NCBI GenBank assembly: GCA_022870745.1
Contig: CP085323.1
Span: 2,170,001-2,234,000, forward strand
Length of the DNA stretch: 64,000 bases
Direction of reading: 5' to 3'
From: Silvibacterium acidisoli
GTDB taxonomy: Bacteria; Acidobacteriota; Terriglobia; Terriglobales; Acidobacteriaceae
Shown: positions 1 to 64,000 of the stretch, piece by piece
Layout of the letters: every line of letters begins with the position of its first letter
How positions within the stretch are numbered: the first letter of the stretch is position 1
The notes under the pieces: generated by a model
Databases searched by the model: none
What the model was told of the DNA's origin: nothing
Seen by the model: only the letters and a program-made list of their open reading frames with translations
Made by a program: the position numbers and the translations under genes

Positions 1-2693
1 GAGATACGGCCCTGCAGGCCATGGGAGAAGTTCTTCGAGATCTCGGCCTGCAACGCGTGATATATGGAACGTCCGTCGGAGGTTGCGTAGTTAATGCTCG
101 TCACTTCCGGAGCAATGTCGTAATAGGGCCTGCGTGTGGTCAGGTCTCCTGGGCCGGGTACTGGCGTGTCGATGTTGTAATCGCGATAGAGATGGATGCC
201 GCGGGTTCCAACGTAGCTAAGCCGGAAAGCCGAGGTTGCAGTGAGCTGCTGCTCGACACCCAGGTGCCAGGCGTATGCATTGTCAGGACGGAAGCTTCTG
301 GGGATCAGGGTCACCGACGAGTTCGGTTGAGGCGTAACCGGTGCATCCGTCGAGATAGGAATAAACCCGGGCAGGCCATTCGTGGTTACGTTCCAGAACG
401 GTGTGTAAGCGAGTTGCTGGTTCACATAATACTGCTGGAAGAACGGGAAATTACGCTCGAGATTGCCACCGATCGCTCCGAAGTTTCCGGGAAAGGTCGT
501 CATGCCGAAGGCGCCGCGAATCGCCGTCCTCCCATCGTTCGGCGTATAAGAGAAGCCGACGCGCGGCGCGAAGTTTCCATAGTAGTTGTCGACATTGGGA
601 GCGCGATTGTCTGAAGTTGCGATATCGAGCAGGCCCGTCTGCAGGTTGAAGTTCGACTGGCGATTGAACTTGTCAATCGCCTGGGTGATCACATCCCAGC
701 GGAGCGCAAGGTTCAACGTGAGTCCCTTTGCCACATGGTATTCATCCTGTGCGTAGATACCAGCCAGATGCGCTCTCGTGGCCGGGTCGGTATCGACGAA
801 TCCGCGATAGAGGGACGACGGGATTCCAAGCAGGTAGCTTGCGAAAGCATTGCCGCCTGAGCTCGTGGTGCAGTCCGGCTGGCCGGTGCAACTGCTGGTG
901 TAATCGGCGTTGAAGGAGAAGCTGCCATTCTGGCTGGCATTCGCGTTGGTCAAAGATGCCTGCAACCTGCGATAGTCTTCGCCAAAGACGAACGTATGCT
1001 TCCCGAGGATCTTCGTGAAGTTATCGGTGATCTGGTACACGTTGGTGATGCGGTGAGAGTTCGTCCAGTCCTGTGACCCGGTCGGAGCGATGTTGCCGAT
1101 GTTGAAGATAGCGAGTCCGGAGGCTCCCGGGAAATCTGCGTTGTTTCCATTAGGAATTCCCAGCGTCGTATTCTCGTTCGTCTGGAAATCGTTACCAAAA
1201 TCCTTCGTGTAGAACCGGTTGAAGCCGAAACGAAGTTCGTTGTTGGTCGTCGCGGAGAAGATATGGTCCCAGCCCACGGCGATGTTGTGGTCGCGCGACA
1301 TGGCATTCACGTCGCCAATCTCAATGAACCGGGTTCCAGGCGATGGTGCAGTCAGATCGCGCCGTTGATAGGATTCGCGCGCAAAGAAGCGATCATTGTC
1401 CCTGAGTTGGTAGTCGACTTTCACATCGAACTGGTGGTTGTTATCCGTCTCCTGCGTATTCGCCTGGTAATTCTGGCTGATGCTGTTTTGATTAGTTGCT
1501 TCCGGCCAGATGCCGGCAGCGCCGACCATCTTGCCTGCGACCGAGTCGAAACGGCTGGAAGGAATCTGATAGGCCGGACCCTGAGGGGTGCTGACGATGG
1601 GAAAAGGATTCCCGGTGGAAGGATCGTAAATCGCTGGAAACTGACTAGTCAGGAAGTAGCCCTGGCGCATGAGATCGGTGGGAACGGTCAGGTTGTAGGC
1701 GATTCCGTTGTTGAGCAGCAATCCCTGGTAATCCACGAAGAAGAAAGCCTTGTTGCGGATGATTGGACCACCGAGAGATCCGCCGAACTCGTTCGATCTG
1801 TACGGAGCTTTGCTCTTCGCCTGCCACTGGATGGCATTCAGGCTGTCATTGCGGAAGTATTCATAGGCGGACCCGTGAAATTCATTCGTACCGGATTTCA
1901 CAAATGCGTTCACCTGCGCCCCGCCATAGGTTCCGACGGTAGCTTCGGCGTTGTTGGTCGAAACCTTGACCTCCTGCAGGGAGTCGAGTGCAGGTGTCAC
2001 GTTAATGAATGCGTTCAGCAGCTCCATATTGCTGACGCCGTCGAGAGTGTAGGTAGTGCCTCCCCAGGGCATGCCATTGACGCTCGCCGAGATAGGCCCC
2101 GCGGCCCCGGCTCCGGCTGCCGCTTCGGGGGCACTGCCGAACCCGGTAGCGACTGAACCCGGTACTGTCTGCACCAATTGCGAGAATACTCGGCCATTGA
2201 GGGGCAGGCTGTTGATCTCGTGGCTGCTCAGCACCTCGCCCAGCGACGAACTGGTGGTGTTCACCAGCGGATTCGACCCCGTCACCTCAACGGACTGCGA
2301 GGCCGTGCCCGGCTGAAGCGTGATGTCCACGCGGGCCACGTTGTCCACAGTCACCACATTTCCCTTCGAAACGACCTTCTGAAATCCAGCAGCCTCGACC
2401 TCTACCCGGTAGGTGCCTGGAGGAAGAAGATTGGCAAGATAACTCCCTTGCTCATTCGAGATGAGGGAGACCGTCTGACCGGTGTCCTGATTGATGACGA
2501 CTACATGCGCACCATTGACGACTGCTCCGGTGGAGTCCTGAATGGTTCCCTGCAGGCGCCCGCTGACGCCCTGCCCGAAGGAAATATGCGTGGAGAAGAA
2601 AAGGCCCAGCACGCACAGGAAAAACATGCGAAGCGACACGCGGAATAGTCGGGATCTCTGCTGGCCCCGGTAATCAATCGTTTGCGAAAACAT
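1..2693 (-). CDS. TonB-dependent receptor, Oar-like (3' end outside window)
   Basis: Outer-membrane TonB-dependent receptor of the large acidobacterial Oar/CarboxypepD-reg type, probably importing an oligosaccharide or other bulky nutrient. About 897 codons are visible and the frame runs off the left edge, so the C-terminal barrel is missing. The ATG at 2693 follows AGGAGG six bases upstream. A basic start precedes a hydrophobic signal segment (about residues 27-45, MFFLCVLGLFFSTHISFGQG). Next comes a carboxypeptidase-regulatory-like beta domain (about 45-130; GVSGRLQGTIQDSTGAVV, YRVEVEAAGFQKV), then a plug domain with LDGVSNMELLNAF and NAFVKSGTNEFHGSAYEYFR, then barrel sequence. A transmembrane winged-helix regulator lies directly upstream on the same strand. 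Family call is firm; the substrate is unknown. Confidence 0.93.
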   Translation of the reverse strand, partial: MFSQTIDYRGQQRSRLFRVSLRMFFLCVLGLFFSTHISFGQGVSGRLQGTIQDSTGAVVNGAHVVVINQDTGQTVSLISNEQGSYLANLLPPGTYRVEVEAAGFQKVVSKGNVVTVDNVARVDITLQPGTASQSVEVTGSNPLVNTTSSSLGEVLSSHEINSLPLNGRVFSQLVQTVPGSVATGFGSAPEAAAGAGAAGPISASVNGMPWGGTTYTLDGVSNMELLNAFINVTPALDSLQEVKVSTNNAEATVGTYGGAQVNAFVKSGTNEFHGSAYEYFRNDSLNAIQWQAKSKAPYRSNEFGGSLGGPIIRNKAFFFVDYQGLLLNNGIAYNLTVPTDLMRQGYFLTSQFPAIYDPSTGNPFPIVSTPQGPAYQIPSSRFDSVAGKMVGAAGIWPEATNQNSISQNYQANTQETDNNHQFDVKVDYQLRDNDRFFARESYQRRDLTAPSPGTRFIEIGDVNAMSRDHNIAVGWDHIFSATTNNELRFGFNRFYTKDFGNDFQTNENTTLGIPNGNNADFPGASGLAIFNIGNIAPTGSQDWTNSHRITNVYQITDNFTKILGKHTFVFGEDYRRLQASLTNANASQNGSFSFNADYTSSCTGQPDCTTSSGGNAFASYLLGIPSSLYRGFVDTDPATRAHLAGIYAQDEYHVAKGLTLNLALRWDVITQAIDKFNRQSNFNLQTGLLDIATSDNRAPNVDNYYGNFAPRVGFSYTPNDGRTAIRGAFGMTTFPGNFGAIGGNLERNFPFFQQYYVNQQLAYTPFWNVTTNGLPGFIPISTDAPVTPQPNSSVTLIPRSFRPDNAYAWHLGVEQQLTATSAFRLSYVGTRGIHLYRDYNIDTPVPGPGDLTTRRPYYDIAPEVTSINYATSDGRSIYHALQAEISKNFSHGLQGRI

Positions 2694-3043
2694 ACGGCCT
2701 CCTAGGCTGCTGCCAGGACCGCGTGTCGCCGGAATGTTCGCATCCTTCACAGGGTGGATCTACCGGCGGACGTTCGAGGTTTGTCAGCAGCGCGAAATCT
2801 ATTGAGCCGGAATGACGATCGTCCAGATAAACGCCGATACCGCACGGCTACAGCGCCCAAAGCTTTTTGCAATCTATAAGAAGCAAAGGTGGTTACGCCG
2901 TTGTTACACGGCGTTACACGAGGCTGAATGTCCTCAAACTCAACGCCTCGATGAAGTGTTTGGCTCCCCGTGGAGCTCAAGGCGCGAGAGTAGGAAGTGG
3001 CAGGATATGCCTCAGCCGATTCCCAGTTGGAAATGGCGATTCG
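2694..3043 (-). other. Intergenic region upstream of the TonB receptor
   Basis: 350 bases lie between the regulator stop (3044) and the receptor start (2693), both genes on the minus strand. I see no credible gene here. The region holds a set of spaced direct repeats (2892-2920, listed separately) and is the likely receptor promoter region. Confidence 0.6.
2892..2920. promoter_or_regulatory. Three GTTACRC direct repeats, candidate regulator binding site
   Basis: GTTACGCC (2892), GTTACACG (2903) and GTTACACG (2913) recur with 11- and 10-base spacing, about one helical turn, on the same face of the DNA. Arrays of short direct repeats at this spacing are typical sites for OmpR/CadC-type winged-helix proteins, and the adjacent gene encodes one. 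ACGCCG and CGGCGT also form a small inverted repeat inside the array. Assignment to that regulator is inference. Confidence 0.45.
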
Positions 3044-4477
3044 CTACTTTGAATGGGGTAGGGGATGGATAGCGGTCAGATCCGTCTTGAGAACCATGTC
3101 GCCCTTTTCAAGCTGGACCCTTACCAGTGCCTGAAAATATGGCATCTCGCCCGTCAGGCTGATACCCTTCGCGGCGAGCGCAGCAGTAAGCGCCTGAATT
3201 CCATCGGCAGTTGCCATGAACCTGGTCACACCCTCGGTACCCTTCGTATCCAGACCACCGAGGACGGCGATGCGGTGGCCCTGAACGACTCCGGGCTGAA
3301 TGGAGATGAGGCTGTAGTCTACCTTGAGCACCTGCGTCTTTGCGTCGCGCTCGGTGTGGTAGGTAGCGCTTTCGCCCTTCTGAGGGTGAGCATTCAGGAT
3401 GACGGCCCGCCATTGCTCGCGGTGACTGTCCGGATTATCGAAAGCGAAGTCGCCCTCTGCAAAGAGCTGCCCTACGGCAACGTTTTGAAAGGGAGACCCC
3501 AGCAGGATCACACTGTGCTCTTGCAGGTCTTCCGGGGTCACGTTGCGGCTGGTCTTGATAATCGGCTTGAGGCCCATCTCAGCAAACAACTGAGCGAGCG
3601 CCGCCACACCCTGGAGTTCGCCCGTGCCGGTATACCCGTCCTCATAGTAGAGAGCCCCGGCGTCCTTAACCAGAGCTGGGTTGGAGGCAAATTGCTGGGC
3701 AAGATGCTCTTCGACCCGGGCGCCGCGGCTGTCGCTCGCGCCCTGCCGGAAGCGAAGGAGATCGTTGGAATCATCGAGCAGGAAGACAGCGTTCGGGTAA
3801 GCGATGATGGGTGCGCGATCTCCCTGAAGAAATGCGGCCCAGAATTTCTTGACCGGATCAACGGAGTTCGCTGAAGCGATACCGATTCCTGTGGCCGAAG
3901 ATTTCGACCGCACGCTGCCGAGAAAGAATCCCGAAATGAGTGCTGCCGCCAGTAGCAGTGCGAGCACCGCTGATTTCAGAAGTGTTGTCTTTCGAGGCAG
4001 TTGCTGATCGACATTAACCGTCGTATCAACTTCGTCAGCAGGTGCCGTGGCATTGGGGTCCTCACGAACGACCGCTTCCGAGGATTCAGGCTTCGGACTC
4101 TCCGCTTCGTCTTTCAGCCGGATCACCGGGCCATATTGCCCTTTTGGGATTTCGATGAGGATACGGTCGTGAATGCCTTCCTGGCCGTAAAAGTCCCGAA
4201 GTTTCTGGCGGAGTCGATGTGTCTGGACGCGAACAATCGTGTCAGTTCTAGGGTCAAAATCGGGCTTCCGGCCAAAGGCCTCCAGACCGATCGTGTATTC
4301 CTTGAGGAAATCGGTACTACCCTCAAGATATCTGCTGACCAGGTAGCGAAGAAGCTGCTGAAGCGTGCTCGAGCCACGCAGGCTGTTCGAGTGGACGATG
4401 CGTTCAACCTGTTGTTGAGCTTCTTCGTCAGAAACCCTGCCGACTTCTGACAGGACGGTGATGGGAGTCTTGAGCAA
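3044..4477 (-). CDS. Membrane-anchored winged-helix (CadC/ToxR-like) transcriptional regulator
   Basis: The protein has an N-terminal DNA-binding domain, one transmembrane helix (SAVLALLLAAALISGFFLGS) and a C-terminal domain of about 250 residues that should be periplasmic. The N-terminal part (LQQLLRYLVSRYLEG, LKEYTIGLEAFGR, VRVQTHRLRQKLRDFY) matches the winged-helix proteins that Acidobacteria keep beside TonB receptors. The topology allows direct signal transduction without a kinase. The start is uncertain: the frame stays open to a TTG at 4663 and an ATG at 4567, but that extension does not look coding. A TTG at 4477 with a weak GGCGA lies close to the conserved domain and was chosen. Likely target: the TonB receptor just downstream. 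The C-terminal domain shows no motif I can name. Confidence 0.8.
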   Translation of the reverse strand: MLKTPITVLSEVGRVSDEEAQQQVERIVHSNSLRGSSTLQQLLRYLVSRYLEGSTDFLKEYTIGLEAFGRKPDFDPRTDTIVRVQTHRLRQKLRDFYGQEGIHDRILIEIPKGQYGPVIRLKDEAESPKPESSEAVVREDPNATAPADEVDTTVNVDQQLPRKTTLLKSAVLALLLAAALISGFFLGSVRSKSSATGIGIASANSVDPVKKFWAAFLQGDRAPIIAYPNAVFLLDDSNDLLRFRQGASDSRGARVEEHLAQQFASNPALVKDAGALYYEDGYTGTGELQGVAALAQLFAEMGLKPIIKTSRNVTPEDLQEHSVILLGSPFQNVAVGQLFAEGDFAFDNPDSHREQWRAVILNAHPQKGESATYHTERDAKTQVLKVDYSLISIQPGVVQGHRIAVLGGLDTKGTEGVTRFMATADGIQALTAALAAKGISLTGEMPYFQALVRVQLEKGDMVLKTDLTAIHPLPHSK

Positions 4478-4843
4478 TTTAAAATTCGCCTGAGTCCGCC
4501 TGCATAAAGCCGTGCCGTCATCACGAGTAATACTCCAGAGATGAAAGCAAGCACCCAGACTTCTCATTGACAATATACGGCAAATCAACCGGTGCACGGC
4601 CCTGCGGCAGATTCCTTGTGAAGGAACCTGCCCAGCAGGGAGAGCCCACCGCTTTTCCTGCAACAGTTTGTCTTAAAGCATTTTGACCGCTTTTGGCACA
4701 GTCGGAAGCCCAAGCGAAAGAAGCTATCTCTAAAGGCAAAAGGAAGTCTCCGACAAGGTCGCCGGCAGACTTCATGTTTCCAAATAGGGATGGCTGCTTT
4801 CTCGATACGGACAACTATCGCTGGGAAGTCTTTGGAAGGTCAA

Positions 4844-4933
4844 TGGCGGAGGGAGAGGGATTCGAACCCCCGTTGGACTTTCGCCCAAAGCGGTTTTCAA
4901 GACCGCCTGTTTCAACCACTCACACATCCCTCC
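4844..4933 (-). tRNA. tRNA-Ser (UGA)
   Basis: On the minus strand the acceptor GGAGGGA pairs with TCCCTCC and is followed by G and an encoded CCA. The anticodon stem-loop is GCGGT-CTTGAAA-ACCGC, giving anticodon UGA. A long variable arm (class II) and a GGTTCGAATCC T-loop are present. It reads Ser UCA codons. Confidence 0.97.
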
Positions 4934-4967
4934 GCGTGAGGTGTAAACCCAGTTTAACAGCCCGGAA

Positions 4968-5005
4968 AGCAGGGGGGAGCAGCATTTGCGCCGCTCCCCT
5001 CTGCT
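4968..5005 (-). terminator. Hairpin downstream of the GH3 gene
   Basis: AGCAGGGGGGAGC (4968-4980) pairs with GCTCCCCTCTGCT (4993-5005), with one mismatch. It lies just past the GH3 stop codon and before tRNA-Ser. The T-tract is short, so this is a moderate call. Confidence 0.5.
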
Positions 5006-5020
5006 TGGCTTCGGACTGGC

Positions 5021-7204
5021 TTATTTCCTGATCGATACGGTCTGCTCGAGCGGCGTCTTGTCTGATGACGGCCCTACCGTCAGCCTGTATTCGCCCGGCA
5101 GTAGCTCGAAGGCATCCTTGTCTACAAGGAACACCGAGAGATACAGCGGATCGATCTTCAGCGTTACCGTCTTGCTCTCACCTGGTGCGAGGTCCACGCG
5201 GTCGAAAGCCACCAGCCGTTTGTATGCTTCGCCCGCCGCCTTCGGCAGCGCTCCATAAACTTCGGCGATCTCTGCACCGGCGCGTGAGCCGGTGTTCTTA
5301 ATGCTGAAGCTCACTTCCTTGCCGCCTTCCTTCACCTTCAGGTCAGAGTAGGCGTACGTTGTGTATGACAGGCCGAATCCAAACGGAAACAGTGGTTGGA
5401 TATGCTGCGACTCGTACCACTTGTAGCCCACCTTCGCGCCTTCCGTGTAGTTCACGTCGAACGGGGGCAGTTTGTGATCCGGACCCTCTTTCAGGTTCAT
5501 GCCGGCGATCTCAGGGTGCGGGAGATCTGCGTCACGTTTTGCAAAGGTCACAGGTAGCTTTCCGGACGGATTGACCGTACCGAAGAGCACGTTGGCTATT
5601 GCTTCGCCACCTCCGATACCCGGATACCACGTTGAGAGAATGCCCTCGACCTTCTCGGCCCATGGCATCGTTACCGGGCCACCCGTTTCGAGCACCACGA
5701 TCGTATGCGGATTCGCCGCGGCCACCGCGCTTACCAGCTCATCCTGGTTTCCTGGCAGTGAAAGTGTCTTTGCATCTTCACCTTCGTGCATTACCTGGTT
5801 CACGAATACGATCGCCACATCGGAAGACTTCGCCAGTGCGGCTGCGGAGGCAGCATCTGTGCCTTCGTTGAACTCGATTTTTGCTTCGGGTGCCTGCTTC
5901 CGGATGTACTTCATCGGAGAAGAAGGGAAGTACACCGTCTCCTGCCACTTTGGCTCACCAGGGCGCGGATCGATCACGTTGCCGCCGGGAGGATCCACCT
6001 GCGCCGAGCCGCCGCCAGAGAGAATTCCCTTGTCGGCATGCGATCCGATGATTGCCACCGAACGCACAGTGCTCTTGAGAGGCAATGCGCCGTTCGCATT
6101 CTTCAGCAATACGATGCTCTCTTCTTCAATATGCTGCGCATCTTCGAGCCCTTTAAAGGGATCCACGACAGAACGCGGCATCGGAGGATTGTCGACCACA
6201 CCGACAGCAAACATGCTGCGCAGAATGCGGTGATCCATGTCCTCCACACGCGACAGCGGAACCTCGCCTTTCTCGACAGCCTGCTTCAGCGGAGCGCCGA
6301 AGTAATCCAGACCTGGCATTTCCATGTCGAGGCCTGCAAGCGCGGCCTTCACCGTGCTGTGCGTGGCCTCCCAGTCAGACAGCACCCAGCCCTTAAAGCC
6401 GAAGTCCTTCTTCAGAACATCATTCAGCAGGTAGTCGTTCTCGCACGCATACACGCTATCTACGCGGTTGTAGGAGCACATCACTCCCGCCGGCTGTGCA
6501 ATCCCGATTGCAATCTGAAAGGCCAGCAGGTCGCTTTCGCGGCCAGCTTTCTTATCCACGTGTGCGCTTAAGATTTCGCGTCCGGTTTCCTGGTCGTTGT
6601 AGGCATAGTGCTTGATATCGCCCATGATCTGCTGCGACTGCAAGCCCTTCATCAGGTTGCCGGTCATCGTTCCAGCAAGCACCGGGTCTTCGCCCGCGTA
6701 CTCAAAATTGCGGCCATTGCGCGGCTCACGCGTGATATCTACGCCACCGCCGATGGACATGTTGTAGCCCTGTGCGCGCAGCTCGCGTCCGATTACCGAA
6801 CCGTAAAGCTGTGCGCCTTGCACATCCCAGCTTGAAGCTGCCCCCAGCGTCGAAGGCAGCAGCGTCGCATAGCGGCTCTCGGTAGCTGCGAGACGAACGC
6901 CTACTGCTGAATCCGCGAGATTAATGTCAGGAATGCCCAGCCTTGGAATGCCTTCGGTGTAACCCGCACCTTTATTCGAGCGCGGAGGAATCGGGTCGCC
7001 TTCGCGCAGCGCGCCCCACCCGGTGCCATGCACCAGCTGAATCTTTTCGTCCAGCGTCATCTCCTTGATGACCATATCGGCGCGAACGTCAGGCGAGAGC
7101 GTCTTGTCGTCCCAGGGATGGTGCTGCTGAGCAACTACCGGGGCAGGAACGAATGCAAGTGTTGCGATCATTGCAAGGGGCAATGCGGGCAGCCGGAACT
7201 TCAT
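5021..7204 (-). CDS. Secreted glycoside hydrolase family 3 (beta-glucosidase-like)
   Basis: 727-residue exported hydrolase, probably cleaving beta-linked glucosides or xylosides in the periplasm. The frame extends further upstream, but the ATG at 7204 has AGGAG five bases before it and opens a signal peptide (MKFRLPALPLAMIATLAFVP, cleavage near AQQ). The GH3 N-terminal TIM barrel covers about residues 40-340, with GVMCSYNRVD and the nucleophile-bearing VLSDWEATH near residue 278. The alpha/beta sandwich follows (SVAIIGSHAD, GGGSAQVDPPG), and a fibronectin-III-like C-terminal domain starts near GFGLSYTTY. Length fits bacterial three-domain GH3 enzymes. A LacI-type palindrome lies about 95 bases upstream. 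Exact sugar specificity cannot be read from sequence. Confidence 0.94.
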   Translation of the reverse strand: MKFRLPALPLAMIATLAFVPAPVVAQQHHPWDDKTLSPDVRADMVIKEMTLDEKIQLVHGTGWGALREGDPIPPRSNKGAGYTEGIPRLGIPDINLADSAVGVRLAATESRYATLLPSTLGAASSWDVQGAQLYGSVIGRELRAQGYNMSIGGGVDITREPRNGRNFEYAGEDPVLAGTMTGNLMKGLQSQQIMGDIKHYAYNDQETGREILSAHVDKKAGRESDLLAFQIAIGIAQPAGVMCSYNRVDSVYACENDYLLNDVLKKDFGFKGWVLSDWEATHSTVKAALAGLDMEMPGLDYFGAPLKQAVEKGEVPLSRVEDMDHRILRSMFAVGVVDNPPMPRSVVDPFKGLEDAQHIEEESIVLLKNANGALPLKSTVRSVAIIGSHADKGILSGGGSAQVDPPGGNVIDPRPGEPKWQETVYFPSSPMKYIRKQAPEAKIEFNEGTDAASAAALAKSSDVAIVFVNQVMHEGEDAKTLSLPGNQDELVSAVAAANPHTIVVLETGGPVTMPWAEKVEGILSTWYPGIGGGEAIANVLFGTVNPSGKLPVTFAKRDADLPHPEIAGMNLKEGPDHKLPPFDVNYTEGAKVGYKWYESQHIQPLFPFGFGLSYTTYAYSDLKVKEGGKEVSFSIKNTGSRAGAEIAEVYGALPKAAGEAYKRLVAFDRVDLAPGESKTVTLKIDPLYLSVFLVDKDAFELLPGEYRLTVGPSSDKTPLEQTVSIRK

Positions 7205-7298
7205 GTTTCTCCTTTTACACACGAGGGCAGAGACCAGCCGAAAGAAGCGGGCCGGAAAGCACCACAATGTTACGTAGCCGGAGAAACGAACGTCAAAT

Positions 7299-7310
7299 AC
7301 AAACGTTTGT
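7299..7310. promoter_or_regulatory. ACAAACGTTTGT palindrome, LacI-type operator candidate
   Basis: A perfect 12-base palindrome with a central CG, the hallmark of LacI/GalR-family operators, lies about 95 bases upstream of the GH3 start. It fits sugar-responsive control of the hydrolase. No LacI-family gene is visible in the window. Confidence 0.45.
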
Positions 7311-7314
7311 CTAA

Positions 7315-7344
7315 TGGTCCTGACGCAGTTCTGCGCCAGGACCA
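7315..7344 (-). terminator. Terminator-like hairpin after the M3 peptidase gene
   Basis: TGGTCCTGACGCAG and CTGCGCCAGGACCA form a long stem with one mismatch, just past the M3 peptidase stop on the minus strand. The following T-content is modest. Confidence 0.6.
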
Positions 7345-7361
7345 CTAGACAGGCAGGTGGC

Positions 7362-9401
7362 TCAACCGTAGATGGAAGCCGCAGCCTGGAACTCCTCGCC
7401 GACCCAGTCGGTGAAGGCATCCGTCGACTGGCTGCGCCCGAGGAAGTGTTGCACGAGGTCCTTGCCGGGCAATGACCCGCCCGGTTCGAGCACCGTGCGG
7501 CGATACTTCATCGCCTTGGGGTCGTCCAGAGGATTGTTGCGCGAGAACTGGCTGTAGAAGTCCAGCGCAATCACCTTGTCATACAGGTAGGTGTAGTAGT
7601 TCGACGAATAGCCGACAAGATGGCCAAAGCTGGCATACATGCGGTTGCCGTCGATCCACGTGTACGGCAGGAAGCGCCTGTAGAGCGATTCGAGCAGCGC
7701 ATCCGGATCGAGCGACGCTGGCTCTTCGGTGTGCGTCAGCAGCGAGTAAGTTGTGTAGAAGAGCTGCGTGCGCACCCAGTCGGCGCGGCCAAAGGCTCCG
7801 GCGCGGTTCATGCGCGCAACCAGTTCCGCCGGAATCGGCTCATCGGTCTCGTAGTGGTGCGCAAAGGTCGCCAGCAGCCGCGCGTCGCGGAAGAATTCCT
7901 CCAGCATTTGCGAAGGCACTTCGACAAAGTCGCCCTCCGTCGCGATGCCGCTCAGCCCGGCCCACTTCTGGTGGCCGCCCAGCAGCGCGTGCATCAGGTG
8001 GCCGAACTCATGGAAGTAGGTGACGACGTCCGAGTGCTGCATCAACCCGGGATCGCCCTCTTTGCCGCCGGGGAAATTGCAGATCAGCGCGGCCTGCGGA
8101 ATCTGGCGGCCTTCAGGATGGCCACCGTCCTCCGGACCGAGGAAGCCGGGAATCAGCGGATGCGCGGAGAACCACTTGTCCTTGCCATCGCGCGGATGCA
8201 TGTCCAGGTAGAAGCGGCCGATGCGGGTGTCGCGGTCGAACACGTCATAGGTGACCACATCGGCGTGCCACGCCTGCGCGTCTTCCGCCTTGCGGAACTC
8301 CAGCTGGAAGAGCCTCGCGGCTGTCGCCAGCACGCCTGCCTCGACGCGGTCGTAAGGGAAATATCCGCGCACCGACTGCGAGTCGAAGTCGAAGGCCGAG
8401 CGGCGATACTGCTCCAGCCAGTAGCCGCGGCTGTCAGCGGAAATCTCCTCCATCTCTTCGCCGCTCTGCTTCTGCGCGAACTCGTGCAGCATTGAATATT
8501 CCTTCAATGCACCAGCTTTACTGGCCGCATCCAGTTCATCGAGGAACGACTGCATATTCGCAGCCGAACCCATCATCTGGTCCGCGGTGGCTAGGTCAGC
8601 CCAGGTCGGGAAGCCGAGAATGGTCGCCACTTCCTTGCGGATCGCCAGCAGGTCCAGCAGCAGCTGGCGGTTCTGCGGATACGCCCGGGTGTTGTAGGCC
8701 AGGAACATGCGGTTGCGCAGGCTGGCGGACTTCGCGAAGGTCATCACCGGCAGATAATCCGGGAAGTTCGTTGTCAGTGTGATCTTTCCGTCTTCGCCTG
8801 GCTGGTGGGCTGCGAGAAAGTCCTCCGGCAGGCCATCCAGCTCGGCAGCGTCGTCCACGATGACCGTATTTACGTTCTCCTGCACGTTCCTGCTGAAGGT
8901 CAGAGAAATGACCGTTGCCTTGTCCTGCAGTTCGCGGATGCGGTTTCGAGTCTCTTCATCCTTGTCTACACCGGCCAGACGGTACTGCAGCAGGGTGCGT
9001 TCGACGTAATGGCGGGTCGCATCGTCGGCCTCATCGAGGCTGATCTGGTTCAGAGCCTGGTAAACGGCCTGGTTAAGGCCGAGCGCGACGGCTGCCTGCG
9101 AGATCGCCTGGGTCGCCTCCTGGGCCTTATCGCGAATCTCCTTTTCCGGATACACGCTGTCGAGCAGCCCGGCCTGCGAGCCGGCCGACGAAAGTTCGGC
9201 AATCGCCTCGTCATAGGGCCTCAGGGTGTTCCCCAAGGTGCGTTCTCCTTCCACCTTGAGCAGCGCATCGATCAGGTTCTGGTGGCGATCCAGCCGTTCA
9301 CGGATCCAGGTTTCAAGGGTGGCGGCGGTCACTTTGCCTGAGCCATCCGGGTTCCACGGATGCGGAAAAGTAGGTGCGGGCGACGAAACTGTTTCAGTCA
9401 C
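7362..9401 (-). CDS. M3 family metallopeptidase (oligopeptidase A / thimet-like)
   Basis: Zinc endopeptidase, probably cytoplasmic, degrading short peptides. The zinc site is HEFGHLMH near residue 463, with a downstream glutamate in FVEVPSQMLEEF, as in family M3. The start is set at GTG 9401, which has GGGGGA nine bases upstream and gives 679 residues, close to oligopeptidase A. The upstream extension in frame (to 9512) has an odd cysteine-rich sequence and no ribosome site. No signal peptide is seen from the chosen start. The gene stands alone on the minus strand, divergent from aroDE. Distinguishing oligopeptidase A from dipeptidyl carboxypeptidase would need alignment. Confidence 0.92.
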   Translation of the reverse strand: MTETVSSPAPTFPHPWNPDGSGKVTAATLETWIRERLDRHQNLIDALLKVEGERTLGNTLRPYDEAIAELSSAGSQAGLLDSVYPEKEIRDKAQEATQAISQAAVALGLNQAVYQALNQISLDEADDATRHYVERTLLQYRLAGVDKDEETRNRIRELQDKATVISLTFSRNVQENVNTVIVDDAAELDGLPEDFLAAHQPGEDGKITLTTNFPDYLPVMTFAKSASLRNRMFLAYNTRAYPQNRQLLLDLLAIRKEVATILGFPTWADLATADQMMGSAANMQSFLDELDAASKAGALKEYSMLHEFAQKQSGEEMEEISADSRGYWLEQYRRSAFDFDSQSVRGYFPYDRVEAGVLATAARLFQLEFRKAEDAQAWHADVVTYDVFDRDTRIGRFYLDMHPRDGKDKWFSAHPLIPGFLGPEDGGHPEGRQIPQAALICNFPGGKEGDPGLMQHSDVVTYFHEFGHLMHALLGGHQKWAGLSGIATEGDFVEVPSQMLEEFFRDARLLATFAHHYETDEPIPAELVARMNRAGAFGRADWVRTQLFYTTYSLLTHTEEPASLDPDALLESLYRRFLPYTWIDGNRMYASFGHLVGYSSNYYTYLYDKVIALDFYSQFSRNNPLDDPKAMKYRRTVLEPGGSLPGKDLVQHFLGRSQSTDAFTDWVGEEFQAAASIYG

Positions 9402-9575
9402 TTTGATAAATCCCCCTGCTGGTCCAAAGATACCAACGGAGCAGCAGGACAGGCACGGCTTCGGCTCCAGCAAAGTGACGAACGAGGCTATGCGATGCCA
9501 CCAAAACTGCAAAATCTCTTAAGATATACAGTTGCATCCATCCCGGAGAGCCGGTAAGATGCCGCAATTGCCGCC

Positions 9576-11186
9576 ATGAAATCTACAAAAGAACCGGTGC
9601 AGAACGCTCCTGTGATCAAAGACCGCGCCACTGTTACTCTCTCCCCTCAGCTCGTACGTTCCCGCATCGGCAAGGTATGTGTCGCCATTATTGGGTCGAC
9701 TCCTGCCGAAATGATCGAGAAGGCCCAGGAGGCCGTCCGGGAACATACTTTCTTCGAGTTTCGCCTCGACTACCTGCCTACGCCCCTCACCGCGCTGCCC
9801 AAGCTAAAGCAGTTTCTCTACGAGCACAGCGATGTGACGGCGATTGCCACCTGCCGCCGCGTGCCTGGCGGAGGCAAGTTTAAGGGCACCATCGCGGCCG
9901 AGCTCGAGATCCTCGAAAAGGCCTACCTCGCAGGCTTCCACCTTGTCGACCTCGAGATCGAGACGGCCCAGTCGCTCAAGAAGGGGCAGCTTGAAAAGCT
10001 GCGCTCTCACGGAGGCGCGCTCATCATCAGCGCTCACGATTTTGTAGCGACGAAGGGGCTGGACGCCACGTTCGAAAAAATTCAGCAGTTCCACCCTGAA
10101 TTCGTAAAGATCGTCTCCACGGCGAAGACCCTTTCCGACAATGTCACCATGATGAAGTTCCTCGAGCGAACCCGGGACCTGGCTGACGTAATTGGCATCT
10201 GCATGGGTGAGCAGGGGCTCATCAGCCGGGTACTGGGCCTGCGCGCGGGCTCTGTTTTTACCTTCGCATCAGCAAGCGTTGGAGAAGAAACCGGCCCCGG
10301 CCAGATCGCCGCCCGAACCCTGGAAGAGACATATCGCATCGACTCGATCGATGCCGCCACCAAGATTTACGGTGTCGCCGGCAATCCCATCAAGCATTCG
10401 CTCACGCCGGCCATGATGAACACGGCCTTCCGGCGCGAAACGGTGAACGGTGTATGCCTGGCGCTTCAGGCCAGTAAGCTCAGCGATCTGCTCACCCTCG
10501 TCCGCGACGTGCCGATCAGCGGGCTGGCTGTCACCATGCCTCTCAAGCAGGAGATCCTGCCGGAGCTCGAAAAGACCGATCCCCTTTCCGGAAAAGTAGG
10601 GGCCTGCAACACCGTAGTGCGCTCACAGGATGGCAAGCTCTACGGCTTTAACACCGATGTATCCGCCATCGTTCGTCCTCTCGAGCGTCGCCTGCAGCTC
10701 AAGGGTGCGAAAGTGCTGGTGTTGGGTGCAGGCGGAGCCGCCCGCGCAGCCGTCTTCGGGCTCAAGGACAAGGGCGCCGAAGTCTTCATCCTGAACCGCA
10801 CCGTGGAAACCGCACAGAAGCTCGCCCGGCAGGCTAAGGCGAAGACCATCAAGCGCGACCAGCTGGCCAAGACCAGCTTCGACGTCATCATCAACGCCAC
10901 GCCCGCAGGCATGCACGGCGTGAAGCTGCAGAACGTGCTCGAGCCGAAGGAGATGAACACACGCTTCGTCTTCGACCTCGTCTACAACCCCATCGACACG
11001 CCATTCATTCGCATGGCGCGGGAGAAGAACATTCCCGTCATCACCGGTGCGGAGATGTTCGTACAGCAGGGCGCGCGTCAGTTCGAGATCTGGACGGGCA
11101 AACCTGCTCCTGAAGAAGAGATGCTACGCGTGGTGGTGCACAACCTGCGTCAGAGGGCCGAGGCGGCCAGGCAAGCCAAGGCATAG
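9576..11186 (+). CDS. aroDE: Fused type I 3-dehydroquinate dehydratase / shikimate dehydrogenase
   Basis: Bifunctional 536-residue enzyme for steps 3 and 4 of the shikimate pathway: 3-dehydroquinate to 3-dehydroshikimate, then NADPH reduction to shikimate. The N-terminal half (about 30-250) is a type I dehydratase with EFRLDYL, the catalytic His in ISAHDF (residue 153) and the Schiff-base Lys in EFVKIVSTA (about 177). The C-terminal half (about 265-530) is AroE, with GNPIKHSLTPAMMN, VTMPLK, GACNTVV, GFNTD, GAGGAARA and NATPAGM. The fusion resembles plant and chlamydial enzymes. Both active sites look intact. A long N-terminal lead of about 30 residues precedes the first domain. No other aro gene adjoins it; trpE lies about 12 kb away. 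Confidence 0.96.
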   Translation: MKSTKEPVQNAPVIKDRATVTLSPQLVRSRIGKVCVAIIGSTPAEMIEKAQEAVREHTFFEFRLDYLPTPLTALPKLKQFLYEHSDVTAIATCRRVPGGGKFKGTIAAELEILEKAYLAGFHLVDLEIETAQSLKKGQLEKLRSHGGALIISAHDFVATKGLDATFEKIQQFHPEFVKIVSTAKTLSDNVTMMKFLERTRDLADVIGICMGEQGLISRVLGLRAGSVFTFASASVGEETGPGQIAARTLEETYRIDSIDAATKIYGVAGNPIKHSLTPAMMNTAFRRETVNGVCLALQASKLSDLLTLVRDVPISGLAVTMPLKQEILPELEKTDPLSGKVGACNTVVRSQDGKLYGFNTDVSAIVRPLERRLQLKGAKVLVLGAGGAARAAVFGLKDKGAEVFILNRTVETAQKLARQAKAKTIKRDQLAKTSFDVIINATPAGMHGVKLQNVLEPKEMNTRFVFDLVYNPIDTPFIRMAREKNIPVITGAEMFVQQGARQFEIWTGKPAPEEEMLRVVVHNLRQRAEAARQAKA

Positions 11187-11278
11187 AGGCGCTGACCGCC
11201 ATACAGCGGGCCGGCTCACAGCTGCGTCCTGAACTATAGTGGAGGCTGGCGCGACATTTCCCCCTCAAGGTGTTCGCA

Positions 11279-11896
11279 ATGAGCGATGATTTTTTCTCGA
11301 AGCTGGGCCGGCTCCGTAAACCTTCGGCGCCCAGAGCTTCGGCAGTAGACCGGCTGATCGAGTTGGCGGCGGATGCGAAACCCTCCGCGGGACCGAGCTC
11401 TGTCGGCGAAATTGTCGCACTCTCCGATCTCGGTACAGAAAAGCCGGCCGAGGTGACCAAGGCCATGGAAGAGGTATCCCATATAGAGCCGAAAGATGCG
11501 GACGAAAGCGCTATGTGGAAGGTTTTCCTGCAATTCAAATCTGTTCTGCCCTATGTTTCGCGGCTGCTTCCGCTGCTCGACATCGGCCTCGGCCATGTGC
11601 AGCAGCAAAACTCGGGCGTTTCCCAGGAAATGCGCCAGGGCGTGACCAGTATCCAGATGGCTCAGCGCGAAACCCGCGTCACGCTCCAGGACCAGGGAGT
11701 GCAACTCAAGCGAGTTGAAGACCAGCTCACCCGGATGCGCGAAGCCTCCGAGAAAAACGCCTTCGAACATGCCGAACTGGTCGAGGACGTGAAGTCGCTT
11801 ACCAGCCTCGTCCGGGTCGTCGGCGCTGGCCTGGCGATATTACTGGTGGTTCTGATTCTTATGGTGGGCGCCCTGCTCACCCACGTATCCCACTAA
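11279..11896 (+). CDS. Hypothetical protein, helical with C-terminal membrane anchor
   Basis: A 205-residue protein of unknown function. The N-terminal part is polar with a low-complexity Ala/Pro/Ser stretch. The middle (about 110-175: MRQGVTSIQMAQRETRVTLQ, QLKRVEDQLTRMREA) has heptad-like spacing suited to a coiled coil. One strong transmembrane helix closes the chain (AGLAILLVVLILMVGALL), so it should be tail-anchored in the inner membrane facing the cytoplasm. A GTG nine bases upstream (11270) is an alternative start. It follows aroDE by about 90 bases and could be co-transcribed. I do not recognise the family. Confidence 0.75.
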   Translation: MSDDFFSKLGRLRKPSAPRASAVDRLIELAADAKPSAGPSSVGEIVALSDLGTEKPAEVTKAMEEVSHIEPKDADESAMWKVFLQFKSVLPYVSRLLPLLDIGLGHVQQQNSGVSQEMRQGVTSIQMAQRETRVTLQDQGVQLKRVEDQLTRMREASEKNAFEHAELVEDVKSLTSLVRVVGAGLAILLVVLILMVGALLTHVSH

Positions 11897-12306
11897 CCGA
11901 CACTTGTTGCCGCGGCCGGACGTTCCGGCCCGTGGTCTAAATGCCAGGGTAAACCCCAGGTTGACTGAAAATATCTGATGAAATTTGCTTTCTTTTCAGG
12001 GGCCGTTTTTACATGAAAACGCAATGGCTCGGAACGGCACCAAAGTCACCAGATGTCGTTTAAAACGTTATAATTCGATTCCGTGAAAGCAAAATTTCAC
12101 AAAATGAAATCAGATTACGTTTTTACACGCTAACTTTGTCGTCTTTACTGAATCAACTGTTGCCAGTCGTTTCTTTCGGGAGCTAGCATACCTTCCAGTT
12201 CGCCGCTTTCCGCACCACGGTCGGCGGGGCCATAGTCGAAATAAAGCAATGCAGTCTTCCCAGTTGCCGATGTGTCAATCCAGAGAATCCAGTGGAGCGA
12301 AATTCT
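11897..12306. other. Long intergenic region, relatively AT-rich
   Basis: About 410 bases without a convincing gene, noticeably richer in A+T than its surroundings. A consensus-like TATAAT at 12069-12074 could be a -10 element for the following gene, which would leave a long leader of about 230 bases. I do not see a good -35 partner. A weak minus-strand reading frame here looks spurious. Confidence 0.4.
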
Positions 12307-13065
12307 ATGGCATGGTATGCCTACTGCATCACCGAGAAACAAGCCTTTCCTGAGTTGGACCGTCACCGTAAGCCAGTACCGATGGAAAGGGTGGCGGGAA
12401 TTCAGGGCAATCAAGTCTTCTTATATCCAGCCAGTGATCTAGCAGTTATCGTCAGCGAGCACTCCCCAACCGACAATCTGAATCAGCGGGCAGCTATGGA
12501 CCACGCACGTGTGATTGCGGATTGTTTCAAGACCTCTACAGTCCTGCCGTTCCGTTTTGGAACTGTATTTGCCGACGACGAGAGCCTTCGCCGTTCGATT
12601 CGTTCCAACCAGCGCCAGTTCGTGACCAATATCGAACGCCTGCGCGGCAAGGCCGAGATGCATCTCAAGGTGACCCTCGACGATTGCTGCCGTGACCAGA
12701 TTCGCCGGTATATGCCGGAAGTCGCTGCCGTAGGACGGGAATACCTTAGCAACCTGCGCGAAAGCGCCACGCTCCAGAGAGAGCGACAGACCAAAGCGCG
12801 CGCTATTTCCGTGCAGATGCACCGGATGTTTGCGCCGCTCGCCGAAGAGATCAGCTGCAAGCGCACCGAGGCAGGCAAGATGCTGCTCGACATTGCTCAT
12901 CTCATTGATCACAAAGGTGTAGAGCGCTACCAGAATAAGTATTCAAGCGCCAGCCAGCTGATGAAGGACTGCCAGATGCAGCTTTCAGGACCCTGGCCTC
13001 CGTACCATTTCGTGCACCAGTTGACCCGGGCGGGTCATTCGCACGGTCACGCTGTTTCAGCGTAA
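12307..13065 (+). CDS. GvpL/GvpF-family protein (orphan, no gas vesicle cluster)
   Basis: A 252-residue protein of the gas vesicle GvpL/GvpF family, whose members help assemble gas vesicle shells. Family signatures are clear: the N-terminal WYAYCIT, VLPFRFGTVFADDESL in the first domain, and the C-terminal LSGPWPPYHFV. The ATG at 12307 is preceded by GGAG at suitable spacing; an upstream in-frame GTG overlaps that ribosome site. No gvpA, gvpN or other gvp gene lies within the window, so a buoyancy role is unlikely to be inferable from context. It is flanked by its own AT-rich leader and a strong terminator, which suggests a single-gene unit. The family call is confident; the function here is unknown. 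Confidence 0.88.
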   Translation: MAWYAYCITEKQAFPELDRHRKPVPMERVAGIQGNQVFLYPASDLAVIVSEHSPTDNLNQRAAMDHARVIADCFKTSTVLPFRFGTVFADDESLRRSIRSNQRQFVTNIERLRGKAEMHLKVTLDDCCRDQIRRYMPEVAAVGREYLSNLRESATLQRERQTKARAISVQMHRMFAPLAEEISCKRTEAGKMLLDIAHLIDHKGVERYQNKYSSASQLMKDCQMQLSGPWPPYHFVHQLTRAGHSHGHAVSA

Positions 13066-13089
13066 AATTTCCAATAGGAAAAATAGAAG

Positions 13090-13124
13090 AGCCCCGGCGG
13101 ACCCACGAACCACCGGGGCTTCTT
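13090..13124 (+). terminator. Rho-independent terminator after the GvpL/F gene
   Basis: AGCCCCGG (13090-13097) pairs with CCGGGGCT (13113-13120), followed by TCTT. It sits 25 bases past the stop codon. Confidence 0.75.
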
Positions 13125-13308
13125 AGTAGAGGCTGCAAGCGGGGGAGTTCTCTGGATGAGCTCCCGCCCGAGCCTCTCAAACAACAGACGGAAGAGTCGG
13201 TGTAAAAGGACGCAGATTTTCTCCGGCGATTGTCTGGTTTTTTTGAAAAAGATTTTTTCGTCTACCGCACATCCTGCCACTGACATTTTCCGCCGGTAAA
13301 ATCGCATC

Positions 13309-14805
13309 ATTCGTACCGTAATTCCAGAATCGTATCGGCAAAACCGGCGGCTCTCGACGGCTTCCGCGATCGCCCTGGCGGCGGCGGTACTGCTGCCATT
13401 TCTCGGCCATAAGCCGTTAGCCAGCTGGGACGAAGCGATCTATGCCGAGGTGGCGCGTGAATTTCCCGGACGCGCCTGGCTCGTTCCTCACTGGCACTTC
13501 CAGCTCTGGCTGGAAAAACCCCCACTCGCCCTCTGGATCACCGCAACCTTCTTTCGACTATTTGGTGTCAGCAGTTTCTGGGCACGTGCCCTTTCGGCAT
13601 TCTCCGGGGTTGGACTGGTGGCCATCGTCCACGCAAGCGCATGGCGGCTGCGCGGCGCCCGGGCAGCGTGGCTGGCGACGGTCATCCTGCTCACGACGTT
13701 CGGTTTTCTGCGCGTTACCCACATGGGTGAGCTCGATGCCCTGCTCACCGTCGGCTGCATGGTGGCTGTGTGCGGATTGGCTGCCGTAGGCCGTGGAGAT
13801 CTGCGCGGCTGGTACTGCTTCTGGATCGGGTTTGCTGTCGCCGCCATGACCAAAGGGGCGGCCAGCGTTACCCTGCCGCTCACTCTGGCCGGACTGTGGG
13901 TTGCAGGCGGCCCGGAGCTGCGGGTGCTGGGCCGCAGGTTCTTCCTGGGGCTGCTCGGATTCCTTGCGCTGGTGCTGCCCTGGCATCTGGCGATGCTTCA
14001 TCTCTACGGGCGCGGCTTTGTCGATGAATACCTCGGCATGCACGTTCTGACCCGCGCCACCAGCCAGATGGAAGGCCACACCAGCCACTGGTGGTACTAC
14101 GGACTGGTTCTGCTGGTGTATGCGTTGCCCTGGCTGTTGCTGTACCCGGGGGCGCTCTGGCGTGGCCTGAGCAGGGTTGAGCTTCGGCCCTGGGCGGTCT
14201 TCGCCGCTGTGACGCTGATCTTCTTTTCCGTGGTGCAGACGCGCAGCCCGAAATACATCTTCCCCGCCTATCCTGCACTGGCGCTTCTCACCGGTGACTG
14301 GCTGGCAAGCTGGCTTGCGGGAAAAACGAAGAAGCAAAACCTCGCAGCTTTGGTCGCCCTGGTGGCTGCGTTCGCCGCAGGAGCAGCTCTCCGCCGCATT
14401 CCGCAGCGTCACCTGAACGAGGGCCTGAATGGCGGTTTGCAAGGGCGTGCCGCCCAGTTTCAGGAGCAGGAGGCCGTCACGCTCCTCAGAAAGACCTTGG
14501 CTACACCCGCGGCAGAGGCAGAGGGCCCGATCCTGCTCTGGCAGCAGGATGCCGTGACGCAGCTGCCTGCATTGCTCTTCGTGGCGCGGAGGCCGCTACA
14601 GCAGGTTTACCTGGGCAGCCTGCCTGACACCCTGCAGGAGGCGCAACGGTATGCGAATCCTCAGCCGCTTGAGCGATTTGTGTCGAACCAGCCACGGCTG
14701 ATCCTGCTCGATCCGGCGCTCGAGGCCGTGTTGCCGCATGGGATGGAGTTTACGAGGATAGAGAGAGGCACAACGCTGGAAATCGGGACGATCGTACAGA
14801 AATAA
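13309..14805 (+). CDS. GT39/ArnT-like membrane glycosyltransferase; start codon unresolved
   Basis: Polytopic membrane glycosyltransferase using a polyprenyl-phosphate sugar donor, as in the ArnT/PMT superfamily. The first external loop carries the characteristic acidic motif SWDEAIYAEVAREF, followed by EKPPLALW and many hydrophobic helices (for example FLGLLGFLALVLPWHLAML), with QTRSPKYIFPAYPALALL near the end. The frame opens after a TAA at 13297, but no ATG, GTG or TTG occurs before GTG 13450. That GTG lies inside the catalytic motif and would remove it and the first helix. The true start is therefore probably a rare ATC/ATT/CTG codon (13306, 13309, 13321 or later), or the sequence holds an error. 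The coordinate given (ATT 13309) is provisional. Confidence 0.8.
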   Translation: MRTVIPESYRQNRRLSTASAIALAAAVLLPFLGHKPLASWDEAIYAEVAREFPGRAWLVPHWHFQLWLEKPPLALWITATFFRLFGVSSFWARALSAFSGVGLVAIVHASAWRLRGARAAWLATVILLTTFGFLRVTHMGELDALLTVGCMVAVCGLAAVGRGDLRGWYCFWIGFAVAAMTKGAASVTLPLTLAGLWVAGGPELRVLGRRFFLGLLGFLALVLPWHLAMLHLYGRGFVDEYLGMHVLTRATSQMEGHTSHWWYYGLVLLVYALPWLLLYPGALWRGLSRVELRPWAVFAAVTLIFFSVVQTRSPKYIFPAYPALALLTGDWLASWLAGKTKKQNLAALVALVAAFAAGAALRRIPQRHLNEGLNGGLQGRAAQFQEQEAVTLLRKTLATPAAEAEGPILLWQQDAVTQLPALLFVARRPLQQVYLGSLPDTLQEAQRYANPQPLERFVSNQPRLILLDPALEAVLPHGMEFTRIERGTTLEIGTIVQK

Positions 14806-14847
14806 TCCCGGATCACTGCTTTGATCACTGCTTTCTGTTTCCGGTAA

Positions 14848-15510
14848 TTAGACCTTATTTGCAGCAGGCAGGTCTTTCTTGCCGCGGGACAGAACGAAGC
14901 TATTGTCCCGCGTGCGCTTGTCGCTCGAAACGTGATCGATCTTGCGCCAGAAGGCGACAAAATAGTCGATTGCGGAAATGACCGAAACCACCACCACGTA
15001 GTACACGCCAACGACTGCGATCAGGTCGACCGGCATGATGAACCAGCCGAAGTGCCAGGCCGTCCAGCCATGGTCGAGGATGATCGACACGACCGAGACG
15101 ATCTGGATGACAGTCTTGAGTTTGCCGAGATCGCTCGCGGCGATCGTGAATCCCTCGGAGGCAGCGATGGAGCGCAGGCCGCTCACCAGGAACTCGCGGC
15201 CGATCACAACGACGGCGATCCAGGGCTTTACCACGTGCGGGTTGTACTGGATGAGCGTGATATAGGCGGCGGAGACGAGCAGTTTATCGGCCAGCGGGTC
15301 GAGCAGCATGCCCATGGTCGTGATCTGGCCGCGCTTGCGGGCCAGGTAACCGTCCACACCATCGGTGATCGAGCACAGGATAAAGAACAGAGATGTCAGG
15401 ATTTCCTGTTCGCCGTGCCACGAGCCATGCGGAAAGTGGGGCGAAAGCATCCACAGAAAAACCGGAATCGCGAAGATGCGGCTCAGCGTGATGGAGTTTG
15501 GCAGATTCAC
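14848..15510 (-). CDS. pgsA: CDP-diacylglycerol-glycerol-3-phosphate 3-phosphatidyltransferase
   Basis: Inner-membrane enzyme making phosphatidylglycerol phosphate from CDP-diacylglycerol and glycerol-3-phosphate, the committed step to phosphatidylglycerol and cardiolipin. The CDP-alcohol phosphatidyltransferase signature is complete (DGVDGYLARKRG, then GMLLDPLADKLL), and several hydrophobic helices follow. GTG 15510 starts the typical NLPNSITLSRI N-terminus (220 residues). The frame continues to an ATG at 15570, but those residues look non-conserved. Neither start has a strong ribosome site. The gene converges on the GT39 gene. Phosphatidylserine-type paralogues share the motif, but the N-terminus favours PgsA. 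Confidence 0.9.
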   Translation of the reverse strand: MNLPNSITLSRIFAIPVFLWMLSPHFPHGSWHGEQEILTSLFFILCSITDGVDGYLARKRGQITTMGMLLDPLADKLLVSAAYITLIQYNPHVVKPWIAVVVIGREFLVSGLRSIAASEGFTIAASDLGKLKTVIQIVSVVSIILDHGWTAWHFGWFIMPVDLIAVVGVYYVVVVSVISAIDYFVAFWRKIDHVSSDKRTRDNSFVLSRGKKDLPAANKV

Positions 15511-15601
15511 GGTTTGCTCAGAATGAAGGCGGCCAGCGGCCCTTGAAGCGAAGGCTTTGCCTAAGCACATTATGCACCACCCGGTGCGGCGCTGGCAGGC
15601 T

Positions 15602-16339
15602 CTAGCGCTGTGGCGTCTCGTCGACCACGCGGTAATTGGCTGGAATGGTGAATAGTGACGCGTCAGGCTCGGTCCGCCGAATGTCCTTGAGTGCCACGAT
15701 CTGTTCGCCGGTGCGCGGATCGTCGTGCTGAATCAGGACATACATCGTCAGGTCAGAGGAGTACCAATATAGATCAGCGATCTCGACAGAAGTGCCCGTG
15801 CCGCTTGCTGCTGCCGGTACCGTCCAGGTCTTGCGGACGCCCTCCAGGTGTAGCCCGTCCAGCGTTTGTTCGCCAGTGTTCTCAACCTTCTCGAGTCGCG
15901 CGCCGGGTTTGGGCTCATTGTCCGGCTCAGGGCTTTTCTGCGGCATCGGCCTCGCCAGCAGTATCTGCCGTGCAAGCTTCGTCTGCGGATTCAGGAAGGT
16001 GCTCAAGCGGGTATTCGGATCGTAAATGTGCGCGGAAATCAGGGGCGGCTCGCCCTGGAAAGACGGCGGAACCTGCGCACGCATTTCGTTATAAATGCGA
16101 CCGGCCGCATCGCGGGCGATATGGGCGGTCGAGGTGCGGATCACGGTCAGGCTGCCATCGACCATTTGTTTTGAGACGATTTCGACCGTGGCACTAAATG
16201 GCGCGTCCGGAACGGGGGTGACGAAAACGCCGTGAGCCCGAATGGACACACCGCGATAATCGGGTGGCGTCTGCGCAAGAGAAACCGGCAAGAGAATCAG
16301 CAGGAGGATCGGAACGGCCAACGAAAACGAACGGCGCAT
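15602..16339 (-). CDS. Secreted hypothetical protein
   Basis: A 245-residue exported protein of unknown function. It has a clean signal peptide (MRRSFSLAVPILLLILLPVS, cleavage near LAQ). The mature part is beta-rich in appearance, with segments such as FSATVEIVSKQMVDGS and a C-terminal VALKDIRRTEPDASLFTIPA that looks like a closing strand pattern. Proteins of this general look are common in Acidobacteria. It lies about 90 bases upstream of pgsA on the same strand and could share a transcript. No catalytic motif is recognisable. Confidence 0.75.
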   Translation of the reverse strand: MRRSFSLAVPILLLILLPVSLAQTPPDYRGVSIRAHGVFVTPVPDAPFSATVEIVSKQMVDGSLTVIRTSTAHIARDAAGRIYNEMRAQVPPSFQGEPPLISAHIYDPNTRLSTFLNPQTKLARQILLARPMPQKSPEPDNEPKPGARLEKVENTGEQTLDGLHLEGVRKTWTVPAAASGTGTSVEIADLYWYSSDLTMYVLIQHDDPRTGEQIVALKDIRRTEPDASLFTIPANYRVVDETPQR

Positions 16340-16367
16340 ACATCCCTCACGCAGGCAGCATAGCTCG

Positions 16368-16391
16368 AAAGGGGCGCGAATGCGCCCCTTT
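16368..16391 (-). terminator. Terminator hairpin after glutamate dehydrogenase
   Basis: AAAGGGGCGC (16368-16377) pairs perfectly with GCGCCCCTTT (16382-16391) around a GAAT loop. It lies just past the gdh stop on the minus strand and before the next minus-strand gene. Confidence 0.75.
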
Positions 16392-16414
16392 CTCTTCTGA
16401 AATCCTGATGAAAT

Positions 16415-17683
16415 TCAGGCGTAGAAGCCGCGCTGGCGGATGGTGAAGGCCACGCGATCGATTGCCAGCATGTAGGCGGCGATGCGGTTATTTACCGCGT
16501 GCGCCTCAGAATAGCGGACGACATCGTCGAAGCTCTCGGCCAGGATGCTGTCGAGCTGATCGTTGACCAGGGCTTCCTTCCAGAAGTAGCCCTGACGGTC
16601 CTGCACCCACTCGAAGTAGGAGGCGGTGACGCCGCCGGCATTCGCGAGGATGTCAGGAATGATGAAGATGCGCTTGTCGGCAAGGATTTCATCGGCGACG
16701 GCGGTCGTCGGACCGTTGGCGCCTTCGCAGACGATACGTGCCTTGATGCGATCGGCGTTGCGGCTGGTGATTACGTTTTCAGTCGCCGCGGGGATCAGGA
16801 TGTCGCACTCGGTTGTCATCAGCTCAACCGGGTCGGCGGCTTCCGCCCCCCGGAATCCAAGGACAGTACCGTTGCGCTGCCGGTATTCGAGCAGCGAGCA
16901 GGCGTCGATGCCCTCCGGGTTGTAAAGGCCGCCCTCATACTCGGCGATGCCGATGACTTTGTACCCTTTCTCCTGCATCAGGCGGGCTGCATTGGAACCG
17001 ACGTTGCCAAAGCCCTGGATGATGACCTTGCAGCCGTCTCGCTGGATGTTCAGGTGCTTGAGCGCCTCATCGCATACCACGCTGATTCCGCGTCCGGTGG
17101 CCTCGCGGCGCCCGCGCGAACCGCCGATGGTGAGCGGTTTGCCGGTTACGACACTGGTCACGGCCTGGCGCATGTGCATGGAATAGGTATCCATGATCCA
17201 GGCCATCGTCTGCTCATTGGTGTTGACGTCGGGCGCGGGCACGTCTTTTTCCGGCCCGATGAAGTCGATAATTTCGGCGGTATAGCGGCGGGTCATGCGT
17301 TCCAGCTCGCCGGCTGACATCTTCTTCGGGTCGCAGATGACTCCGCCCTTGGCGCCCCCGAATGGAATATTGACCACTGCGCACTTCCAGGTCATCCAGC
17401 TTGCGAGGGCCCGCATCTCGTCGAGCGAGACATCGGGCGCGTAGCGGATACCGCCCTTGCCCGGGCCGCGAGCCTGCGAGTGTTGCACGCGGAAGCCAGT
17501 GAAGACCTCAATGCGCCCATCGTCCATCTGTACGGGAAAATGAACGATGATCTCACGCGAAGGATGCCGTAAAACCCGCCACAAACCTTCATCCAGGTTT
17601 AATTTGCGGGCGGCGAAATCGAAACGTGCAGCCTGGGCTTCCCAGGGATTAATTTCCTGCTCGAGCGTCAGTGTGGATGCCAT
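16415..17683 (-). CDS. Glu/Leu/Phe/Val-type glutamate dehydrogenase
   Basis: A 422-residue NAD(P)-dependent amino acid dehydrogenase, most likely glutamate dehydrogenase linking 2-oxoglutarate and ammonium to glutamate. The N-terminal domain holds the substrate region [18 protein letters not shown] and the catalytic lysine in [13 protein letters not shown]. The Rossmann domain has [16 protein letters not shown], with an acidic residue at the end of strand 2 (IAEYEGG), which leans towards NAD. The length fits the small hexameric class. GAGGT lies close before the ATG. The long divergent region to the ADOP genes should hold its promoter. Leucine or phenylalanine dehydrogenase activity is less likely from length and motif. 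Confidence 0.93.
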
Positions 17684-18010
17684 ACCTCTGTTCTACTCCT
17701 TGCCGTAAAGGCCCCAACACCTATATAGACGCGGCAGTAGGCCCAAACTCACCGAGTATAGGCCTCGGGAATTTCGCCAATCAACCCCGCGTTGGTGGGA
17801 TGTGGTTACCACTCATGTTCAAAACATCACTTTTCGCCGGGTCCTTCAGCGTCCGGGAATGAACAACCACAATCGTTTTTGAACGGTTCATCGCTGGTTT
17901 TTCTATCGGCAGACCGGCTAAATCCCGCACTCGTATGGTTTTAATAGCCGTGAACCTGTGGCCGCGCGCGTGCTGATACACCATTGCACGAAGGAAAGGC
18001 CGGAGAAACG
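17684..18010. other. Divergent intergenic region, gdh / ADOP permease
   Basis: 327 bases between divergent genes. No gene is visible. A short palindrome TGGTTACCA occurs near 17810. Both promoters should lie here, but I cannot place them with confidence. Confidence 0.5.
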
Positions 18011-20431
18011 ATGGCAGTTCTTGCCCAAAACATCCGCTATGGCCTGCGCAGCATGCGCAACCACCTTGGACTGACACTTACCATTCTCCTTACGCTGGCT
18101 CTCGGTGTTGGCGCTAACACCGCGATCTTCACGGTGGACTATGCGACGTTGTTGCAACCGCTGCCCTATCCGCATCCGGAGCAGCTGTTCAACGTCTGGT
18201 CCCTCGACCATGGAAACCGGAATGTGGTTTCCGCAGCCGACTTTCTTGAATGGAAGCGTCAGAACTCGACCTTTCAGGACCTGAATGCGCTTACCGGGGC
18301 CAACTACAACCTCGCCACTGCGGAGCAGCCCGAGCAGATATGGGCGCGTATCGCGACCCCGGGCTACCTGCGCATGCTGGGCCTGCCCATGTTCCTGGGC
18401 CGCGATTTTCTGCCTGAAGAAGGCCAGGTTGGCCGCGAGCATGAGGTCATCCTGACCCACAAGCTTTGGACACGCCTGGGCTCGAACCGGAGCGTGATCG
18501 GAACCACGATACGCCTCAATAGCCTGCCTTATACGGTGGTTGGCGTGTTGCCTGAAGGCATCTCAGACAGAAACCAGGGTGACCTCGTTGTTCCGCTCGC
18601 TTTCACTCCCGACCAGATCAACCATAATTTCCATTGGCTTCATCTGACCGGCAGGTTGAAGCCGGGAGTAACCCGCGCGCAGGCGTCGGCCGATATGGAC
18701 GCAATCGCTGCACGCATTGCCGCGGCCTTTCCGCAATACAACAACGGCTGGGGCGCGCGGATCGAGTCACTCAAGAACGACTTCCTCCCGCCGGAGCGCG
18801 TTCGTACTCTCTGGATGCTGCTGGGAGTCGTCGTCTTTGTCCTGCTGATTGCCTGCGCGAACGTGGCCAACCTGCTGCTGGCCCGAAGCATGACGCGCCA
18901 GAAGGAGATGGCAGTGCGAGCCTCGCTGGGCGCAAGTTCAGGCACGCTCTTTGGCCAGCTTTTGACCGAGAGCCTGATGCTTGCGGTCATCGGCGGCATT
19001 CTCGGCGTGGGGGTGGGAGACGCCATGCTGCGCGGCCTGGTCAGCATTCTGCCGCAGAACACGCTGCCAAACGAGGCCGACCTCACGCTGAATCTGCCCG
19101 TGTTGCTTTTCACGCTTGGCTGCGCGACGCTGGCGGGTCTTGTCTTCGGATGCGTTCCGGCATGGCAGGCCTCCAGGGTCGATCCTTCCGACGCACTGCG
19201 CGAAAGCATTCGCACCGGGGTTGGCTTAGGGCGCAGGCGTCTGCGGCAGACGCTGGTCGTCGGTGAGTTTGCGATGGCGCTTGCACTGCTTGCCGGCGCG
19301 GGGTTGAGCATTCACAGCTTCTGGAACCTTTCGCGTGTTGACCTGGGAGTGCGCACCGATCACGTGCTGACGCTCAGCCTGCCGGTGGCAGACTCGCGTT
19401 CGAAGAACCCCGACGATATACGCGCCTACTACCGGCGCATTCTGGATTCAATTCGTGCCGTCCCAGGTGTCATCTCTGCGTCCTCGGCCTCAGGTACTCC
19501 GCTCTACGGAATGGGCTACGGAATGGGCTTCTCGATCGTAGGCGGCGAGACCTTTGCCAACTCGTCGCAACGCCCGGATACCGGCTTCGGCATGGTGTCT
19601 CCGGATTACTTCAAAACCTTCGGAGTGCGGTTGATTCACGGCCGCCTCTTCTCGGAAAACGATACCGCCGGAAGTCCGCGCGTCGCGGTGGTGAATGAAG
19701 AGTTCGCCCGGCAGTTTCTCGGCGGCAAAGACCCGTTGAAGACCACGCTATCGATCGACGAGCTCATTCCCGGCGTGAATCGCGTGGCGCCATCGGTTCA
19801 ATGGCAGATCGTCGGTGTGATTCACAACGTACGCGACGAGCTGCGCGGGCCCGTGCCGCAGGTGCTCGTTCCCTTCTGGCAAAGCCCGTGGCCGTCGGCT
19901 GCGATCGGCGTGCGCACGGCAAACGATCCGGGAGCGATGACGCACAGCATCACGGAGGCCATTCACAAGGTTGACCCTGAGGTTGCGGTCGACCAGCCGG
20001 AAACCATGGAGCAGGTCCGCGACAATGTGCTCTCCGGCGACCGCTTTACCCTGATGCTCTTCGGAACGTTCGCCGCGATAGCCCTGCTGCTGGCTGCTAC
20101 GGGAATCTATGGAGTGATGGCTTTCTCAGTCGAGCAGCGCTCGCAGGAGATTGCTCTTCGCATGGCGCTGGGGGCGGACCGCACCAGGGTGATCGAGCTG
20201 GTGCTGCGCGAAGGCCTGCTTCTCGCAGCCGGCGGACTGGTGCTTGGCCTCTTCGGCAGCTACTTTATCGGCCGGGCAATGCAGGGCATTCTCTACGGCG
20301 TTGCTGCTCTGGATCTTGTCGCGTTCCTCAGTGTAGGGCTTGTCCTGATCGTTGCCGCGCTCATCGCCTGCGTAATTCCGGCGCGACGTGCCGCCTCCAC
20401 CGAGCCGATGCAGGTACTGCGCATGGAGTAA
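18011..20431 (+). CDS. ADOP-family ABC transporter permease, first of tandem pair
   Basis: An 806-residue protein of the ADOP family (acidobacterial duplicated orphan permease, TIGR03434 type). It has two MacB-like halves, each with a periplasmic core domain and an FtsX-type permease domain. Helices include LTLTILLTLALGVGANTAI (N-terminal), a central cluster (FVLLIACANVANLLLARSM) and a C-terminal cluster (IALLLAATGIYGVMAFSV). The coupling sequences EMAVRASLGAS and EIALRMALGAD, which would contact an ATPase, are intact in both halves. The ATG at 18011 follows GGAG by six bases. No ABC ATPase is nearby, as is usual for this family. Substrate and energy source are unknown. Confidence 0.92.
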   Translation: MAVLAQNIRYGLRSMRNHLGLTLTILLTLALGVGANTAIFTVDYATLLQPLPYPHPEQLFNVWSLDHGNRNVVSAADFLEWKRQNSTFQDLNALTGANYNLATAEQPEQIWARIATPGYLRMLGLPMFLGRDFLPEEGQVGREHEVILTHKLWTRLGSNRSVIGTTIRLNSLPYTVVGVLPEGISDRNQGDLVVPLAFTPDQINHNFHWLHLTGRLKPGVTRAQASADMDAIAARIAAAFPQYNNGWGARIESLKNDFLPPERVRTLWMLLGVVVFVLLIACANVANLLLARSMTRQKEMAVRASLGASSGTLFGQLLTESLMLAVIGGILGVGVGDAMLRGLVSILPQNTLPNEADLTLNLPVLLFTLGCATLAGLVFGCVPAWQASRVDPSDALRESIRTGVGLGRRRLRQTLVVGEFAMALALLAGAGLSIHSFWNLSRVDLGVRTDHVLTLSLPVADSRSKNPDDIRAYYRRILDSIRAVPGVISASSASGTPLYGMGYGMGFSIVGGETFANSSQRPDTGFGMVSPDYFKTFGVRLIHGRLFSENDTAGSPRVAVVNEEFARQFLGGKDPLKTTLSIDELIPGVNRVAPSVQWQIVGVIHNVRDELRGPVPQVLVPFWQSPWPSAAIGVRTANDPGAMTHSITEAIHKVDPEVAVDQPETMEQVRDNVLSGDRFTLMLFGTFAAIALLLAATGIYGVMAFSVEQRSQEIALRMALGADRTRVIELVLREGLLLAAGGLVLGLFGSYFIGRAMQGILYGVAALDLVAFLSVGLVLIVAALIACVIPARRAASTEPMQVLRME

Positions 20432-20815
20432 TGCTCAGGGTTACTGAATGGTGCTTGATTCTGTGAGTCATTCAGGCTCGTCATCCCGAATGAAGTGAGG
20501 GATCGGCACTTTTGCCCGCACAGAAATCGCGAAAGCAGGTTCCTCACTTCGTACGGAATGACAAATGTGGAGGATTCGCCGGAGCAGCTTCCTCATTGTG
20601 TTCAGAAGGCCAGCCACGGAACGCTTGCCAAACAATTGGTGGACGTGGGATAAAGGTCGCGCACGCATTCGGAATCCGAATAGGGGCGGAGTGCGGGCAA
20701 GATGTTTTCAGTTTTTCTGAACGTTTTGCCATCAGCGAACGTTCTTGTGTGCAGGCCGGCTTATCCAGATCGAAAAGACGTTGCTTGATATTTGCCGTAT
20801 CGCGGGAGGACGACG
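20432..20815. other. Intergenic region between the two ADOP genes
   Basis: 384 bases without a gene. The first third carries an inverted pair of dispersed-type repeats (20480-20562). A 15-base palindrome ATTCGGAATCCGAAT lies at 20667-20681 and could be an operator for the second ADOP gene. Confidence 0.5.
20480..20562. repeat. Inverted pair of dispersed 'GTCATTCCG..GAGG' repeats
   Basis: The left copy (20480-20504) reads GTCATCCCGAATGAAGTGAG and ends GGATC. The right copy (20539-20562) is the reverse complement of GTCATTCCGTACGAAGTGAG ending GAAC. Arms match over about 24 bases with a few differences, around a 34-base loop, so the RNA could fold into a long hairpin. A third copy lies at 54074-54098. 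The pattern is like REP/BIME elements. Confidence 0.8.
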
Positions 20816-23236
20816 ATGGGCAGTCTTGCGCAGAACATCCGTTACGGGTTGCGCAGTATGCGCAACCACCTGGGCCTGACGTTCACGATTCTTCTCACCC
20901 TGGCGCTCGGCGTAGGCGCCAATACGGCCATCTTCACCGTCGATTACGCAACCCTGATGCAACCGCTTCCTTACCGGAACCCCGACCAGATCTACATGGT
21001 CTGGTCGAAGATCCAGGGCAATCGGAACGGGATTTCCGCCGGAGACTTTCTCGACTGGAAGCAGCAGAACACGACCTTTCAGGATCTGAATGCCTGGACC
21101 GGAACCAGCTTCAACATGGCCACTGCCGATCAGCCGGATCGCGTGGAAGGGCGCATGGTCACTCCAGGCTGGTTCCACATGCTCGGGCTGCCCATGTTTC
21201 TTGGCCGGGGATTTCTGCCCGAAGAGGGACAGGTTGGGCATGATCACGAGGTCATCCTCACCCACAAGCGATGGATGCGGCTCGGATCGAATCCGAAGAT
21301 CATAGGCACATCGCTGCGCATGAACGGCGAGCCCTATACCGTTGTCGGCGTCCTGCCCGAAGGGGTCTTTGATCGTGGCATGGGAGACCTGGCGGTTCCG
21401 CTGGCATTCAAGACGGAGCAGATCAATCACGACTTCCACTGGCTGCTTGTTATGGGACGCCTGAAAGATGGAGTGACCCGCGCGCAGGCCTCCGCCGACA
21501 TGGATGCAGTCGCCGCACACATCGCCGCTACGTATCCCAAGAGCAATCATGGCTGGGGCGCGATGATCGAGCCGTTGAAGAATGACTTTATCCCGCCGGA
21601 ACGCATTCGCACCCTGTGGCTGCTGCTCGGCGCGGTTGGCTTCGTGCTCCTGATCGCCTGCGTGAACGTGGCGAATTTGTTGCTGGCCCGCAGCCTGACA
21701 CGGCAGAAGGAGATGGCGGTGCGCTCCTCGCTGGGCGCGAAACCGGCCACGCTCTTCGCTCAGCTTTTGACCGAGAGCATCATGCTCGCGCTGGCGGGCG
21801 GCGCGCTGGGTGTTGGCGTCGGCTACGCCATGCTGCGCGGGCTGATCAGCGTCATGCCCCAGGACACGTTGCCGAGCGAAGCCAGTCTCACCCTGAACAT
21901 CCCTGTACTGCTCTTCACCCTCGGCTGCGCGACGCTGGCAGGCATCGTCTTCGGTTGCGTTCCGGCGTGGCAGGCCTCACGGACCGACCCGGCAGATGCA
22001 CTGCGTGAAGGGTCCCGCAGTGGCACCAGCCTGGGACGCAAACGGCTGCGCCAGATATTGGTCGTAGGCGAGTTCGCCATGGCGCTTGCACTCCTCGCTG
22101 GAGCGGGCCTGACGATCCATAGCTTCTGGAACCTGTCCCGCGTGGAGCTGGGCGTGCGCACCGACCACATTCTGACCTTCTTTCTTCCGGTTCCCGATTC
22201 GCGGTCGAAAGAGCCTGCGGTGATCACGGCCTATTACCATCGCATGCTCGATTCCATCCGCGCTGTTCCTGGAGTGACCTCGGTCGAGGCGGCGACCGGC
22301 ACTCCGCTTTACGGGCTGGGTTTTGGAATGCCTTTCACGATTGCCGGCGGCCAGACCTATTCCGATCCTTCGCAGCGGCCTTTGACCCGCTTCGGCATGG
22401 CCACGCCCGACTACCTTCAGACCTTCAGTATTCAGCTGGAAAAAGGACGCTTCTTCACCGAGCAGGACACAGCAACCAGTCCGCACGTAGCGGTGGTAAA
22501 TGAGGAGTTCGTTCACCGCTTTCTTGCCGGCAAGGACCCGCTGCGCGAAGGGGTGATGGTCGAGCAGCTGATCCCCGGAGTGACAAAACTCGGGCCTCCC
22601 ATCGAGTGGCAGATCGTCGGCGTCATCCACAATGTGCGCAATGACCTGCGCGGTCCCGATCCGCAGTTGTACATACCGTTCTGGCAGATCCCGTGGCCCT
22701 CGGCTGCGATTGCTGTGCGTACGGCAAACGATCCCGGAGCGATGACGCGCAGCATCACGGACGCTGTTCACAAAGTCGATGCGGAGATCGCCGTGAGCGA
22801 GCCGGAGACCATGGAGCAGGTTCGCGACAACGTGCTTGCAGGCGACCGCTTCACGCTGTTGCTCTTCGGCACCTTTGCGTTGATTGCCCTGCTGCTCGCG
22901 GCCAGCGGCATCTATGGCGTGATGACCTTCTCGGTGGCGCAGCGTTCGCACGAGATTGCCCTGCGCATGGCACTGGGCGCGGACCGTGGCCGGGTGATCC
23001 GGCTGGTTCTTTGGGACGGCATGATTCTCGCCGCAGGCGGGCTGGTGCTGGGCCTGGCGAGCAGCTACTTCATCGGCCGCGCCATGCAGAGCGTGCTCTT
23101 TGGAGTTGCCGCGTTCGATGCGGTCGCCTTTCTCGCGGTAGGAGTGGTGCTGCTGATTGCGGCTCTGGTCGCCTGCCTTGTTCCGGCTAGCCGCGCTGCT
23201 TCGACCCAGCCGATGCGGGTGCTGCGTACGGAGTGA
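20816..23236 (+). CDS. ADOP-family ABC transporter permease, second of tandem pair
   Basis: An 806-residue paralogue of the preceding gene, the same length and collinear throughout. The N-termini are nearly identical (LAQNIRYGLRSMRNHLGL in both), as are the coupling helices (EMAVRSSLGAK, EIALRMALGAD) and the C-terminal STQPMRVLRTE. Divergence concentrates in the periplasmic core domains (for example the stretch after LLQTFSIQLEKGRFF), where a ligand would bind. The ATG at 20816 has GGGAGGA at good spacing. Its own upstream region carries repeats and a palindrome, so it may be separately regulated. A tandem duplication is the obvious origin. No ATPase partner is nearby. Confidence 0.92.
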   Translation: MGSLAQNIRYGLRSMRNHLGLTFTILLTLALGVGANTAIFTVDYATLMQPLPYRNPDQIYMVWSKIQGNRNGISAGDFLDWKQQNTTFQDLNAWTGTSFNMATADQPDRVEGRMVTPGWFHMLGLPMFLGRGFLPEEGQVGHDHEVILTHKRWMRLGSNPKIIGTSLRMNGEPYTVVGVLPEGVFDRGMGDLAVPLAFKTEQINHDFHWLLVMGRLKDGVTRAQASADMDAVAAHIAATYPKSNHGWGAMIEPLKNDFIPPERIRTLWLLLGAVGFVLLIACVNVANLLLARSLTRQKEMAVRSSLGAKPATLFAQLLTESIMLALAGGALGVGVGYAMLRGLISVMPQDTLPSEASLTLNIPVLLFTLGCATLAGIVFGCVPAWQASRTDPADALREGSRSGTSLGRKRLRQILVVGEFAMALALLAGAGLTIHSFWNLSRVELGVRTDHILTFFLPVPDSRSKEPAVITAYYHRMLDSIRAVPGVTSVEAATGTPLYGLGFGMPFTIAGGQTYSDPSQRPLTRFGMATPDYLQTFSIQLEKGRFFTEQDTATSPHVAVVNEEFVHRFLAGKDPLREGVMVEQLIPGVTKLGPPIEWQIVGVIHNVRNDLRGPDPQLYIPFWQIPWPSAAIAVRTANDPGAMTRSITDAVHKVDAEIAVSEPETMEQVRDNVLAGDRFTLLLFGTFALIALLLAASGIYGVMTFSVAQRSHEIALRMALGADRGRVIRLVLWDGMILAAGGLVLGLASSYFIGRAMQSVLFGVAAFDAVAFLAVGVVLLIAALVACLVPASRAASTQPMRVLRTE

Positions 23237-23248
23237 TTTCTGTTTGCT

Positions 23249-23266
23249 GTAAACAATTTTGTTTAC
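23249..23266. promoter_or_regulatory. GTAAACAA-TT-TTGTTTAC dyad before trpE
   Basis: A perfect 8-base inverted repeat with a 2-base centre lies 15 bases before the trpE start and 12 bases after the ADOP stop. It could be an operator overlapping the trpE promoter or leader. It does not resemble the enteric TrpR site. The protein that might bind it is unknown. Confidence 0.45.
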
Positions 23267-23281
23267 CATGAGAACTGAATC

Positions 23282-24775
23282 ATGCGACCCGAAGCCAATT
23301 CACTTCCGGCGCGTGCAGAGTTCTTGCGGCTGGCACGCACACATACGCTCGTTCCCCTCTACCGCACGCTTACAGCGGACGTGGAGACGCCGATCACCGC
23401 GTTTCTGCGCATGGCCGCCGATGAGCCCGAGTGCTTCATGCTCGAATCCGTCGAAGGCGGCGAGAATGTCGGACGTTACACCTTCATCGGTATCCGTCCG
23501 TATCGGCGCATCGTGGCGCGCGGCAATGACATCGAGATCCGCGAAGGCAAGAAGACGAAGCGGCAGCAGGGCGATATCTTCGCGTTGTGGAAAGAGGCTA
23601 TTGAAGGCCACACTCCCGCGCGTGTCGCCGGGCTGCCTCCGTTTACCGCCGGAACCGTCGGCTTCTTTACCTACGACGTGGTTCGTCAGATCGAAAAGCT
23701 TCCCGCGCTGGCGAAGGACGACCTGGGCATGCCCGATGCCTGCCTGATGTTCTTCGACGAGGTGCTAGCCTTTGACCACGCGAAGAAGGAGATCCTGCTG
23801 ATCGTGACGGCCGACGTCCGCAAGCAGTCACCGGCAGCGGCTTACGACAGCACGCTGCGCAGGCTGAATCGTCTCGAAAGGCGCCTGGGCGAACCGCTGC
23901 CGAAGCAGCGTAACAAGCGCATTGCGGGCACGCTGAAGATCGAGCCGCAGATCAAGAAGCGGACCTACCTGAAGATGGTCGAGCAGGCCAAGGAATACAT
24001 CGCTGCCGGAGACATCTTCCAGGTGGTTCCGTCGCAGCGCTTCAATGTCGAGCCGGGCGTCGATCCCTTCTCCATCTATCGTGCGCTGCGCATCGTCAAC
24101 CCGTCGCCGTACCTCTACTTCCTGCGGACCGGTCTTGAAGACGAGCAGATCCACATCGTAGGCTCTTCGCCGGAGATGCTGGTCCGCGTGCAGGGCCGCA
24201 AGGTGGAATACCGCCCCATCGCCGGTACGCGGCCCCGCTCTGCCGATGAAGATACCGACCTGCGCATAGAAGAAGAACTGCGTCACGACGAGAAGGAGAT
24301 CGCCGAGCACGTAATGCTGGTCGACCTGGGCCGCAACGATGTGGGCCGTGTGAGCGACTACGGCACGGTGCGCGTGAAGGACCTGATGTTCGTCGAGCGC
24401 TACTCGCACGTCATGCATCTGGTCAGCGCCATCGAGGGCCGCCTGCGCGAGGGCATGAGCGCCATCGATGCCTTCCGCGCCTGCTTCCCGGCGGGAACGT
24501 TGAGCGGTGCGCCGAAGATCCGCGCCATGGAGATCATCGAGGAACTGGAGCCGACGCGCCGCGGCATCTACGGCGGCAGCGTGCTCTATGCGGATTTCTC
24601 CGGAAACCTCACCTCCTGCATCGCTATCCGCACGCTTCTGATGAAGGGTAAGCAAGGCTATGTGCAGGCTGGCGGTGGCGTCGTCGCCGATTCCGATCCG
24701 GAAAAGGAATACGAGGAAACAGTCAACAAGTCACGGGCTGTGATCCGCGCCATCGAGCGGGCACGGGGCCAGTGA
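23282..24775 (+). CDS. trpE: Anthranilate synthase component I
   Basis: A 497-residue chorismate-using enzyme that makes anthranilate with the glutaminase TrpG, the first step of tryptophan synthesis. The C-terminal chorismate-binding domain is complete: DIFQVVPSQRF, NPSPYLYFLR, the signature PIAGTRPR, EHVMLVDLGRNDVGRV, FPAGTLSGAPKIRAMEIIEE and YGGSVLYADFSGN. The N-terminal feedback region has the tryptophan-site LLESVEGG-like stretch (MLESVEGGENVGRYTFIG), consistent with TrpE rather than PabB. Unusually for a trp gene, no trpG or trpD follows: a strong terminator closes the gene. A dyad sits just upstream of the start. No attenuator-like leader peptide was found. Confidence 0.95.
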   Translation: MRPEANSLPARAEFLRLARTHTLVPLYRTLTADVETPITAFLRMAADEPECFMLESVEGGENVGRYTFIGIRPYRRIVARGNDIEIREGKKTKRQQGDIFALWKEAIEGHTPARVAGLPPFTAGTVGFFTYDVVRQIEKLPALAKDDLGMPDACLMFFDEVLAFDHAKKEILLIVTADVRKQSPAAAYDSTLRRLNRLERRLGEPLPKQRNKRIAGTLKIEPQIKKRTYLKMVEQAKEYIAAGDIFQVVPSQRFNVEPGVDPFSIYRALRIVNPSPYLYFLRTGLEDEQIHIVGSSPEMLVRVQGRKVEYRPIAGTRPRSADEDTDLRIEEELRHDEKEIAEHVMLVDLGRNDVGRVSDYGTVRVKDLMFVERYSHVMHLVSAIEGRLREGMSAIDAFRACFPAGTLSGAPKIRAMEIIEELEPTRRGIYGGSVLYADFSGNLTSCIAIRTLLMKGKQGYVQAGGGVVADSDPEKEYEETVNKSRAVIRAIERARGQ

Positions 24776-24809
24776 TTTTCAATCCGTCCTGCAACGAGTA
24801 GCATCAATA

Positions 24810-24852
24810 GAGCAGCCCTCTGCTGATCCGTCCTCAAGGGCTGCTCTTTTTT
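24810..24852 (+). terminator. Strong Rho-independent terminator after trpE
   Basis: GAGCAGCCCT (24810-24819) pairs perfectly with AGGGCTGCTC (24837-24846) and is followed by six T. The next gene's first ATG lies only four bases beyond the T-tract. Confidence 0.93.
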
Positions 24853-24856
24853 ACGT

Positions 24857-26161
24857 ATGTCATCGACTGCCGCACCTCCGCCAACATCGCCCCCTCCAGC
24901 GCGCCACGCCAGCCGCCGCTCCTTCCAGCGGACCCTGGACAGCGCCAAGCGGACGATGGTGCTCAGCGAAATCGTCAAGCTGGCCATCGACAGCTTCCGG
25001 GCCAGCAAGGTGCGTTTTGCCCTGACGGCGCTGGGCATGGTCATCGGATCGGCCTCGCTGATCCTGGTCGTGACCATCGGCCTTACCGGTAAGAAGTTCA
25101 TTCTGGACGAGTTGCACGGCATCGGCACCAACATGGTGATGCTCGAGTACGAGGGTGGCGGCTCGGGCGCGATCAACGAATATCGCAATGACTTCCTGAC
25201 CCACGACGACGAAGACGCAGTAGACGAGCAGGTGCCGGCGGTGTCGCTTTCCTCGCCCATGCTCGAAATGCATGACCGGGTGACCTTCCCCGGAGGCGTT
25301 GCGAAAGACGTTCTGGTGCTGGGCGTGAACCCGCAATATCGCCCGGTGCGCAACCTGATCGTGCTCTCGGGCCGCTTCTTCGACGATGTGGACGAGACCA
25401 CGCACACCAAGGTCGCCGTGGTAACCGAGGCGTTTGCCAGGGAGCTTTTCGGCAGCCCGGACGCGGCCATCAACCAGACCTTTCAGCTGACCGGCATCCC
25501 CTTCACCATCATCGGGACCTTCAAGGAGAGCGTCGACACCTTCGGCCAGTCGGAGATCGCCGACGAGACCATCCTGATTCCGTACACGGTGGGCCGGTAC
25601 TTTACCGGAACCGACCAGGTGAAGCAGATTTTCTTCTCGATCCGCGATGCCGGAGACGTGGAAGAGGCCTCGCGCGAGATCAAGGCCGTGGTGCATTCGC
25701 GCCACCTGGCCAGCTCGGTCTACCAGACGACGACCCTCACATCGCTTCTCTCGACGGCTGACGCAATTGCCAATGCGCTCACGGTTGTTCTGCTGCTGGT
25801 TTCGGCGGTGACGCTCGCCGTTGGCGGTGTCGGCATCATGAACATCATGCTGGCCACGGTGCGCTCGCGTATCCGCGAGATTGGTATCCGTAAGGCGCTT
25901 GGAGCCACGGCACGCGAAATCAAGTTGCAGTTTCTGATCGAAGCTGTCTTTATCTCGCTCAGCGGCGGTATTGTGGGCTCGGTGATCGGGCTGGCGCTGC
26001 CGATCTCGGTGCGCGTGTTTACGGATTACCCGCTGCCCATCGATCCCTGGTCGGTGATTATCGCGCTGGTGACCTCGACCGCGATTGGCGTGATCTTCGG
26101 AACGCTGCCGGCGAACCGCGCGGCCCGGATGGACCCCGTCGAATCGCTGAAGTACGAGTAA
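24857..26161 (+). CDS. MacB-like ABC transporter permease
   Basis: A 434-residue single-unit permease with the MacB/FtsX fold: one N-terminal helix (FALTALGMVIGSASLILVV), a periplasmic core domain (about 85-300) and three C-terminal helices (AVTLAVGGVGIMNIMLATV onward, then VIIALVTSTAIGVIFGTLP). The coupling motif EIGIRKALGAT is intact. It ends in the family-typical PANRAARMDPVESLKYE. The ATG at 24857 directly follows the trpE terminator and lacks a ribosome site, so the Pro/Ser-rich N-terminus is doubtful. An ATG at 24956 (MVLSEIVKLAID) is an alternative; leaderless translation is another. No ATPase or membrane-fusion gene adjoins. It probably works with distant LolD/MacB-type partners. Confidence 0.88.
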   Translation: MSSTAAPPPTSPPPARHASRRSFQRTLDSAKRTMVLSEIVKLAIDSFRASKVRFALTALGMVIGSASLILVVTIGLTGKKFILDELHGIGTNMVMLEYEGGGSGAINEYRNDFLTHDDEDAVDEQVPAVSLSSPMLEMHDRVTFPGGVAKDVLVLGVNPQYRPVRNLIVLSGRFFDDVDETTHTKVAVVTEAFARELFGSPDAAINQTFQLTGIPFTIIGTFKESVDTFGQSEIADETILIPYTVGRYFTGTDQVKQIFFSIRDAGDVEEASREIKAVVHSRHLASSVYQTTTLTSLLSTADAIANALTVVLLLVSAVTLAVGGVGIMNIMLATVRSRIREIGIRKALGATAREIKLQFLIEAVFISLSGGIVGSVIGLALPISVRVFTDYPLPIDPWSVIIALVTSTAIGVIFGTLPANRAARMDPVESLKYE

Positions 26162-26204
26162 TTTGTCCTCGCTGATAGACTGGAAACAGGAACAGCTATA
26201 AGCG

Positions 26205-26729
26205 ATGGCTACCGCGACCCCACTTCCGATTTCTGTGAGCGAGTATCTCCATACGAGCTACCGGCCGGACTGCGACTTTGTGGACGGGGTTGTCGAGGAG
26301 AGAAATGTCGGGCTGATCGAGCATTCGGAGATGCTTGGCGAACTGATCTGGCAGTTTCGAGACAGCAAGCCGCAATGGGGGGTGCATTCTCTACCGACCA
26401 TCCGCATCCGTGTATCGGACTCGCGTGTGCGCGTTGCCGATGTCGCGCTGATCTCCGTCGACGCCCCACGCGAACAGGTGATCCAGACGCCTCCAGTTGC
26501 TGTCGTCGAAATTCTTTCCCCTGAGGACCGCATTCCTCGCTACGCTGAGCGTCTCGAAGACTACCGCCGCATGGGCGTAACAAACGTCTGGGTCGTTGAC
26601 CCGGCTACGCGCAAGGGTTTTGACTGCTCAAGTGGCGAGTGGGTGGAGACGGGCGTCTTCGATGCCGGTCCGATTCACATCGACCTGGCGTCGATCTTCG
26701 CTGCGATCGACGAAGATCGCGCACGATAA
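26205..26729 (+). CDS. Uma2-family (DUF820) putative endonuclease-fold protein
   Basis: A 174-residue protein of the Uma2 family, which shares the PD-(D/E)XK restriction-endonuclease fold. Diagnostic stretches are PDCDFVDGVVEER near the start, RVADVALISVD (metal-binding Asp) and VVEILSPEDR (catalytic Glu region), then RLEDYRRMGVTNVWVVDP. In the position of the usual Lys or Gln after the Glu motif I read RIPRY, so catalytic integrity is not certain. The family is abundant in cyanobacteria and some Acidobacteria; its role is not established. It lies 43 bases after the MacB-like gene and 65 before typA. Confidence 0.85.
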   Translation: MATATPLPISVSEYLHTSYRPDCDFVDGVVEERNVGLIEHSEMLGELIWQFRDSKPQWGVHSLPTIRIRVSDSRVRVADVALISVDAPREQVIQTPPVAVVEILSPEDRIPRYAERLEDYRRMGVTNVWVVDPATRKGFDCSSGEWVETGVFDAGPIHIDLASIFAAIDEDRAR

Positions 26730-26794
26730 AGCTTTAGAAAACACACCGGGCATCACACCCGAACGACCAAACAGAAAGAGATTAGGAAATCCCT

Positions 26795-28585
<1,791 letters not shown>

Positions 28586-28592
28586 CTCTTGC

Positions 28593-28615
28593 GGCCGGAC
28601 CGATAAGGTCCGGCC
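28593..28615 (+). terminator. GC-rich hairpin after typA
   Basis: GGCCGGACC (28593-28601) pairs perfectly with GGTCCGGCC (28607-28615). The T-content downstream is weak (GTGTTAATTT), so termination may be partial. Confidence 0.6.
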
Positions 28616-28684
28616 GTGTTAATTTGGGACATACCCTTCTCGACGTGCGCATTGCTTTGCCGGCACGCGCCGAGCCTGGACAGC

Positions 28685-29023
28685 ATGCCGCAGCAGCAGA
28701 ATCTCTTCTCATCCCGGTTGCCACTCGACACAGGAATTCCTTCACCCGGCGGTGTGCCCGGTGACACGCGCAGAAAGTCCCGCTCTCCACGCTGGATGCA
28801 GCGCATCGACCTGATCATCCGCGTCCTCGTCCGGCTTTATCTTGGACTCATCCTGATTGTGCTGCCCTGGGGGCATTTCTGGGACGAGAGCCGCTGGTTT
28901 GTGGTATTTCCCACGCTGGCGCACATTGCGCTCTCCGGAGCCGCCCGCGGGGTCGTCTCCGGCCTCGGCCTGCTGAATATTGTCATCGCCGTCCATGACA
29001 CCATCTTTTACAAAGAGAGTTAA
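28685..29023 (+). CDS. Small membrane protein, hypothetical
   Basis: A 112-residue protein with a polar N-terminus and two predicted membrane helices (LVRLYLGLILIVLPWGHFW and a second around ALSGAARGVVSGLGLLNIVI). The ATG at 28685 is chosen because the upstream in-frame extension to 28616 would start inside the typA terminator. It ends five bases before the LOG-family gene, which suggests co-transcription. No family recognised. Confidence 0.75.
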   Translation: MPQQQNLFSSRLPLDTGIPSPGGVPGDTRRKSRSPRWMQRIDLIIRVLVRLYLGLILIVLPWGHFWDESRWFVVFPTLAHIALSGAARGVVSGLGLLNIVIAVHDTIFYKES

Positions 29024-29028
29024 TTCCG

Positions 29029-29970
29029 ATGCCTGAAGAGCCCGAGCTTCTGGAAAGCGCGCCCCTTGCCTATGAGAATCCCGCCTTTCTGAACAGCCCG
29101 GATGGCCGTATCGTTCGCATTCTCTCCGAGTATTCCGAGCCGCTGGCCCGCTTTCGCCGCGAAGGCATCCAGGATACGGTGGTTTTTTTCGGCTCGGCCC
29201 GATTTCGTGCGCTCGATGAGGCAAGCCGGGAGTTGGAACTGCTGGAGAACACAGGCTCAGCCCGGCCAGCACCATCCGAGGAGCAGCCGGCCGGTCATCC
29301 CGGCCTGCCCGAAGAGCGCCAGACGGAATTGAACCTGCGCCGCGCCGAAGCCGCAGTTGAAATGGCCCGCTATTACGAAGATGCCCGCCGGCTCGCCCAC
29401 ATGCTCACCGATTGGTCCATGACTCTCCAGTCGAAGCGGCACCGTTTCGTGGTCACCTCAGGTGGTGGTCCGGGCATCATGGAGGCCGCCAACCGTGGGG
29501 CCTACGAAGCGGGCGGCAAGAGCATCGGCCTGAATATCAAGCTGCCTTTTGAGCAATATCCCAACCGGTACATCACTCCGGCCCTGAACTTCGAGTTCCA
29601 TTACTTTTTCATGCGAAAGTACTGGTTCGCCTACCTGGCGAAGGCGCTGGTGGTCTTTCCAGGCGGCTTCGGAACGCTAGACGAGATGTTCGAGCTGCTG
29701 ACGCTTTCGCAGACGCAAAAGCTGGCCAAGAAAATAACCATTGTTTTCTATGGGTCGAGGTACTGGAACGATGTCATCAATCTCGACGTACTTGTAGACA
29801 AAGGGGCCATCTCACCGGGCGATCGCCACCTGCTGACCTTCGCCGATACTCCGGAGGAGGCGTTTGCGCTGCTGAAGGATGGATTGACGGTGAATCATCT
29901 GATTCCCGAGGCGGAGCGGTCCGATGAAGACAGCTCGTTACGACCGGAGATCAGCCGGACTCGCGCCTAA
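29029..29970 (+). CDS. LOG-family protein (TIGR00730-like nucleotide phosphoribohydrolase fold)
   Basis: A 313-residue protein with the Rossmann-like LOG fold. The signature motifs are present: SGGGPGIMEAANRGAYEAGG and PGGFGTLDEMFE, the active-site loop of cytokinin-riboside-monophosphate phosphoribohydrolases. It is much longer than a simple LOG enzyme, with an N-terminal extension and an insertion (about residues 75-125, rich in Glu/Arg). Such long forms occur widely in bacteria and often act on purine monophosphates such as AMP; the substrate here is inference. It follows the small membrane gene by five bases. Confidence 0.85.
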   Translation: MPEEPELLESAPLAYENPAFLNSPDGRIVRILSEYSEPLARFRREGIQDTVVFFGSARFRALDEASRELELLENTGSARPAPSEEQPAGHPGLPEERQTELNLRRAEAAVEMARYYEDARRLAHMLTDWSMTLQSKRHRFVVTSGGGPGIMEAANRGAYEAGGKSIGLNIKLPFEQYPNRYITPALNFEFHYFFMRKYWFAYLAKALVVFPGGFGTLDEMFELLTLSQTQKLAKKITIVFYGSRYWNDVINLDVLVDKGAISPGDRHLLTFADTPEEAFALLKDGLTVNHLIPEAERSDEDSSLRPEISRTRA

Positions 29971-30128
29971 AACTTCCAAATCCCATATCGGTTGCATCTT
30001 ACTAGTAACGTTAATCGTCTCGATACTCAGCGCAATTTGAAGTTCCTTTTGCGTGCCCGTAATGCCGTATTCATGGTGCAAATCGATACTGTACACAACA
30101 GCAAGTCCGCATTGCCTGGAGGAACTCT

Positions 30129-31295
30129 ATGGCCGGTTTACGTCGCATCTCGTATATGTGGAAGGATGCCGATGCCGCACGTGAGTACGCAACCGGTGTG
30201 TCGCTTCACAGCCACACCAACCAATCCAAGGAAACGCTCGACTTCCTGGCCACGTTTGGAAAAGACTACAAACTTGTCCGCAAGCTGATTCAGACAGCCG
30301 AGACCCGGGCGCGCCGGAACCACAGCGTCTCGATCAATTATTCGGCCAGCTACTGGACTCCGCCGCTTACGCCTCGCCTGGCCTTCGATCTCGAAAGCAG
30401 GCAGATCGAAAAGGCCGGCCTGGCGCCGCTGGTTTCCATCACCGATCACGACAACATCAATGCTCCTATGTTGTTGCGCACAGTCGCCGCGGCCCGCCAC
30501 ATCCCGGTCTCGGTGGAGTGGAGCGTGCCTTACGGAGGCGATCAGGCTTTTCACCTCGGCATTCACAACCTGCCCAGCGAATCTGGAGCGGAGTGGATGA
30601 AGACCTTTGAGGAATTCACCGCGAGTCCCTCGGAGCCTCGCCTGACCGAGCTGCTGGCTGCCCTCCACGCGATGCCGAATGTTCTGATCGTCTTCAACCA
30701 CCCGCTGTGGGACCTCTACATCATCGGCAAAGAGCGTCATCGCATGCTGGTGAATGAGTTCATGGAGACGAACGGCCGCTATATCCACGCGCTCGAACTG
30801 AACGGCCTGCGCAGCTGGGAAGAGAACCGCGAAGTGAAGCAGATGGCCAAAGGGCTGGACATGCTGCTGATCTCCGGCGGCGATCGTCACGGCATGGAGC
30901 CGAATGCGAACATCAACCTGACTTCGGCCAAGAGCTTCACCGAGTTCGTGCACGAAGTCCGCTATGAGAACCGCAGCCACGTGCTCTTTATGCCGCAGTA
31001 TGCTGAGCCCTGGAAGCACCGCATCCTGCAGTCGACGCTCGATGCGATCCGCGACTATCCTGACTTTCCGCAAGGATCGCGCACCTGGGATGAGCGCGTC
31101 TTCCATCCGGATTCGACGGGCGCTGTTCGCTCGTTGAGCGAGCTGTGGCCGGGCGATGGCCGCGCACCGTGGTACCTGCGCTGGGCGATCGACGCGGTCA
31201 GGATGATGGGCAGCAAGCCGGTATCCGGCAGCCTGCGCATGGCATGGGGTGAATCGCGTGAGCTGAACTTCATGCTCGGCGAGGAGCTTCTCTAA
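30129..31295 (+). CDS. PHP-type metal-dependent phosphoesterase-like protein
   Basis: A 388-residue cytoplasmic protein with the motif series of a PHP domain: SLHSHTNQS (about residue 26), SITDHDN (about 100), the Glu in VEWSVPYGG, FNHPLW, and a late GGDRHG. Together they would bind up to three metal ions. PHP proteins hydrolyse phosphoesters of sugars, tyrosine phosphate or nucleic acids; which applies here is not clear. GGAGGAAC lies close before the ATG. A strong terminator follows, so it is a single-gene unit at the edge of the exopolysaccharide region. CpsB/Wzb-like tyrosine phosphatases of capsule loci are also PHP proteins, but the overall sequence does not look like CpsB. Confidence 0.75.
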   Translation: MAGLRRISYMWKDADAAREYATGVSLHSHTNQSKETLDFLATFGKDYKLVRKLIQTAETRARRNHSVSINYSASYWTPPLTPRLAFDLESRQIEKAGLAPLVSITDHDNINAPMLLRTVAAARHIPVSVEWSVPYGGDQAFHLGIHNLPSESGAEWMKTFEEFTASPSEPRLTELLAALHAMPNVLIVFNHPLWDLYIIGKERHRMLVNEFMETNGRYIHALELNGLRSWEENREVKQMAKGLDMLLISGGDRHGMEPNANINLTSAKSFTEFVHEVRYENRSHVLFMPQYAEPWKHRILQSTLDAIRDYPDFPQGSRTWDERVFHPDSTGAVRSLSELWPGDGRAPWYLRWAIDAVRMMGSKPVSGSLRMAWGESRELNFMLGEELL

Positions 31296-31300
31296 TCTTC

Positions 31301-31342
31301 AGCCGCATCGCCGATTATCCGGCGATGCGGCTGTTTCCTTGG
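31301..31342 (+). terminator. Terminator after the PHP-type gene
   Basis: AGCCGCATCGCCG (31301-31313) pairs perfectly with CGGCGATGCGGCT (31320-31332), followed by GTTTCCTTGG. Confidence 0.85.
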
Positions 31343-31402
31343 TATTTTGAAATTCTCTTAACGTCGGTCCATCTTCACTCCATCCTGAACTAGACTCCCT
31401 CT

Positions 31403-32572
31403 ATGAAGGTGCCGCCTCCGCGAGTCGCTTACTTCCCGGACTCGTTCCACGAAATTAATGGCGTCGCTCATACCAGCCGCCACTTCGAGGCCTTCGCGCG
31501 CCGTCGAAATCTGCCGTTTCTTTGCGTACGTGCGGGCGATCGGATGCCGCGTGTCGTAACGGAAGGAAATCTGACGACCCTGGAGCTGCGGCGGGGCTTC
31601 CTTTCGATCGGGCTGGATAAGGACCTGACCTTCGATGCGGGATTTGCGCGTCACCTGCGCCGGATCGTACGTGCCCTGAAGGCCTTCCGGCCAGACATCA
31701 TTCACATTACGGGTCCCAGCGAAAACGGCATGCTCGCGGCGATTCTCGCGAATCACTTCAGCCTGCCCATGGCCGCATCATGGCACACGAACGTGCACGA
31801 ATACGCGGCGCGGCGTGCTGACTGGCTTTTAAAGCTGATTCCGCGAAACCGCAAGTCGGCGGCGGAGGACGGAATCGAGCGGCTGGCGCTGATGGGTAGC
31901 GCCAAATTCTATTCGCTTGCGCGAATACTTTTTGCGCCGAACCCCCAATTGTGCGCGTTGCTCGAAGAAGAAGCGCATCGCCCCTGCTACCTGATGCAGC
32001 GCGGCGTGGATACCGAGTTGTTCTCGCCGGAAAAGCGAATTCGTGATCGTGACGATCACGAATTCGTGTTGGGTTTTGTGGGGCGCTTGTCGATAGAAAA
32101 GAATGTCGCCCTGCTTGCAGATGTGCACCGCGGACTGCTGGCGCGCGGGTTTACAAACTTCCGCTTTCTCATTGTGGGCCAGGGCGCAGAAGAAGCGTGG
32201 CTGAGAGAGCGCCTGCCCGGCGCGGAGTTCACCGGGGTGCTGCGGGGTGAGGCGCTCGCCCGCGCCTATGCGAACATGGACCTCTTCGTTTTTCCATCGC
32301 ACACGGATACGTTCGGCAATGTGGTTCTCGAGGCGCTGGCATCGGGGGTTCCTGCTATCGTTACTCGCGATGGAGGGCCGGCATCCATCGTGCGCGATGG
32401 TGTCACGGGATGCGTATCGGAAGACGAGAATTTCGCTCTCGCCGTCGAGGGGATTCTGAACTGCCCTGAAGTTCACGCTGCGATGAGGCGGGCAGCCAGG
32501 GAAGACGCGCTCAAGGCATCGTGGGATGCGGTGTTCGAGCGAGTCTACGAAGGCTATGCGGCGGTGCTGTAA
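31403..32572 (+). CDS. GT4-family glycosyltransferase
   Basis: A 389-residue retaining GT-B glycosyltransferase. The N-terminal acceptor domain begins with VAYFPDSFHEINGVA, as in GT4 enzymes that add sugars to lipids. The C-terminal nucleotide-sugar domain has GFVGRLSIEKNV, FLIVGQGAEEAWLRE, and the EX7E region SHTDTFGNVVLEALASGVP. The sequence is closest in look to the PimB/MgtA/SQD2 type, so a lipid or polyprenyl-linked acceptor is plausible. The gene carries a 31-base perfect palindrome in its coding sequence (32036-32066). It ends six bases from a convergent GT2 gene, with no terminator between them. Confidence 0.92.
   Translation: MKVPPPRVAYFPDSFHEINGVAHTSRHFEAFARRRNLPFLCVRAGDRMPRVVTEGNLTTLELRRGFLSIGLDKDLTFDAGFARHLRRIVRALKAFRPDIIHITGPSENGMLAAILANHFSLPMAASWHTNVHEYAARRADWLLKLIPRNRKSAAEDGIERLALMGSAKFYSLARILFAPNPQLCALLEEEAHRPCYLMQRGVDTELFSPEKRIRDRDDHEFVLGFVGRLSIEKNVALLADVHRGLLARGFTNFRFLIVGQGAEEAWLRERLPGAEFTGVLRGEALARAYANMDLFVFPSHTDTFGNVVLEALASGVPAIVTRDGGPASIVRDGVTGCVSEDENFALAVEGILNCPEVHAAMRRAAREDALKASWDAVFERVYEGYAAVL
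32036..32066. repeat. 31-base perfect palindrome inside the GT4 gene
   Basis: CGAATTCGTGATCGT is followed by one base and then its exact reverse complement. It encodes the linker RIRDRDDHEF between the two GT-B domains, just before FVLGFVGRLS. Confidence 0.95.
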
Positions 32573-32578
32573 GTCCCG

Positions 32579-33595
32579 CTACGCGGACAAGGCGCCTGTG
32601 CTGCCGGAAGAGTGTGCCTGTCCATGGCCGCTGTCCTCCTGATCCAGGCTGTGGAGCTCTGACCAGAGCATGGGAGTGTCGTTTCGCGCAGCCATTCCCA
32701 GTTGGCCGCGTTTACCTCCGGTATTGTGCTGGCCATCACGGATACCATCCGCCAGCGCTTTCCAGCCCGCAACGAACAATGACGGCTTGAGCGCAAGCTT
32801 GATGGTGAGAGATCCGAGATGCGCGAGGTAGAACAATAACCCTGCCTGCGAGAAATAATCCGGGCGGCGATGCTGCATGAAAAATGCGTTGCGCGCAGAG
32901 TAGTAGATTGCATTCGGGAGCCGTGCGGGTGAGTTCCGGCTGCGCACGATCTCAGCGGCCGTCGCGGAAACAGCGCGAAGGCCCGTTGCCTTCACGCGCA
33001 GCGAAAGATCGACCTCCTCCCAGTAAAGAAAAAAGCTTTCATCGAAGAGCCATGGACGCGCAAGGTCCCTGCGGATGAGGAAGCATGCGCCCTGTATGCA
33101 GTCGGTTTCCTCGATCTCCCGGGAGGATTTGCGGAAGGACTGGCTGTAGCCATTCAGCCTTATGTGGTCGTAGAGTACCTTTCCCTGTTCCGAAAGCGCC
33201 CGGCACATCACCAGTCCCACGTCACCGTGAAGAGCCCCCATCATGACAGAGAGAGTCGATGGCTGCACGCATACATCGGGATTAAGTATGCAGATATCAC
33301 CCTCAAATCCCTCGCGGTCGAGATAGAGAGCAGCCGCGTTGTTTCCGCCGGCGTAACCGTGATTCTCGGTGAGCTGCAGGAAGCGGATATCGGGGAAATA
33401 ATGTCGATGTTGTCCGACAGTTTCTTCGGCCTCATGACGCGTATGCGGAAGGGAGCCATTCTCAACGACGATGACCCGCAGTGCGGGGTAGTCGGACATG
33501 CCCAGGTGATCGAGACAGCGGCTGAGGGCGCGGCTGTCTTCCCAATGAACGACCAGGACGTTTAGCCACTTGCGAGATGTCTTGGGGGTCTCCAT
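32579..33595 (-). CDS. GT2-family glycosyltransferase (rhamnosyltransferase-like)
   Basis: A 338-residue inverting GT-A glycosyltransferase of the WbbL/rhamnosyltransferase type. It starts LNVLVVHWEDSRALSRCL with VIVVENGS. GYAGGNNAA and ICILNPDV (DXD-equivalent) bind the nucleotide sugar, and FFLYWEEVDLSLRV carries the catalytic acidic residues. The C-terminal region (AIYYSARNAFFMQHR, then hydrophobic segments) is typical of this group. The last 40 residues are polar and may be disordered. It is the only minus-strand gene in the exopolysaccharide region, converging with the GT4 gene and divergent from the next. Confidence 0.9.
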   Translation of the reverse strand: METPKTSRKWLNVLVVHWEDSRALSRCLDHLGMSDYPALRVIVVENGSLPHTRHEAEETVGQHRHYFPDIRFLQLTENHGYAGGNNAAALYLDREGFEGDICILNPDVCVQPSTLSVMMGALHGDVGLVMCRALSEQGKVLYDHIRLNGYSQSFRKSSREIEETDCIQGACFLIRRDLARPWLFDESFFLYWEEVDLSLRVKATGLRAVSATAAEIVRSRNSPARLPNAIYYSARNAFFMQHRRPDYFSQAGLLFYLAHLGSLTIKLALKPSLFVAGWKALADGIRDGQHNTGGKRGQLGMAARNDTPMLWSELHSLDQEDSGHGQAHSSGSTGALSA

Positions 33596-33688
33596 CTGCC
33601 TGTCCTTGGAATAACGTGTTTTGTGTGAAAAGGATTTGAGCTAGGTTATGTTCATCTTTCTCTACAGCTGAGACGATGGAATTCTCCT

Positions 33689-34807
33689 ATGAGCAGACGA
33701 TTTCGGATCGGTGTTGATATGCACACTGTGGATGGAATCCATCAGGGAGTAAGGACCCATCTTCTCGAACTGTACGCGCGAGCGGTGCAGATCGCTCCCG
33801 ATCTCGACTTTTATCTGCTGGGAGCGCCGAAGCAGATCCTCATTGCGCACAATAAGGCCTATGAAGCTGCTAACGTCCATACGGTTGCAATGGAGCGCAC
33901 CGGACCGCTTGGCCGCCTGCTCTGGCAGCTTCCGAAGCTGGAGAAGTCGCTGGCGCTCGATCTCTTGCATACCCAGTACATTACTCCTTTAAGTAACTCA
34001 TGCAAGACCGCAGTTACGATCCACGACATTCTTTTCGAAAGCTTCCCTCAGTACTTCACTCCTTTTTTCCGCGTGCGATCCTCGCTGTTGATGCGGCGTT
34101 CGGGGCGGAACGCCGACCAGATATTTACCGTGAGCGGTTTTTCAAGGCGTGAACTGGTAGATCGCTATCATATTCAGGAAGATAGGGTTCTTGTTACCCC
34201 CAATGCGGCGGATGAGAAACGATTCCATCCTGACGGAGACGGGGCCGGCTATCTTCAGAAGCGTGACCTTGTTCCTGGTCATTACATCCTGAGTGTCGGG
34301 CGCCTGGAGCCGCGCAAGAACTATGAAGTCCTGCTCCGCGCCTATGCGGCCAACCCGGATGCTCCTCCACTTGTAATCGTCGGCCAGAGAGACTTCCGCT
34401 TCCAAAAGCTCTTCTCTCTGATCGAGTCTCTTTCGATTGCAGATAGGGTTCGTATCCTCGAGGACGTAGGAATGGACGAGCTTTCGTCCATCTATCGTCA
34501 CGCACTGGTGTTTGTGTACCCATCTGTAGCGGAAGGTTTTGGAATGCCCGTGATGGAAGCCTTTTCAAGCGGTGTTCCGGTCATATGTTCCGACTCAACC
34601 GCGCTTACCGAAATAGCCACGGATGCAGCTCTCCTTGTCGAGCCGAACAGTGTTGAATGCTTGCGGGAAGCGATATCGCGGATGGTTGCAGACGGCAGGC
34701 TGCGCACTTACTGCACGCAGGCAGGGCTGAAGCGGACACGCGAATACAGCTGGCATAAGTCAGCGGAGATCCTCGTCCAGGGGCTTCGTGCTGCTCTCGT
34801 GTCTTAA
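33689..34807 (+). CDS. GT4-family glycosyltransferase
   Basis: A 372-residue GT-B glycosyltransferase similar to mannosyltransferases of O-antigen and exopolysaccharide loci. It shows GIHQGVRTHLLELY, TIHDILFESFPQYF, FTVSGFSRRELV, then LSVGRLEPRKNYEVLL and the EX7E signature in PSVAEGFGMPVMEAFSSGVP. These give both the acceptor and donor domains in full. The start ATG follows GGAATTCTCC. It shares a 93-base divergent promoter region with the GT2 gene. The next gene begins about 310 bases on, so it may be a separate transcription unit. Confidence 0.92.
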   Translation: MSRRFRIGVDMHTVDGIHQGVRTHLLELYARAVQIAPDLDFYLLGAPKQILIAHNKAYEAANVHTVAMERTGPLGRLLWQLPKLEKSLALDLLHTQYITPLSNSCKTAVTIHDILFESFPQYFTPFFRVRSSLLMRRSGRNADQIFTVSGFSRRELVDRYHIQEDRVLVTPNAADEKRFHPDGDGAGYLQKRDLVPGHYILSVGRLEPRKNYEVLLRAYAANPDAPPLVIVGQRDFRFQKLFSLIESLSIADRVRILEDVGMDELSSIYRHALVFVYPSVAEGFGMPVMEAFSSGVPVICSDSTALTEIATDAALLVEPNSVECLREAISRMVADGRLRTYCTQAGLKRTREYSWHKSAEILVQGLRAALVS

Positions 34808-35119
34808 ACGTTGACATGTGTTTCTTCATGCGCACTTGATTCCGGTTAAGGCCGGGTGGAAATAAGTTGCCTTATAACCCTAGATAGAAGCTGGACGTCA
34901 CCTTTATCTGATCTGGACTCGGAGCACTCACCTTTAACCCGTACTGGAGAACGGTCGTAGTGCGCGGCATACAGTGTCTGAATCGGGCGCTCTACAGCAA
35001 CGGCTTTTCGCGGTCCGAGCGGACGTTTTCCTGCGGAACGGCAGGTATTGCGTCTTGGGAGCCAGGTGACGAAGGGTGATGAAGACCCCAATCACAACCA
35101 TCACGCCGGAGAGCGATTT
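34808..35119. other. Intergenic region before the main exopolysaccharide operon
   Basis: 312 bases without a gene. The region likely carries the promoter for the run of genes from 35120 to 44651, but I cannot place -35/-10 elements convincingly. Confidence 0.5.
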
Positions 35120-36268
35120 GTGAGAGTACTAATTCTCGGCACCCGAGGTGTCCCCGCCTGCCATGGAGGCTTCGAGACATTTGCGGAGCAGCTGTCTCTT
35201 TATCTTGTCAGCCGCGGACACGAAGCGGTTGTTTACTGCCAGAACGTCAAGACGAACGAGCGTTACGAGGACAACTGGCGGGGAGTAGAGCGGATTCATA
35301 TTCCAGCGCCGGAAGGTCCGGCGGGAACGATACGGTTCGACTGGGAAAGCGTAAAGCATTCATCGGAGCAAAAAGGAATCGTGCTTACGCTGGGCTATAA
35401 CACTGCCGTCTTCAGCTTCTTATACCGCTTACATGGCGTGCCCCAGGTAATGAATATGGATGGCCTGGAATGGCGGAGAGAGAAATGGTCCGGGCTCCAG
35501 AAGGCGTGGTTGTGGTTCAACGAGCTTGCCGGTTCCAAGCTGGCTTCGCACCTGGTGGCCGATCATCCCGGCATCAAGGAACACCTGATGCGGCACACGG
35601 ACCGGCGGAAGATCACGGTCATTCCCTACGGCGCGGATGCGGTGACTGAAGTGAACACATCGAGCCAGCTCCCGTTTGGACTGACGAATAAGAACTACTT
35701 TCTGGTAATCGCACGGCCTGAGCCGGAGAATTCATTGCTCGAGATAGTTGAAGCCTATTCAAGCCTGCCGCGAAAGGTACCGCTGATCGTTCTGGGCCGC
35801 TATCTACCCGATACGATTCCGTACCATCGCACGGTAATGGATGCGGCAAGCAAGGATGTGCACTTTGTCGGCGCAATCTATGACCGGCTGGTTGTGCAGT
35901 CTCTCCGCTACCATGCGCGTGCATACATTCATGGCCATAAGGTGGGAGGCACGAACCCATCACTGGTTGAGTCGCTTGCGGCAGGCAACGCGGTGATCGC
36001 GCACGACAACCGTTTCACGCGATGGGTAGCAGGCGGAGCTGCCCGCTACTTCGCCGGCACGCAGGAACTTGCCGAAATCTTTGACGACATCGCGGACAAC
36101 GACACGCAGCTTGAACGGATGCGTGCAGGCAGCCTGCGCCGTCACACAGAAGACTTTACTCAGGAAGATGTGCTGGGCAGTTACGAGAAGCTGCTGCTCA
36201 AGTGGCACGAGAGTGCACAGAAGGTTGTCGTGGCAAGCAGACTCAGGCAGACGATATCAGGAACCTAA
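35120..36268 (+). CDS. DUF1972-type glycosyltransferase
   Basis: A 382-residue glycosyltransferase with the N-terminal DUF1972 region: VLILGTRGVPACHGGFETFAEQL is diagnostic for a group of rhamnosyl/glucosyltransferases. Further on are VLTLGYNTAVFSF, MNMDGLEWRR, LVADHPGIKEHL and a GT4-like donor domain with HGHKVGGTNPSLVESLAAGN. The GTG at 35120 is chosen because GGAGAGC lies eight bases upstream; the frame extends to 35048 without support. First gene of the dense exopolysaccharide run. Sugar specificity is not readable. Confidence 0.9.
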   Translation: MRVLILGTRGVPACHGGFETFAEQLSLYLVSRGHEAVVYCQNVKTNERYEDNWRGVERIHIPAPEGPAGTIRFDWESVKHSSEQKGIVLTLGYNTAVFSFLYRLHGVPQVMNMDGLEWRREKWSGLQKAWLWFNELAGSKLASHLVADHPGIKEHLMRHTDRRKITVIPYGADAVTEVNTSSQLPFGLTNKNYFLVIARPEPENSLLEIVEAYSSLPRKVPLIVLGRYLPDTIPYHRTVMDAASKDVHFVGAIYDRLVVQSLRYHARAYIHGHKVGGTNPSLVESLAAGNAVIAHDNRFTRWVAGGAARYFAGTQELAEIFDDIADNDTQLERMRAGSLRRHTEDFTQEDVLGSYEKLLLKWHESAQKVVVASRLRQTISGT

Positions 36269-36316
36269 GCAGAACGACACATGAGGCACAATTCGCACCC
36301 ACAAGGACACCAAGGA

Positions 36317-38581
36317 ATGGATCAGAGCCGCGGACTACCCACTATCCCATCCACCTTTGCGCAGAGGCAATTGCGCGGCCAGCAGGTTGGCGAGGTCACT
36401 CTGTTGTCCGTTGGAAAAATGCTCCGCAAACGGCGCTGGATCGTCATCTCGGCGATGCTGGTTGGCCTGGCCGCAGGGGTGTTGTTGTCGCTTGCGCCGA
36501 GGCAGTACACGGCCTCCGGCAGTCTGCGCGTTCATCCCGGCTCATCGAGCATGTACAACGTCAATGCGGAGAAGCTGCTCACCGGCGGAGACGCTGACGA
36601 ACGCATCGAGTCGGAGGTGAATATCCTCCACAGCAAGTCGATGCTTCTCGATGTAGCCAAAGAGCTCGACCTCGTACACAATCCCGCATTTCTCGGGGAG
36701 AAGTACGACGCGCATGCGTCACTGGATGACCCGGAAGTCCGCAGCGATACGCTGAAGGCGATGCGGAAGATGGTGAAGATCGAGCGTGTCCCAAAGACCG
36801 AGGTGATCAACATCTCCTGTACGTCGGCTTCGCCCATGACGTCAACAAAGGTGGTCAACGCGCTAGCCAATAGCTACATCGAACGGCTATTCCGTAACAG
36901 CTATAGTTCCACCCAGAGGGCATCGCAGTGGCTTACGGGTCAGATCAGCGATCTCAAGCTGTCGGTGGAAAAGGACCAGGAGCAGTTAGTCGAGCTGCAG
37001 GGAAAGCTCGGCGTCGTGGGGTTTGACGATACTCACAACCTCGTCACCTCTCAGCTTGAAGCGCTCGCAAAGGCCAGCGCGGAGTCGAGCCTGCAACGAA
37101 TCATTGCCGAAGCGCGCTACCGCATCCTCGAGTCGTCGAGTCCGGACCTGGTAGAGGGTGGTCCGGCGCTCCTGGCTTCGGGCACGCAGATGAACTCGTC
37201 GAACGGCTCACTGATTCAAAGCCTGCGCAACACGCGAGCGCAACTCTCATCGCGATATGCCGAACTGAATGCGCAGTTCGGCCCGAACTATCCCGATGTG
37301 AAGCAGACGCAGGCAGAGTTACAGGAGACGGACAAACAGGTAAAGGCTGAAGAGGATCGCATTCTCAACCAGGCGAAGATAGCTTTTTCGGCGGCGAAGC
37401 ATAACGAGGACATGACCGAGGCCGCGCTCTCCCATGAAAAAGAAGATGCCCTCAAGAAGAGCGACGACATGGTGCGCTACGAGATTCTGCTGCATGAGTA
37501 CCAGGTCAATCGCAAGCTCTACGAGGGACTGACGGAGCGGCTGCGTGAAGCGGGAATCATGTCAGGCCTTGCATCGAACGAAGTCGATATCGTGGACATG
37601 GCCGATGTGCCATCGCAACCCTCTGGAGCCACGCGCTGGGAGACGATCCTGTTGTCAGGCTGCTTTGGATTCTTCGGTGGGGTCATCCTCTCCTATGTTG
37701 TGGAAGGTGTGGATACCTCGATCAGCAGCATGGATGAGCTGGTCGCGTTGACCGATGTCCCGGCGTTGGCTGTGCTGCCCAAGGTGGATGAGCGCCGGAA
37801 GCTGGCGCGCGGTGGCCAGACACTGCAGACGACAGAGCGAAGACCCACGCTCACGAACCAGGAGGTAGTCTATGCTCCGAACTCGCCATTCTCTGAAGGT
37901 ATCCGCTCGCTGCGAACAGCGCTGATGCTCTCCCGCGCGGTGCGGCCGCCGAAGGTGATCCTCTTCACGAGCGCGATCCCTGGTGAGGGCAAGTCGACGG
38001 TGTCAGCGAATACTGCTTGCCTGCTCGCGCAATACGACGCACGCGTATTGCTGATCGATGCCGACCTGAGATTGCCGACGCAGCATGTGCGCTTCCGCGT
38101 TTCGAACGCCACCGGTCTCACTTCGGTGCTCACCGGCAACGCTCATCTTGAAGACGCAACGCAGAAGGTGGCTGGCGTGGCGAATCTCCAGATCCTTACC
38201 AGTGGCCCTCTCACCTCCGCAGCCGGCATGCTGGTAGGTTCGGAGCAAATGCGAAGGCTTGTAAACCGGTGCGCTGATCAGTTCGATTACGTACTGCTTG
38301 ACTCGCCGCCGTGCGCAACCATGTCCGACGCTGTGATGCTGAGCAGCATGAGTGAGGCGACCATCCTGATTGTGCGCGAGCGGAGTTCCAAGCGAAGCGT
38401 GATCCGTCGTGTGGTCGATAAGCTCGAGGCCTCGGGAACCTCGGTTACAGGCTTTGTGCTGAACGGTGTAGACCAGCGGTCGTCCGAGTACTACGCCTAC
38501 TACGGAGATTACGGTAAGTATGCCTCAGCCGGGTTGCCAACCTCCTCGCAGAAAGCGAATGGGACACATTATGAAAACTAA
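36317..38581 (+). CDS. Polysaccharide co-polymerase with tyrosine autokinase (Wzc-type)
   Basis: A 754-residue inner-membrane protein controlling chain length and export of the polysaccharide. The Wzz domain is flanked by two helices (WIVISAMLVGLAAGVLLSLA near residue 40, and ILLSGCFGFFGGVILSYV) with a long coiled-coil periplasmic segment between them. The C-terminal BY-kinase domain has Walker A IPGEGKSTVSAN, Walker A' LLIDADLR and Walker B VLLDSPPCA. The tail has the tyrosine cluster YYAYYGDYGKY, the autophosphorylation sites. ATG 36317 is preferred (AAGGACACC upstream); an ATG at 36281 is possible. It overlaps the next gene by 11 bases. No low-molecular-weight phosphatase partner is seen nearby. 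Confidence 0.95.
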   Translation: MDQSRGLPTIPSTFAQRQLRGQQVGEVTLLSVGKMLRKRRWIVISAMLVGLAAGVLLSLAPRQYTASGSLRVHPGSSSMYNVNAEKLLTGGDADERIESEVNILHSKSMLLDVAKELDLVHNPAFLGEKYDAHASLDDPEVRSDTLKAMRKMVKIERVPKTEVINISCTSASPMTSTKVVNALANSYIERLFRNSYSSTQRASQWLTGQISDLKLSVEKDQEQLVELQGKLGVVGFDDTHNLVTSQLEALAKASAESSLQRIIAEARYRILESSSPDLVEGGPALLASGTQMNSSNGSLIQSLRNTRAQLSSRYAELNAQFGPNYPDVKQTQAELQETDKQVKAEEDRILNQAKIAFSAAKHNEDMTEAALSHEKEDALKKSDDMVRYEILLHEYQVNRKLYEGLTERLREAGIMSGLASNEVDIVDMADVPSQPSGATRWETILLSGCFGFFGGVILSYVVEGVDTSISSMDELVALTDVPALAVLPKVDERRKLARGGQTLQTTERRPTLTNQEVVYAPNSPFSEGIRSLRTALMLSRAVRPPKVILFTSAIPGEGKSTVSANTACLLAQYDARVLLIDADLRLPTQHVRFRVSNATGLTSVLTGNAHLEDATQKVAGVANLQILTSGPLTSAAGMLVGSEQMRRLVNRCADQFDYVLLDSPPCATMSDAVMLSSMSEATILIVRERSSKRSVIRRVVDKLEASGTSVTGFVLNGVDQRSSEYYAYYGDYGKYASAGLPTSSQKANGTHYEN

Positions 38582-39557
38582 GTTCTTTCTCCTGGCGGCA
38601 GCGGCAGGCATAGTGTGCAGTGCGCTGCCGCTGTGCGCGCAGTATGCAGGTCCTGCGCCGGGAAGCTCCGACTACGCGCGTCGCGTCCTTCCGGTAACAG
38701 AAGAGCAGAAGGAACTGGAGAACCTTCTCAGCGCGAAGCAGCCTACGGTGCGCATCGCGGCAGGGGACATGCTCGATGTGAAGGTTTACAACCTGAAGGC
38801 CTACGAGGTCAGGGCACGAGTGGCTTCGGATGGAAGCGCCATCTTCCCGCTGGTGGGCGCTCTGCAGGTAGGCGGCCTCAGCGTGGAGGATCTGCAGAAC
38901 CTTCTCCGCGACAAGCTGCAGCAGGATGGCATGATTCGCGATCCGCATGTAAGCGCGGTGCTGTCAGAAACGCCGACCCAGGTTGCAACCGTCTCCGGCG
39001 AAGTGATGAAGCCCGGCAATTATCCGGTGCGCGGAAAGCATACGCTGATTGAAATGCTGTCGGCGGCGGAGGGATTGAAGGATACCGCCAGCCATACAGT
39101 CGTGCTCGATCGGCCAGGCCTGCAGGAGGGAATTCCCATCCAGCTTGGACCCGATCCGACACAATCGCGCTTTGCCAATATACCCATCTTTGCGGGCGAC
39201 ACCATCATCGCTTCGCGTGTCGGGGTCTTTTACGTTGTCGGCGCTGTAAAGAATGCCGGTGCCTATCCTCTGAAGGCCACGACTCCTACGACTGTTCTGC
39301 AGGCCATGAGCATGGCGGGAGGAATGGGATATGAGGCAGAGCTGGGCAATGCGCGGCTTGTGAGGCGTGAAGGTACTTCGAATCGCACAGAAACCAAGGT
39401 GGATCTGAACAAGGTTATGCGAGGGAAAGGAGAAGATCTTACGCTTCAGGCTGACGACATCCTGATGTTGCCGACGAACAAGATGCGCGCAGCCATTAAG
39501 GGGGGCGGCGCGGGTATGGCAGTGTCCCTGGCCACTTCTTTCATTCTCTATCACTGA
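38571..39557 (+). CDS. Polysaccharide export outer-membrane protein (Wza-type)
   Basis: A 328-residue exported protein with the poly-export domain (VRIAAGDMLDVKVYN, about 55-150) and SLBB domains (VATVSGEVMKPGNYPVRGKH; VFYVVGAVKNAGAYPLK). It would form the outer-membrane/periplasmic channel joined to the Wzc-type kinase. The start MKTKFFLLAAAAGIVCSALP is a signal peptide ending near LCAQ. I see no clear lipobox cysteine with the usual +2 context, unlike E. coli Wza. The C-terminus is hydrophobic (GGAGMAVSLATSFILYH). The start overlaps the end of the kinase gene by 11 bases, implying coupled translation. Confidence 0.93.
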   Translation: MKTKFFLLAAAAGIVCSALPLCAQYAGPAPGSSDYARRVLPVTEEQKELENLLSAKQPTVRIAAGDMLDVKVYNLKAYEVRARVASDGSAIFPLVGALQVGGLSVEDLQNLLRDKLQQDGMIRDPHVSAVLSETPTQVATVSGEVMKPGNYPVRGKHTLIEMLSAAEGLKDTASHTVVLDRPGLQEGIPIQLGPDPTQSRFANIPIFAGDTIIASRVGVFYVVGAVKNAGAYPLKATTPTTVLQAMSMAGGMGYEAELGNARLVRREGTSNRTETKVDLNKVMRGKGEDLTLQADDILMLPTNKMRAAIKGGGAGMAVSLATSFILYH

Positions 39558-39585
39558 AACCTGTTAAGGCTGGGCACCCGATCGC

Positions 39586-40920
39586 ATGATTTATTCAGAC
39601 GAGCGAGCAATCCCGTCCCTCACCTATCTCGTGGTGATAGGTTTTCTTGTGCTCAACGCGCAGATGTGGGAGGAAGCGGGCTGGGCAATTGCCTTCGCAT
39701 ACGCAAGTGCGCGCATGCTTACGAGAAGGTCGGAACTAGGCTTGCCCTATCCCGTCATACGGTTGCTGATCGCTCCGATGCTGATCTTCACGGTTGGCCT
39801 GCCCGGTTTCTATCGCAACGACCTGAATGAGTTCCTGAAGGATTGCTGGTACTTCACCAGTCCCATGGTCTACATCGTTTTCGGCTATCTGGTCGCGGAA
39901 CGCATAGGAACCATGAAGAGACTGATTTCTCTGTTCACGATCGGCGGCCTGGCAGTCTCCCTGCAAATGCTCTTTCGCGTCTACAGCAACAGCGCATCGC
40001 TGCTTGCTGCGAACAGTGCAGAGAATTATCGCCACTTCACCGGCGTTGGAGCCGGCCAGGCAATGATCCCGATTGTGCTGATCATCTTCGCCCGCAAGAC
40101 CGGACTTGATATCGGATGGCTCGATCGGTCGAAGGCCCTTCGCTACACCGTCTTCGTCGTCGGAACACTGGCGATCATTCTTGCGCTTTCACGCACCCTG
40201 ATGGCTGTGCTCCTGGTAGGCGTTCTCATCACGGTGCCCCTCAAGAAGCTTGGGCGATGGGGCGTGGTGGGGGCTATCGCTGTGGGTCTTGCAATGCTGG
40301 CTCCGCAGCTGTGGAGGCTTTCAACACCGGCGGCGACGCAATCCTTCTTTGAGAAAAGCATGAACACCGGCCATGAAGTGGAACTTCAGTCGTATGACAC
40401 CATGGCTGAAATCAACGATAACTGGCGCGGATTTGAAGGCTACAAAGCGTTCGAAGCCTACAACGATTTCTCCTGGCCGGAAAAGATCATCGGTGGCGGC
40501 TTCGGCACCCTGGTGAACATCGGCTTCTCCATGAACCTGGGCGGCCCCGAGGAAATGCAGGAGCTGCCGGTTCTCCATAACGGTTATCTCTATCTGCTGG
40601 TGAAGACGGGCGTCCTCGGCATCGTGATATTTTTCGCCTACCTTGTCTATCTGACGCGACTGGGCGTCCCGCAAACGCGTTATGGCACGGCCGAAGTAAA
40701 GATGTCGGGTTACGTACTCATCTGGTCGGTCATTACATTCCTGATGACGCAGGGAGTGATCACGGGTATTTACAACAAGGGCGTGCTGGCGCCGAACCTT
40801 ACCCTGCTCGGTGCAGCGGCGGCCCTGGCATACCGGAGGCAGGTTGAGGAAGAAGCGGTCTTCCAGGCACGGCAACCTCAGATCCTCTATCCAAGGTTCC
40901 CAGGTGAGGCGCTTCCATGA
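39586..40920 (+). CDS. O-antigen ligase/polymerase-like membrane protein (Wzy/WaaL type)
   Basis: A 444-residue polytopic membrane protein with about ten hydrophobic helices, a large periplasmic loop (about residues 250-330) and the polymerase/ligase hallmark HNGYLYLLVKTGVLG after that loop. In this context it most likely polymerises repeat units on undecaprenyl phosphate. Family members differ greatly in sequence, so ligase function cannot be excluded. Its last codon overlaps the start of the next gene (ATGA), a sign of translational coupling. Confidence 0.88.
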   Translation: MIYSDERAIPSLTYLVVIGFLVLNAQMWEEAGWAIAFAYASARMLTRRSELGLPYPVIRLLIAPMLIFTVGLPGFYRNDLNEFLKDCWYFTSPMVYIVFGYLVAERIGTMKRLISLFTIGGLAVSLQMLFRVYSNSASLLAANSAENYRHFTGVGAGQAMIPIVLIIFARKTGLDIGWLDRSKALRYTVFVVGTLAIILALSRTLMAVLLVGVLITVPLKKLGRWGVVGAIAVGLAMLAPQLWRLSTPAATQSFFEKSMNTGHEVELQSYDTMAEINDNWRGFEGYKAFEAYNDFSWPEKIIGGGFGTLVNIGFSMNLGGPEEMQELPVLHNGYLYLLVKTGVLGIVIFFAYLVYLTRLGVPQTRYGTAEVKMSGYVLIWSVITFLMTQGVITGIYNKGVLAPNLTLLGAAAALAYRRQVEEEAVFQARQPQILYPRFPGEALP

Positions 40921-41918
40921 GTCAGCCTCTGCGTATATCCGTGGCGATGTGCACCTTCAACGGCGCCCGCTATCTCGAAGAGCAGCTGACGAGCATCGAG
41001 GAGCAATGCCTTCCAGTGTCGGAGGTGGTGATCTGTGACGATGCGTCGACAGACGACACGCCGGTCATCCTCAATGATTTCGCACATCGCATGAAAATCC
41101 GCACCCTCATCATCCGTAATCAGGAACGGCTCGGGGTGGCGAGGAACTTCGAAGGTGCGATCCGGCGATGCACCGGAGATATCATCGCGCTCGCAGATCA
41201 GGACGATCGCTGGTATCCGGGAAAGACCAGAACAATAGAGCGGATCATGCGTGAGGATCCCGGCATCGGCGGCGTCTTCAGCGATGCATCGATCATAGAT
41301 TCCGCTTCCACCGAAACCGGCGAAAGTCTCTGGAACCGCTATCGTTTCAGCAATGAAGAGCAGTCGAGGATGCTTTCAAGTTCGGGAATTTCAGTACTGC
41401 TGCGAAGACCGGTAGTGACCGGCGCGGCCTTTGCATTCCGCTCCTCTCTCGTGCCGCTGCTGTTGCCCATTCCCTCGCCATGGATGCACGATGCGTGGCT
41501 CGCATGGAAAATCGCGCTGCATTCCCGGCTCGTTCCGCTGCCCCAGCAGTTAATGGCTTACCGGGTTCATACTAGCCAGCAGATCGGTGTTCCTCCGCGT
41601 ACGATGGATCGCCTGCGCTCGTGGTGGCATCACCGGAGCCTGCATGCCGAGGCAACGAGGCAAAGGGTGCTTGCAGAGTACAGGAACCTTGCGGAAGAAT
41701 GCGGGCAGTTAGTGGACGATGCCAGCAGGGCGGCTTTCAGTACATATCCAGACCTGCCTCGGCTACTGATGGAAAAGAGCGGATTCTGCCGTGAAGTGAT
41801 AGAGTCCCTGGATCGGCCCCGCTGGCAGCGTGTGAGTTTTGCTCTCGAACGGTGGAAACAATACCAGCAGTACACCTACCTTGGCTGGCATGCTCTCCTT
41901 CGGGATGTTCTCCTGTGA
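40917..41918 (+). CDS. GT2-family glycosyltransferase
   Basis: A 333-residue GT-A glycosyltransferase: ISVAMCTFNGARYLEEQLTS, VICDDASTDDTP (nucleotide binding) and IIALADQDDRWYPGKT (DXD) are all present. The family is common in exopolysaccharide loci and transfers rhamnose, galactose and other sugars. The C-terminal third (HHRSLHAEATRQRVLAEY onward) is basic and helical and may bind the membrane. It overlaps the preceding gene (ATGA) and its TGA overlaps the GTG of the next gene. It is therefore part of a tightly coupled translation chain. Confidence 0.93.
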   Translation: MSQPLRISVAMCTFNGARYLEEQLTSIEEQCLPVSEVVICDDASTDDTPVILNDFAHRMKIRTLIIRNQERLGVARNFEGAIRRCTGDIIALADQDDRWYPGKTRTIERIMREDPGIGGVFSDASIIDSASTETGESLWNRYRFSNEEQSRMLSSSGISVLLRRPVVTGAAFAFRSSLVPLLLPIPSPWMHDAWLAWKIALHSRLVPLPQQLMAYRVHTSQQIGVPPRTMDRLRSWWHHRSLHAEATRQRVLAEYRNLAEECGQLVDDASRAAFSTYPDLPRLLMEKSGFCREVIESLDRPRWQRVSFALERWKQYQQYTYLGWHALLRDVLL

Positions 41919-43465
41919 CGACAATGACAATGCCGATATCGGCTCAACGTCGTTATGTAAGAAACACAGTAGCAAATGTCCTGCGCATACTCATCAATGC
42001 CGTAGTCGCGGTCATTCTTCCTGCGTATCTTACACATAAACTTCCGGTTTCCACATACGGAGCGTGGGTTCTGGTTCTGCAACTGGGAGCCTACGTCTCG
42101 TACCTGGATATCGGTGTGCAGACTGCCGTCGCAAAGTACATCGCCGAATATCGTGCGAAGAATGAGCCCGAAAACTGCGATCGGGCAGCGACCGCGGGAT
42201 TCAGGTTGCTGGTGACGGCTGCGGTTTTCGGCTTGATCCTCATGCCGATCGTCGCCCTGTGTATGCCGCATTTCTTTCACCAGATACCGGCTTCACTTCG
42301 TCGCGAAGCCCAGATCGGCGTGATCCTCATTGGCGGATCGCTGGCTGTCAATCTTGCGTGTTCTGCTTTTCCTGCGATCTTCCAGGGCTTGCAGGAGTAT
42401 CGCATCCCGAATGCAATCGGAATTCTCAACAAGGTCCTCTACGGCGCAACCATTGTCGTGACCGTGCTGCTGCATGGGTCAATGGTACAGATGGGCATTG
42501 TGGCTGCAGTGATCAATATCGGAACGGCTGTACTGCAGATCGTCACATGGAAGAAGTGGGCATCGTTCATTCATATAAACGTGAGCCTTAAGCACACGGG
42601 CATGACGAAGCGTGTCTTCGAGTATTGCGGAGTGCTCTCGATATGGTCGGCAAGCATGCTGTTCATCAGCGGGCTCGACCTCACGATTGTCGGCCATTAC
42701 GCGTTTGCTCAGACAGCCTTCTATGCGGTAGCCGTAGCGCCGGCAAGCATGCAGATCATGTTGCTCTCGGCAGGCCTCGGACCCATGATGCCCGCGGCTT
42801 CCGCACTCAGCGTGCAGCGCAGCGCCAGGATGGTCGGCACCATGCTTGTGAAGGTGACGCGGTATGCTGCGATCTACCTGGTTCTGACCGGCCTTCCCCT
42901 GATCGTATGCGCTCCGTGGCTGCTTACGCTCTGGGTCGGTCCGGTATATGCAGAGCGCAGTGTCTACCTGCTGCGCATACTCGCTGCCGCCAACATCATC
43001 CGTTACTTTCTGAGCCCTTATGCAACCTTTGTGATTGCGATCGGTAAGCAGAGAGTGGCGACGATCTCCGCCGTCTCAGAAGGCGTCGTCAATCTCACGG
43101 TGAGTGTTCTACTGGCCCGGCATCATGGTGCGGTGGGTGTTGCCTATGGCACGTTGATCGGTGCTGTCACAGGCGTGCTTGTGCACATTGCTGTCAGCAT
43201 GCATTTCACGTACGACGACATCGCTGTTTCGCGGAAGTTGTTTTTTTACGGAGGCCTGTTGCGTCCGTTCCTGATCAGTCTTCCCTCCGGAGTCTGGCTG
43301 TTGTGGCAGGCAATTCATCCCGCCGCCCTGTCTGTCTTTCCGTTCTCGCTTTGGATGGCGGCGACCATCCTGGCAGCCTGGTTTATCAGTTTGCGGCCTT
43401 CGGAGCGGGATACGCTCGTGCATTTTGCGGGCAGACATTTCCATCGGCAGGCAGGCAGCGTATGA
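41915..43465 (+). CDS. Polysaccharide flippase (Wzx-type, MOP superfamily)
   Basis: A 516-residue membrane transporter with about 12-14 hydrophobic helices. It should flip lipid-linked repeat units across the inner membrane. Typical segments are RNTVANVLRILINAVVAVIL, YGAWVLVLQLGAYVSYLDIG and VAKYIAEYRAKNEP. The GTG at 41915 overlaps the previous stop codon as GTGA and has GGGA upstream; an ATG at 41924 is possible. The frame extends to 41852, but that lies inside the upstream gene. It sits between two glycosyltransferases in the operon, as expected for a Wzx/Wzy pathway. Confidence 0.92.
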   Translation: MTTMTMPISAQRRYVRNTVANVLRILINAVVAVILPAYLTHKLPVSTYGAWVLVLQLGAYVSYLDIGVQTAVAKYIAEYRAKNEPENCDRAATAGFRLLVTAAVFGLILMPIVALCMPHFFHQIPASLRREAQIGVILIGGSLAVNLACSAFPAIFQGLQEYRIPNAIGILNKVLYGATIVVTVLLHGSMVQMGIVAAVINIGTAVLQIVTWKKWASFIHINVSLKHTGMTKRVFEYCGVLSIWSASMLFISGLDLTIVGHYAFAQTAFYAVAVAPASMQIMLLSAGLGPMMPAASALSVQRSARMVGTMLVKVTRYAAIYLVLTGLPLIVCAPWLLTLWVGPVYAERSVYLLRILAAANIIRYFLSPYATFVIAIGKQRVATISAVSEGVVNLTVSVLLARHHGAVGVAYGTLIGAVTGVLVHIAVSMHFTYDDIAVSRKLFFYGGLLRPFLISLPSGVWLLWQAIHPAALSVFPFSLWMAATILAAWFISLRPSERDTLVHFAGRHFHRQAGSV

Positions 43466-43535
43466 GCTCCGAGGTGTATATGTCCGGGATTTCAGAACCA
43501 TCGTCGACGACTGCAGCTTGTGGAGGCCAGGCTGG

Positions 43536-44651
43536 ATGAAGGCCTTCGTGCACCTTGGATACGGCTTCGATGCTCAGAAGTATCGCGAGCGTTACATCGC
43601 GGGACTCGTGCCAGACGTTGTGCCTTACGGCTTCCACCACGCCGAGGCCCAGGGATGGGATCTGATGTTCTCGCACGATATCCCCGAATCACCCCTGGCA
43701 AACTGGCAACGCCGCTTCTGGATACGCGCGCTTGGCTTCGACCTCGTTCATGCGTGGCGCAATCGCAAAGCCGCCGCCGCCGCCGACATCGTCTGGACGA
43801 TGGAAGAGATCGAGTACCTGGCGATACTTTTTCTTTGTGCGTTTCTTCCGTCCCTGCGCGGGAAGAAGGTCATCGCGCAAACGGTATGGCTTTTCGATGG
43901 ATGGAAAGCAAAGTCATGGCTGCGCAGGCGATTCCTGCTCTTTCTTCTGAAGCGCGCATCGTGCCTCACCGTGCATTCGGCGAACTATCTCAACCTGCCC
44001 TTTGCTCCCACCAAGCTGCTGCCGTTTGGCATCTCTACAGATTCTTTCCCGCACAGCAGCACGATGCGGCCCCTGCATGCACCGATTCGGATACTGGCGA
44101 TGGGTACCGATCCTACCCGCGATTGGACCACTTTTCTGGATGCCTTTGGCGGCGATGACCGATTCGAAGCGATCGGGGTCAGCAAGCGGCTGACCGAAGA
44201 GATGGTTGCGCCCTACGGCAACGTGAATATCCGCCGGAACCCCTCGATGGAGACCTTTCGGGAGCTTTATCGCTGGGCTGACTTCGTCATCGTGCCGATG
44301 CTGCCCAATCTCTACTCCGGTATTACGGTTGCCCTTGAAGCTGTCAGCATGGGCGTGCCAGTGGTAAGCGCGGCAACGGGCGGAGTCCCCACCTACTTTG
44401 AGCCGGGAGAGGTTTTGTATGTCACCGCGGAAGATCCTGCGGATTTACGGGATGCTGTGCTCAATTGTTCCGATGAGCAGCGCAGGCAGCTAGTTGAGAA
44501 AGCACAGGCCCGTTTTCAGCGCGAAGATTATTCCTCCGCGGGAATGGCAAACCGCTACATACGGCTATCGCAGGAATTGCTGGAGTGGCCTGTGGGCCGT
44601 CCTACTGGTCACGGTAATTATCCCGTTCCGCAGTCTGGCCGATCGCAATAG
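43536..44651 (+). CDS. GT-B glycosyltransferase, divergent
   Basis: A 371-residue glycosyltransferase of GT-B character. The clearest evidence is the donor domain, with PNLYSGITVALEAVSMGVPVV, a good EX7E-type region, followed by GEVLYVTAEDPADLRDAV. The N-terminal half is divergent (GWMKAFVHLGYGFDAQ, MEEIEYLAILFL). The start is taken at ATG 43536, which has GGAGG about 11 bases upstream; the frame is open upstream to 43425 inside the flippase gene. It is the last gene of the exopolysaccharide run. The C-terminus is polar and low in conservation. Confidence 0.82.
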   Translation: MKAFVHLGYGFDAQKYRERYIAGLVPDVVPYGFHHAEAQGWDLMFSHDIPESPLANWQRRFWIRALGFDLVHAWRNRKAAAAADIVWTMEEIEYLAILFLCAFLPSLRGKKVIAQTVWLFDGWKAKSWLRRRFLLFLLKRASCLTVHSANYLNLPFAPTKLLPFGISTDSFPHSSTMRPLHAPIRILAMGTDPTRDWTTFLDAFGGDDRFEAIGVSKRLTEEMVAPYGNVNIRRNPSMETFRELYRWADFVIVPMLPNLYSGITVALEAVSMGVPVVSAATGGVPTYFEPGEVLYVTAEDPADLRDAVLNCSDEQRRQLVEKAQARFQREDYSSAGMANRYIRLSQELLEWPVGRPTGHGNYPVPQSGRSQ

Positions 44652-44964
44652 CGAGTTTGGAAAAAAAACGACCCAGGGTAAAGTTCCACAGTTTCATAAG
44701 CGTGGTGGTGCCTTTCATTGTTTTTGTCTGCTCGTTTGGCATGACTGATCGCAGGGGTACTGGCTTGTGTGCAGCTTTTACGATGCACTATTACCGTTGC
44801 AGGGAACAATCCTCAATTCAGGGCAGGATCGCGGGCCGGGTTGCTACATTGGGGGACACGATGAAGGTACCGGAGTGCACAAGGTAACTTCGCCTGCTGT
44901 GAATCGCAACTTTGAATGCTGCTAATCGTTGATCACCATCGCCTTGCTCTGAAAGGCAAACCGT
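44652..44964. other. Intergenic region after the exopolysaccharide operon
   Basis: About 313 bases with no convincing gene and no clear terminator. A 76-codon frame at 44657 has no ribosome site or coding character and was not accepted. Confidence 0.5.
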
Positions 44965-45243
44965 CTACCGGTGAAAGAGAAAACGCACTGCCGTCAGCAG
45001 TAGTGCGGCCGCAAGTGAGATGGCTGCGGCCGCCTTCATGACGCGGCGAAGCTTCTGCTCCTCTGGGTTCACGGATCTCAAGGTAGAGAGAATCGCCATT
45101 GCCAGCACAAGCAGAACGAGGATCGCAAAGCCAAAGGGGACGCCGCGATAGAAATAACCGCCTGTGATCGACCCAATGAGAACAAGGCTGATCGCAAGAA
45201 ACCCGTTAGGCGAGCTGCCGATCCTATTACCGAGCTGCAACAT
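44965..45243 (-). CDS. Small membrane protein, hypothetical
   Basis: A 92-residue protein with three predicted membrane helices (FLAISLVLIGSITGGYF, FGFAILVLLVLAMAILSTL, AAAISLAAALLLTAVRFL) joined by a short basic loop (NPEEQKLRRVMK). The start has no strong ribosome site. No family recognised. Confidence 0.6.
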   Translation of the reverse strand: MLQLGNRIGSSPNGFLAISLVLIGSITGGYFYRGVPFGFAILVLLVLAMAILSTLRSVNPEEQKLRRVMKAAAAISLAAALLLTAVRFLFHR

Positions 45244-45446
45244 CTATTGATCATATTGGAACAACAGCCGGCTGTTTACTTCTTGGCAACCCGGAAGCGG
45301 TCTGTCGAGCATCCTAGTCTGTACCTGTCAGTGAATAATTTCGCTGCTTAAGTGTATCGGTCGTGTTGCTCAACTGGTAATCTATGCACTACCAGTATCT
45401 CTACCGCGATCTGTGTATCATTCCAACGCAAAACGGAGAGAATGAA

Positions 45447-45740
45447 GTGTTTGAAACCCTTTTGTTGTTTCGACTCCAGCGGGAAAGCGAAGCCGCAGTT
45501 CTGCAGCGGATTGTTTATGTAGAGAAGTGCGCGTCGGCGGCCTATGATCTGCTGGTCGTACAGGCGCCGAAGCCGCGCGGTACAAGGTACTTTGAAAAGC
45601 CGGGCTTTGTCAGGCGTAAGGAACGTTTCTCAAACGGTCTTCAGGCGATCCACTCTGCGGAAGCATTGCTGCGCGGTTATCTGACAGATGGCTGGCATCT
45701 GACCAACAGCGAGCAGATGTATGAGCAGATGGCTAGCTAG
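45447..45740 (+). CDS. Hypothetical protein
   Basis: A 97-residue soluble protein of unknown function. GTG 45447 is chosen because GGAGAG lies six bases before it; an ATG at 45384 would add 21 residues but has no ribosome site. The sequence mixes charged and hydrophobic residues (VFETLLLFRLQRESEAAVLQ), with no motif I can name. Confidence 0.55.
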   Translation: MFETLLLFRLQRESEAAVLQRIVYVEKCASAAYDLLVVQAPKPRGTRYFEKPGFVRRKERFSNGLQAIHSAEALLRGYLTDGWHLTNSEQMYEQMAS

Positions 45741-45921
45741 TTTTCGAAGTGATTTCGAGATTTGAAGGCAAGAGTGTAAAGAGCTGCTTTTTTGTTTGTT
45801 GCAGCTATTTTGTCGCTGTCATAGTGCGATTTGATCCCATAATTGAATCGCCGGGCACATAAAATATCTTTCATCGCGTTTATTAACTGCACGAAAAAAA
45901 TCTCACCAGTATATTTACATT

Positions 45922-46206
45922 ATGAACGAAGCAGATCTGGTGGAAGGCTTCGTCGTGCGCTGGCTAGGTGGGGAAATTCGCCCTTGTATGGAAGGGCTTT
46001 TACTGCTTTCTCAGTATCTCGCGACTCCTCCTACGGTCCGGGACCTGGAGAACGAGCCCTTCGTGAAGATCAGTGGCGAGACGATGCAGGAAAAACTCAA
46101 GCATTGGAACGCGTTTTCTCTCCATGTTGACATGTGTGAGAGGTGTCGGCCGCCTCGTTCGGATAACGGGGTCGACGCAAAAATCATTCCATTTCCTGAG
46201 ATTTAA
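45922..46206 (+). CDS. Hypothetical protein with C-terminal Cys pair
   Basis: A 94-residue protein of unknown function. The N-terminus is helical (EADLVEGFVVRWLGGEIRP). The C-terminal part contains HVDMCERCRPPRS, a CxxC that could bind metal or be redox active. The ribosome site is weak, so the start is uncertain. It lies alone in a region of small genes. Confidence 0.5.
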   Translation: MNEADLVEGFVVRWLGGEIRPCMEGLLLLSQYLATPPTVRDLENEPFVKISGETMQEKLKHWNAFSLHVDMCERCRPPRSDNGVDAKIIPFPEI

Positions 46207-46437
46207 GAATTATCTAACTGGCGCCCGGCGGATCCCTCATCCGGGCTCACTCTCGTTTTGCGATTCAGGGCAGGCTTCTAAAAGTGATGCAAGCAGCCGC
46301 CGTGTAACGGAGTGCATGAGTTGCCTTGCCTGGATGATCGCTAATGGGCGCTGCCTGACCCTACACCCGCTCCCATAGTTAGTTGAAGGGCTTGGCGAAG
46401 TTATTGATTTTTATTCAGGGAGAATTTTCAGGTTATT

Positions 46438-46524
46438 TGGTGCCGAAGAGAGGACTCGAACCTCCACACCCTTGCGAGTACATGGACCTGAACCATGCGC
46501 GTCTGCCAATTCCGCCACTTCGGC
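46438..46524 (-). tRNA. tRNA-Leu (CAG)
   Basis: On the minus strand the acceptor GCCGAAG pairs with CTTCGGC, followed by A and an encoded CCA. The anticodon arm is CATGG-TTCAGGT-CCATG, giving anticodon CAG. A class II variable arm and a GGTTCGAGTCC T-loop are present. Confidence 0.97.
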
Positions 46525-46724
46525 ACTACTTGCGATAATGTCCAGCGCGATCGGCTGGACTGGCAGCAATTCCTATCCTCGCAAAGCCTTGCGATTGTGT
46601 CAAATCGTGTAATTTTCAGAGCATAAACTTGTACTTTTCACACAATCGCTGTGTTTCCCGTGAAGGATTTGCATCCAAATCTCCGTATAACTTCCAAGAA
46701 TCATACAAACAGGATCCGCAAGGC

Positions 46725-46985
46725 ATGACTGAAAGCAACCCCCCAAGGGGAATCTCTGGCGAGCATATTCGACAGATGCGCCATCTGTCTCACGAACTGA
46801 GCAACGCACTGGAAATCATTCTGCAGACAAGCTATCTACTTGGTACCTCAAACCTCGACGAGGACGGCCGCCGCTGGCGCGCCATGCTCGATGACGGTGT
46901 TCAGCAAGCCACTCGCATCAACCGGGACCTCCGCAGCGTATTACGCGAACAGGTCTCCGAATTGGACAACGAAGAAAGCCTTTAG
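46725..46985 (+). CDS. Stand-alone HisKA/DHp-like helical hairpin protein
   Basis: An 86-residue protein whose sequence looks like an isolated histidine-kinase dimerisation/phosphoacceptor domain. MRHLSHELSNALEIILQTSY resembles an H-box (LSHEL..N.L), and a second helix, GVQQATRINRDLRSVL, matches the usual partner helix. There is no ATP-binding domain. It could be a phosphotransfer protein, a kinase antagonist or a degenerate kinase remnant. AAGG precedes the ATG at 46725; the frame extends to 46629 without support. A strong terminator follows directly. Confidence 0.65.
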   Translation: MTESNPPRGISGEHIRQMRHLSHELSNALEIILQTSYLLGTSNLDEDGRRWRAMLDDGVQQATRINRDLRSVLREQVSELDNEESL

Positions 46986-46988
46986 TCT

Positions 46989-47031
46989 AAAAAGGAAAAG
47001 CCGCGGCGTATTGCCGCGGCTTTTCCTTTTT
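46989..47031. terminator. Bidirectional terminator
   Basis: A perfect 19-base stem, AAAAAGGAAAAGCCGCGGC paired with its reverse complement, around a GTATT loop. A and T tracts on either side let it serve both the plus-strand DHp-like gene and the minus-strand osmC-like gene. Confidence 0.95.
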
Positions 47032-47042
47032 GCATGCGTGAA

Positions 47043-47471
47043 TTATGCCAGTTTGGCATCGAGTTCGATCTCGGTGTTGCCCTTGAAGAGGCGCGAAATC
47101 GGGCAGCCTGCCTTGGCGTTCGCTGCAGCCGTGTCAAAGGCCTCCTTCGAGGCGCCAGGAACTTTAGCGATGGTAGTCAGAACGATCTTGGTGATCGCGA
47201 AGCCGCCTTCGACCTTGCCGAGCGACACCTTGGCAGTAGTCTCGAGCGATTCGGGCGTCAAGCCAGCCTCGCCGAGCTGGGCGCTGAGCGCCATCGTGAA
47301 ACAGCCGGCGTGGGCTGCGGCGATCAGCTCTTCGGGGTTGGTGCCGACGCCATTTTCAAAGCGCGTGCTGAACGAATACTGCGTTTCCTTGAGCACGCCG
47401 CTGTTCGTTGAGATGGTGCCCTTGCCTTCCTTCAGATTGCCATGCCAAACCGCGCTTGCACTGCGTTCCAT
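47043..47471 (-). CDS. osmC: OsmC-family peroxiredoxin
   Basis: A 142-residue thiol peroxidase of the OsmC/Ohr superfamily, reducing organic hydroperoxides. The two catalytic cysteines are seen in AAHAGCFTMALSAQL and AKAGCPISRLFKGN. The N-terminus ERSASAVWHGNLKEGKG and STRFENGVGTNPEELI match OsmC more than Ohr. The ATG at 47471 follows AAGGAG. It lies downstream of gltX on the same strand and ends at the bidirectional terminator. Confidence 0.93.
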   Translation of the reverse strand: MERSASAVWHGNLKEGKGTISTNSGVLKETQYSFSTRFENGVGTNPEELIAAAHAGCFTMALSAQLGEAGLTPESLETTAKVSLGKVEGGFAITKIVLTTIAKVPGASKEAFDTAAANAKAGCPISRLFKGNTEIELDAKLA

Positions 47472-47590
47472 GAGACACTCCTTGTTTTCAGTTGGGGAGT
47501 TGAAGTGGACCGGTTGCACCTTTCCGTGTAACCGACGCTGCCACGTCTGAGACTACCCGAAGCACTGGTAGCCGTCGAATTGCCGCAGCC

Positions 47591-49048
47591 CTACTTCTTC
47601 TGGGATGCAGCCTTCTTCTGGGCATCCAGAAAGCGCCGTACCCGGTCGAGAGTACGCGCCTTGCCGAAGATCACCATGCTCTCCATCAGTGGTGGACTCA
47701 TGGTGCTGCCCGTCACGATGGCGCGCATCAGCATAAAATTCTCCTTCACTGACCATGACTGGGCCTCGCCCAGCTGCTTCAGCGCCGCTTCAATGCCGGA
47801 TGTCGTCCAGTCACAGCCTTCGAGCGCGGTAATCTGTTCAGCGACGAAGGCCAGAGTCTCCTCGATCGTGCGCTTCTTGGGCAGAAACACTTCCGGCGCG
47901 GGCGATACCTCGTCGGTGAAAAAGAAGTGCGTCAGGTTGCCGAACTGACCGAGCGTCTCGATGCGGGTCTGCGTCAGGGCGGCAATTTCCTTCAGGTACG
48001 TGTCGGAAAGAATTGTCGAACGCAGCGCCTCGTAAAAGCCTTCGGCAGAGAGTGCGCGAAGATATTCACCGTTAAGCCACTTCAGCTTGGTCAGGTCGAA
48101 AACCGGGCCGCCCAGGCTTATGTTCTTTACATCGAAGTGCTGGATCATCTCCTCGAGCGAGAACTTCTCAGCCGCGAACTGCTCCTGCGGCATGCCGCCG
48201 CCCATCAGGCCGAGGAAATTCAAAACCGCGTCCGGCAGAAAACCCGCCTGCCGGTAGTAAACGAGCGAGACCGGGTTTTTACGCTTCGAGATCTTGCTCT
48301 TGTCCTGGTTGCGCAACAGCGGCATGTGCCAGAAGCGCGGCTTCTGCCACCCAAAGAAGTCATAGAGCAGCACGTGCTTCGGCGTCGACGAGATCCACTC
48401 CTCGGCGCGGATCACATCGGTGATCTGCATCAGGTGGTCATCGACGACGTTTGCCAGGTGATAGGTCGGGAAGCCGTCGGACTTCATCAGCACCTGGTCG
48501 TCCACATTCGTGTGGTCGAAGGTGATCTCCCCGCGAAGCTCATCGCGAAAGGTTGTCGAACCATCGGGCACCTTCATGCGCACGGTGAACGGCTTGCCGG
48601 CGGCCAGATGATCCGCGATCGTTTCCGGTGACAGGTTGCGGCAGGTGCCGGCATATTTCGGAGGCTGCTTGGCGGCCATCTGCGCCTTGCGCGAGGCTTC
48701 CAGCTCCTCGGGCGTGCAGAAGCAGCGATACGCCGTGCCGTTGGCCAACAGAATCTCCGCGTGCTCGCGGTAAATCTCCGTGCGCTCCGACTGGCGATAG
48801 GGGCCGAACGGGCCGCCCACATCCGGACCCTCGTCCCAGGAGAGACCGAGCCACTTGAGAGCGTCGAAGATCATGTCCTCGGAGGTCGAGACGAAGCGGG
48901 TGCGGTCTGTATCCTCAATGCGCAGCACGAATTTGCCGCCGCGCTGACGGGCGTAAAGGAAATTAATCAGGCCAATGTAGGCGGTGCCTACATGCGGGTC
49001 GCCGGTAGGCGAAGGGGCAATGCGTACGCGAATATTCTCTTGTGTCAT
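47591..49048 (-). CDS. gltX: Glutamyl-tRNA synthetase
   Basis: A 485-residue class I synthetase charging tRNA-Glu (or, in organisms lacking GlnRS, also tRNA-Gln for later amidation). The HIGH-type motif is PSPTGDPHVGTAYIG and the KMSKS-type motif is KISKRKNP. The length and the all-helical C-terminal domain fit bacterial GltX. ATG 49048 (MTQENIRVRIAPSP) is preferred; a GTG at 49060 would add four residues. It diverges from the small zinc-ribbon gene. Specificity for one or both tRNAs is not decided by the motifs seen. Confidence 0.96.
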   Translation of the reverse strand: MTQENIRVRIAPSPTGDPHVGTAYIGLINFLYARQRGGKFVLRIEDTDRTRFVSTSEDMIFDALKWLGLSWDEGPDVGGPFGPYRQSERTEIYREHAEILLANGTAYRCFCTPEELEASRKAQMAAKQPPKYAGTCRNLSPETIADHLAAGKPFTVRMKVPDGSTTFRDELRGEITFDHTNVDDQVLMKSDGFPTYHLANVVDDHLMQITDVIRAEEWISSTPKHVLLYDFFGWQKPRFWHMPLLRNQDKSKISKRKNPVSLVYYRQAGFLPDAVLNFLGLMGGGMPQEQFAAEKFSLEEMIQHFDVKNISLGGPVFDLTKLKWLNGEYLRALSAEGFYEALRSTILSDTYLKEIAALTQTRIETLGQFGNLTHFFFTDEVSPAPEVFLPKKRTIEETLAFVAEQITALEGCDWTTSGIEAALKQLGEAQSWSVKENFMLMRAIVTGSTMSPPLMESMVIFGKARTLDRVRRFLDAQKKAASQKK

Positions 49049-49213
49049 GGTTTCCGACACTTGATGTTAGCAGTTTTGCGGCAGCTGCCTGGCGGTGTGA
49101 GCTCGAGGCTTTGAGGTCAGGCGCTGGCCGCGGACGAGCAGTGGCCTGATAGCTGACGTAACGACCTGATGACCGCGGTTCTCGCAGCAGGAAGAATCGG
49201 GTAAGCTGAGCAG

Positions 49214-49393
49214 GTGCAGACCGAGGACAGGACATCCACGACCCATGAGTCTTGTGGGGAGACGAGGCAGGAAACTGCCGCCGAGCACCATTCGGTCTAT
49301 TGTCCGAACTGCTCGGATCGTCTTTACGGGCATCGCTGCAAGCTCATCTGCCGCCGTTGCGGCTACTACCTGAGCTGCGCGGACTACTACTGA
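49214..49393 (+). CDS. Small zinc-ribbon protein (59 residues)
   Basis: A 59-residue protein too short for common size cut-offs but with strong internal evidence. The N-terminal half is polar. The C-terminal half holds a cysteine-rich module, CPNC at residues 30-33, then GHRCKLICRRCGYYLSCADYY with Cys at 42, 46, 49 and 54. This gives a two-knuckle zinc ribbon with a DYY end. An in-frame stop lies three codons before the GTG, so the start is fixed unless another start is used; the ribosome site is weak. Zinc ribbons of this size often bind nucleic acid or act as protein adaptors. It diverges from gltX and its end lies six bases from a convergent microprotein gene. Confidence 0.75.
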   Translation: MQTEDRTSTTHESCGETRQETAAEHHSVYCPNCSDRLYGHRCKLICRRCGYYLSCADYY

Positions 49394-49399
49394 AAATCT

Positions 49400-49564
49400 T
49401 TACTGACGCTGGCTGCGTTCGCGAAGCTGCTGGTTTGTGACCAGCAGCTCGCCGATCAGGCTCCGGAGCCGGGCATTTTCGGCCTCGAGCTCCCGGAGAC
49501 GGGCGTCCATTTGGACAATCGGGGACGCCTCATGCGTGCTGGGTGGGTTTTGGGTTGTCATCAT
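49400..49564 (-). CDS. Coiled-coil microprotein overlapping padR
   Basis: A 54-residue protein. Residues 17-50 form a strong leucine-zipper-like helix (ARLRELEAENARLRSLIGEL, then LVTNQQLRERSQ), preceded by a Pro/Thr-rich lead. Its ATG overlaps the padR stop codon as ATGA, so translation should be coupled to padR. A second in-frame ATG (49561) follows at once. The zipper suggests a dimer and, given the operon, possible interaction with PadR or with another protein. No family is recognised. Confidence 0.75.
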   Translation of the reverse strand: MMTTQNPPSTHEASPIVQMDARLRELEAENARLRSLIGELLVTNQQLRERSQRQ

Positions 49565-50175
49565 ACTCGCTCGATTTCCCGTGCGGCCGTGTCGATGATG
49601 TTCACGATCCGATTGATCTGCTCTTCGCTCAGGCTGCCCTGGCTCATCTTGAGCCTCAGAGCATATTTGCAGTTGTGCAGGGCGCGCATGATCTCCAGCA
49701 TCCGGCGACCGCCAAATGCCTTGCCAGCCTCCTGGATGCGCCCAAGCAGGCTGTCTATCCGCGATTTGTTTGCTTCAAGCTCGGTACGGCCGGCGTCTGT
49801 GATGGTGTAGAGCTTCTTGCCTCCTTCCTGGTTCACCGTGGCGAGACCTTCGTCTTCGAGCAGGTTCAGCGTAGGGTAGACCACTCCGGCGCTGGGAGAG
49901 TAAATGCCGCCCATCTGCTCGCCGATGCCCTTGATGATTTCGTAGCCATGGCTCGGCTTCTCGGCGATATAGCTGAGAATGACGAGGCGTAGGTCGCCGC
50001 TGTCGAAGAGGCGTCCGCCAAAGCGGCCTCCGAAACGCCCGCCAAATCCCTCGCGGCCATGGCGGCCGAACGCTTCGCCCATTTCGTTCCAGAATCCCTT
50101 ACGGCCGCGAAAATACGGTCCGTGGTGCCCGAATCCCCCTTCTTGCCTGCAATCTTCTCTGTATTTATCAAACAT
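49561..50175 (-). CDS. PadR-family transcriptional repressor with Gly-rich N-terminus
   Basis: A 204-residue regulator. The PadR winged helix spans about residues 58-135: RLVILSYIAEKPSHGYEII, GGIYSPSAGVVYPTLNLLED, GLATVNQEGGKKLYTITDAG. A C-terminal helical dimerisation arm follows. The first 55 residues are unusual: rich in Gly, Arg, Phe and His, with GGRFGGRFGGR repeats; comparable leads occur on some other PadR proteins. AAGGAG lies at good spacing before the ATG. PadR proteins usually repress a neighbouring gene and respond to small hydrophobic compounds or stress. The divergent small membrane gene and the overlapping microprotein are the likely partners. Confidence 0.93.
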   Translation of the reverse strand: MFDKYREDCRQEGGFGHHGPYFRGRKGFWNEMGEAFGRHGREGFGGRFGGRFGGRLFDSGDLRLVILSYIAEKPSHGYEIIKGIGEQMGGIYSPSAGVVYPTLNLLEDEGLATVNQEGGKKLYTITDAGRTELEANKSRIDSLLGRIQEAGKAFGGRRMLEIMRALHNCKYALRLKMSQGSLSEEQINRIVNIIDTAAREIERV

Positions 50176-50198
50176 GTTTCGATACTCCTTGATAGTTC

Positions 50199-50221
50199 TA
50201 AGATATATCTTAAGATGTATC
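50199..50221. promoter_or_regulatory. Tandem TAAGATRTATC repeats, PadR operator candidate
   Basis: TAAGATATATC (50199-50209) and TAAGATGTATC (50211-50221) form a direct repeat at 12-base spacing. The first copy lies within the 12-base palindrome AAGATATATCTT (50200-50211). The site lies between the divergent padR and small membrane gene, 24 bases upstream of padR. PadR autoregulation through such sites is usual. Confidence 0.6.
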
Positions 50222-50320
50222 GAAAAACAATCGGATTCGAGAAAAATTTCTTGCCTAGCTCATGGAAAATTGAGCAACTGTGCTCCTGCCATGGTGTTCC
50301 AAGGGGTTATGGAGATTCGT

Positions 50321-50560
50321 ATGGCGGAACAATCCGACTTCTGGAAAGGCGTCGTTACCGGGACACTGGTCGGGATGGCGATTGCGATTTATGCCAAGTG
50401 GGATCTGGACCGGCTTGGGTCGGGGATACCCGACTTCACAGAAGCCCAGATTGGGCTGCAGCCGGATATTGCTACGGAGCCCGTATTGAGGAGACCCGCA
50501 GAGGTGCTGAACTTTACCGAGGTTGCGGCACGGGCGGCAGCCTCGAATCCACCGGCTTAA
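50321..50560 (+). CDS. Small single-pass membrane protein divergent from padR
   Basis: A 79-residue protein with one N-terminal helix (FWKGVVTGTLVGMAIAIYAK) and a polar C-terminal part. GGAG lies six bases before the ATG at 50321; a long frame further upstream (to 49979) overlaps padR and is spurious. It is divergent from padR across the candidate operator, so it is the most likely repressed target. Function unknown. Confidence 0.75.
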   Translation: MAEQSDFWKGVVTGTLVGMAIAIYAKWDLDRLGSGIPDFTEAQIGLQPDIATEPVLRRPAEVLNFTEVAARAAASNPPA

Positions 50561-50563
50561 GGC

Positions 50564-51106
50564 TCAATCCTGGCTATAGCGGGGCTTTGAACTCCGCGGA
50601 GTGGACCGGTAGCTGACAGTGGTTGTCTCCTGCTGATTGCCACTGTGGAGCACGAGCGTGCCGTGCAGCAGATAGAACCCGGTCTCTACCGGGGACGCAG
50701 CTTCCCCGCGCGTAATGACACCGTCGAAGGAATACCACATGCCATGTACCTGCTTTGTGGTGAAACGAATCTGCCTGCCGCCAAGAGTGGTCTGATCGAA
50801 GAAAAAGGTCAGGGTGCTCTCGCGTTCAACCAGCCGGGTGATGTAACCATCGAGCCGGTTGTTTTCAATGGTGATCTCGACGACCGAGCCTTCCTCGTCA
50901 ATCATGTACTCACCGGATGCGTCAGGCGGCAATGAGGAGATTCCGCTGAGTTTTGCGACCGTGGCCGACTGACGTTCTGAAGCGGCGTCGCTGCGGTGGT
51001 GAAGCGATGGAGAGGTTTGAGTAGCGCTGCTTTGCCCAAAGGCAGAGAGCGGAGACAGGGCGCAGGCCACGATCGTTACCGCATAGAGTGGTCTGCGCCT
51101 GCTCAT
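50564..51106 (-). CDS. Secreted hypothetical protein
   Basis: A 180-residue exported protein: signal peptide MSRRRPLYAVTIVACALSPL with cleavage near AFGQ, then a Ser/Thr-rich linker and a compact beta-rich domain (GEYMIDEEGSVVEITIENNR, ESTLTFFFDQTTLGGRQIRF, GVITRGEAASPVETGFYLLH). It begins 12 bases after the M28 peptidase stop, with GGGAG before the ATG, so the two are probably co-transcribed. No family recognised. Confidence 0.78.
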   Translation of the reverse strand: MSRRRPLYAVTIVACALSPLSAFGQSSATQTSPSLHHRSDAASERQSATVAKLSGISSLPPDASGEYMIDEEGSVVEITIENNRLDGYITRLVERESTLTFFFDQTTLGGRQIRFTTKQVHGMWYSFDGVITRGEAASPVETGFYLLHGTLVLHSGNQQETTTVSYRSTPRSSKPRYSQD

Positions 51107-51118
51107 CTGTTTTTCTCC

Positions 51119-52798
51119 CTAAAATCCACCCTCGCTCTTTTTGCGAGCGGCTTCAAACTCATCACCCTTTTGCCAGCCGATGGGCTTGCCGAGGGTCGAT
51201 GCCTGCCACCCAAGTATGAACCCGAAGCGTGCAAGTTTGGCATCGCCGCTAAAGTCCCAATCTTCCTTAAATTCGTCAGAAGGCTGGTGGTAATGGTGCG
51301 CGGTGTAATCTTCGTCCTGGGCCTTGCCCCAGGCGGCGTCATGCCCTTCGAAGAGCGTGCCTTCATCGATTGAGAATGACGGGATGCCGACACGTGCGAA
51401 GCTGAAGTGGTCGGAGCGGTAATAATGCCCGGCTCCCGGGAACTGATCCGGCTGCAGGGTCAGGTGGAAGGCCTTGGCGGTCGCCTCGACTTCTGGATAG
51501 AAACTCGTCCGCTCGGCTCCACTCACATCGGCCGAGGAGGGAATCCCCAACGGCGCCAGCGCGTCGTAATTCAGGTCGAGAGCAATCTGCCCAGCCGGAA
51601 CTGGTGGGTGCATGCCCAGATACTGTGAGCCGAGCAATCCCTGTTCCTCTGCCGTGACCGAAGCGAAATAGACCGAGTGCGGTGGCTTCACGGGCGAGTC
51701 GGCAAAGGCCCGCGCCAGCTCCAGCAGCACGCCGCAGCCGGTTCCATTGTCCACGGCTCCGTTGTAGATCTTGTCGCCCTTAAGTGTGGAGTCGATGCCC
51801 AGGTGGTCGTAGTGGGCCGAGTAGATGACGGCCTGCCCAGGAGCCTTGGTCGCCCCAGGCAGCTCCGCAATCACATTGTCTGACTCGTAACGGCGAACCT
51901 TGCTGACGACGTGAGCTTTCAGCCGGACCGGCAATTCGAAGGACTTGAAGCCCGGCTTGCCGGCGGCGACGATCTCGTCATCCATATTTTTTCCGGCCAT
52001 TGCCATCAGCTTGCGGGCTACGTCGAGCTGTATCCAGCTGGCGGCCTTGAGAGTCGCATCCGGATCATCCTTCAGGTACGACTTCTCTACTGCCTGCGAG
52101 TTGCGAACGACCTCCCAGGGATAGCTGGCGAGGTCGGTCCGGTGAATGATCAGCACGCCGACCGCGCCGCGTCGTGCTGCTTCTTCGTACTTATAGGTCC
52201 AACGGCCGTAGTAGGTCATCGTCTTGCCCTTGAAAAAAGCAGGGTCGTTCGACGGAGGCTGGTTCACGATGACGAGCAGGATCTTGCCTTTGACGTCTAT
52301 GCCGTCAAAGTCATTCCAGTGATACTCCGGAGCGTTGATGCCGTAGCCGGCGAATACGATCGGCGCATCGATCTCGGCGGATTCGTTACCGGTCTGGTCC
52401 TTGGTCACGATGTCCTCGCCATAAGAGAGGTCCAGGGCCTTGCCGTGTTCTGGCTGGAAGGTGAATTTCGTCTGGTCCTCGACGGTATGCACGGCATAAA
52501 GCGGCACCTTCTGGAAGTAGGTTCCGTTATCGCCGGCGGGCTTCAGCCCATCGAGCGCGAACTGTGTCGCGATGTACTGGGCGGCAATGTCGCCTCCGCG
52601 CGTACCGGGGCCGCGGCCCTCAAGCAGGTCGCCTGCAAGGTAGCGGACATGCGCCCGGATCTTTTGCGGATCGATCGATTCAGCCGCTTTCCGTGCGGCA
52701 GGCGGAACACCCGGAACCGCAGGCACATCGGCCTGCTGGGCGATCAGGATGGTGGAAGAGAACGTAGCGAAGGCGGCGAAGGCGAGGAGTTTTTTCAT
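51119..52798 (-). CDS. M28-family exported metallopeptidase with PA domain
   Basis: A 559-residue secreted zinc aminopeptidase-type enzyme. The signal peptide (MKKLLAFAAFATFSSTILIA) begins at ATG 52798; the frame extends upstream, but this is the clear start. A protease-associated (PA) domain lies around residues 140-250 (DAPIVFAGYGINAPEYHWND). The catalytic domain shows the dinuclear zinc ligands: YSAHYDHLG (about 326), AVDNGTGCGVLLELA (about 345), VTAEEQGLLGSQYL (about 378), and a late SDHFSFARVGIPSF. It should trim peptides in the periplasm or outside the cell. It is co-directional with mutY (56 bases upstream). Confidence 0.93.
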   Translation of the reverse strand: MKKLLAFAAFATFSSTILIAQQADVPAVPGVPPAARKAAESIDPQKIRAHVRYLAGDLLEGRGPGTRGGDIAAQYIATQFALDGLKPAGDNGTYFQKVPLYAVHTVEDQTKFTFQPEHGKALDLSYGEDIVTKDQTGNESAEIDAPIVFAGYGINAPEYHWNDFDGIDVKGKILLVIVNQPPSNDPAFFKGKTMTYYGRWTYKYEEAARRGAVGVLIIHRTDLASYPWEVVRNSQAVEKSYLKDDPDATLKAASWIQLDVARKLMAMAGKNMDDEIVAAGKPGFKSFELPVRLKAHVVSKVRRYESDNVIAELPGATKAPGQAVIYSAHYDHLGIDSTLKGDKIYNGAVDNGTGCGVLLELARAFADSPVKPPHSVYFASVTAEEQGLLGSQYLGMHPPVPAGQIALDLNYDALAPLGIPSSADVSGAERTSFYPEVEATAKAFHLTLQPDQFPGAGHYYRSDHFSFARVGIPSFSIDEGTLFEGHDAAWGKAQDEDYTAHHYHQPSDEFKEDWDFSGDAKLARFGFILGWQASTLGKPIGWQKGDEFEAARKKSEGGF

Positions 52799-52854
52799 GG
52801 CGATCTTCGGTTTATTGAAAGATACGTCAAAACAGCACCTGCCGCACGATGCTT

Positions 52855-53970
52855 TCAGAGCTGGTGTTTCACAAGAATGACAGGGCCGGCACCCGTGTAT
52901 CCGGGAAGAGCCTTCAATCGCTTCAACACTTTTCGGGCAAGGCCGGTGAGTGGCAGCTCGTGCAGTTCGCGTACCTTTACCCACCGCCGTGCTCCTGCCC
53001 CGCTTGGCAGGCTGCCTTCGCGCTCGGTCTCGAAGCCGTAGATGGTGACGTAATAGTTGGTCACGGTGATGGAGTGGCGCACGTCCATCAGCCTTGTTTC
53101 CTGCTCGTTCGTCTCAGGGTCGATCTCAGGCAGTTCCCACATGCCCGGCATCAGCGAGGCGCCGGCGGGCCGCTGCTCCAGTAGAATCTCCGCCTCCTCG
53201 GCCAGGGCGCGCAGGCTGCGAACGCGCGGCTTTGCCTTGGGCTCCCTGCGCACGAAGGCGTAGGCGGCCTTGCGGCTGCGCATGCGGGTCCGCTCCGCAA
53301 TGGCGTGTTCGCCGCGGGTGAGGCAAAGATGCTGGACGGGGCATTGCAGGCATAGCGGGTTGCGAGGCAGGCAGATGGTCGCTCCCAGCTCCATCATGCC
53401 CTGGTTGAAATCTCCAGGGCGCAGAGGGTCGAGCAGGGTGAGTGCGGCATCGCGGATGCGGGCTGCGCTGGCGCGGGGGCCGCGAATGGCCAGCTCGTCT
53501 ACCTCTGACCATCCATGCAGGCGCATGACCACACGCTCTACGTTGCCATCGACACAGGCGATGGCCTCTCCGAAGCCGATACTGGCGATCGCTGCGGATG
53601 TGTACTCTCCGATGCCGGGCAGTTTGCGCAGCGCTACGGAGCTGTCGGGCAGCTTGCCTTCCATCTCGGCAGCAGCGAGCTTTGCTGCCTTGTGCAGCAT
53701 GCGGGCGCGCCGGTAATAACCAAGCCCGCTCCAGCAGGCGAGAACGGCATCTTCCTCGGAGGCAGCCAAGGCTGTCAGGGTCGGAAAGCGCTCCATAAAC
53801 CGGTGGTAGTGCTCGATGACTGCGGCCACCCGCGTCTGCTGGAGCATGATCTCCGATACCCAGATGGCATAGGGATCAGTGGTGCGCCGCCAGGGCAGGT
53901 CGCGAGCGTTTTCGTCGAACCAGGCCAGCAGGCTTTTGCGAAATTGCCTAGGTTCAGGGCCCAATGTCAT
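52855..53970 (-). CDS. mutY: A/G-specific adenine DNA glycosylase
   Basis: A 371-residue base-excision repair enzyme removing adenine opposite 8-oxoguanine. The catalytic Glu is in VSEIMLQQTRV. The helix-hairpin-helix is LPGIGEYTSAAIASI, and the catalytic Asp is in ACVDGNVERV. The iron-sulfur cluster loop has the exact C-x6-C-x2-C-x5-C spacing (CLPRNPLCLQCPVQHLC). A C-terminal NUDIX-like domain that recognises 8-oxoG follows (LMPGMWELPEID). ATG 53970 fits the family N-terminus; the frame runs on upstream through a dispersed repeat, which is not coding. Followed by the M28 gene. Confidence 0.95.
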   Translation of the reverse strand: MTLGPEPRQFRKSLLAWFDENARDLPWRRTTDPYAIWVSEIMLQQTRVAAVIEHYHRFMERFPTLTALAASEEDAVLACWSGLGYYRRARMLHKAAKLAAAEMEGKLPDSSVALRKLPGIGEYTSAAIASIGFGEAIACVDGNVERVVMRLHGWSEVDELAIRGPRASAARIRDAALTLLDPLRPGDFNQGMMELGATICLPRNPLCLQCPVQHLCLTRGEHAIAERTRMRSRKAAYAFVRREPKAKPRVRSLRALAEEAEILLEQRPAGASLMPGMWELPEIDPETNEQETRLMDVRHSITVTNYYVTIYGFETEREGSLPSGAGARRWVKVRELHELPLTGLARKVLKRLKALPGYTGAGPVILVKHQL

Positions 53971-54073
53971 GTTGGCATTGTAACGGTCGGCTGTTGGATT
54001 TGACTTGATCAACTGGGAAGCGTTCAGCATGATTTCGGCTGCGGGATTGGAATTTTCGCCCGGCGGGCATCGA

Positions 54074-54098
54074 GATTCCTCGCTCCGTTCGGAAGGAC
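54074..54098. repeat. Third copy of the dispersed GTCATTCCG-type repeat
   Basis: GATTCCTCGCTCCGTTCGGA followed by AGGAC matches the reverse complement of the elements at 20480-20562. It lies in the gap between mutY and the radical SAM gene. Confidence 0.7.
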
Positions 54099-54126
54099 AA
54101 TTGAGGGGATAGTCTCCGTAGGAGAA

Positions 54127-54159
54127 ACAAGAAGGCCACCCATCGGGTGGCCTTCTTGT
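54127..54159 (-). terminator. Terminator after the radical SAM gene
   Basis: A perfect 15-base stem (ACAAGAAGGCCACCC with its complement) around an ATC loop. On the minus strand it ends in TTCTTGTTTCTCC. It lies 35 bases past the radical SAM stop. Confidence 0.88.
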
Positions 54160-54193
54160 GCGGCGAAGCCGCGTGTTACTGGACGCGCAGTCC

Positions 54194-56287
<2,094 letters not shown>

Positions 56288-56351
56288 TGTGTCAATCTCC
56301 TATTGCTCGTCTGAGTGTCCGCCCGTCTTCCGAGCGGTATGAAGCGAAAAT

Positions 56352-56476
56352 TTACCGGCTGTACGGGATCACCGACGCCTCAAGATCTTCATGGCAAACT
56401 ACTGCACTCTGAAGACTTTATCAGGATCAAGGATAGGCGTCAGCCGGTGGGAGTGAAATGATTACCGGCTGAACGG
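56352..56476. promoter_or_regulatory. Repeated TTACCGGCTGWACGG motif upstream of the radical SAM gene
   Basis: TTACCGGCTGTACGG (56352-56366) recurs as TTACCGGCTGAACGG (56462-56476). An inverted CAGCCGGT at 56441-56448 pairs with ACCGGCTG at 56464-56471. The motif copies are about 110 bases apart in the non-coding region upstream of the radical SAM start. Confidence 0.4.
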
Positions 56477-56498
56477 TGAAAATATGCACCCGGATGGG

Positions 56499-56529
56499 GA
56501 TACCTGCCTCCGAATGGGAGGCAGGTATC
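56499..56529 (-). terminator. Hairpin at the end of the 56528 gene
   Basis: GATACCTGCCTCC (56499-56511) pairs perfectly with GGAGGCAGGTATC (56517-56529). The stop codon of the upstream minus-strand gene falls inside it. No good T-tract follows, so it may stabilise the mRNA end rather than terminate. Confidence 0.55.
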
Positions 56530-57373
56530 AGGGCTGGTCGTGATGGCGGCGAAATACCCGGTCACGGATATCAGGCCAGAACTCGAGCAGCAGGTTGTCG
56601 CCGACCCCGCCCAGCATGGAGTAACCCCACGTGCGGAAGATGACTCCATTATTGATGCTGGCCGAGGGGTAATAGGCCTGCGTCAGTAGCGCGCCTCCCA
56701 GGCGGCCGAGGGTGTCGGAGTAGTCGATTCCGCGGAGTCCGCTGTTGCGGCGGTCGACGAAGACGCGTTCCGCAGCATAAAGTGCGCGGTTTTTCACGCC
56801 CCCCGAGGCCATACGGAAGTAACGGGGATCTTCGTGCGCGATCGTGGGCACAAGGCTGTCTGAAAAGAAGCGCATGCTGGCGTCGCGGAGCATGGCCGCG
56901 CCAAAGCGCTCCCCGAATGCCGGGGCATCATTGCCGTACTTGGGGTCGCCGCCAATCATGTGCGAATAGCCGGCACCGATCGCCGCAGGCAGAATGCTGA
57001 TCGGGTTGATCTCCTCATGCAGCCAGAACACCATCTTGTCTTTGGTCGTCAGATGGGGAACCTTGTCGCCCGGATCAAGGACGCCGTGCCATTTCGAGAT
57101 GTGGTAGCGGCTCGCATTGGCCTTGTGCTCGGGCACTGGGCCGGTGACCGTACCGGACGGAGTCACAGTAGGCAACTGGGGCTGGGATGCAGCTTGCGGC
57201 GCGTCCGGCAATGAGCTGGAGGGCGCATCCGGATTAACTGGGCTAATGTCCGGGGCTGTCGCTGCGATTGCGGAGTGGGTTGCGTCCGTTACGGTCTGGG
57301 CGGGTGCAATTGAGAATGTGGCGAGCAAAACCACCGGCAGAAATTGAAGGCGCATGAAGCGATACGTCGCCAT
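56528..57373 (-). CDS. Exported hypothetical protein
   Basis: A 281-residue exported protein. A signal peptide (MRLQFLPVVLLATFSIAPAQ if started at ATG 57355) is followed by a Pro/Ala/Ser-rich linker with PDAPSSSLPDAPQAAS, then a domain of about 190 residues with FWLHEEINPISILPAAIGAG, DPKYGNDAPAFGERFGAAML and a glycine-rich end. The look is that of an acidobacterial envelope protein. Neither start (57373 or 57355) has a good ribosome site. No function assigned. Confidence 0.75.
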   Translation of the reverse strand: MATYRFMRLQFLPVVLLATFSIAPAQTVTDATHSAIAATAPDISPVNPDAPSSSLPDAPQAASQPQLPTVTPSGTVTGPVPEHKANASRYHISKWHGVLDPGDKVPHLTTKDKMVFWLHEEINPISILPAAIGAGYSHMIGGDPKYGNDAPAFGERFGAAMLRDASMRFFSDSLVPTIAHEDPRYFRMASGGVKNRALYAAERVFVDRRNSGLRGIDYSDTLGRLGGALLTQAYYPSASINNGVIFRTWGYSMLGGVGDNLLLEFWPDIRDRVFRRHHDQP

Positions 57374-57629
57374 GTGATGTATGAGATACCTCAGTTTGCT
57401 GATCGACAGCCCGGACGGTTTGTTGTCTAGCCGGGATTCGCCAAGTCTAGATAAATGTTCAAGCTGTGGATATGAGCAATTTTTTGTGGTGCAGGATGCA
57501 TCGGATCGAAAGATTCTGAGGCCAACAGAGCTGGTGAGTTACTCATCGGGTTCGGAAACGCCTCCATCGATTGATTCTGTTTCTGCGCTTACCGATACTT
57601 AGCTTGGGATACTTGCGTCAGGAGGTTTG

Positions 57630-57851
57630 ATGGAACAGCCGCGCGGTGGATTCGAAGACTTCGGACGCAAGGTCGATGAGAAGTTCAGCAAGGCGACCCC
57701 GAAAATAGAAGAAGAGGTGCGAAAGGTCATCGCATACCTCAATGACGAGGTTGTTCCCAGCGTTCGCGAGAACTCCTCGAAGGCCCTGCGCGCGGCAGCC
57801 GAACAGCTCACCCGCCTGGCCGAACACATGGACCGGAATACCCGGAAGTAG
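57630..57851 (+). CDS. Small helical hypothetical protein
   Basis: A 73-residue soluble protein, almost wholly helical and charged (FEDFGRKVDEKFSKATPKIE, SSKALRAAAEQLTRLAEHM). A strong AGGAGG lies at good spacing before ATG 57630. It is 17 bases upstream of the rlpA-like gene and should be co-transcribed with it. No family recognised. Confidence 0.75.
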   Translation: MEQPRGGFEDFGRKVDEKFSKATPKIEEEVRKVIAYLNDEVVPSVRENSSKALRAAAEQLTRLAEHMDRNTRK

Positions 57852-57868
57852 AGAGGAAAAATCATCCG

Positions 57869-58624
57869 ATGAGACTTCAGGGATTCAGTCTTACGGCAAC
57901 GCTTGTGCTGTGTGCGCTTGCCGGTTGCGGCCATCACGCGAAGACGTCGTACACGCCTCCGCCACCTGCGCTGCCCCCGGGCCAGCCGGCTTACCCGTCG
58001 ACGGCCACGAGGTCCTATCCTGCTCCGCCGCCTCCGGCTGAGTCGCCTTCAGATCAGGCCGCGATCGATAACCGCCGGCCGATCTATTCCGAAACAGGCA
58101 TGGCCAGCTGGTACGGGCCGAAGTACAACAAGCAGCGCGCGGCAAACGGTGATGTGTACGACCAGGAAGGCATCTCGGCCGCGCACCGGACCTTGCCCAT
58201 GGGCTCGCTGATCCGGGTGACGAATCTGCAGACCGGGCAGTCGGCGATGATGCATGTAACCGACCGTGGGCCGTTCGTCCCCGACCGTGTGATCGACCTT
58301 TCTGTAGGCGCGGCCAAGATGATCGGCGTCTGGCGTCCGGGAACGGCCCGGGTACGCATCGATGTATATGAAGCGCCCAAGTCGATTGCCCAGGGAGGCC
58401 GCTGGTGCGTGCAGATCGGCGCTTTCTCCAGCGGGCACGATGCCAAGAAGCTCGAAGACCACCTCAGCCACAAGTACCAGACGGCAAATGTGATCGAGTT
58501 CACGGGGCCGACCGGTCACTGGGTGCGTATCCGCCCGCAGGCCGACGACAAGTCGAAAGCGGTAGAGATCGCAAAGGAAATCAACCCCAAAGAGGGCGAA
58601 GCTTACCTGGTGCGTCTGGATTAG
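57869..58624 (+). CDS. rlpA: RlpA-like lipoprotein with SPOR domain
   Basis: A 251-residue envelope lipoprotein. The signal peptide ends in a lipobox (VLCALAGC, Cys near 19). A Pro-rich linker follows. The double-psi beta-barrel (about 70-170) has TGMASWYGPKYNKQRAANG and HVTDRGPFVPDRVIDLS, with the catalytic Asp of RlpA lytic transglycosylases in DRGPF. A C-terminal SPOR domain (WCVQIGAFSSGHDAKKLEDH) binds denuded septal peptidoglycan. The protein probably acts at the division septum. The gene lies upstream of the Ku/LigD pair with a 118-base gap that contains a small GGGCG/CGCCC hairpin. Confidence 0.92.
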   Translation: MRLQGFSLTATLVLCALAGCGHHAKTSYTPPPPALPPGQPAYPSTATRSYPAPPPPAESPSDQAAIDNRRPIYSETGMASWYGPKYNKQRAANGDVYDQEGISAAHRTLPMGSLIRVTNLQTGQSAMMHVTDRGPFVPDRVIDLSVGAAKMIGVWRPGTARVRIDVYEAPKSIAQGGRWCVQIGAFSSGHDAKKLEDHLSHKYQTANVIEFTGPTGHWVRIRPQADDKSKAVEIAKEINPKEGEAYLVRLD

Positions 58625-58742
58625 AGTGTTCAGGTCGTTGGGTACGAATATCCGGAAACCAGAGAGACGAACAGGAAATCGTCTGATACGGGCATCTTAG
58701 GGCGCTTTTATCGCCCTCCAATCGATTCTGGAGAGGCTACCC

Positions 58743-59639
58743 ATGGCGCGCCCGTATTGGTCCGGTCAGATTCAAATATCCCTCGTCTCCTTTGGAGTCG
58801 ATTTTTTTCCTGCTACAGAGAGCAAAAGCGAGATCCGCTTTCACCAGATCAGCCGCAAGACCGGCGAGCGAGTTCGCCATCAGAAGGTCGCGGCTGAAGA
58901 TGGGCCGGTTGAGAACTCTGACATCGTGAAGGGGTACGAGTATCGCAAAGGCGAGTATGTGACCATTGAGCCGAAGGAGATCGAGAACCTTCGTGTCGCC
59001 TCCCGCCATACAATTGCTGTCGAACAGTTCGTGAACGCTTCCGAGCTGACGCCGGAGTACTTCGAGAAGCCCTGGTTTGTCGTTCCGGAAAGCGATACGC
59101 AGGCCGAGGCCTTTGCCGTGGTGCGCAAGGCGCTCGAATCTACAAAGAAGGTTGCGCTGGGCAAGATGGCTTTTGGAGGACGCGAGCACGTGGTCGCGAT
59201 CACCGCTCCCGAGGGAGAAGCCGGCATGATGGCCTACACCCTGCGTTACGCAGAGGAGCTGCGCGACCCGGCCGACTACTTCCGCGATATCAAGAAAGTG
59301 ACCGTGGATGAAGACCAGCTCGCCCTGGCCGAAGAGCTGATCAAACGCAAGGCGGCGAAGTTCAATCCTGAGAAGTTCAAAGATCAGTACGAGGCAGCCC
59401 TTCGCAAAATGGTCGAAGCGAAGATGAAGCACGTCTCACTGCCTGAGGAAGAGCCGGAGCCGAAGCGCGGTAAGGTGATCAACCTGATGGACGCGCTCAA
59501 GAAGAGCATCCAGGGCGGAAGTGAAAAGACGCAGGAGCCGAAGACTGCTTCGCGAAGAAAGAAGCCGGCTGCTTCCACGCAGAAAGGCATTGCGCTGGTC
59601 AAACCGTCCAAGTCTTCGCGTTCGCGGAAATCGGCCTGA
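58743..59639 (+). CDS. ku: Ku homologue for non-homologous end joining
   Basis: A 298-residue DNA-end-binding protein that forms a ring on double-strand ends and recruits LigD. The N-terminus ARPYWSGQIQISLVSFGVDF and stretches such as GERVRHQKV, EYVTIEPKEIENLR and NPEKFKDQYEAALRKMVEAK are typical of the bacterial Ku core (about 1-255). The C-terminal 45 residues are lysine-rich (SRRKKPAASTQKG, SSRSRKSA), which in other bacteria aids DNA binding and LigD contact. GGAGAGG precedes the ATG. LigD starts three bases after the stop, so the two are co-transcribed. Confidence 0.97.
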   Translation: MARPYWSGQIQISLVSFGVDFFPATESKSEIRFHQISRKTGERVRHQKVAAEDGPVENSDIVKGYEYRKGEYVTIEPKEIENLRVASRHTIAVEQFVNASELTPEYFEKPWFVVPESDTQAEAFAVVRKALESTKKVALGKMAFGGREHVVAITAPEGEAGMMAYTLRYAEELRDPADYFRDIKKVTVDEDQLALAEELIKRKAAKFNPEKFKDQYEAALRKMVEAKMKHVSLPEEEPEPKRGKVINLMDALKKSIQGGSEKTQEPKTASRRKKPAASTQKGIALVKPSKSSRSRKSA

Positions 59640-59642
59640 GCA

Positions 59643-62399
59643 ATGGCGACGACAAAGAAGTCCGCAGCGAAGAAGCCGGTGAGCGCGAAGAAAAGCGCGG
59701 CGAAGAAATCTCCCGCTGCAAAAAAGGCAGCGTCAAAACCCTCGCCCGCGGATTCCGTCGACGAACAGCTTGCACGATATCGCGAGATGCGCGATTTCAG
59801 CGTGACCGCGGAGCCCAGCGGCAAGACGTCTTCTCAAGCCAAGGCTGGCCAGCTGCCCTTCGTCATCCAAAAGCATGCTGCCTCGCATCTTCACTACGAC
59901 TTCCGTCTCGGCTGGAATGGCGTGCTCAAGAGCTGGGCCTGTGCCAAGGGGCCAAGCTACAACCCGCGCGACAAGCGGCTGGCCGTACAGGTGGAAGACC
60001 ATCCGATTGAATACGGCGGTTTCGAAGGGATCATTCCGAAAGGCCAGTATGGCGGCGGCACGGTAATGATCTGGGATCAGGGCACATGGGCTCCCCAGGC
60101 CGGACACACGGACGTAGATGAAGGCCTGAAGAAGGGCTCGCTCAAGTTCACCATGTTCGGCACGAAGATGAAGGGCAACTGGGCTCTGGTTCGCATGGGC
60201 GGTAAAGCCGCAGGGGAACGGAAGCCCAACTGGCTGCTCATCAAGGAGCACGACGATTACGAGCGCGGGGACGGAGATCCCGCAATCACCGACGAGCAGC
60301 CCAACTCTGCCGTAACCGGACGCGATCTGGACCAGATCGCCAGCCAGGAGGACCACGTCTGGAACTCGAGGGAAACGGGCAGCAAGAAGGCGTGGTACCG
60401 AAAGGAATCCAACGACGAACCTGCTAAAGCGGCGAAGCCTGCCGCATCCGCAGCGAAGACGATAGCGATTCCGAGGACGCCGCGCGAGGCTCTGCCGGAC
60501 TTCATCGCGCCGCAACTCGCGATCCCGGCGGAGACTCCTCCGGGCAGCGTTGGATGGGTACACGAGCTGAAGCTGGACGGTTATCGTATCCAGGCGCGTA
60601 AGGATGGCGGCAAGGTGAAGCTATTCACACGCACTGGTCTCGACTGGACGCACCGCATGAAGACCATCGCGGAAGAGGTTGCCGCATTGCCGGTGAACAA
60701 GGCGCTGTTTGACGGTGAAGTCGTAGTGCTGGCCGAAAACGGAACCACAAGCTTTGCAGATCTGCAGGCAGCCTTCCAGGAAGGCGTGAAGAAGCCACTC
60801 ACGTATTTTCTCTTCGACCTTCTTCACCTCAACGGGCACAACCTGCGCGGGTTGCCGCTGGTGGAGCGAAAGGCACTGCTGGCTGACGTTTTGAAAGATG
60901 CCGGCGAGTATCTCCACTACAGCGAGCATCTCGAAAGCAGTGGCGAGACCATGCTGCAGCATGCCTGCGAGCTGCACGCAGAGGGAATCATCTCGAAGAA
61001 GGCGGATGGCCAGTACGTTTCCGGGCGTACGTCGAACTGGCAGAAGCTGAAATGCCTGCGCGAGCAGGAGTTCGTGATCGGTGGGTTCACCCTGCCATCG
61101 AACGGGTCGCACGGAATCGGCGCACTGCTGCTCGGCTACTACCAGGGTGGCAAGCTCATCTATGCGGGGCGGACCGGCACCGGCTTTACTCAGAGAACGC
61201 ATCGCATTCTGCGCGACAAGCTCGACGATCTGCGCCGCACATCGATGCCGTTCGAGAATCCCCCGGCCGAAGCACGCCGTGGTGCGATATGGGTCGATCC
61301 GAAGCTGGTGGCGCAGGTGCGCTTTGCCACATGGACGGCAGATAACCTCGTCCGCCAGGCTGCGTTTCTCGGCTTGCGCGAAGATAAGCCTGCGAAAGAA
61401 GTCGCGCGCGAGGAGGCCTCGGCTGCGCCGCGCCCCAAGGCTGCGCGTTCCGCCTCGCATCGCGCTCCGGCGGCCAAAGCCGCGAAAGCAGTGGCGAAAA
61501 AAACAGCCGTAACCGACGACAGCGATGCTCCGCCTGTCCGGCTGACGCACCCGGACAAGGTGCTCGATACCGAGTCGGGTCTCACCAAGCAGCAGCTTGC
61601 CTCCTATTACTGGGAGATCGCGGATCATCTGCTGCCGCACATCGAGGGACGTCCCCTGTCGCTGGTGCGCTGTCCTGAAGGGACCGGAAAAGAATGCTTC
61701 TTCCAGAAGCACAACAACCGCATGCTGCCGGAGATTGTCGGCTCAGTCGGTGTTCCTGACAAAAAGACCGGCAAGGTCGAGCCGTACATCACTCTTTCGT
61801 CCCGCGAGGCGCTCGCCAGCCTGGCGCAGATCGGAGTGCTGGAGATTCACCCCTGGGGGTCTCGCAATGACGATCTCGAACATCCCGACCGCGTCATCAT
61901 CGACCTTGACCCCGACGCGGCAGTGGCGTGGAAGACGCTTGCAACCGCAGCCGAGGAAGTTCGCGGCGCGTTCAAAGAGCTGGGTCTGGAGTCGTTTCTG
62001 AAACTGACCGGAGGCAAGGGACTGCATGTTGTCGTGCCGGTAAAGCCGCAGCGTACCTGGGCCGAGGTCAAGCAGTTTGCGCACTCGTTCGTCCTCGAGA
62101 TTGAAAAGCGCAATCCTTCGCTCTACCTCACAAAGATGACCAAGGCTGCCCGCAAGGACAAAATCTATCTCGACTATTTACGCAACGAGCGTGGAGCCAC
62201 GGCTGTAACAGCGTTCTCGCCGCGTGCGCGTGCCGGAGCACATGTCTCCATGCCACTCGATTGGGAAGAATTGAAGATGAGGAAGCTGCCGGTCTTCGAG
62301 GTAGTAGATTTTGAGAGATGGAAAAGCCGGCTCAGCCACGATCCCTGGAAGAAGATGCCCTCGCTTAAGCAGAGCATCCCCAAAGAGCTCTTCGAATAG
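59643..62399 (+). CDS. ligD: Multidomain DNA ligase D
   Basis: A 918-residue NHEJ enzyme with all three catalytic modules in the order phosphoesterase, ligase, polymerase. A Lys/Ala-rich lead of about 35 residues resembles histone H1 tails. The phosphoesterase (about 50-220) has ASHLHYDFRLGWNGVLKSWA and EYGGFEGIIPKGQYGGGTVM. The ligase has the nucleophile motif HELKLDGYR, then LFDGEVVVL and EGIISKKADGQYVSGRTSNW. The polymerase/primase (about 640-918) has HPWGSRNDDLEHPDRVIIDL and LKLTGGKGLHVVVP. This order is as in Pseudomonas; mycobacterial LigD starts with the polymerase. It ends three bases before a convergent gene. Confidence 0.97.
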   Translation: MATTKKSAAKKPVSAKKSAAKKSPAAKKAASKPSPADSVDEQLARYREMRDFSVTAEPSGKTSSQAKAGQLPFVIQKHAASHLHYDFRLGWNGVLKSWACAKGPSYNPRDKRLAVQVEDHPIEYGGFEGIIPKGQYGGGTVMIWDQGTWAPQAGHTDVDEGLKKGSLKFTMFGTKMKGNWALVRMGGKAAGERKPNWLLIKEHDDYERGDGDPAITDEQPNSAVTGRDLDQIASQEDHVWNSRETGSKKAWYRKESNDEPAKAAKPAASAAKTIAIPRTPREALPDFIAPQLAIPAETPPGSVGWVHELKLDGYRIQARKDGGKVKLFTRTGLDWTHRMKTIAEEVAALPVNKALFDGEVVVLAENGTTSFADLQAAFQEGVKKPLTYFLFDLLHLNGHNLRGLPLVERKALLADVLKDAGEYLHYSEHLESSGETMLQHACELHAEGIISKKADGQYVSGRTSNWQKLKCLREQEFVIGGFTLPSNGSHGIGALLLGYYQGGKLIYAGRTGTGFTQRTHRILRDKLDDLRRTSMPFENPPAEARRGAIWVDPKLVAQVRFATWTADNLVRQAAFLGLREDKPAKEVAREEASAAPRPKAARSASHRAPAAKAAKAVAKKTAVTDDSDAPPVRLTHPDKVLDTESGLTKQQLASYYWEIADHLLPHIEGRPLSLVRCPEGTGKECFFQKHNNRMLPEIVGSVGVPDKKTGKVEPYITLSSREALASLAQIGVLEIHPWGSRNDDLEHPDRVIIDLDPDAAVAWKTLATAAEEVRGAFKELGLESFLKLTGGKGLHVVVPVKPQRTWAEVKQFAHSFVLEIEKRNPSLYLTKMTKAARKDKIYLDYLRNERGATAVTAFSPRARAGAHVSMPLDWEELKMRKLPVFEVVDFERWKSRLSHDPWKKMPSLKQSIPKELFE

Positions 62400-62401
62400 G
62401 C

Positions 62402-63901
62402 TTACTTGCCGCCCTGGTACTTTTTATCGGCGCCGAGGAAGTTCTGATACTGGGTGTCGATGATCCCGAGGTTGCGCGCCAGTCCCAGCTTAGCCTGGTT
62501 GAACTGGAGCACGCTGCTGACATACTGCGTCTGAGCCTGGGAGAGCGTCGACTGCGCCTGCACGACCGGCAGGTTGTCATCGACACCGGCCTGGAACCGG
62601 TCGGTCGTCTGCTCGAGCGTCTTCGTCGCCAGATCTACATTGCTGCGGGAGACCTGCACCAGTTCTGCGGCAGTCTTCAGGTCGAGCATGCTGTCGCGAA
62701 GCTGTTGATCGATTTTATTGGTCAGGTCGTGGAACTGGGATTCAAGTTCGTTCTGCTGCGCCTGGGCTACATCGTGGTCGCCGCGAAACTTCGCTTCTTC
62801 GAAGATCGGTACGCTCAGGGTGCCGGTCGCGGCAAAGGTCCCGTGGTAAACCTGGCCGACTACGCCGGTGACGCCGTAATTTCCGTTGAACGAAATGCTG
62901 GGATACCGCTCGTGCTTCACGGCGCGTTCTTCGTGGTGCGCGAAAAGCATCTGCTGGCGCAGCTGCTGGAAGTCCTGGCGGTTCTTGAAGGCCTGGGCGC
63001 GCGCGTCTTCGATCGTCATCGCTTCGAGGTCAGCGTAGGGCGTGGCGTCGGTCAGCTGAATCTTCTGTTCCGGAGCCAGGCCGATCTGCCGGTTCAGGGC
63101 GATCTTGTCCTTCTCGAAGGCGTTTTGTGCGTTGATCAGCGCCAGCTGCTGGGTCTGATACTGTACCCGGGCGCGCAGCTCGTCGAGGTTGGCGGCTGTT
63201 CCGGCCTTATGCTCTTCGCGAGCTTGAAACAGGAGAGTTTCATCGGTCTTGAGCAGTGCCTGCGCGTAGTCCACCTGCGCCGAGTCGGCAATGGCCTGCA
63301 GGTAGGCGGTACCTACATTCAGAACCACCAGACCGCGCGAGGACTGGGCTCCGTAGTAAGCAGCCCGCTCGTTATACTTCGCGGCTTTCCATGCATCCCA
63401 GCCTGACCAGGTGAAGAGCTGTTGCGAAACGTTGGCCTGCACGACCGTGGAGTTCACCTTCACGATCAATGGAAACTGGGTTGCATCAGAGGCAGGCAAG
63501 CCGAATGCCGTGAGGAATTCCGTGATCAGCCCGGTAGAAAAGCCGCTGGCGGCCAGGTTCGATTGATGGATGCCGTGCTCGCCATGCAGCGAGATATTCG
63601 GCATGAGGTAATTCAGCGCCTGGAGCTTCTCAGCCTCAGCCGTCTTTTCGTTCAGCTGGGCTAGGCGCAGGGCCAGGTTGTTCTCGATCCCGAGCTTGAT
63701 GGCGTCATCGAGCGAGAGGTGCTTGACCTCAGGCGTGACGGCGACTGCCTGCACGCTGCCCAGATAAGCGTTCTGGGCCGAATTGTTCGGATTGGCCTGG
63801 GCCGACGCGCAGGAAACACCGACCGCCGCGGAGAGGCAGAGGCCCGCAAGCCGAGAGGCTAACCTTGACTGGCTTTTATCTGACAAGAATCTTTCCCGCA
63901 A
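62402..63901 (-). CDS. TolC-family outer-membrane efflux protein
   Basis: A 499-residue outer-membrane channel protein of the TolC/OEP family, used by tripartite efflux pumps. The signal sequence (SRLAGLCLSAAVGVSCASAQ) is followed by two OEP repeats with SLDDAIKLGIENNLALRLA and long amphipathic helices (ERAAYYGAQSSRGLVVLNVG, NELESQFHDLTNKIDQQLRD). The ORF opens with a TTG at 63901; a TTG at 63886 with GGGAAAG upstream is possible. The partner pump and adaptor are not in the window. The last 99 bases of the window hold its likely promoter, which I cannot pin down. Confidence 0.92.
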   Translation of the reverse strand: MRERFLSDKSQSRLASRLAGLCLSAAVGVSCASAQANPNNSAQNAYLGSVQAVAVTPEVKHLSLDDAIKLGIENNLALRLAQLNEKTAEAEKLQALNYLMPNISLHGEHGIHQSNLAASGFSTGLITEFLTAFGLPASDATQFPLIVKVNSTVVQANVSQQLFTWSGWDAWKAAKYNERAAYYGAQSSRGLVVLNVGTAYLQAIADSAQVDYAQALLKTDETLLFQAREEHKAGTAANLDELRARVQYQTQQLALINAQNAFEKDKIALNRQIGLAPEQKIQLTDATPYADLEAMTIEDARAQAFKNRQDFQQLRQQMLFAHHEERAVKHERYPSISFNGNYGVTGVVGQVYHGTFAATGTLSVPIFEEAKFRGDHDVAQAQQNELESQFHDLTNKIDQQLRDSMLDLKTAAELVQVSRSNVDLATKTLEQTTDRFQAGVDDNLPVVQAQSTLSQAQTQYVSSVLQFNQAKLGLARNLGIIDTQYQNFLGADKKYQGGK

Positions 63902-64000
63902 CGATCTTTATCCCTGGACAGTCTGGTTCTACCTTAGCCGATATTCCGGAGCGCGGCAGCAAACTGAAAGTGTTCTACGGATTAGAGCATTTCAAACGGT

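Follow-up and report, generated by a model that had tools for sequence, protein, structure and literature searches.

A membrane-anchored transcription regulator, a short array of helically phased direct repeats and an Oar-like TonB-dependent receptor lie side by side in Silvibacterium acidisoli, and we consider it likely, with a probability of roughly three in four, that the regulator is a one-component switch which binds the array head to tail and, upon meeting its ligand, activates the receptor gene together with genes for carbohydrate enzymes. The initial annotation had proposed that the three elements form one control unit. The comparisons described below bear this out to the extent that regulator, operator-like phased array and receptor form a conserved unit, both among orthologues and in the gaps beside more distant regulators, but the array is not general in the genome. 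All coordinates are positions in the 64,000-nt window, by which we mean the whole stretch of DNA analyzed, and the features of the locus are as follows.

1..2693, minus strand: Oar-like TonB-dependent receptor, from Pfam matches; it extends past the left window edge to genome position 2169364
2823..2829, minus strand: TATCTGG, the form taken here by the conserved TAnCTRG element, from the alignment of orthologue leaders; read as a putative -10 region
2892..2898, minus strand: GCGTAAC, array repeat 3, from a motif scan; 69 bp upstream of the TAnCTRG element
2903..2909, minus strand: GTGTAAC, array repeat 2, from a motif scan; 80 bp upstream of the TAnCTRG element
2913..2919, minus strand: GTGTAAC, array repeat 1, from a motif scan; 90 bp upstream of the TAnCTRG element
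3044..4477, minus strand: membrane-anchored transcription regulator, 477 aa with a TTG start, from the ORF, hydropathy and a structure model
3047..3865, minus strand: C-terminal alpha/beta sensor domain of the regulator, presumably periplasmic, about residues 205-477, from the model and fold comparison
3899..3982, minus strand: transmembrane helix of the regulator, about residues 166-193, from hydropathy and a helix in the model
4115..4432, minus strand: predicted OmpR/PhoB-type winged-helix domain of the regulator, cytoplasmic, about residues 16-121, from the model, fold comparison and profiles

The regulator reads from a TTG at 4477 to a stop at 3044, upstream of the receptor and on the same strand. 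A tRNA-Ser(tga) gene (4844-4933, minus strand) is found just upstream of the regulator. The protein had been described as a CadC-like membrane-anchored regulator, and this is right as to architecture, although no Pfam family matches it at E up to 0.01. Neither Trans_reg_C (PF00486) nor any NCBIfam family matched even when E was allowed to reach 0.1, and a search of the PDB by sequence gave no credible relative. A full-length model built with 50 relatives (pLDDT 84) begins with a helical domain that bears a wing of two strands, continues through a linker of low confidence and a long hydrophobic helix, and ends in an alpha/beta C-terminal domain; modelled alone, the N-terminal domain reached a pLDDT of 93. 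When this domain was ranked with VIA-align, the first eight rows were all OmpR/PhoB DNA-binding domains with Z of 6.3-7.0 (SaeR 7.0, GlnR 6.9, RpaA 6.8, ArlR 6.4), a Z of 7.0 being inside the range typical of unrelated matches. Alignment of its profile with the Trans_reg_C domains of the same genome by hhalign gave an E-value of 4.5e-6 and a probability of 87%, and weak Trans_reg_C matches were found in 29 of 51 relatives of the regulator (best E 7.9e-4). Each of these lines is weak, and it is because the fold ranking, the profile alignment and the family matches agree jointly that we assign the N-terminal domain to the OmpR/PhoB fold, as a probable remote member of the winged-helix group.

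From the topology of the model, the C-terminal domain is presumably on the periplasmic side of the membrane. By VIA-align its fold is similar to that of the BcsB periplasmic region (172 residues, Z 11.1, rmsd 3.8 A) and of the N-terminal domains of GH67, GH115 and GH84 glycosidases, glucuronidase included (Z 8.5-10.3, the 10.3 being over 125 residues), with identities of just 7-14%; it differs from these proteins in having no catalytic domain. The sensor domains of CadC and ToxR are unlike it. Foldseek alone identified neither domain and gave weak E-values (above 0.01 for the C-terminal domain), so that the fold statements made here rest on re-ranking with VIA-align, which covers the families ranked by Foldseek only. 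Two paralogs of 740-750 aa elsewhere in the genome (L040 6227-8455 and L043 4240-6498) have a TolB-like beta-propeller C-terminal domain in place of the alpha/beta sensor.

The regulator and receptor genes are separated by a leader of 350 bp. The initial annotation had noticed in it three GTTACRC repeats with 11- and 10-base spacing, and a motif scan confirmed them at 2892-2919: on the plus strand they read GTTACGC (2892-2898), GTTACAC (2903-2909) and GTTACAC (2913-2919), in steps of 11 and 10. On the coding (minus) strand, the copies are oriented towards the receptor with the consensus GYGTAAC, and their spacing, GTAAC-n5-GTAAC-n6-GTAAC, fits a direct-repeat box of the GTnAC-n6-GTnAC type. 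The single 7-mer shows a mild excess only, with 13 occurrences in the window against 7.1 expected. When the window was shuffled 100 times, the phased pair never arose; across the 5.36-Mb genome it is found as two overlapping pairs at the array and once elsewhere, inside a sulfatase-like ORF. Consensus scans of the intergenic region for sigma-70 promoters and terminators gave no match. A riboswitch or other RNA element in the leader was considered and rejected, as the one Rfam match, a weak one to COG2827 sRNA at 2824-2890 (E 0.046), scored 24.3 bits, far below the gathering score of 49.1.

To follow the unit beyond this genome, we considered a family sample of 200 genomes, in which receptor orthologues were defined by an identity of at least 59% and regulator orthologues by at least 45%. 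A receptor orthologue occurs in 10 of the 200 (the genome of S. acidisoli included), and all 10 have the regulator orthologue as well. Regulator orthologues are present in 10 other genomes of the sample, at 45-64% identity; one of these, G149, is the single genome with the regulator outside the 10 with a receptor orthologue, and it has a receptor of 44% identity that is divergently placed. Leaders behind regulator orthologues number 23, with 9 from the family sample and 14 from the best 80 of 200 relatives in a collection of species genomes, and two of them are duplicates. Two or more phased RYGWAAC-like copies, in steps of 10-12 bp or double that and with gaps of 5 to 7 bp between the cores, are present in 19 of the 21 distinct leaders; the exceptions are L130, which has one copy, and L137, which lies at a contig end and has none.

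A scan of the species genomes with the single regulator protein gave no match, and the relatives in them were found by a later scan with an alignment. The pattern search in the species-genome collection covered 80 loci, the best 80 of 200 relatives, which are all Acidobacteriota by title; by the receptor queries used, a receptor lies within 700 bp at 66 of these 80 and not at the other 14. From the same best 80 of 200 come 60 non-redundant gaps between regulator and receptor, of which 49 adjoin the more distant regulators (38% identity or less, about 30%). A weight matrix trained solely on the orthologue leaders found, in these 49 gaps of the best 80 of 200, 25 pairs of sites with the same direction and a spacing of 10-12 bp, where shuffles gave 0.26. 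Spacings of 20-23 and of 32-34 formed extra peaks, and 151 sites faced the receptor against 34 that faced away. Because many of the relatives share ancestry, such counts are to be taken as conservation and not as 49 independent origins. A 10-12 bp pair is present in 1 of 1883 equal windows elsewhere at the same loci, as against 23 of the 49 distant gaps (best 80 of 200), and at the strict threshold it is absent from the remaining 26. In gaps L139, L142, L143, L156, L169, L178 and others, the 11-bp array is followed some 60-80 bp downstream by a second conserved element, roughly CTGTAACGGTATCAAACCTAGTGAAAC and phased at 10 bp, which might be a promoter or a second operator.

The resemblance of the array consensus to the actinobacterial GlnR box raises the possibility that the array is the operator of some other, soluble OmpR-family response regulator similar to GlnR, and that the membrane regulator acts elsewhere. 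The genome, with 21 Trans_reg_C matches, could supply such a protein. The array, however, tracks the membrane regulator: the 23 of 49 distant gaps with a pair (best 80 of 200) compare with 1 of 40 leaders of receptors that have no adjoining regulator (40 of 48 such candidates were used as controls), and the array stays in the gap between the two genes whether they are co-directional or divergent. A soluble regulator is therefore an unlikely owner of the array, and there is a strong case that the neighboring membrane regulator is its binder.

The alignment of orthologue leaders also suggests where that regulator would act. A TAnCTRG element is found downstream of the repeats in 15 distinct orthologue leaders, and in 14 of these every repeat lies 90-91, 79-83, 69-72, 58-61 or 37-38 bp from it. 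The step of this ladder is one helical turn (11 bp), and arrays are displaced by one step between lineages; the leader that is off the ladder, L132, has two copies that overlap or abut TAnCTRG itself. The element fits sigma-70 poorly, and since it was picked after the alignment had been viewed, we go only so far as to infer that TAnCTRG may be the -10 region of the receptor promoter. The same regulator might bind the array as a repressor that is relieved by ligand. The sequence is compatible with this, and six leaders on the ladder have a repeat 37-38 bp from the -10-like element, but most copies are 58-91 bp upstream of it and in fixed helical phase, as activator sites would be. Repression accordingly seems improbable to us, and we favor activation with moderate confidence.

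A search for the triple array over the 200 genomes gave 18 matches in total, which is the chance level, because the reversed pattern gave 20. Matches were found in 8 of the 11 genomes with a regulator orthologue, in all of them at this locus, against 9 of the 189 other genomes (Fisher p = 6e-8). Among those nine others, L267 (G179:C38:5223-5249) has the array between a regulator of 41% identity and a receptor, on the strand opposite the receptor. It is very improbable that the repeats are a product of chance or a structural feature of the leader with no regulatory role, since, even though the 7-mer alone is not rare and the reversed control equalled the genome-wide total, the position and phase of the repeats are conserved across genera and 8 of the 18 triple-array matches are at this one locus. 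At the level of sequence, the comparison shows conservation of the gene unit, the directional and helically phased array, its fixed register with the promoter-like element, and the co-occurrence of receptor and regulator.

Within the genome of S. acidisoli the N-terminal domain of the regulator is present in 22 copies, and the strongest hydropathy window comes directly after it in all 22. On the basis of ORF calling, a receptor is the immediate neighbor of 17 of the 22 (5 co-directional and 12 divergent), a count for which, in one case, an ORF of 120 aa that overlaps the start of the regulator was disregarded. Three paralogs (L032, L044 and L047) have a receptor two or three genes off, and two (L034 and L039) have none nearby. 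We noticed that 13 of the 22 lie within about 8% of the chromosome (4.91-5.33 Mb), mostly adjoining receptors, which suggests an island of such pairs. A profile of the N-terminal domain, at E up to 1e-8, matched 17 of 149 genomes taken from across the phylum, with 1-19 copies in genomes other than this one; the family is therefore patchy and not universal.

The initial annotation had pointed to the other regulator/receptor pairs of the genome as the place to look for the same array, and for the most part it was not found there. None of the 21 other leaders has the exact pair, the weight-matrix pair score showed no significant excess over the 40 control receptor leaders (p = 0.19), and motif-free repeat and autocorrelation tests on the 21 leaders found nothing. 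At a matrix threshold of 5, a pair is present in 5 of 21 paralog leaders against 1 of 40 controls, and at a threshold of 6 in 0 of 21. The core hexamer TGTAAC occurs in 9 of the 21 paralog leaders (12 copies) against 3 of the 40 controls (3 copies); it ranks first in enrichment among the 2080 hexamers tested in these leaders, with p = 0.0018 if it is taken as a pre-set test.

The receptor starts with an ATG at 2693 and matches CarboxypepD_reg (E 3.8e-19) and the Oar-like barrel PF25183 (E 1.1e-161). Its score against TonB_dep_Rec_b-barrel (PF00593), 26.4 bits, is just below the cut-off of 27, and for this reason "TonB receptor" here means an Oar-like TonB-dependent transporter. The genome has 65 such Oar-like receptors in total (65 of 117 candidates scored; 66 match rows, with one receptor split in two). 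Gene content downstream of the receptor is conserved in part among the 10 downstream regions of orthologous loci that were compared. A protein of about 520-590 aa is found in 7 of the 10, and the one genome's copy that was scanned has no Pfam match. By eye, the version of about 520 aa (L230 2508-4079 and relatives) has a twin-arginine-like N-terminus, and the scanned copy has no NCBIfam match. A protein of mostly 480-520 aa, also in 7 of 10 regions, gave weak trehalase or MGH1-like matches below the cut-off in the two copies scanned, and an alpha-galactosidase-like gene is present in two genomes' downstream regions (the family match was run on one). These genes point to a sugar-related role for the operon, although they do not name the ligand. 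Neither a sigma/anti-sigma pair nor a hybrid histidine kinase is conserved among the neighbors compared, part of which were scanned against families.

In the mechanism we propose, a single polypeptide would join a cytoplasmic winged helix of the OmpR/PhoB type, by way of one membrane helix, to a sensor domain that is presumably periplasmic. Several copies of the regulator would bind the GYGTAAC direct repeats head to tail, at about one helical turn apiece, and, being bound upstream of the receptor promoter, would recruit RNA polymerase. A ligand meeting the sensor domain would turn on the receptor and the downstream carbohydrate-enzyme genes. Such a ligand would most likely be a periplasmic sugar or oligosaccharide, a suggestion that we make with little confidence.

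In ToxR/CadC-like regulators, too, a winged helix of the OmpR type at the N-terminus is followed by a single membrane helix and a periplasmic sensor at the C-terminus, and their genes likewise adjoin the target. The present regulator differs from them in having no Pfam Trans_reg_C match and in having a TonB-type receptor as its predicted target. SaeR, ArlR and RpaA, the OmpR/PhoB response regulators that are, with GlnR, among the closest folds to the N-terminal domain, are two-component regulators without a membrane anchor. In the FecI/FecR system and the HTCS/SusR systems of Bacteroidetes, a dedicated local regulator also stands beside a nutrient TonB-dependent receptor; here, by contrast, sensor and DNA-binding domain share one polypeptide, and we noticed neither a kinase nor a sigma or anti-sigma factor in the unit, the neighbors of which were partly scanned. 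GlnR of actinomycetes has a box nearly identical in sequence and spacing and shares the fold of the DNA-binding domain, but it is a soluble protein with a receiver domain that serves nitrogen genes, whereas the regulator described here has no receiver domain and an N-terminal winged helix followed by a membrane helix. The GlnR box is reported as GTnAC-n6-GTnAC, or t/gTAAC-n6-Gc/aAAC, occupied head to tail (11-bp; PMC10704036). For CadC, a head-to-head arrangement on two AT-rich sites is described (PMC5430869), where we predict head-to-tail binding to GTAAC direct repeats. Because the box matches that of GlnR and CadC binds head to head, we describe the protein as a ToxR/CadC-type regulator with what would be GlnR-type operator logic.

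A survey of transmembrane regulators reports that such proteins are abundant in the Acidobacteriae, and its available text does not contain the word "TonB" (PMC10269533). Winged-helix and TonB paralogs are both given in PMC3174227, in the accessible part of which no link is made between them. In the available portions of the literature searched, on acidobacterial TonB, winged-helix, CadC and PUL regulation and on membrane one-component regulators, we found no description of a unit of regulator, array and receptor, and none of how the TonB-type receptors of soil acidobacteria, of which there are dozens per genome, are controlled. Membrane one-component regulators are already known, but this unit looks like a little-described way to control importers.

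It may be that the unit is one part of a large network particular to the Acidobacteriota. In it, paralogous membrane-anchored OmpR-type regulators, as many as about 20 per genome and each with its own TonB-type receptor, would polymerize head to tail on phased GTAAC-type arrays in fixed register with the promoter, under array codes specific to each paralog; this would amount to a one-component, glycan-scavenging alternative to FecIR and HTCS. We put this idea forward tentatively, at somewhat less than even odds. To our knowledge, work on multi-site tandem binding by OmpR-type domains has dealt mostly with soluble response regulators, and the unit shows how a membrane-tethered domain of this type could use several tandem sites. 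A conserved combination of regulator, operator and receptor would provide a testable rule as to which regulator controls which receptor, the linked sugar enzymes give hints of candidate inducers, and behind the unit there may be a network that extends across the lineage.
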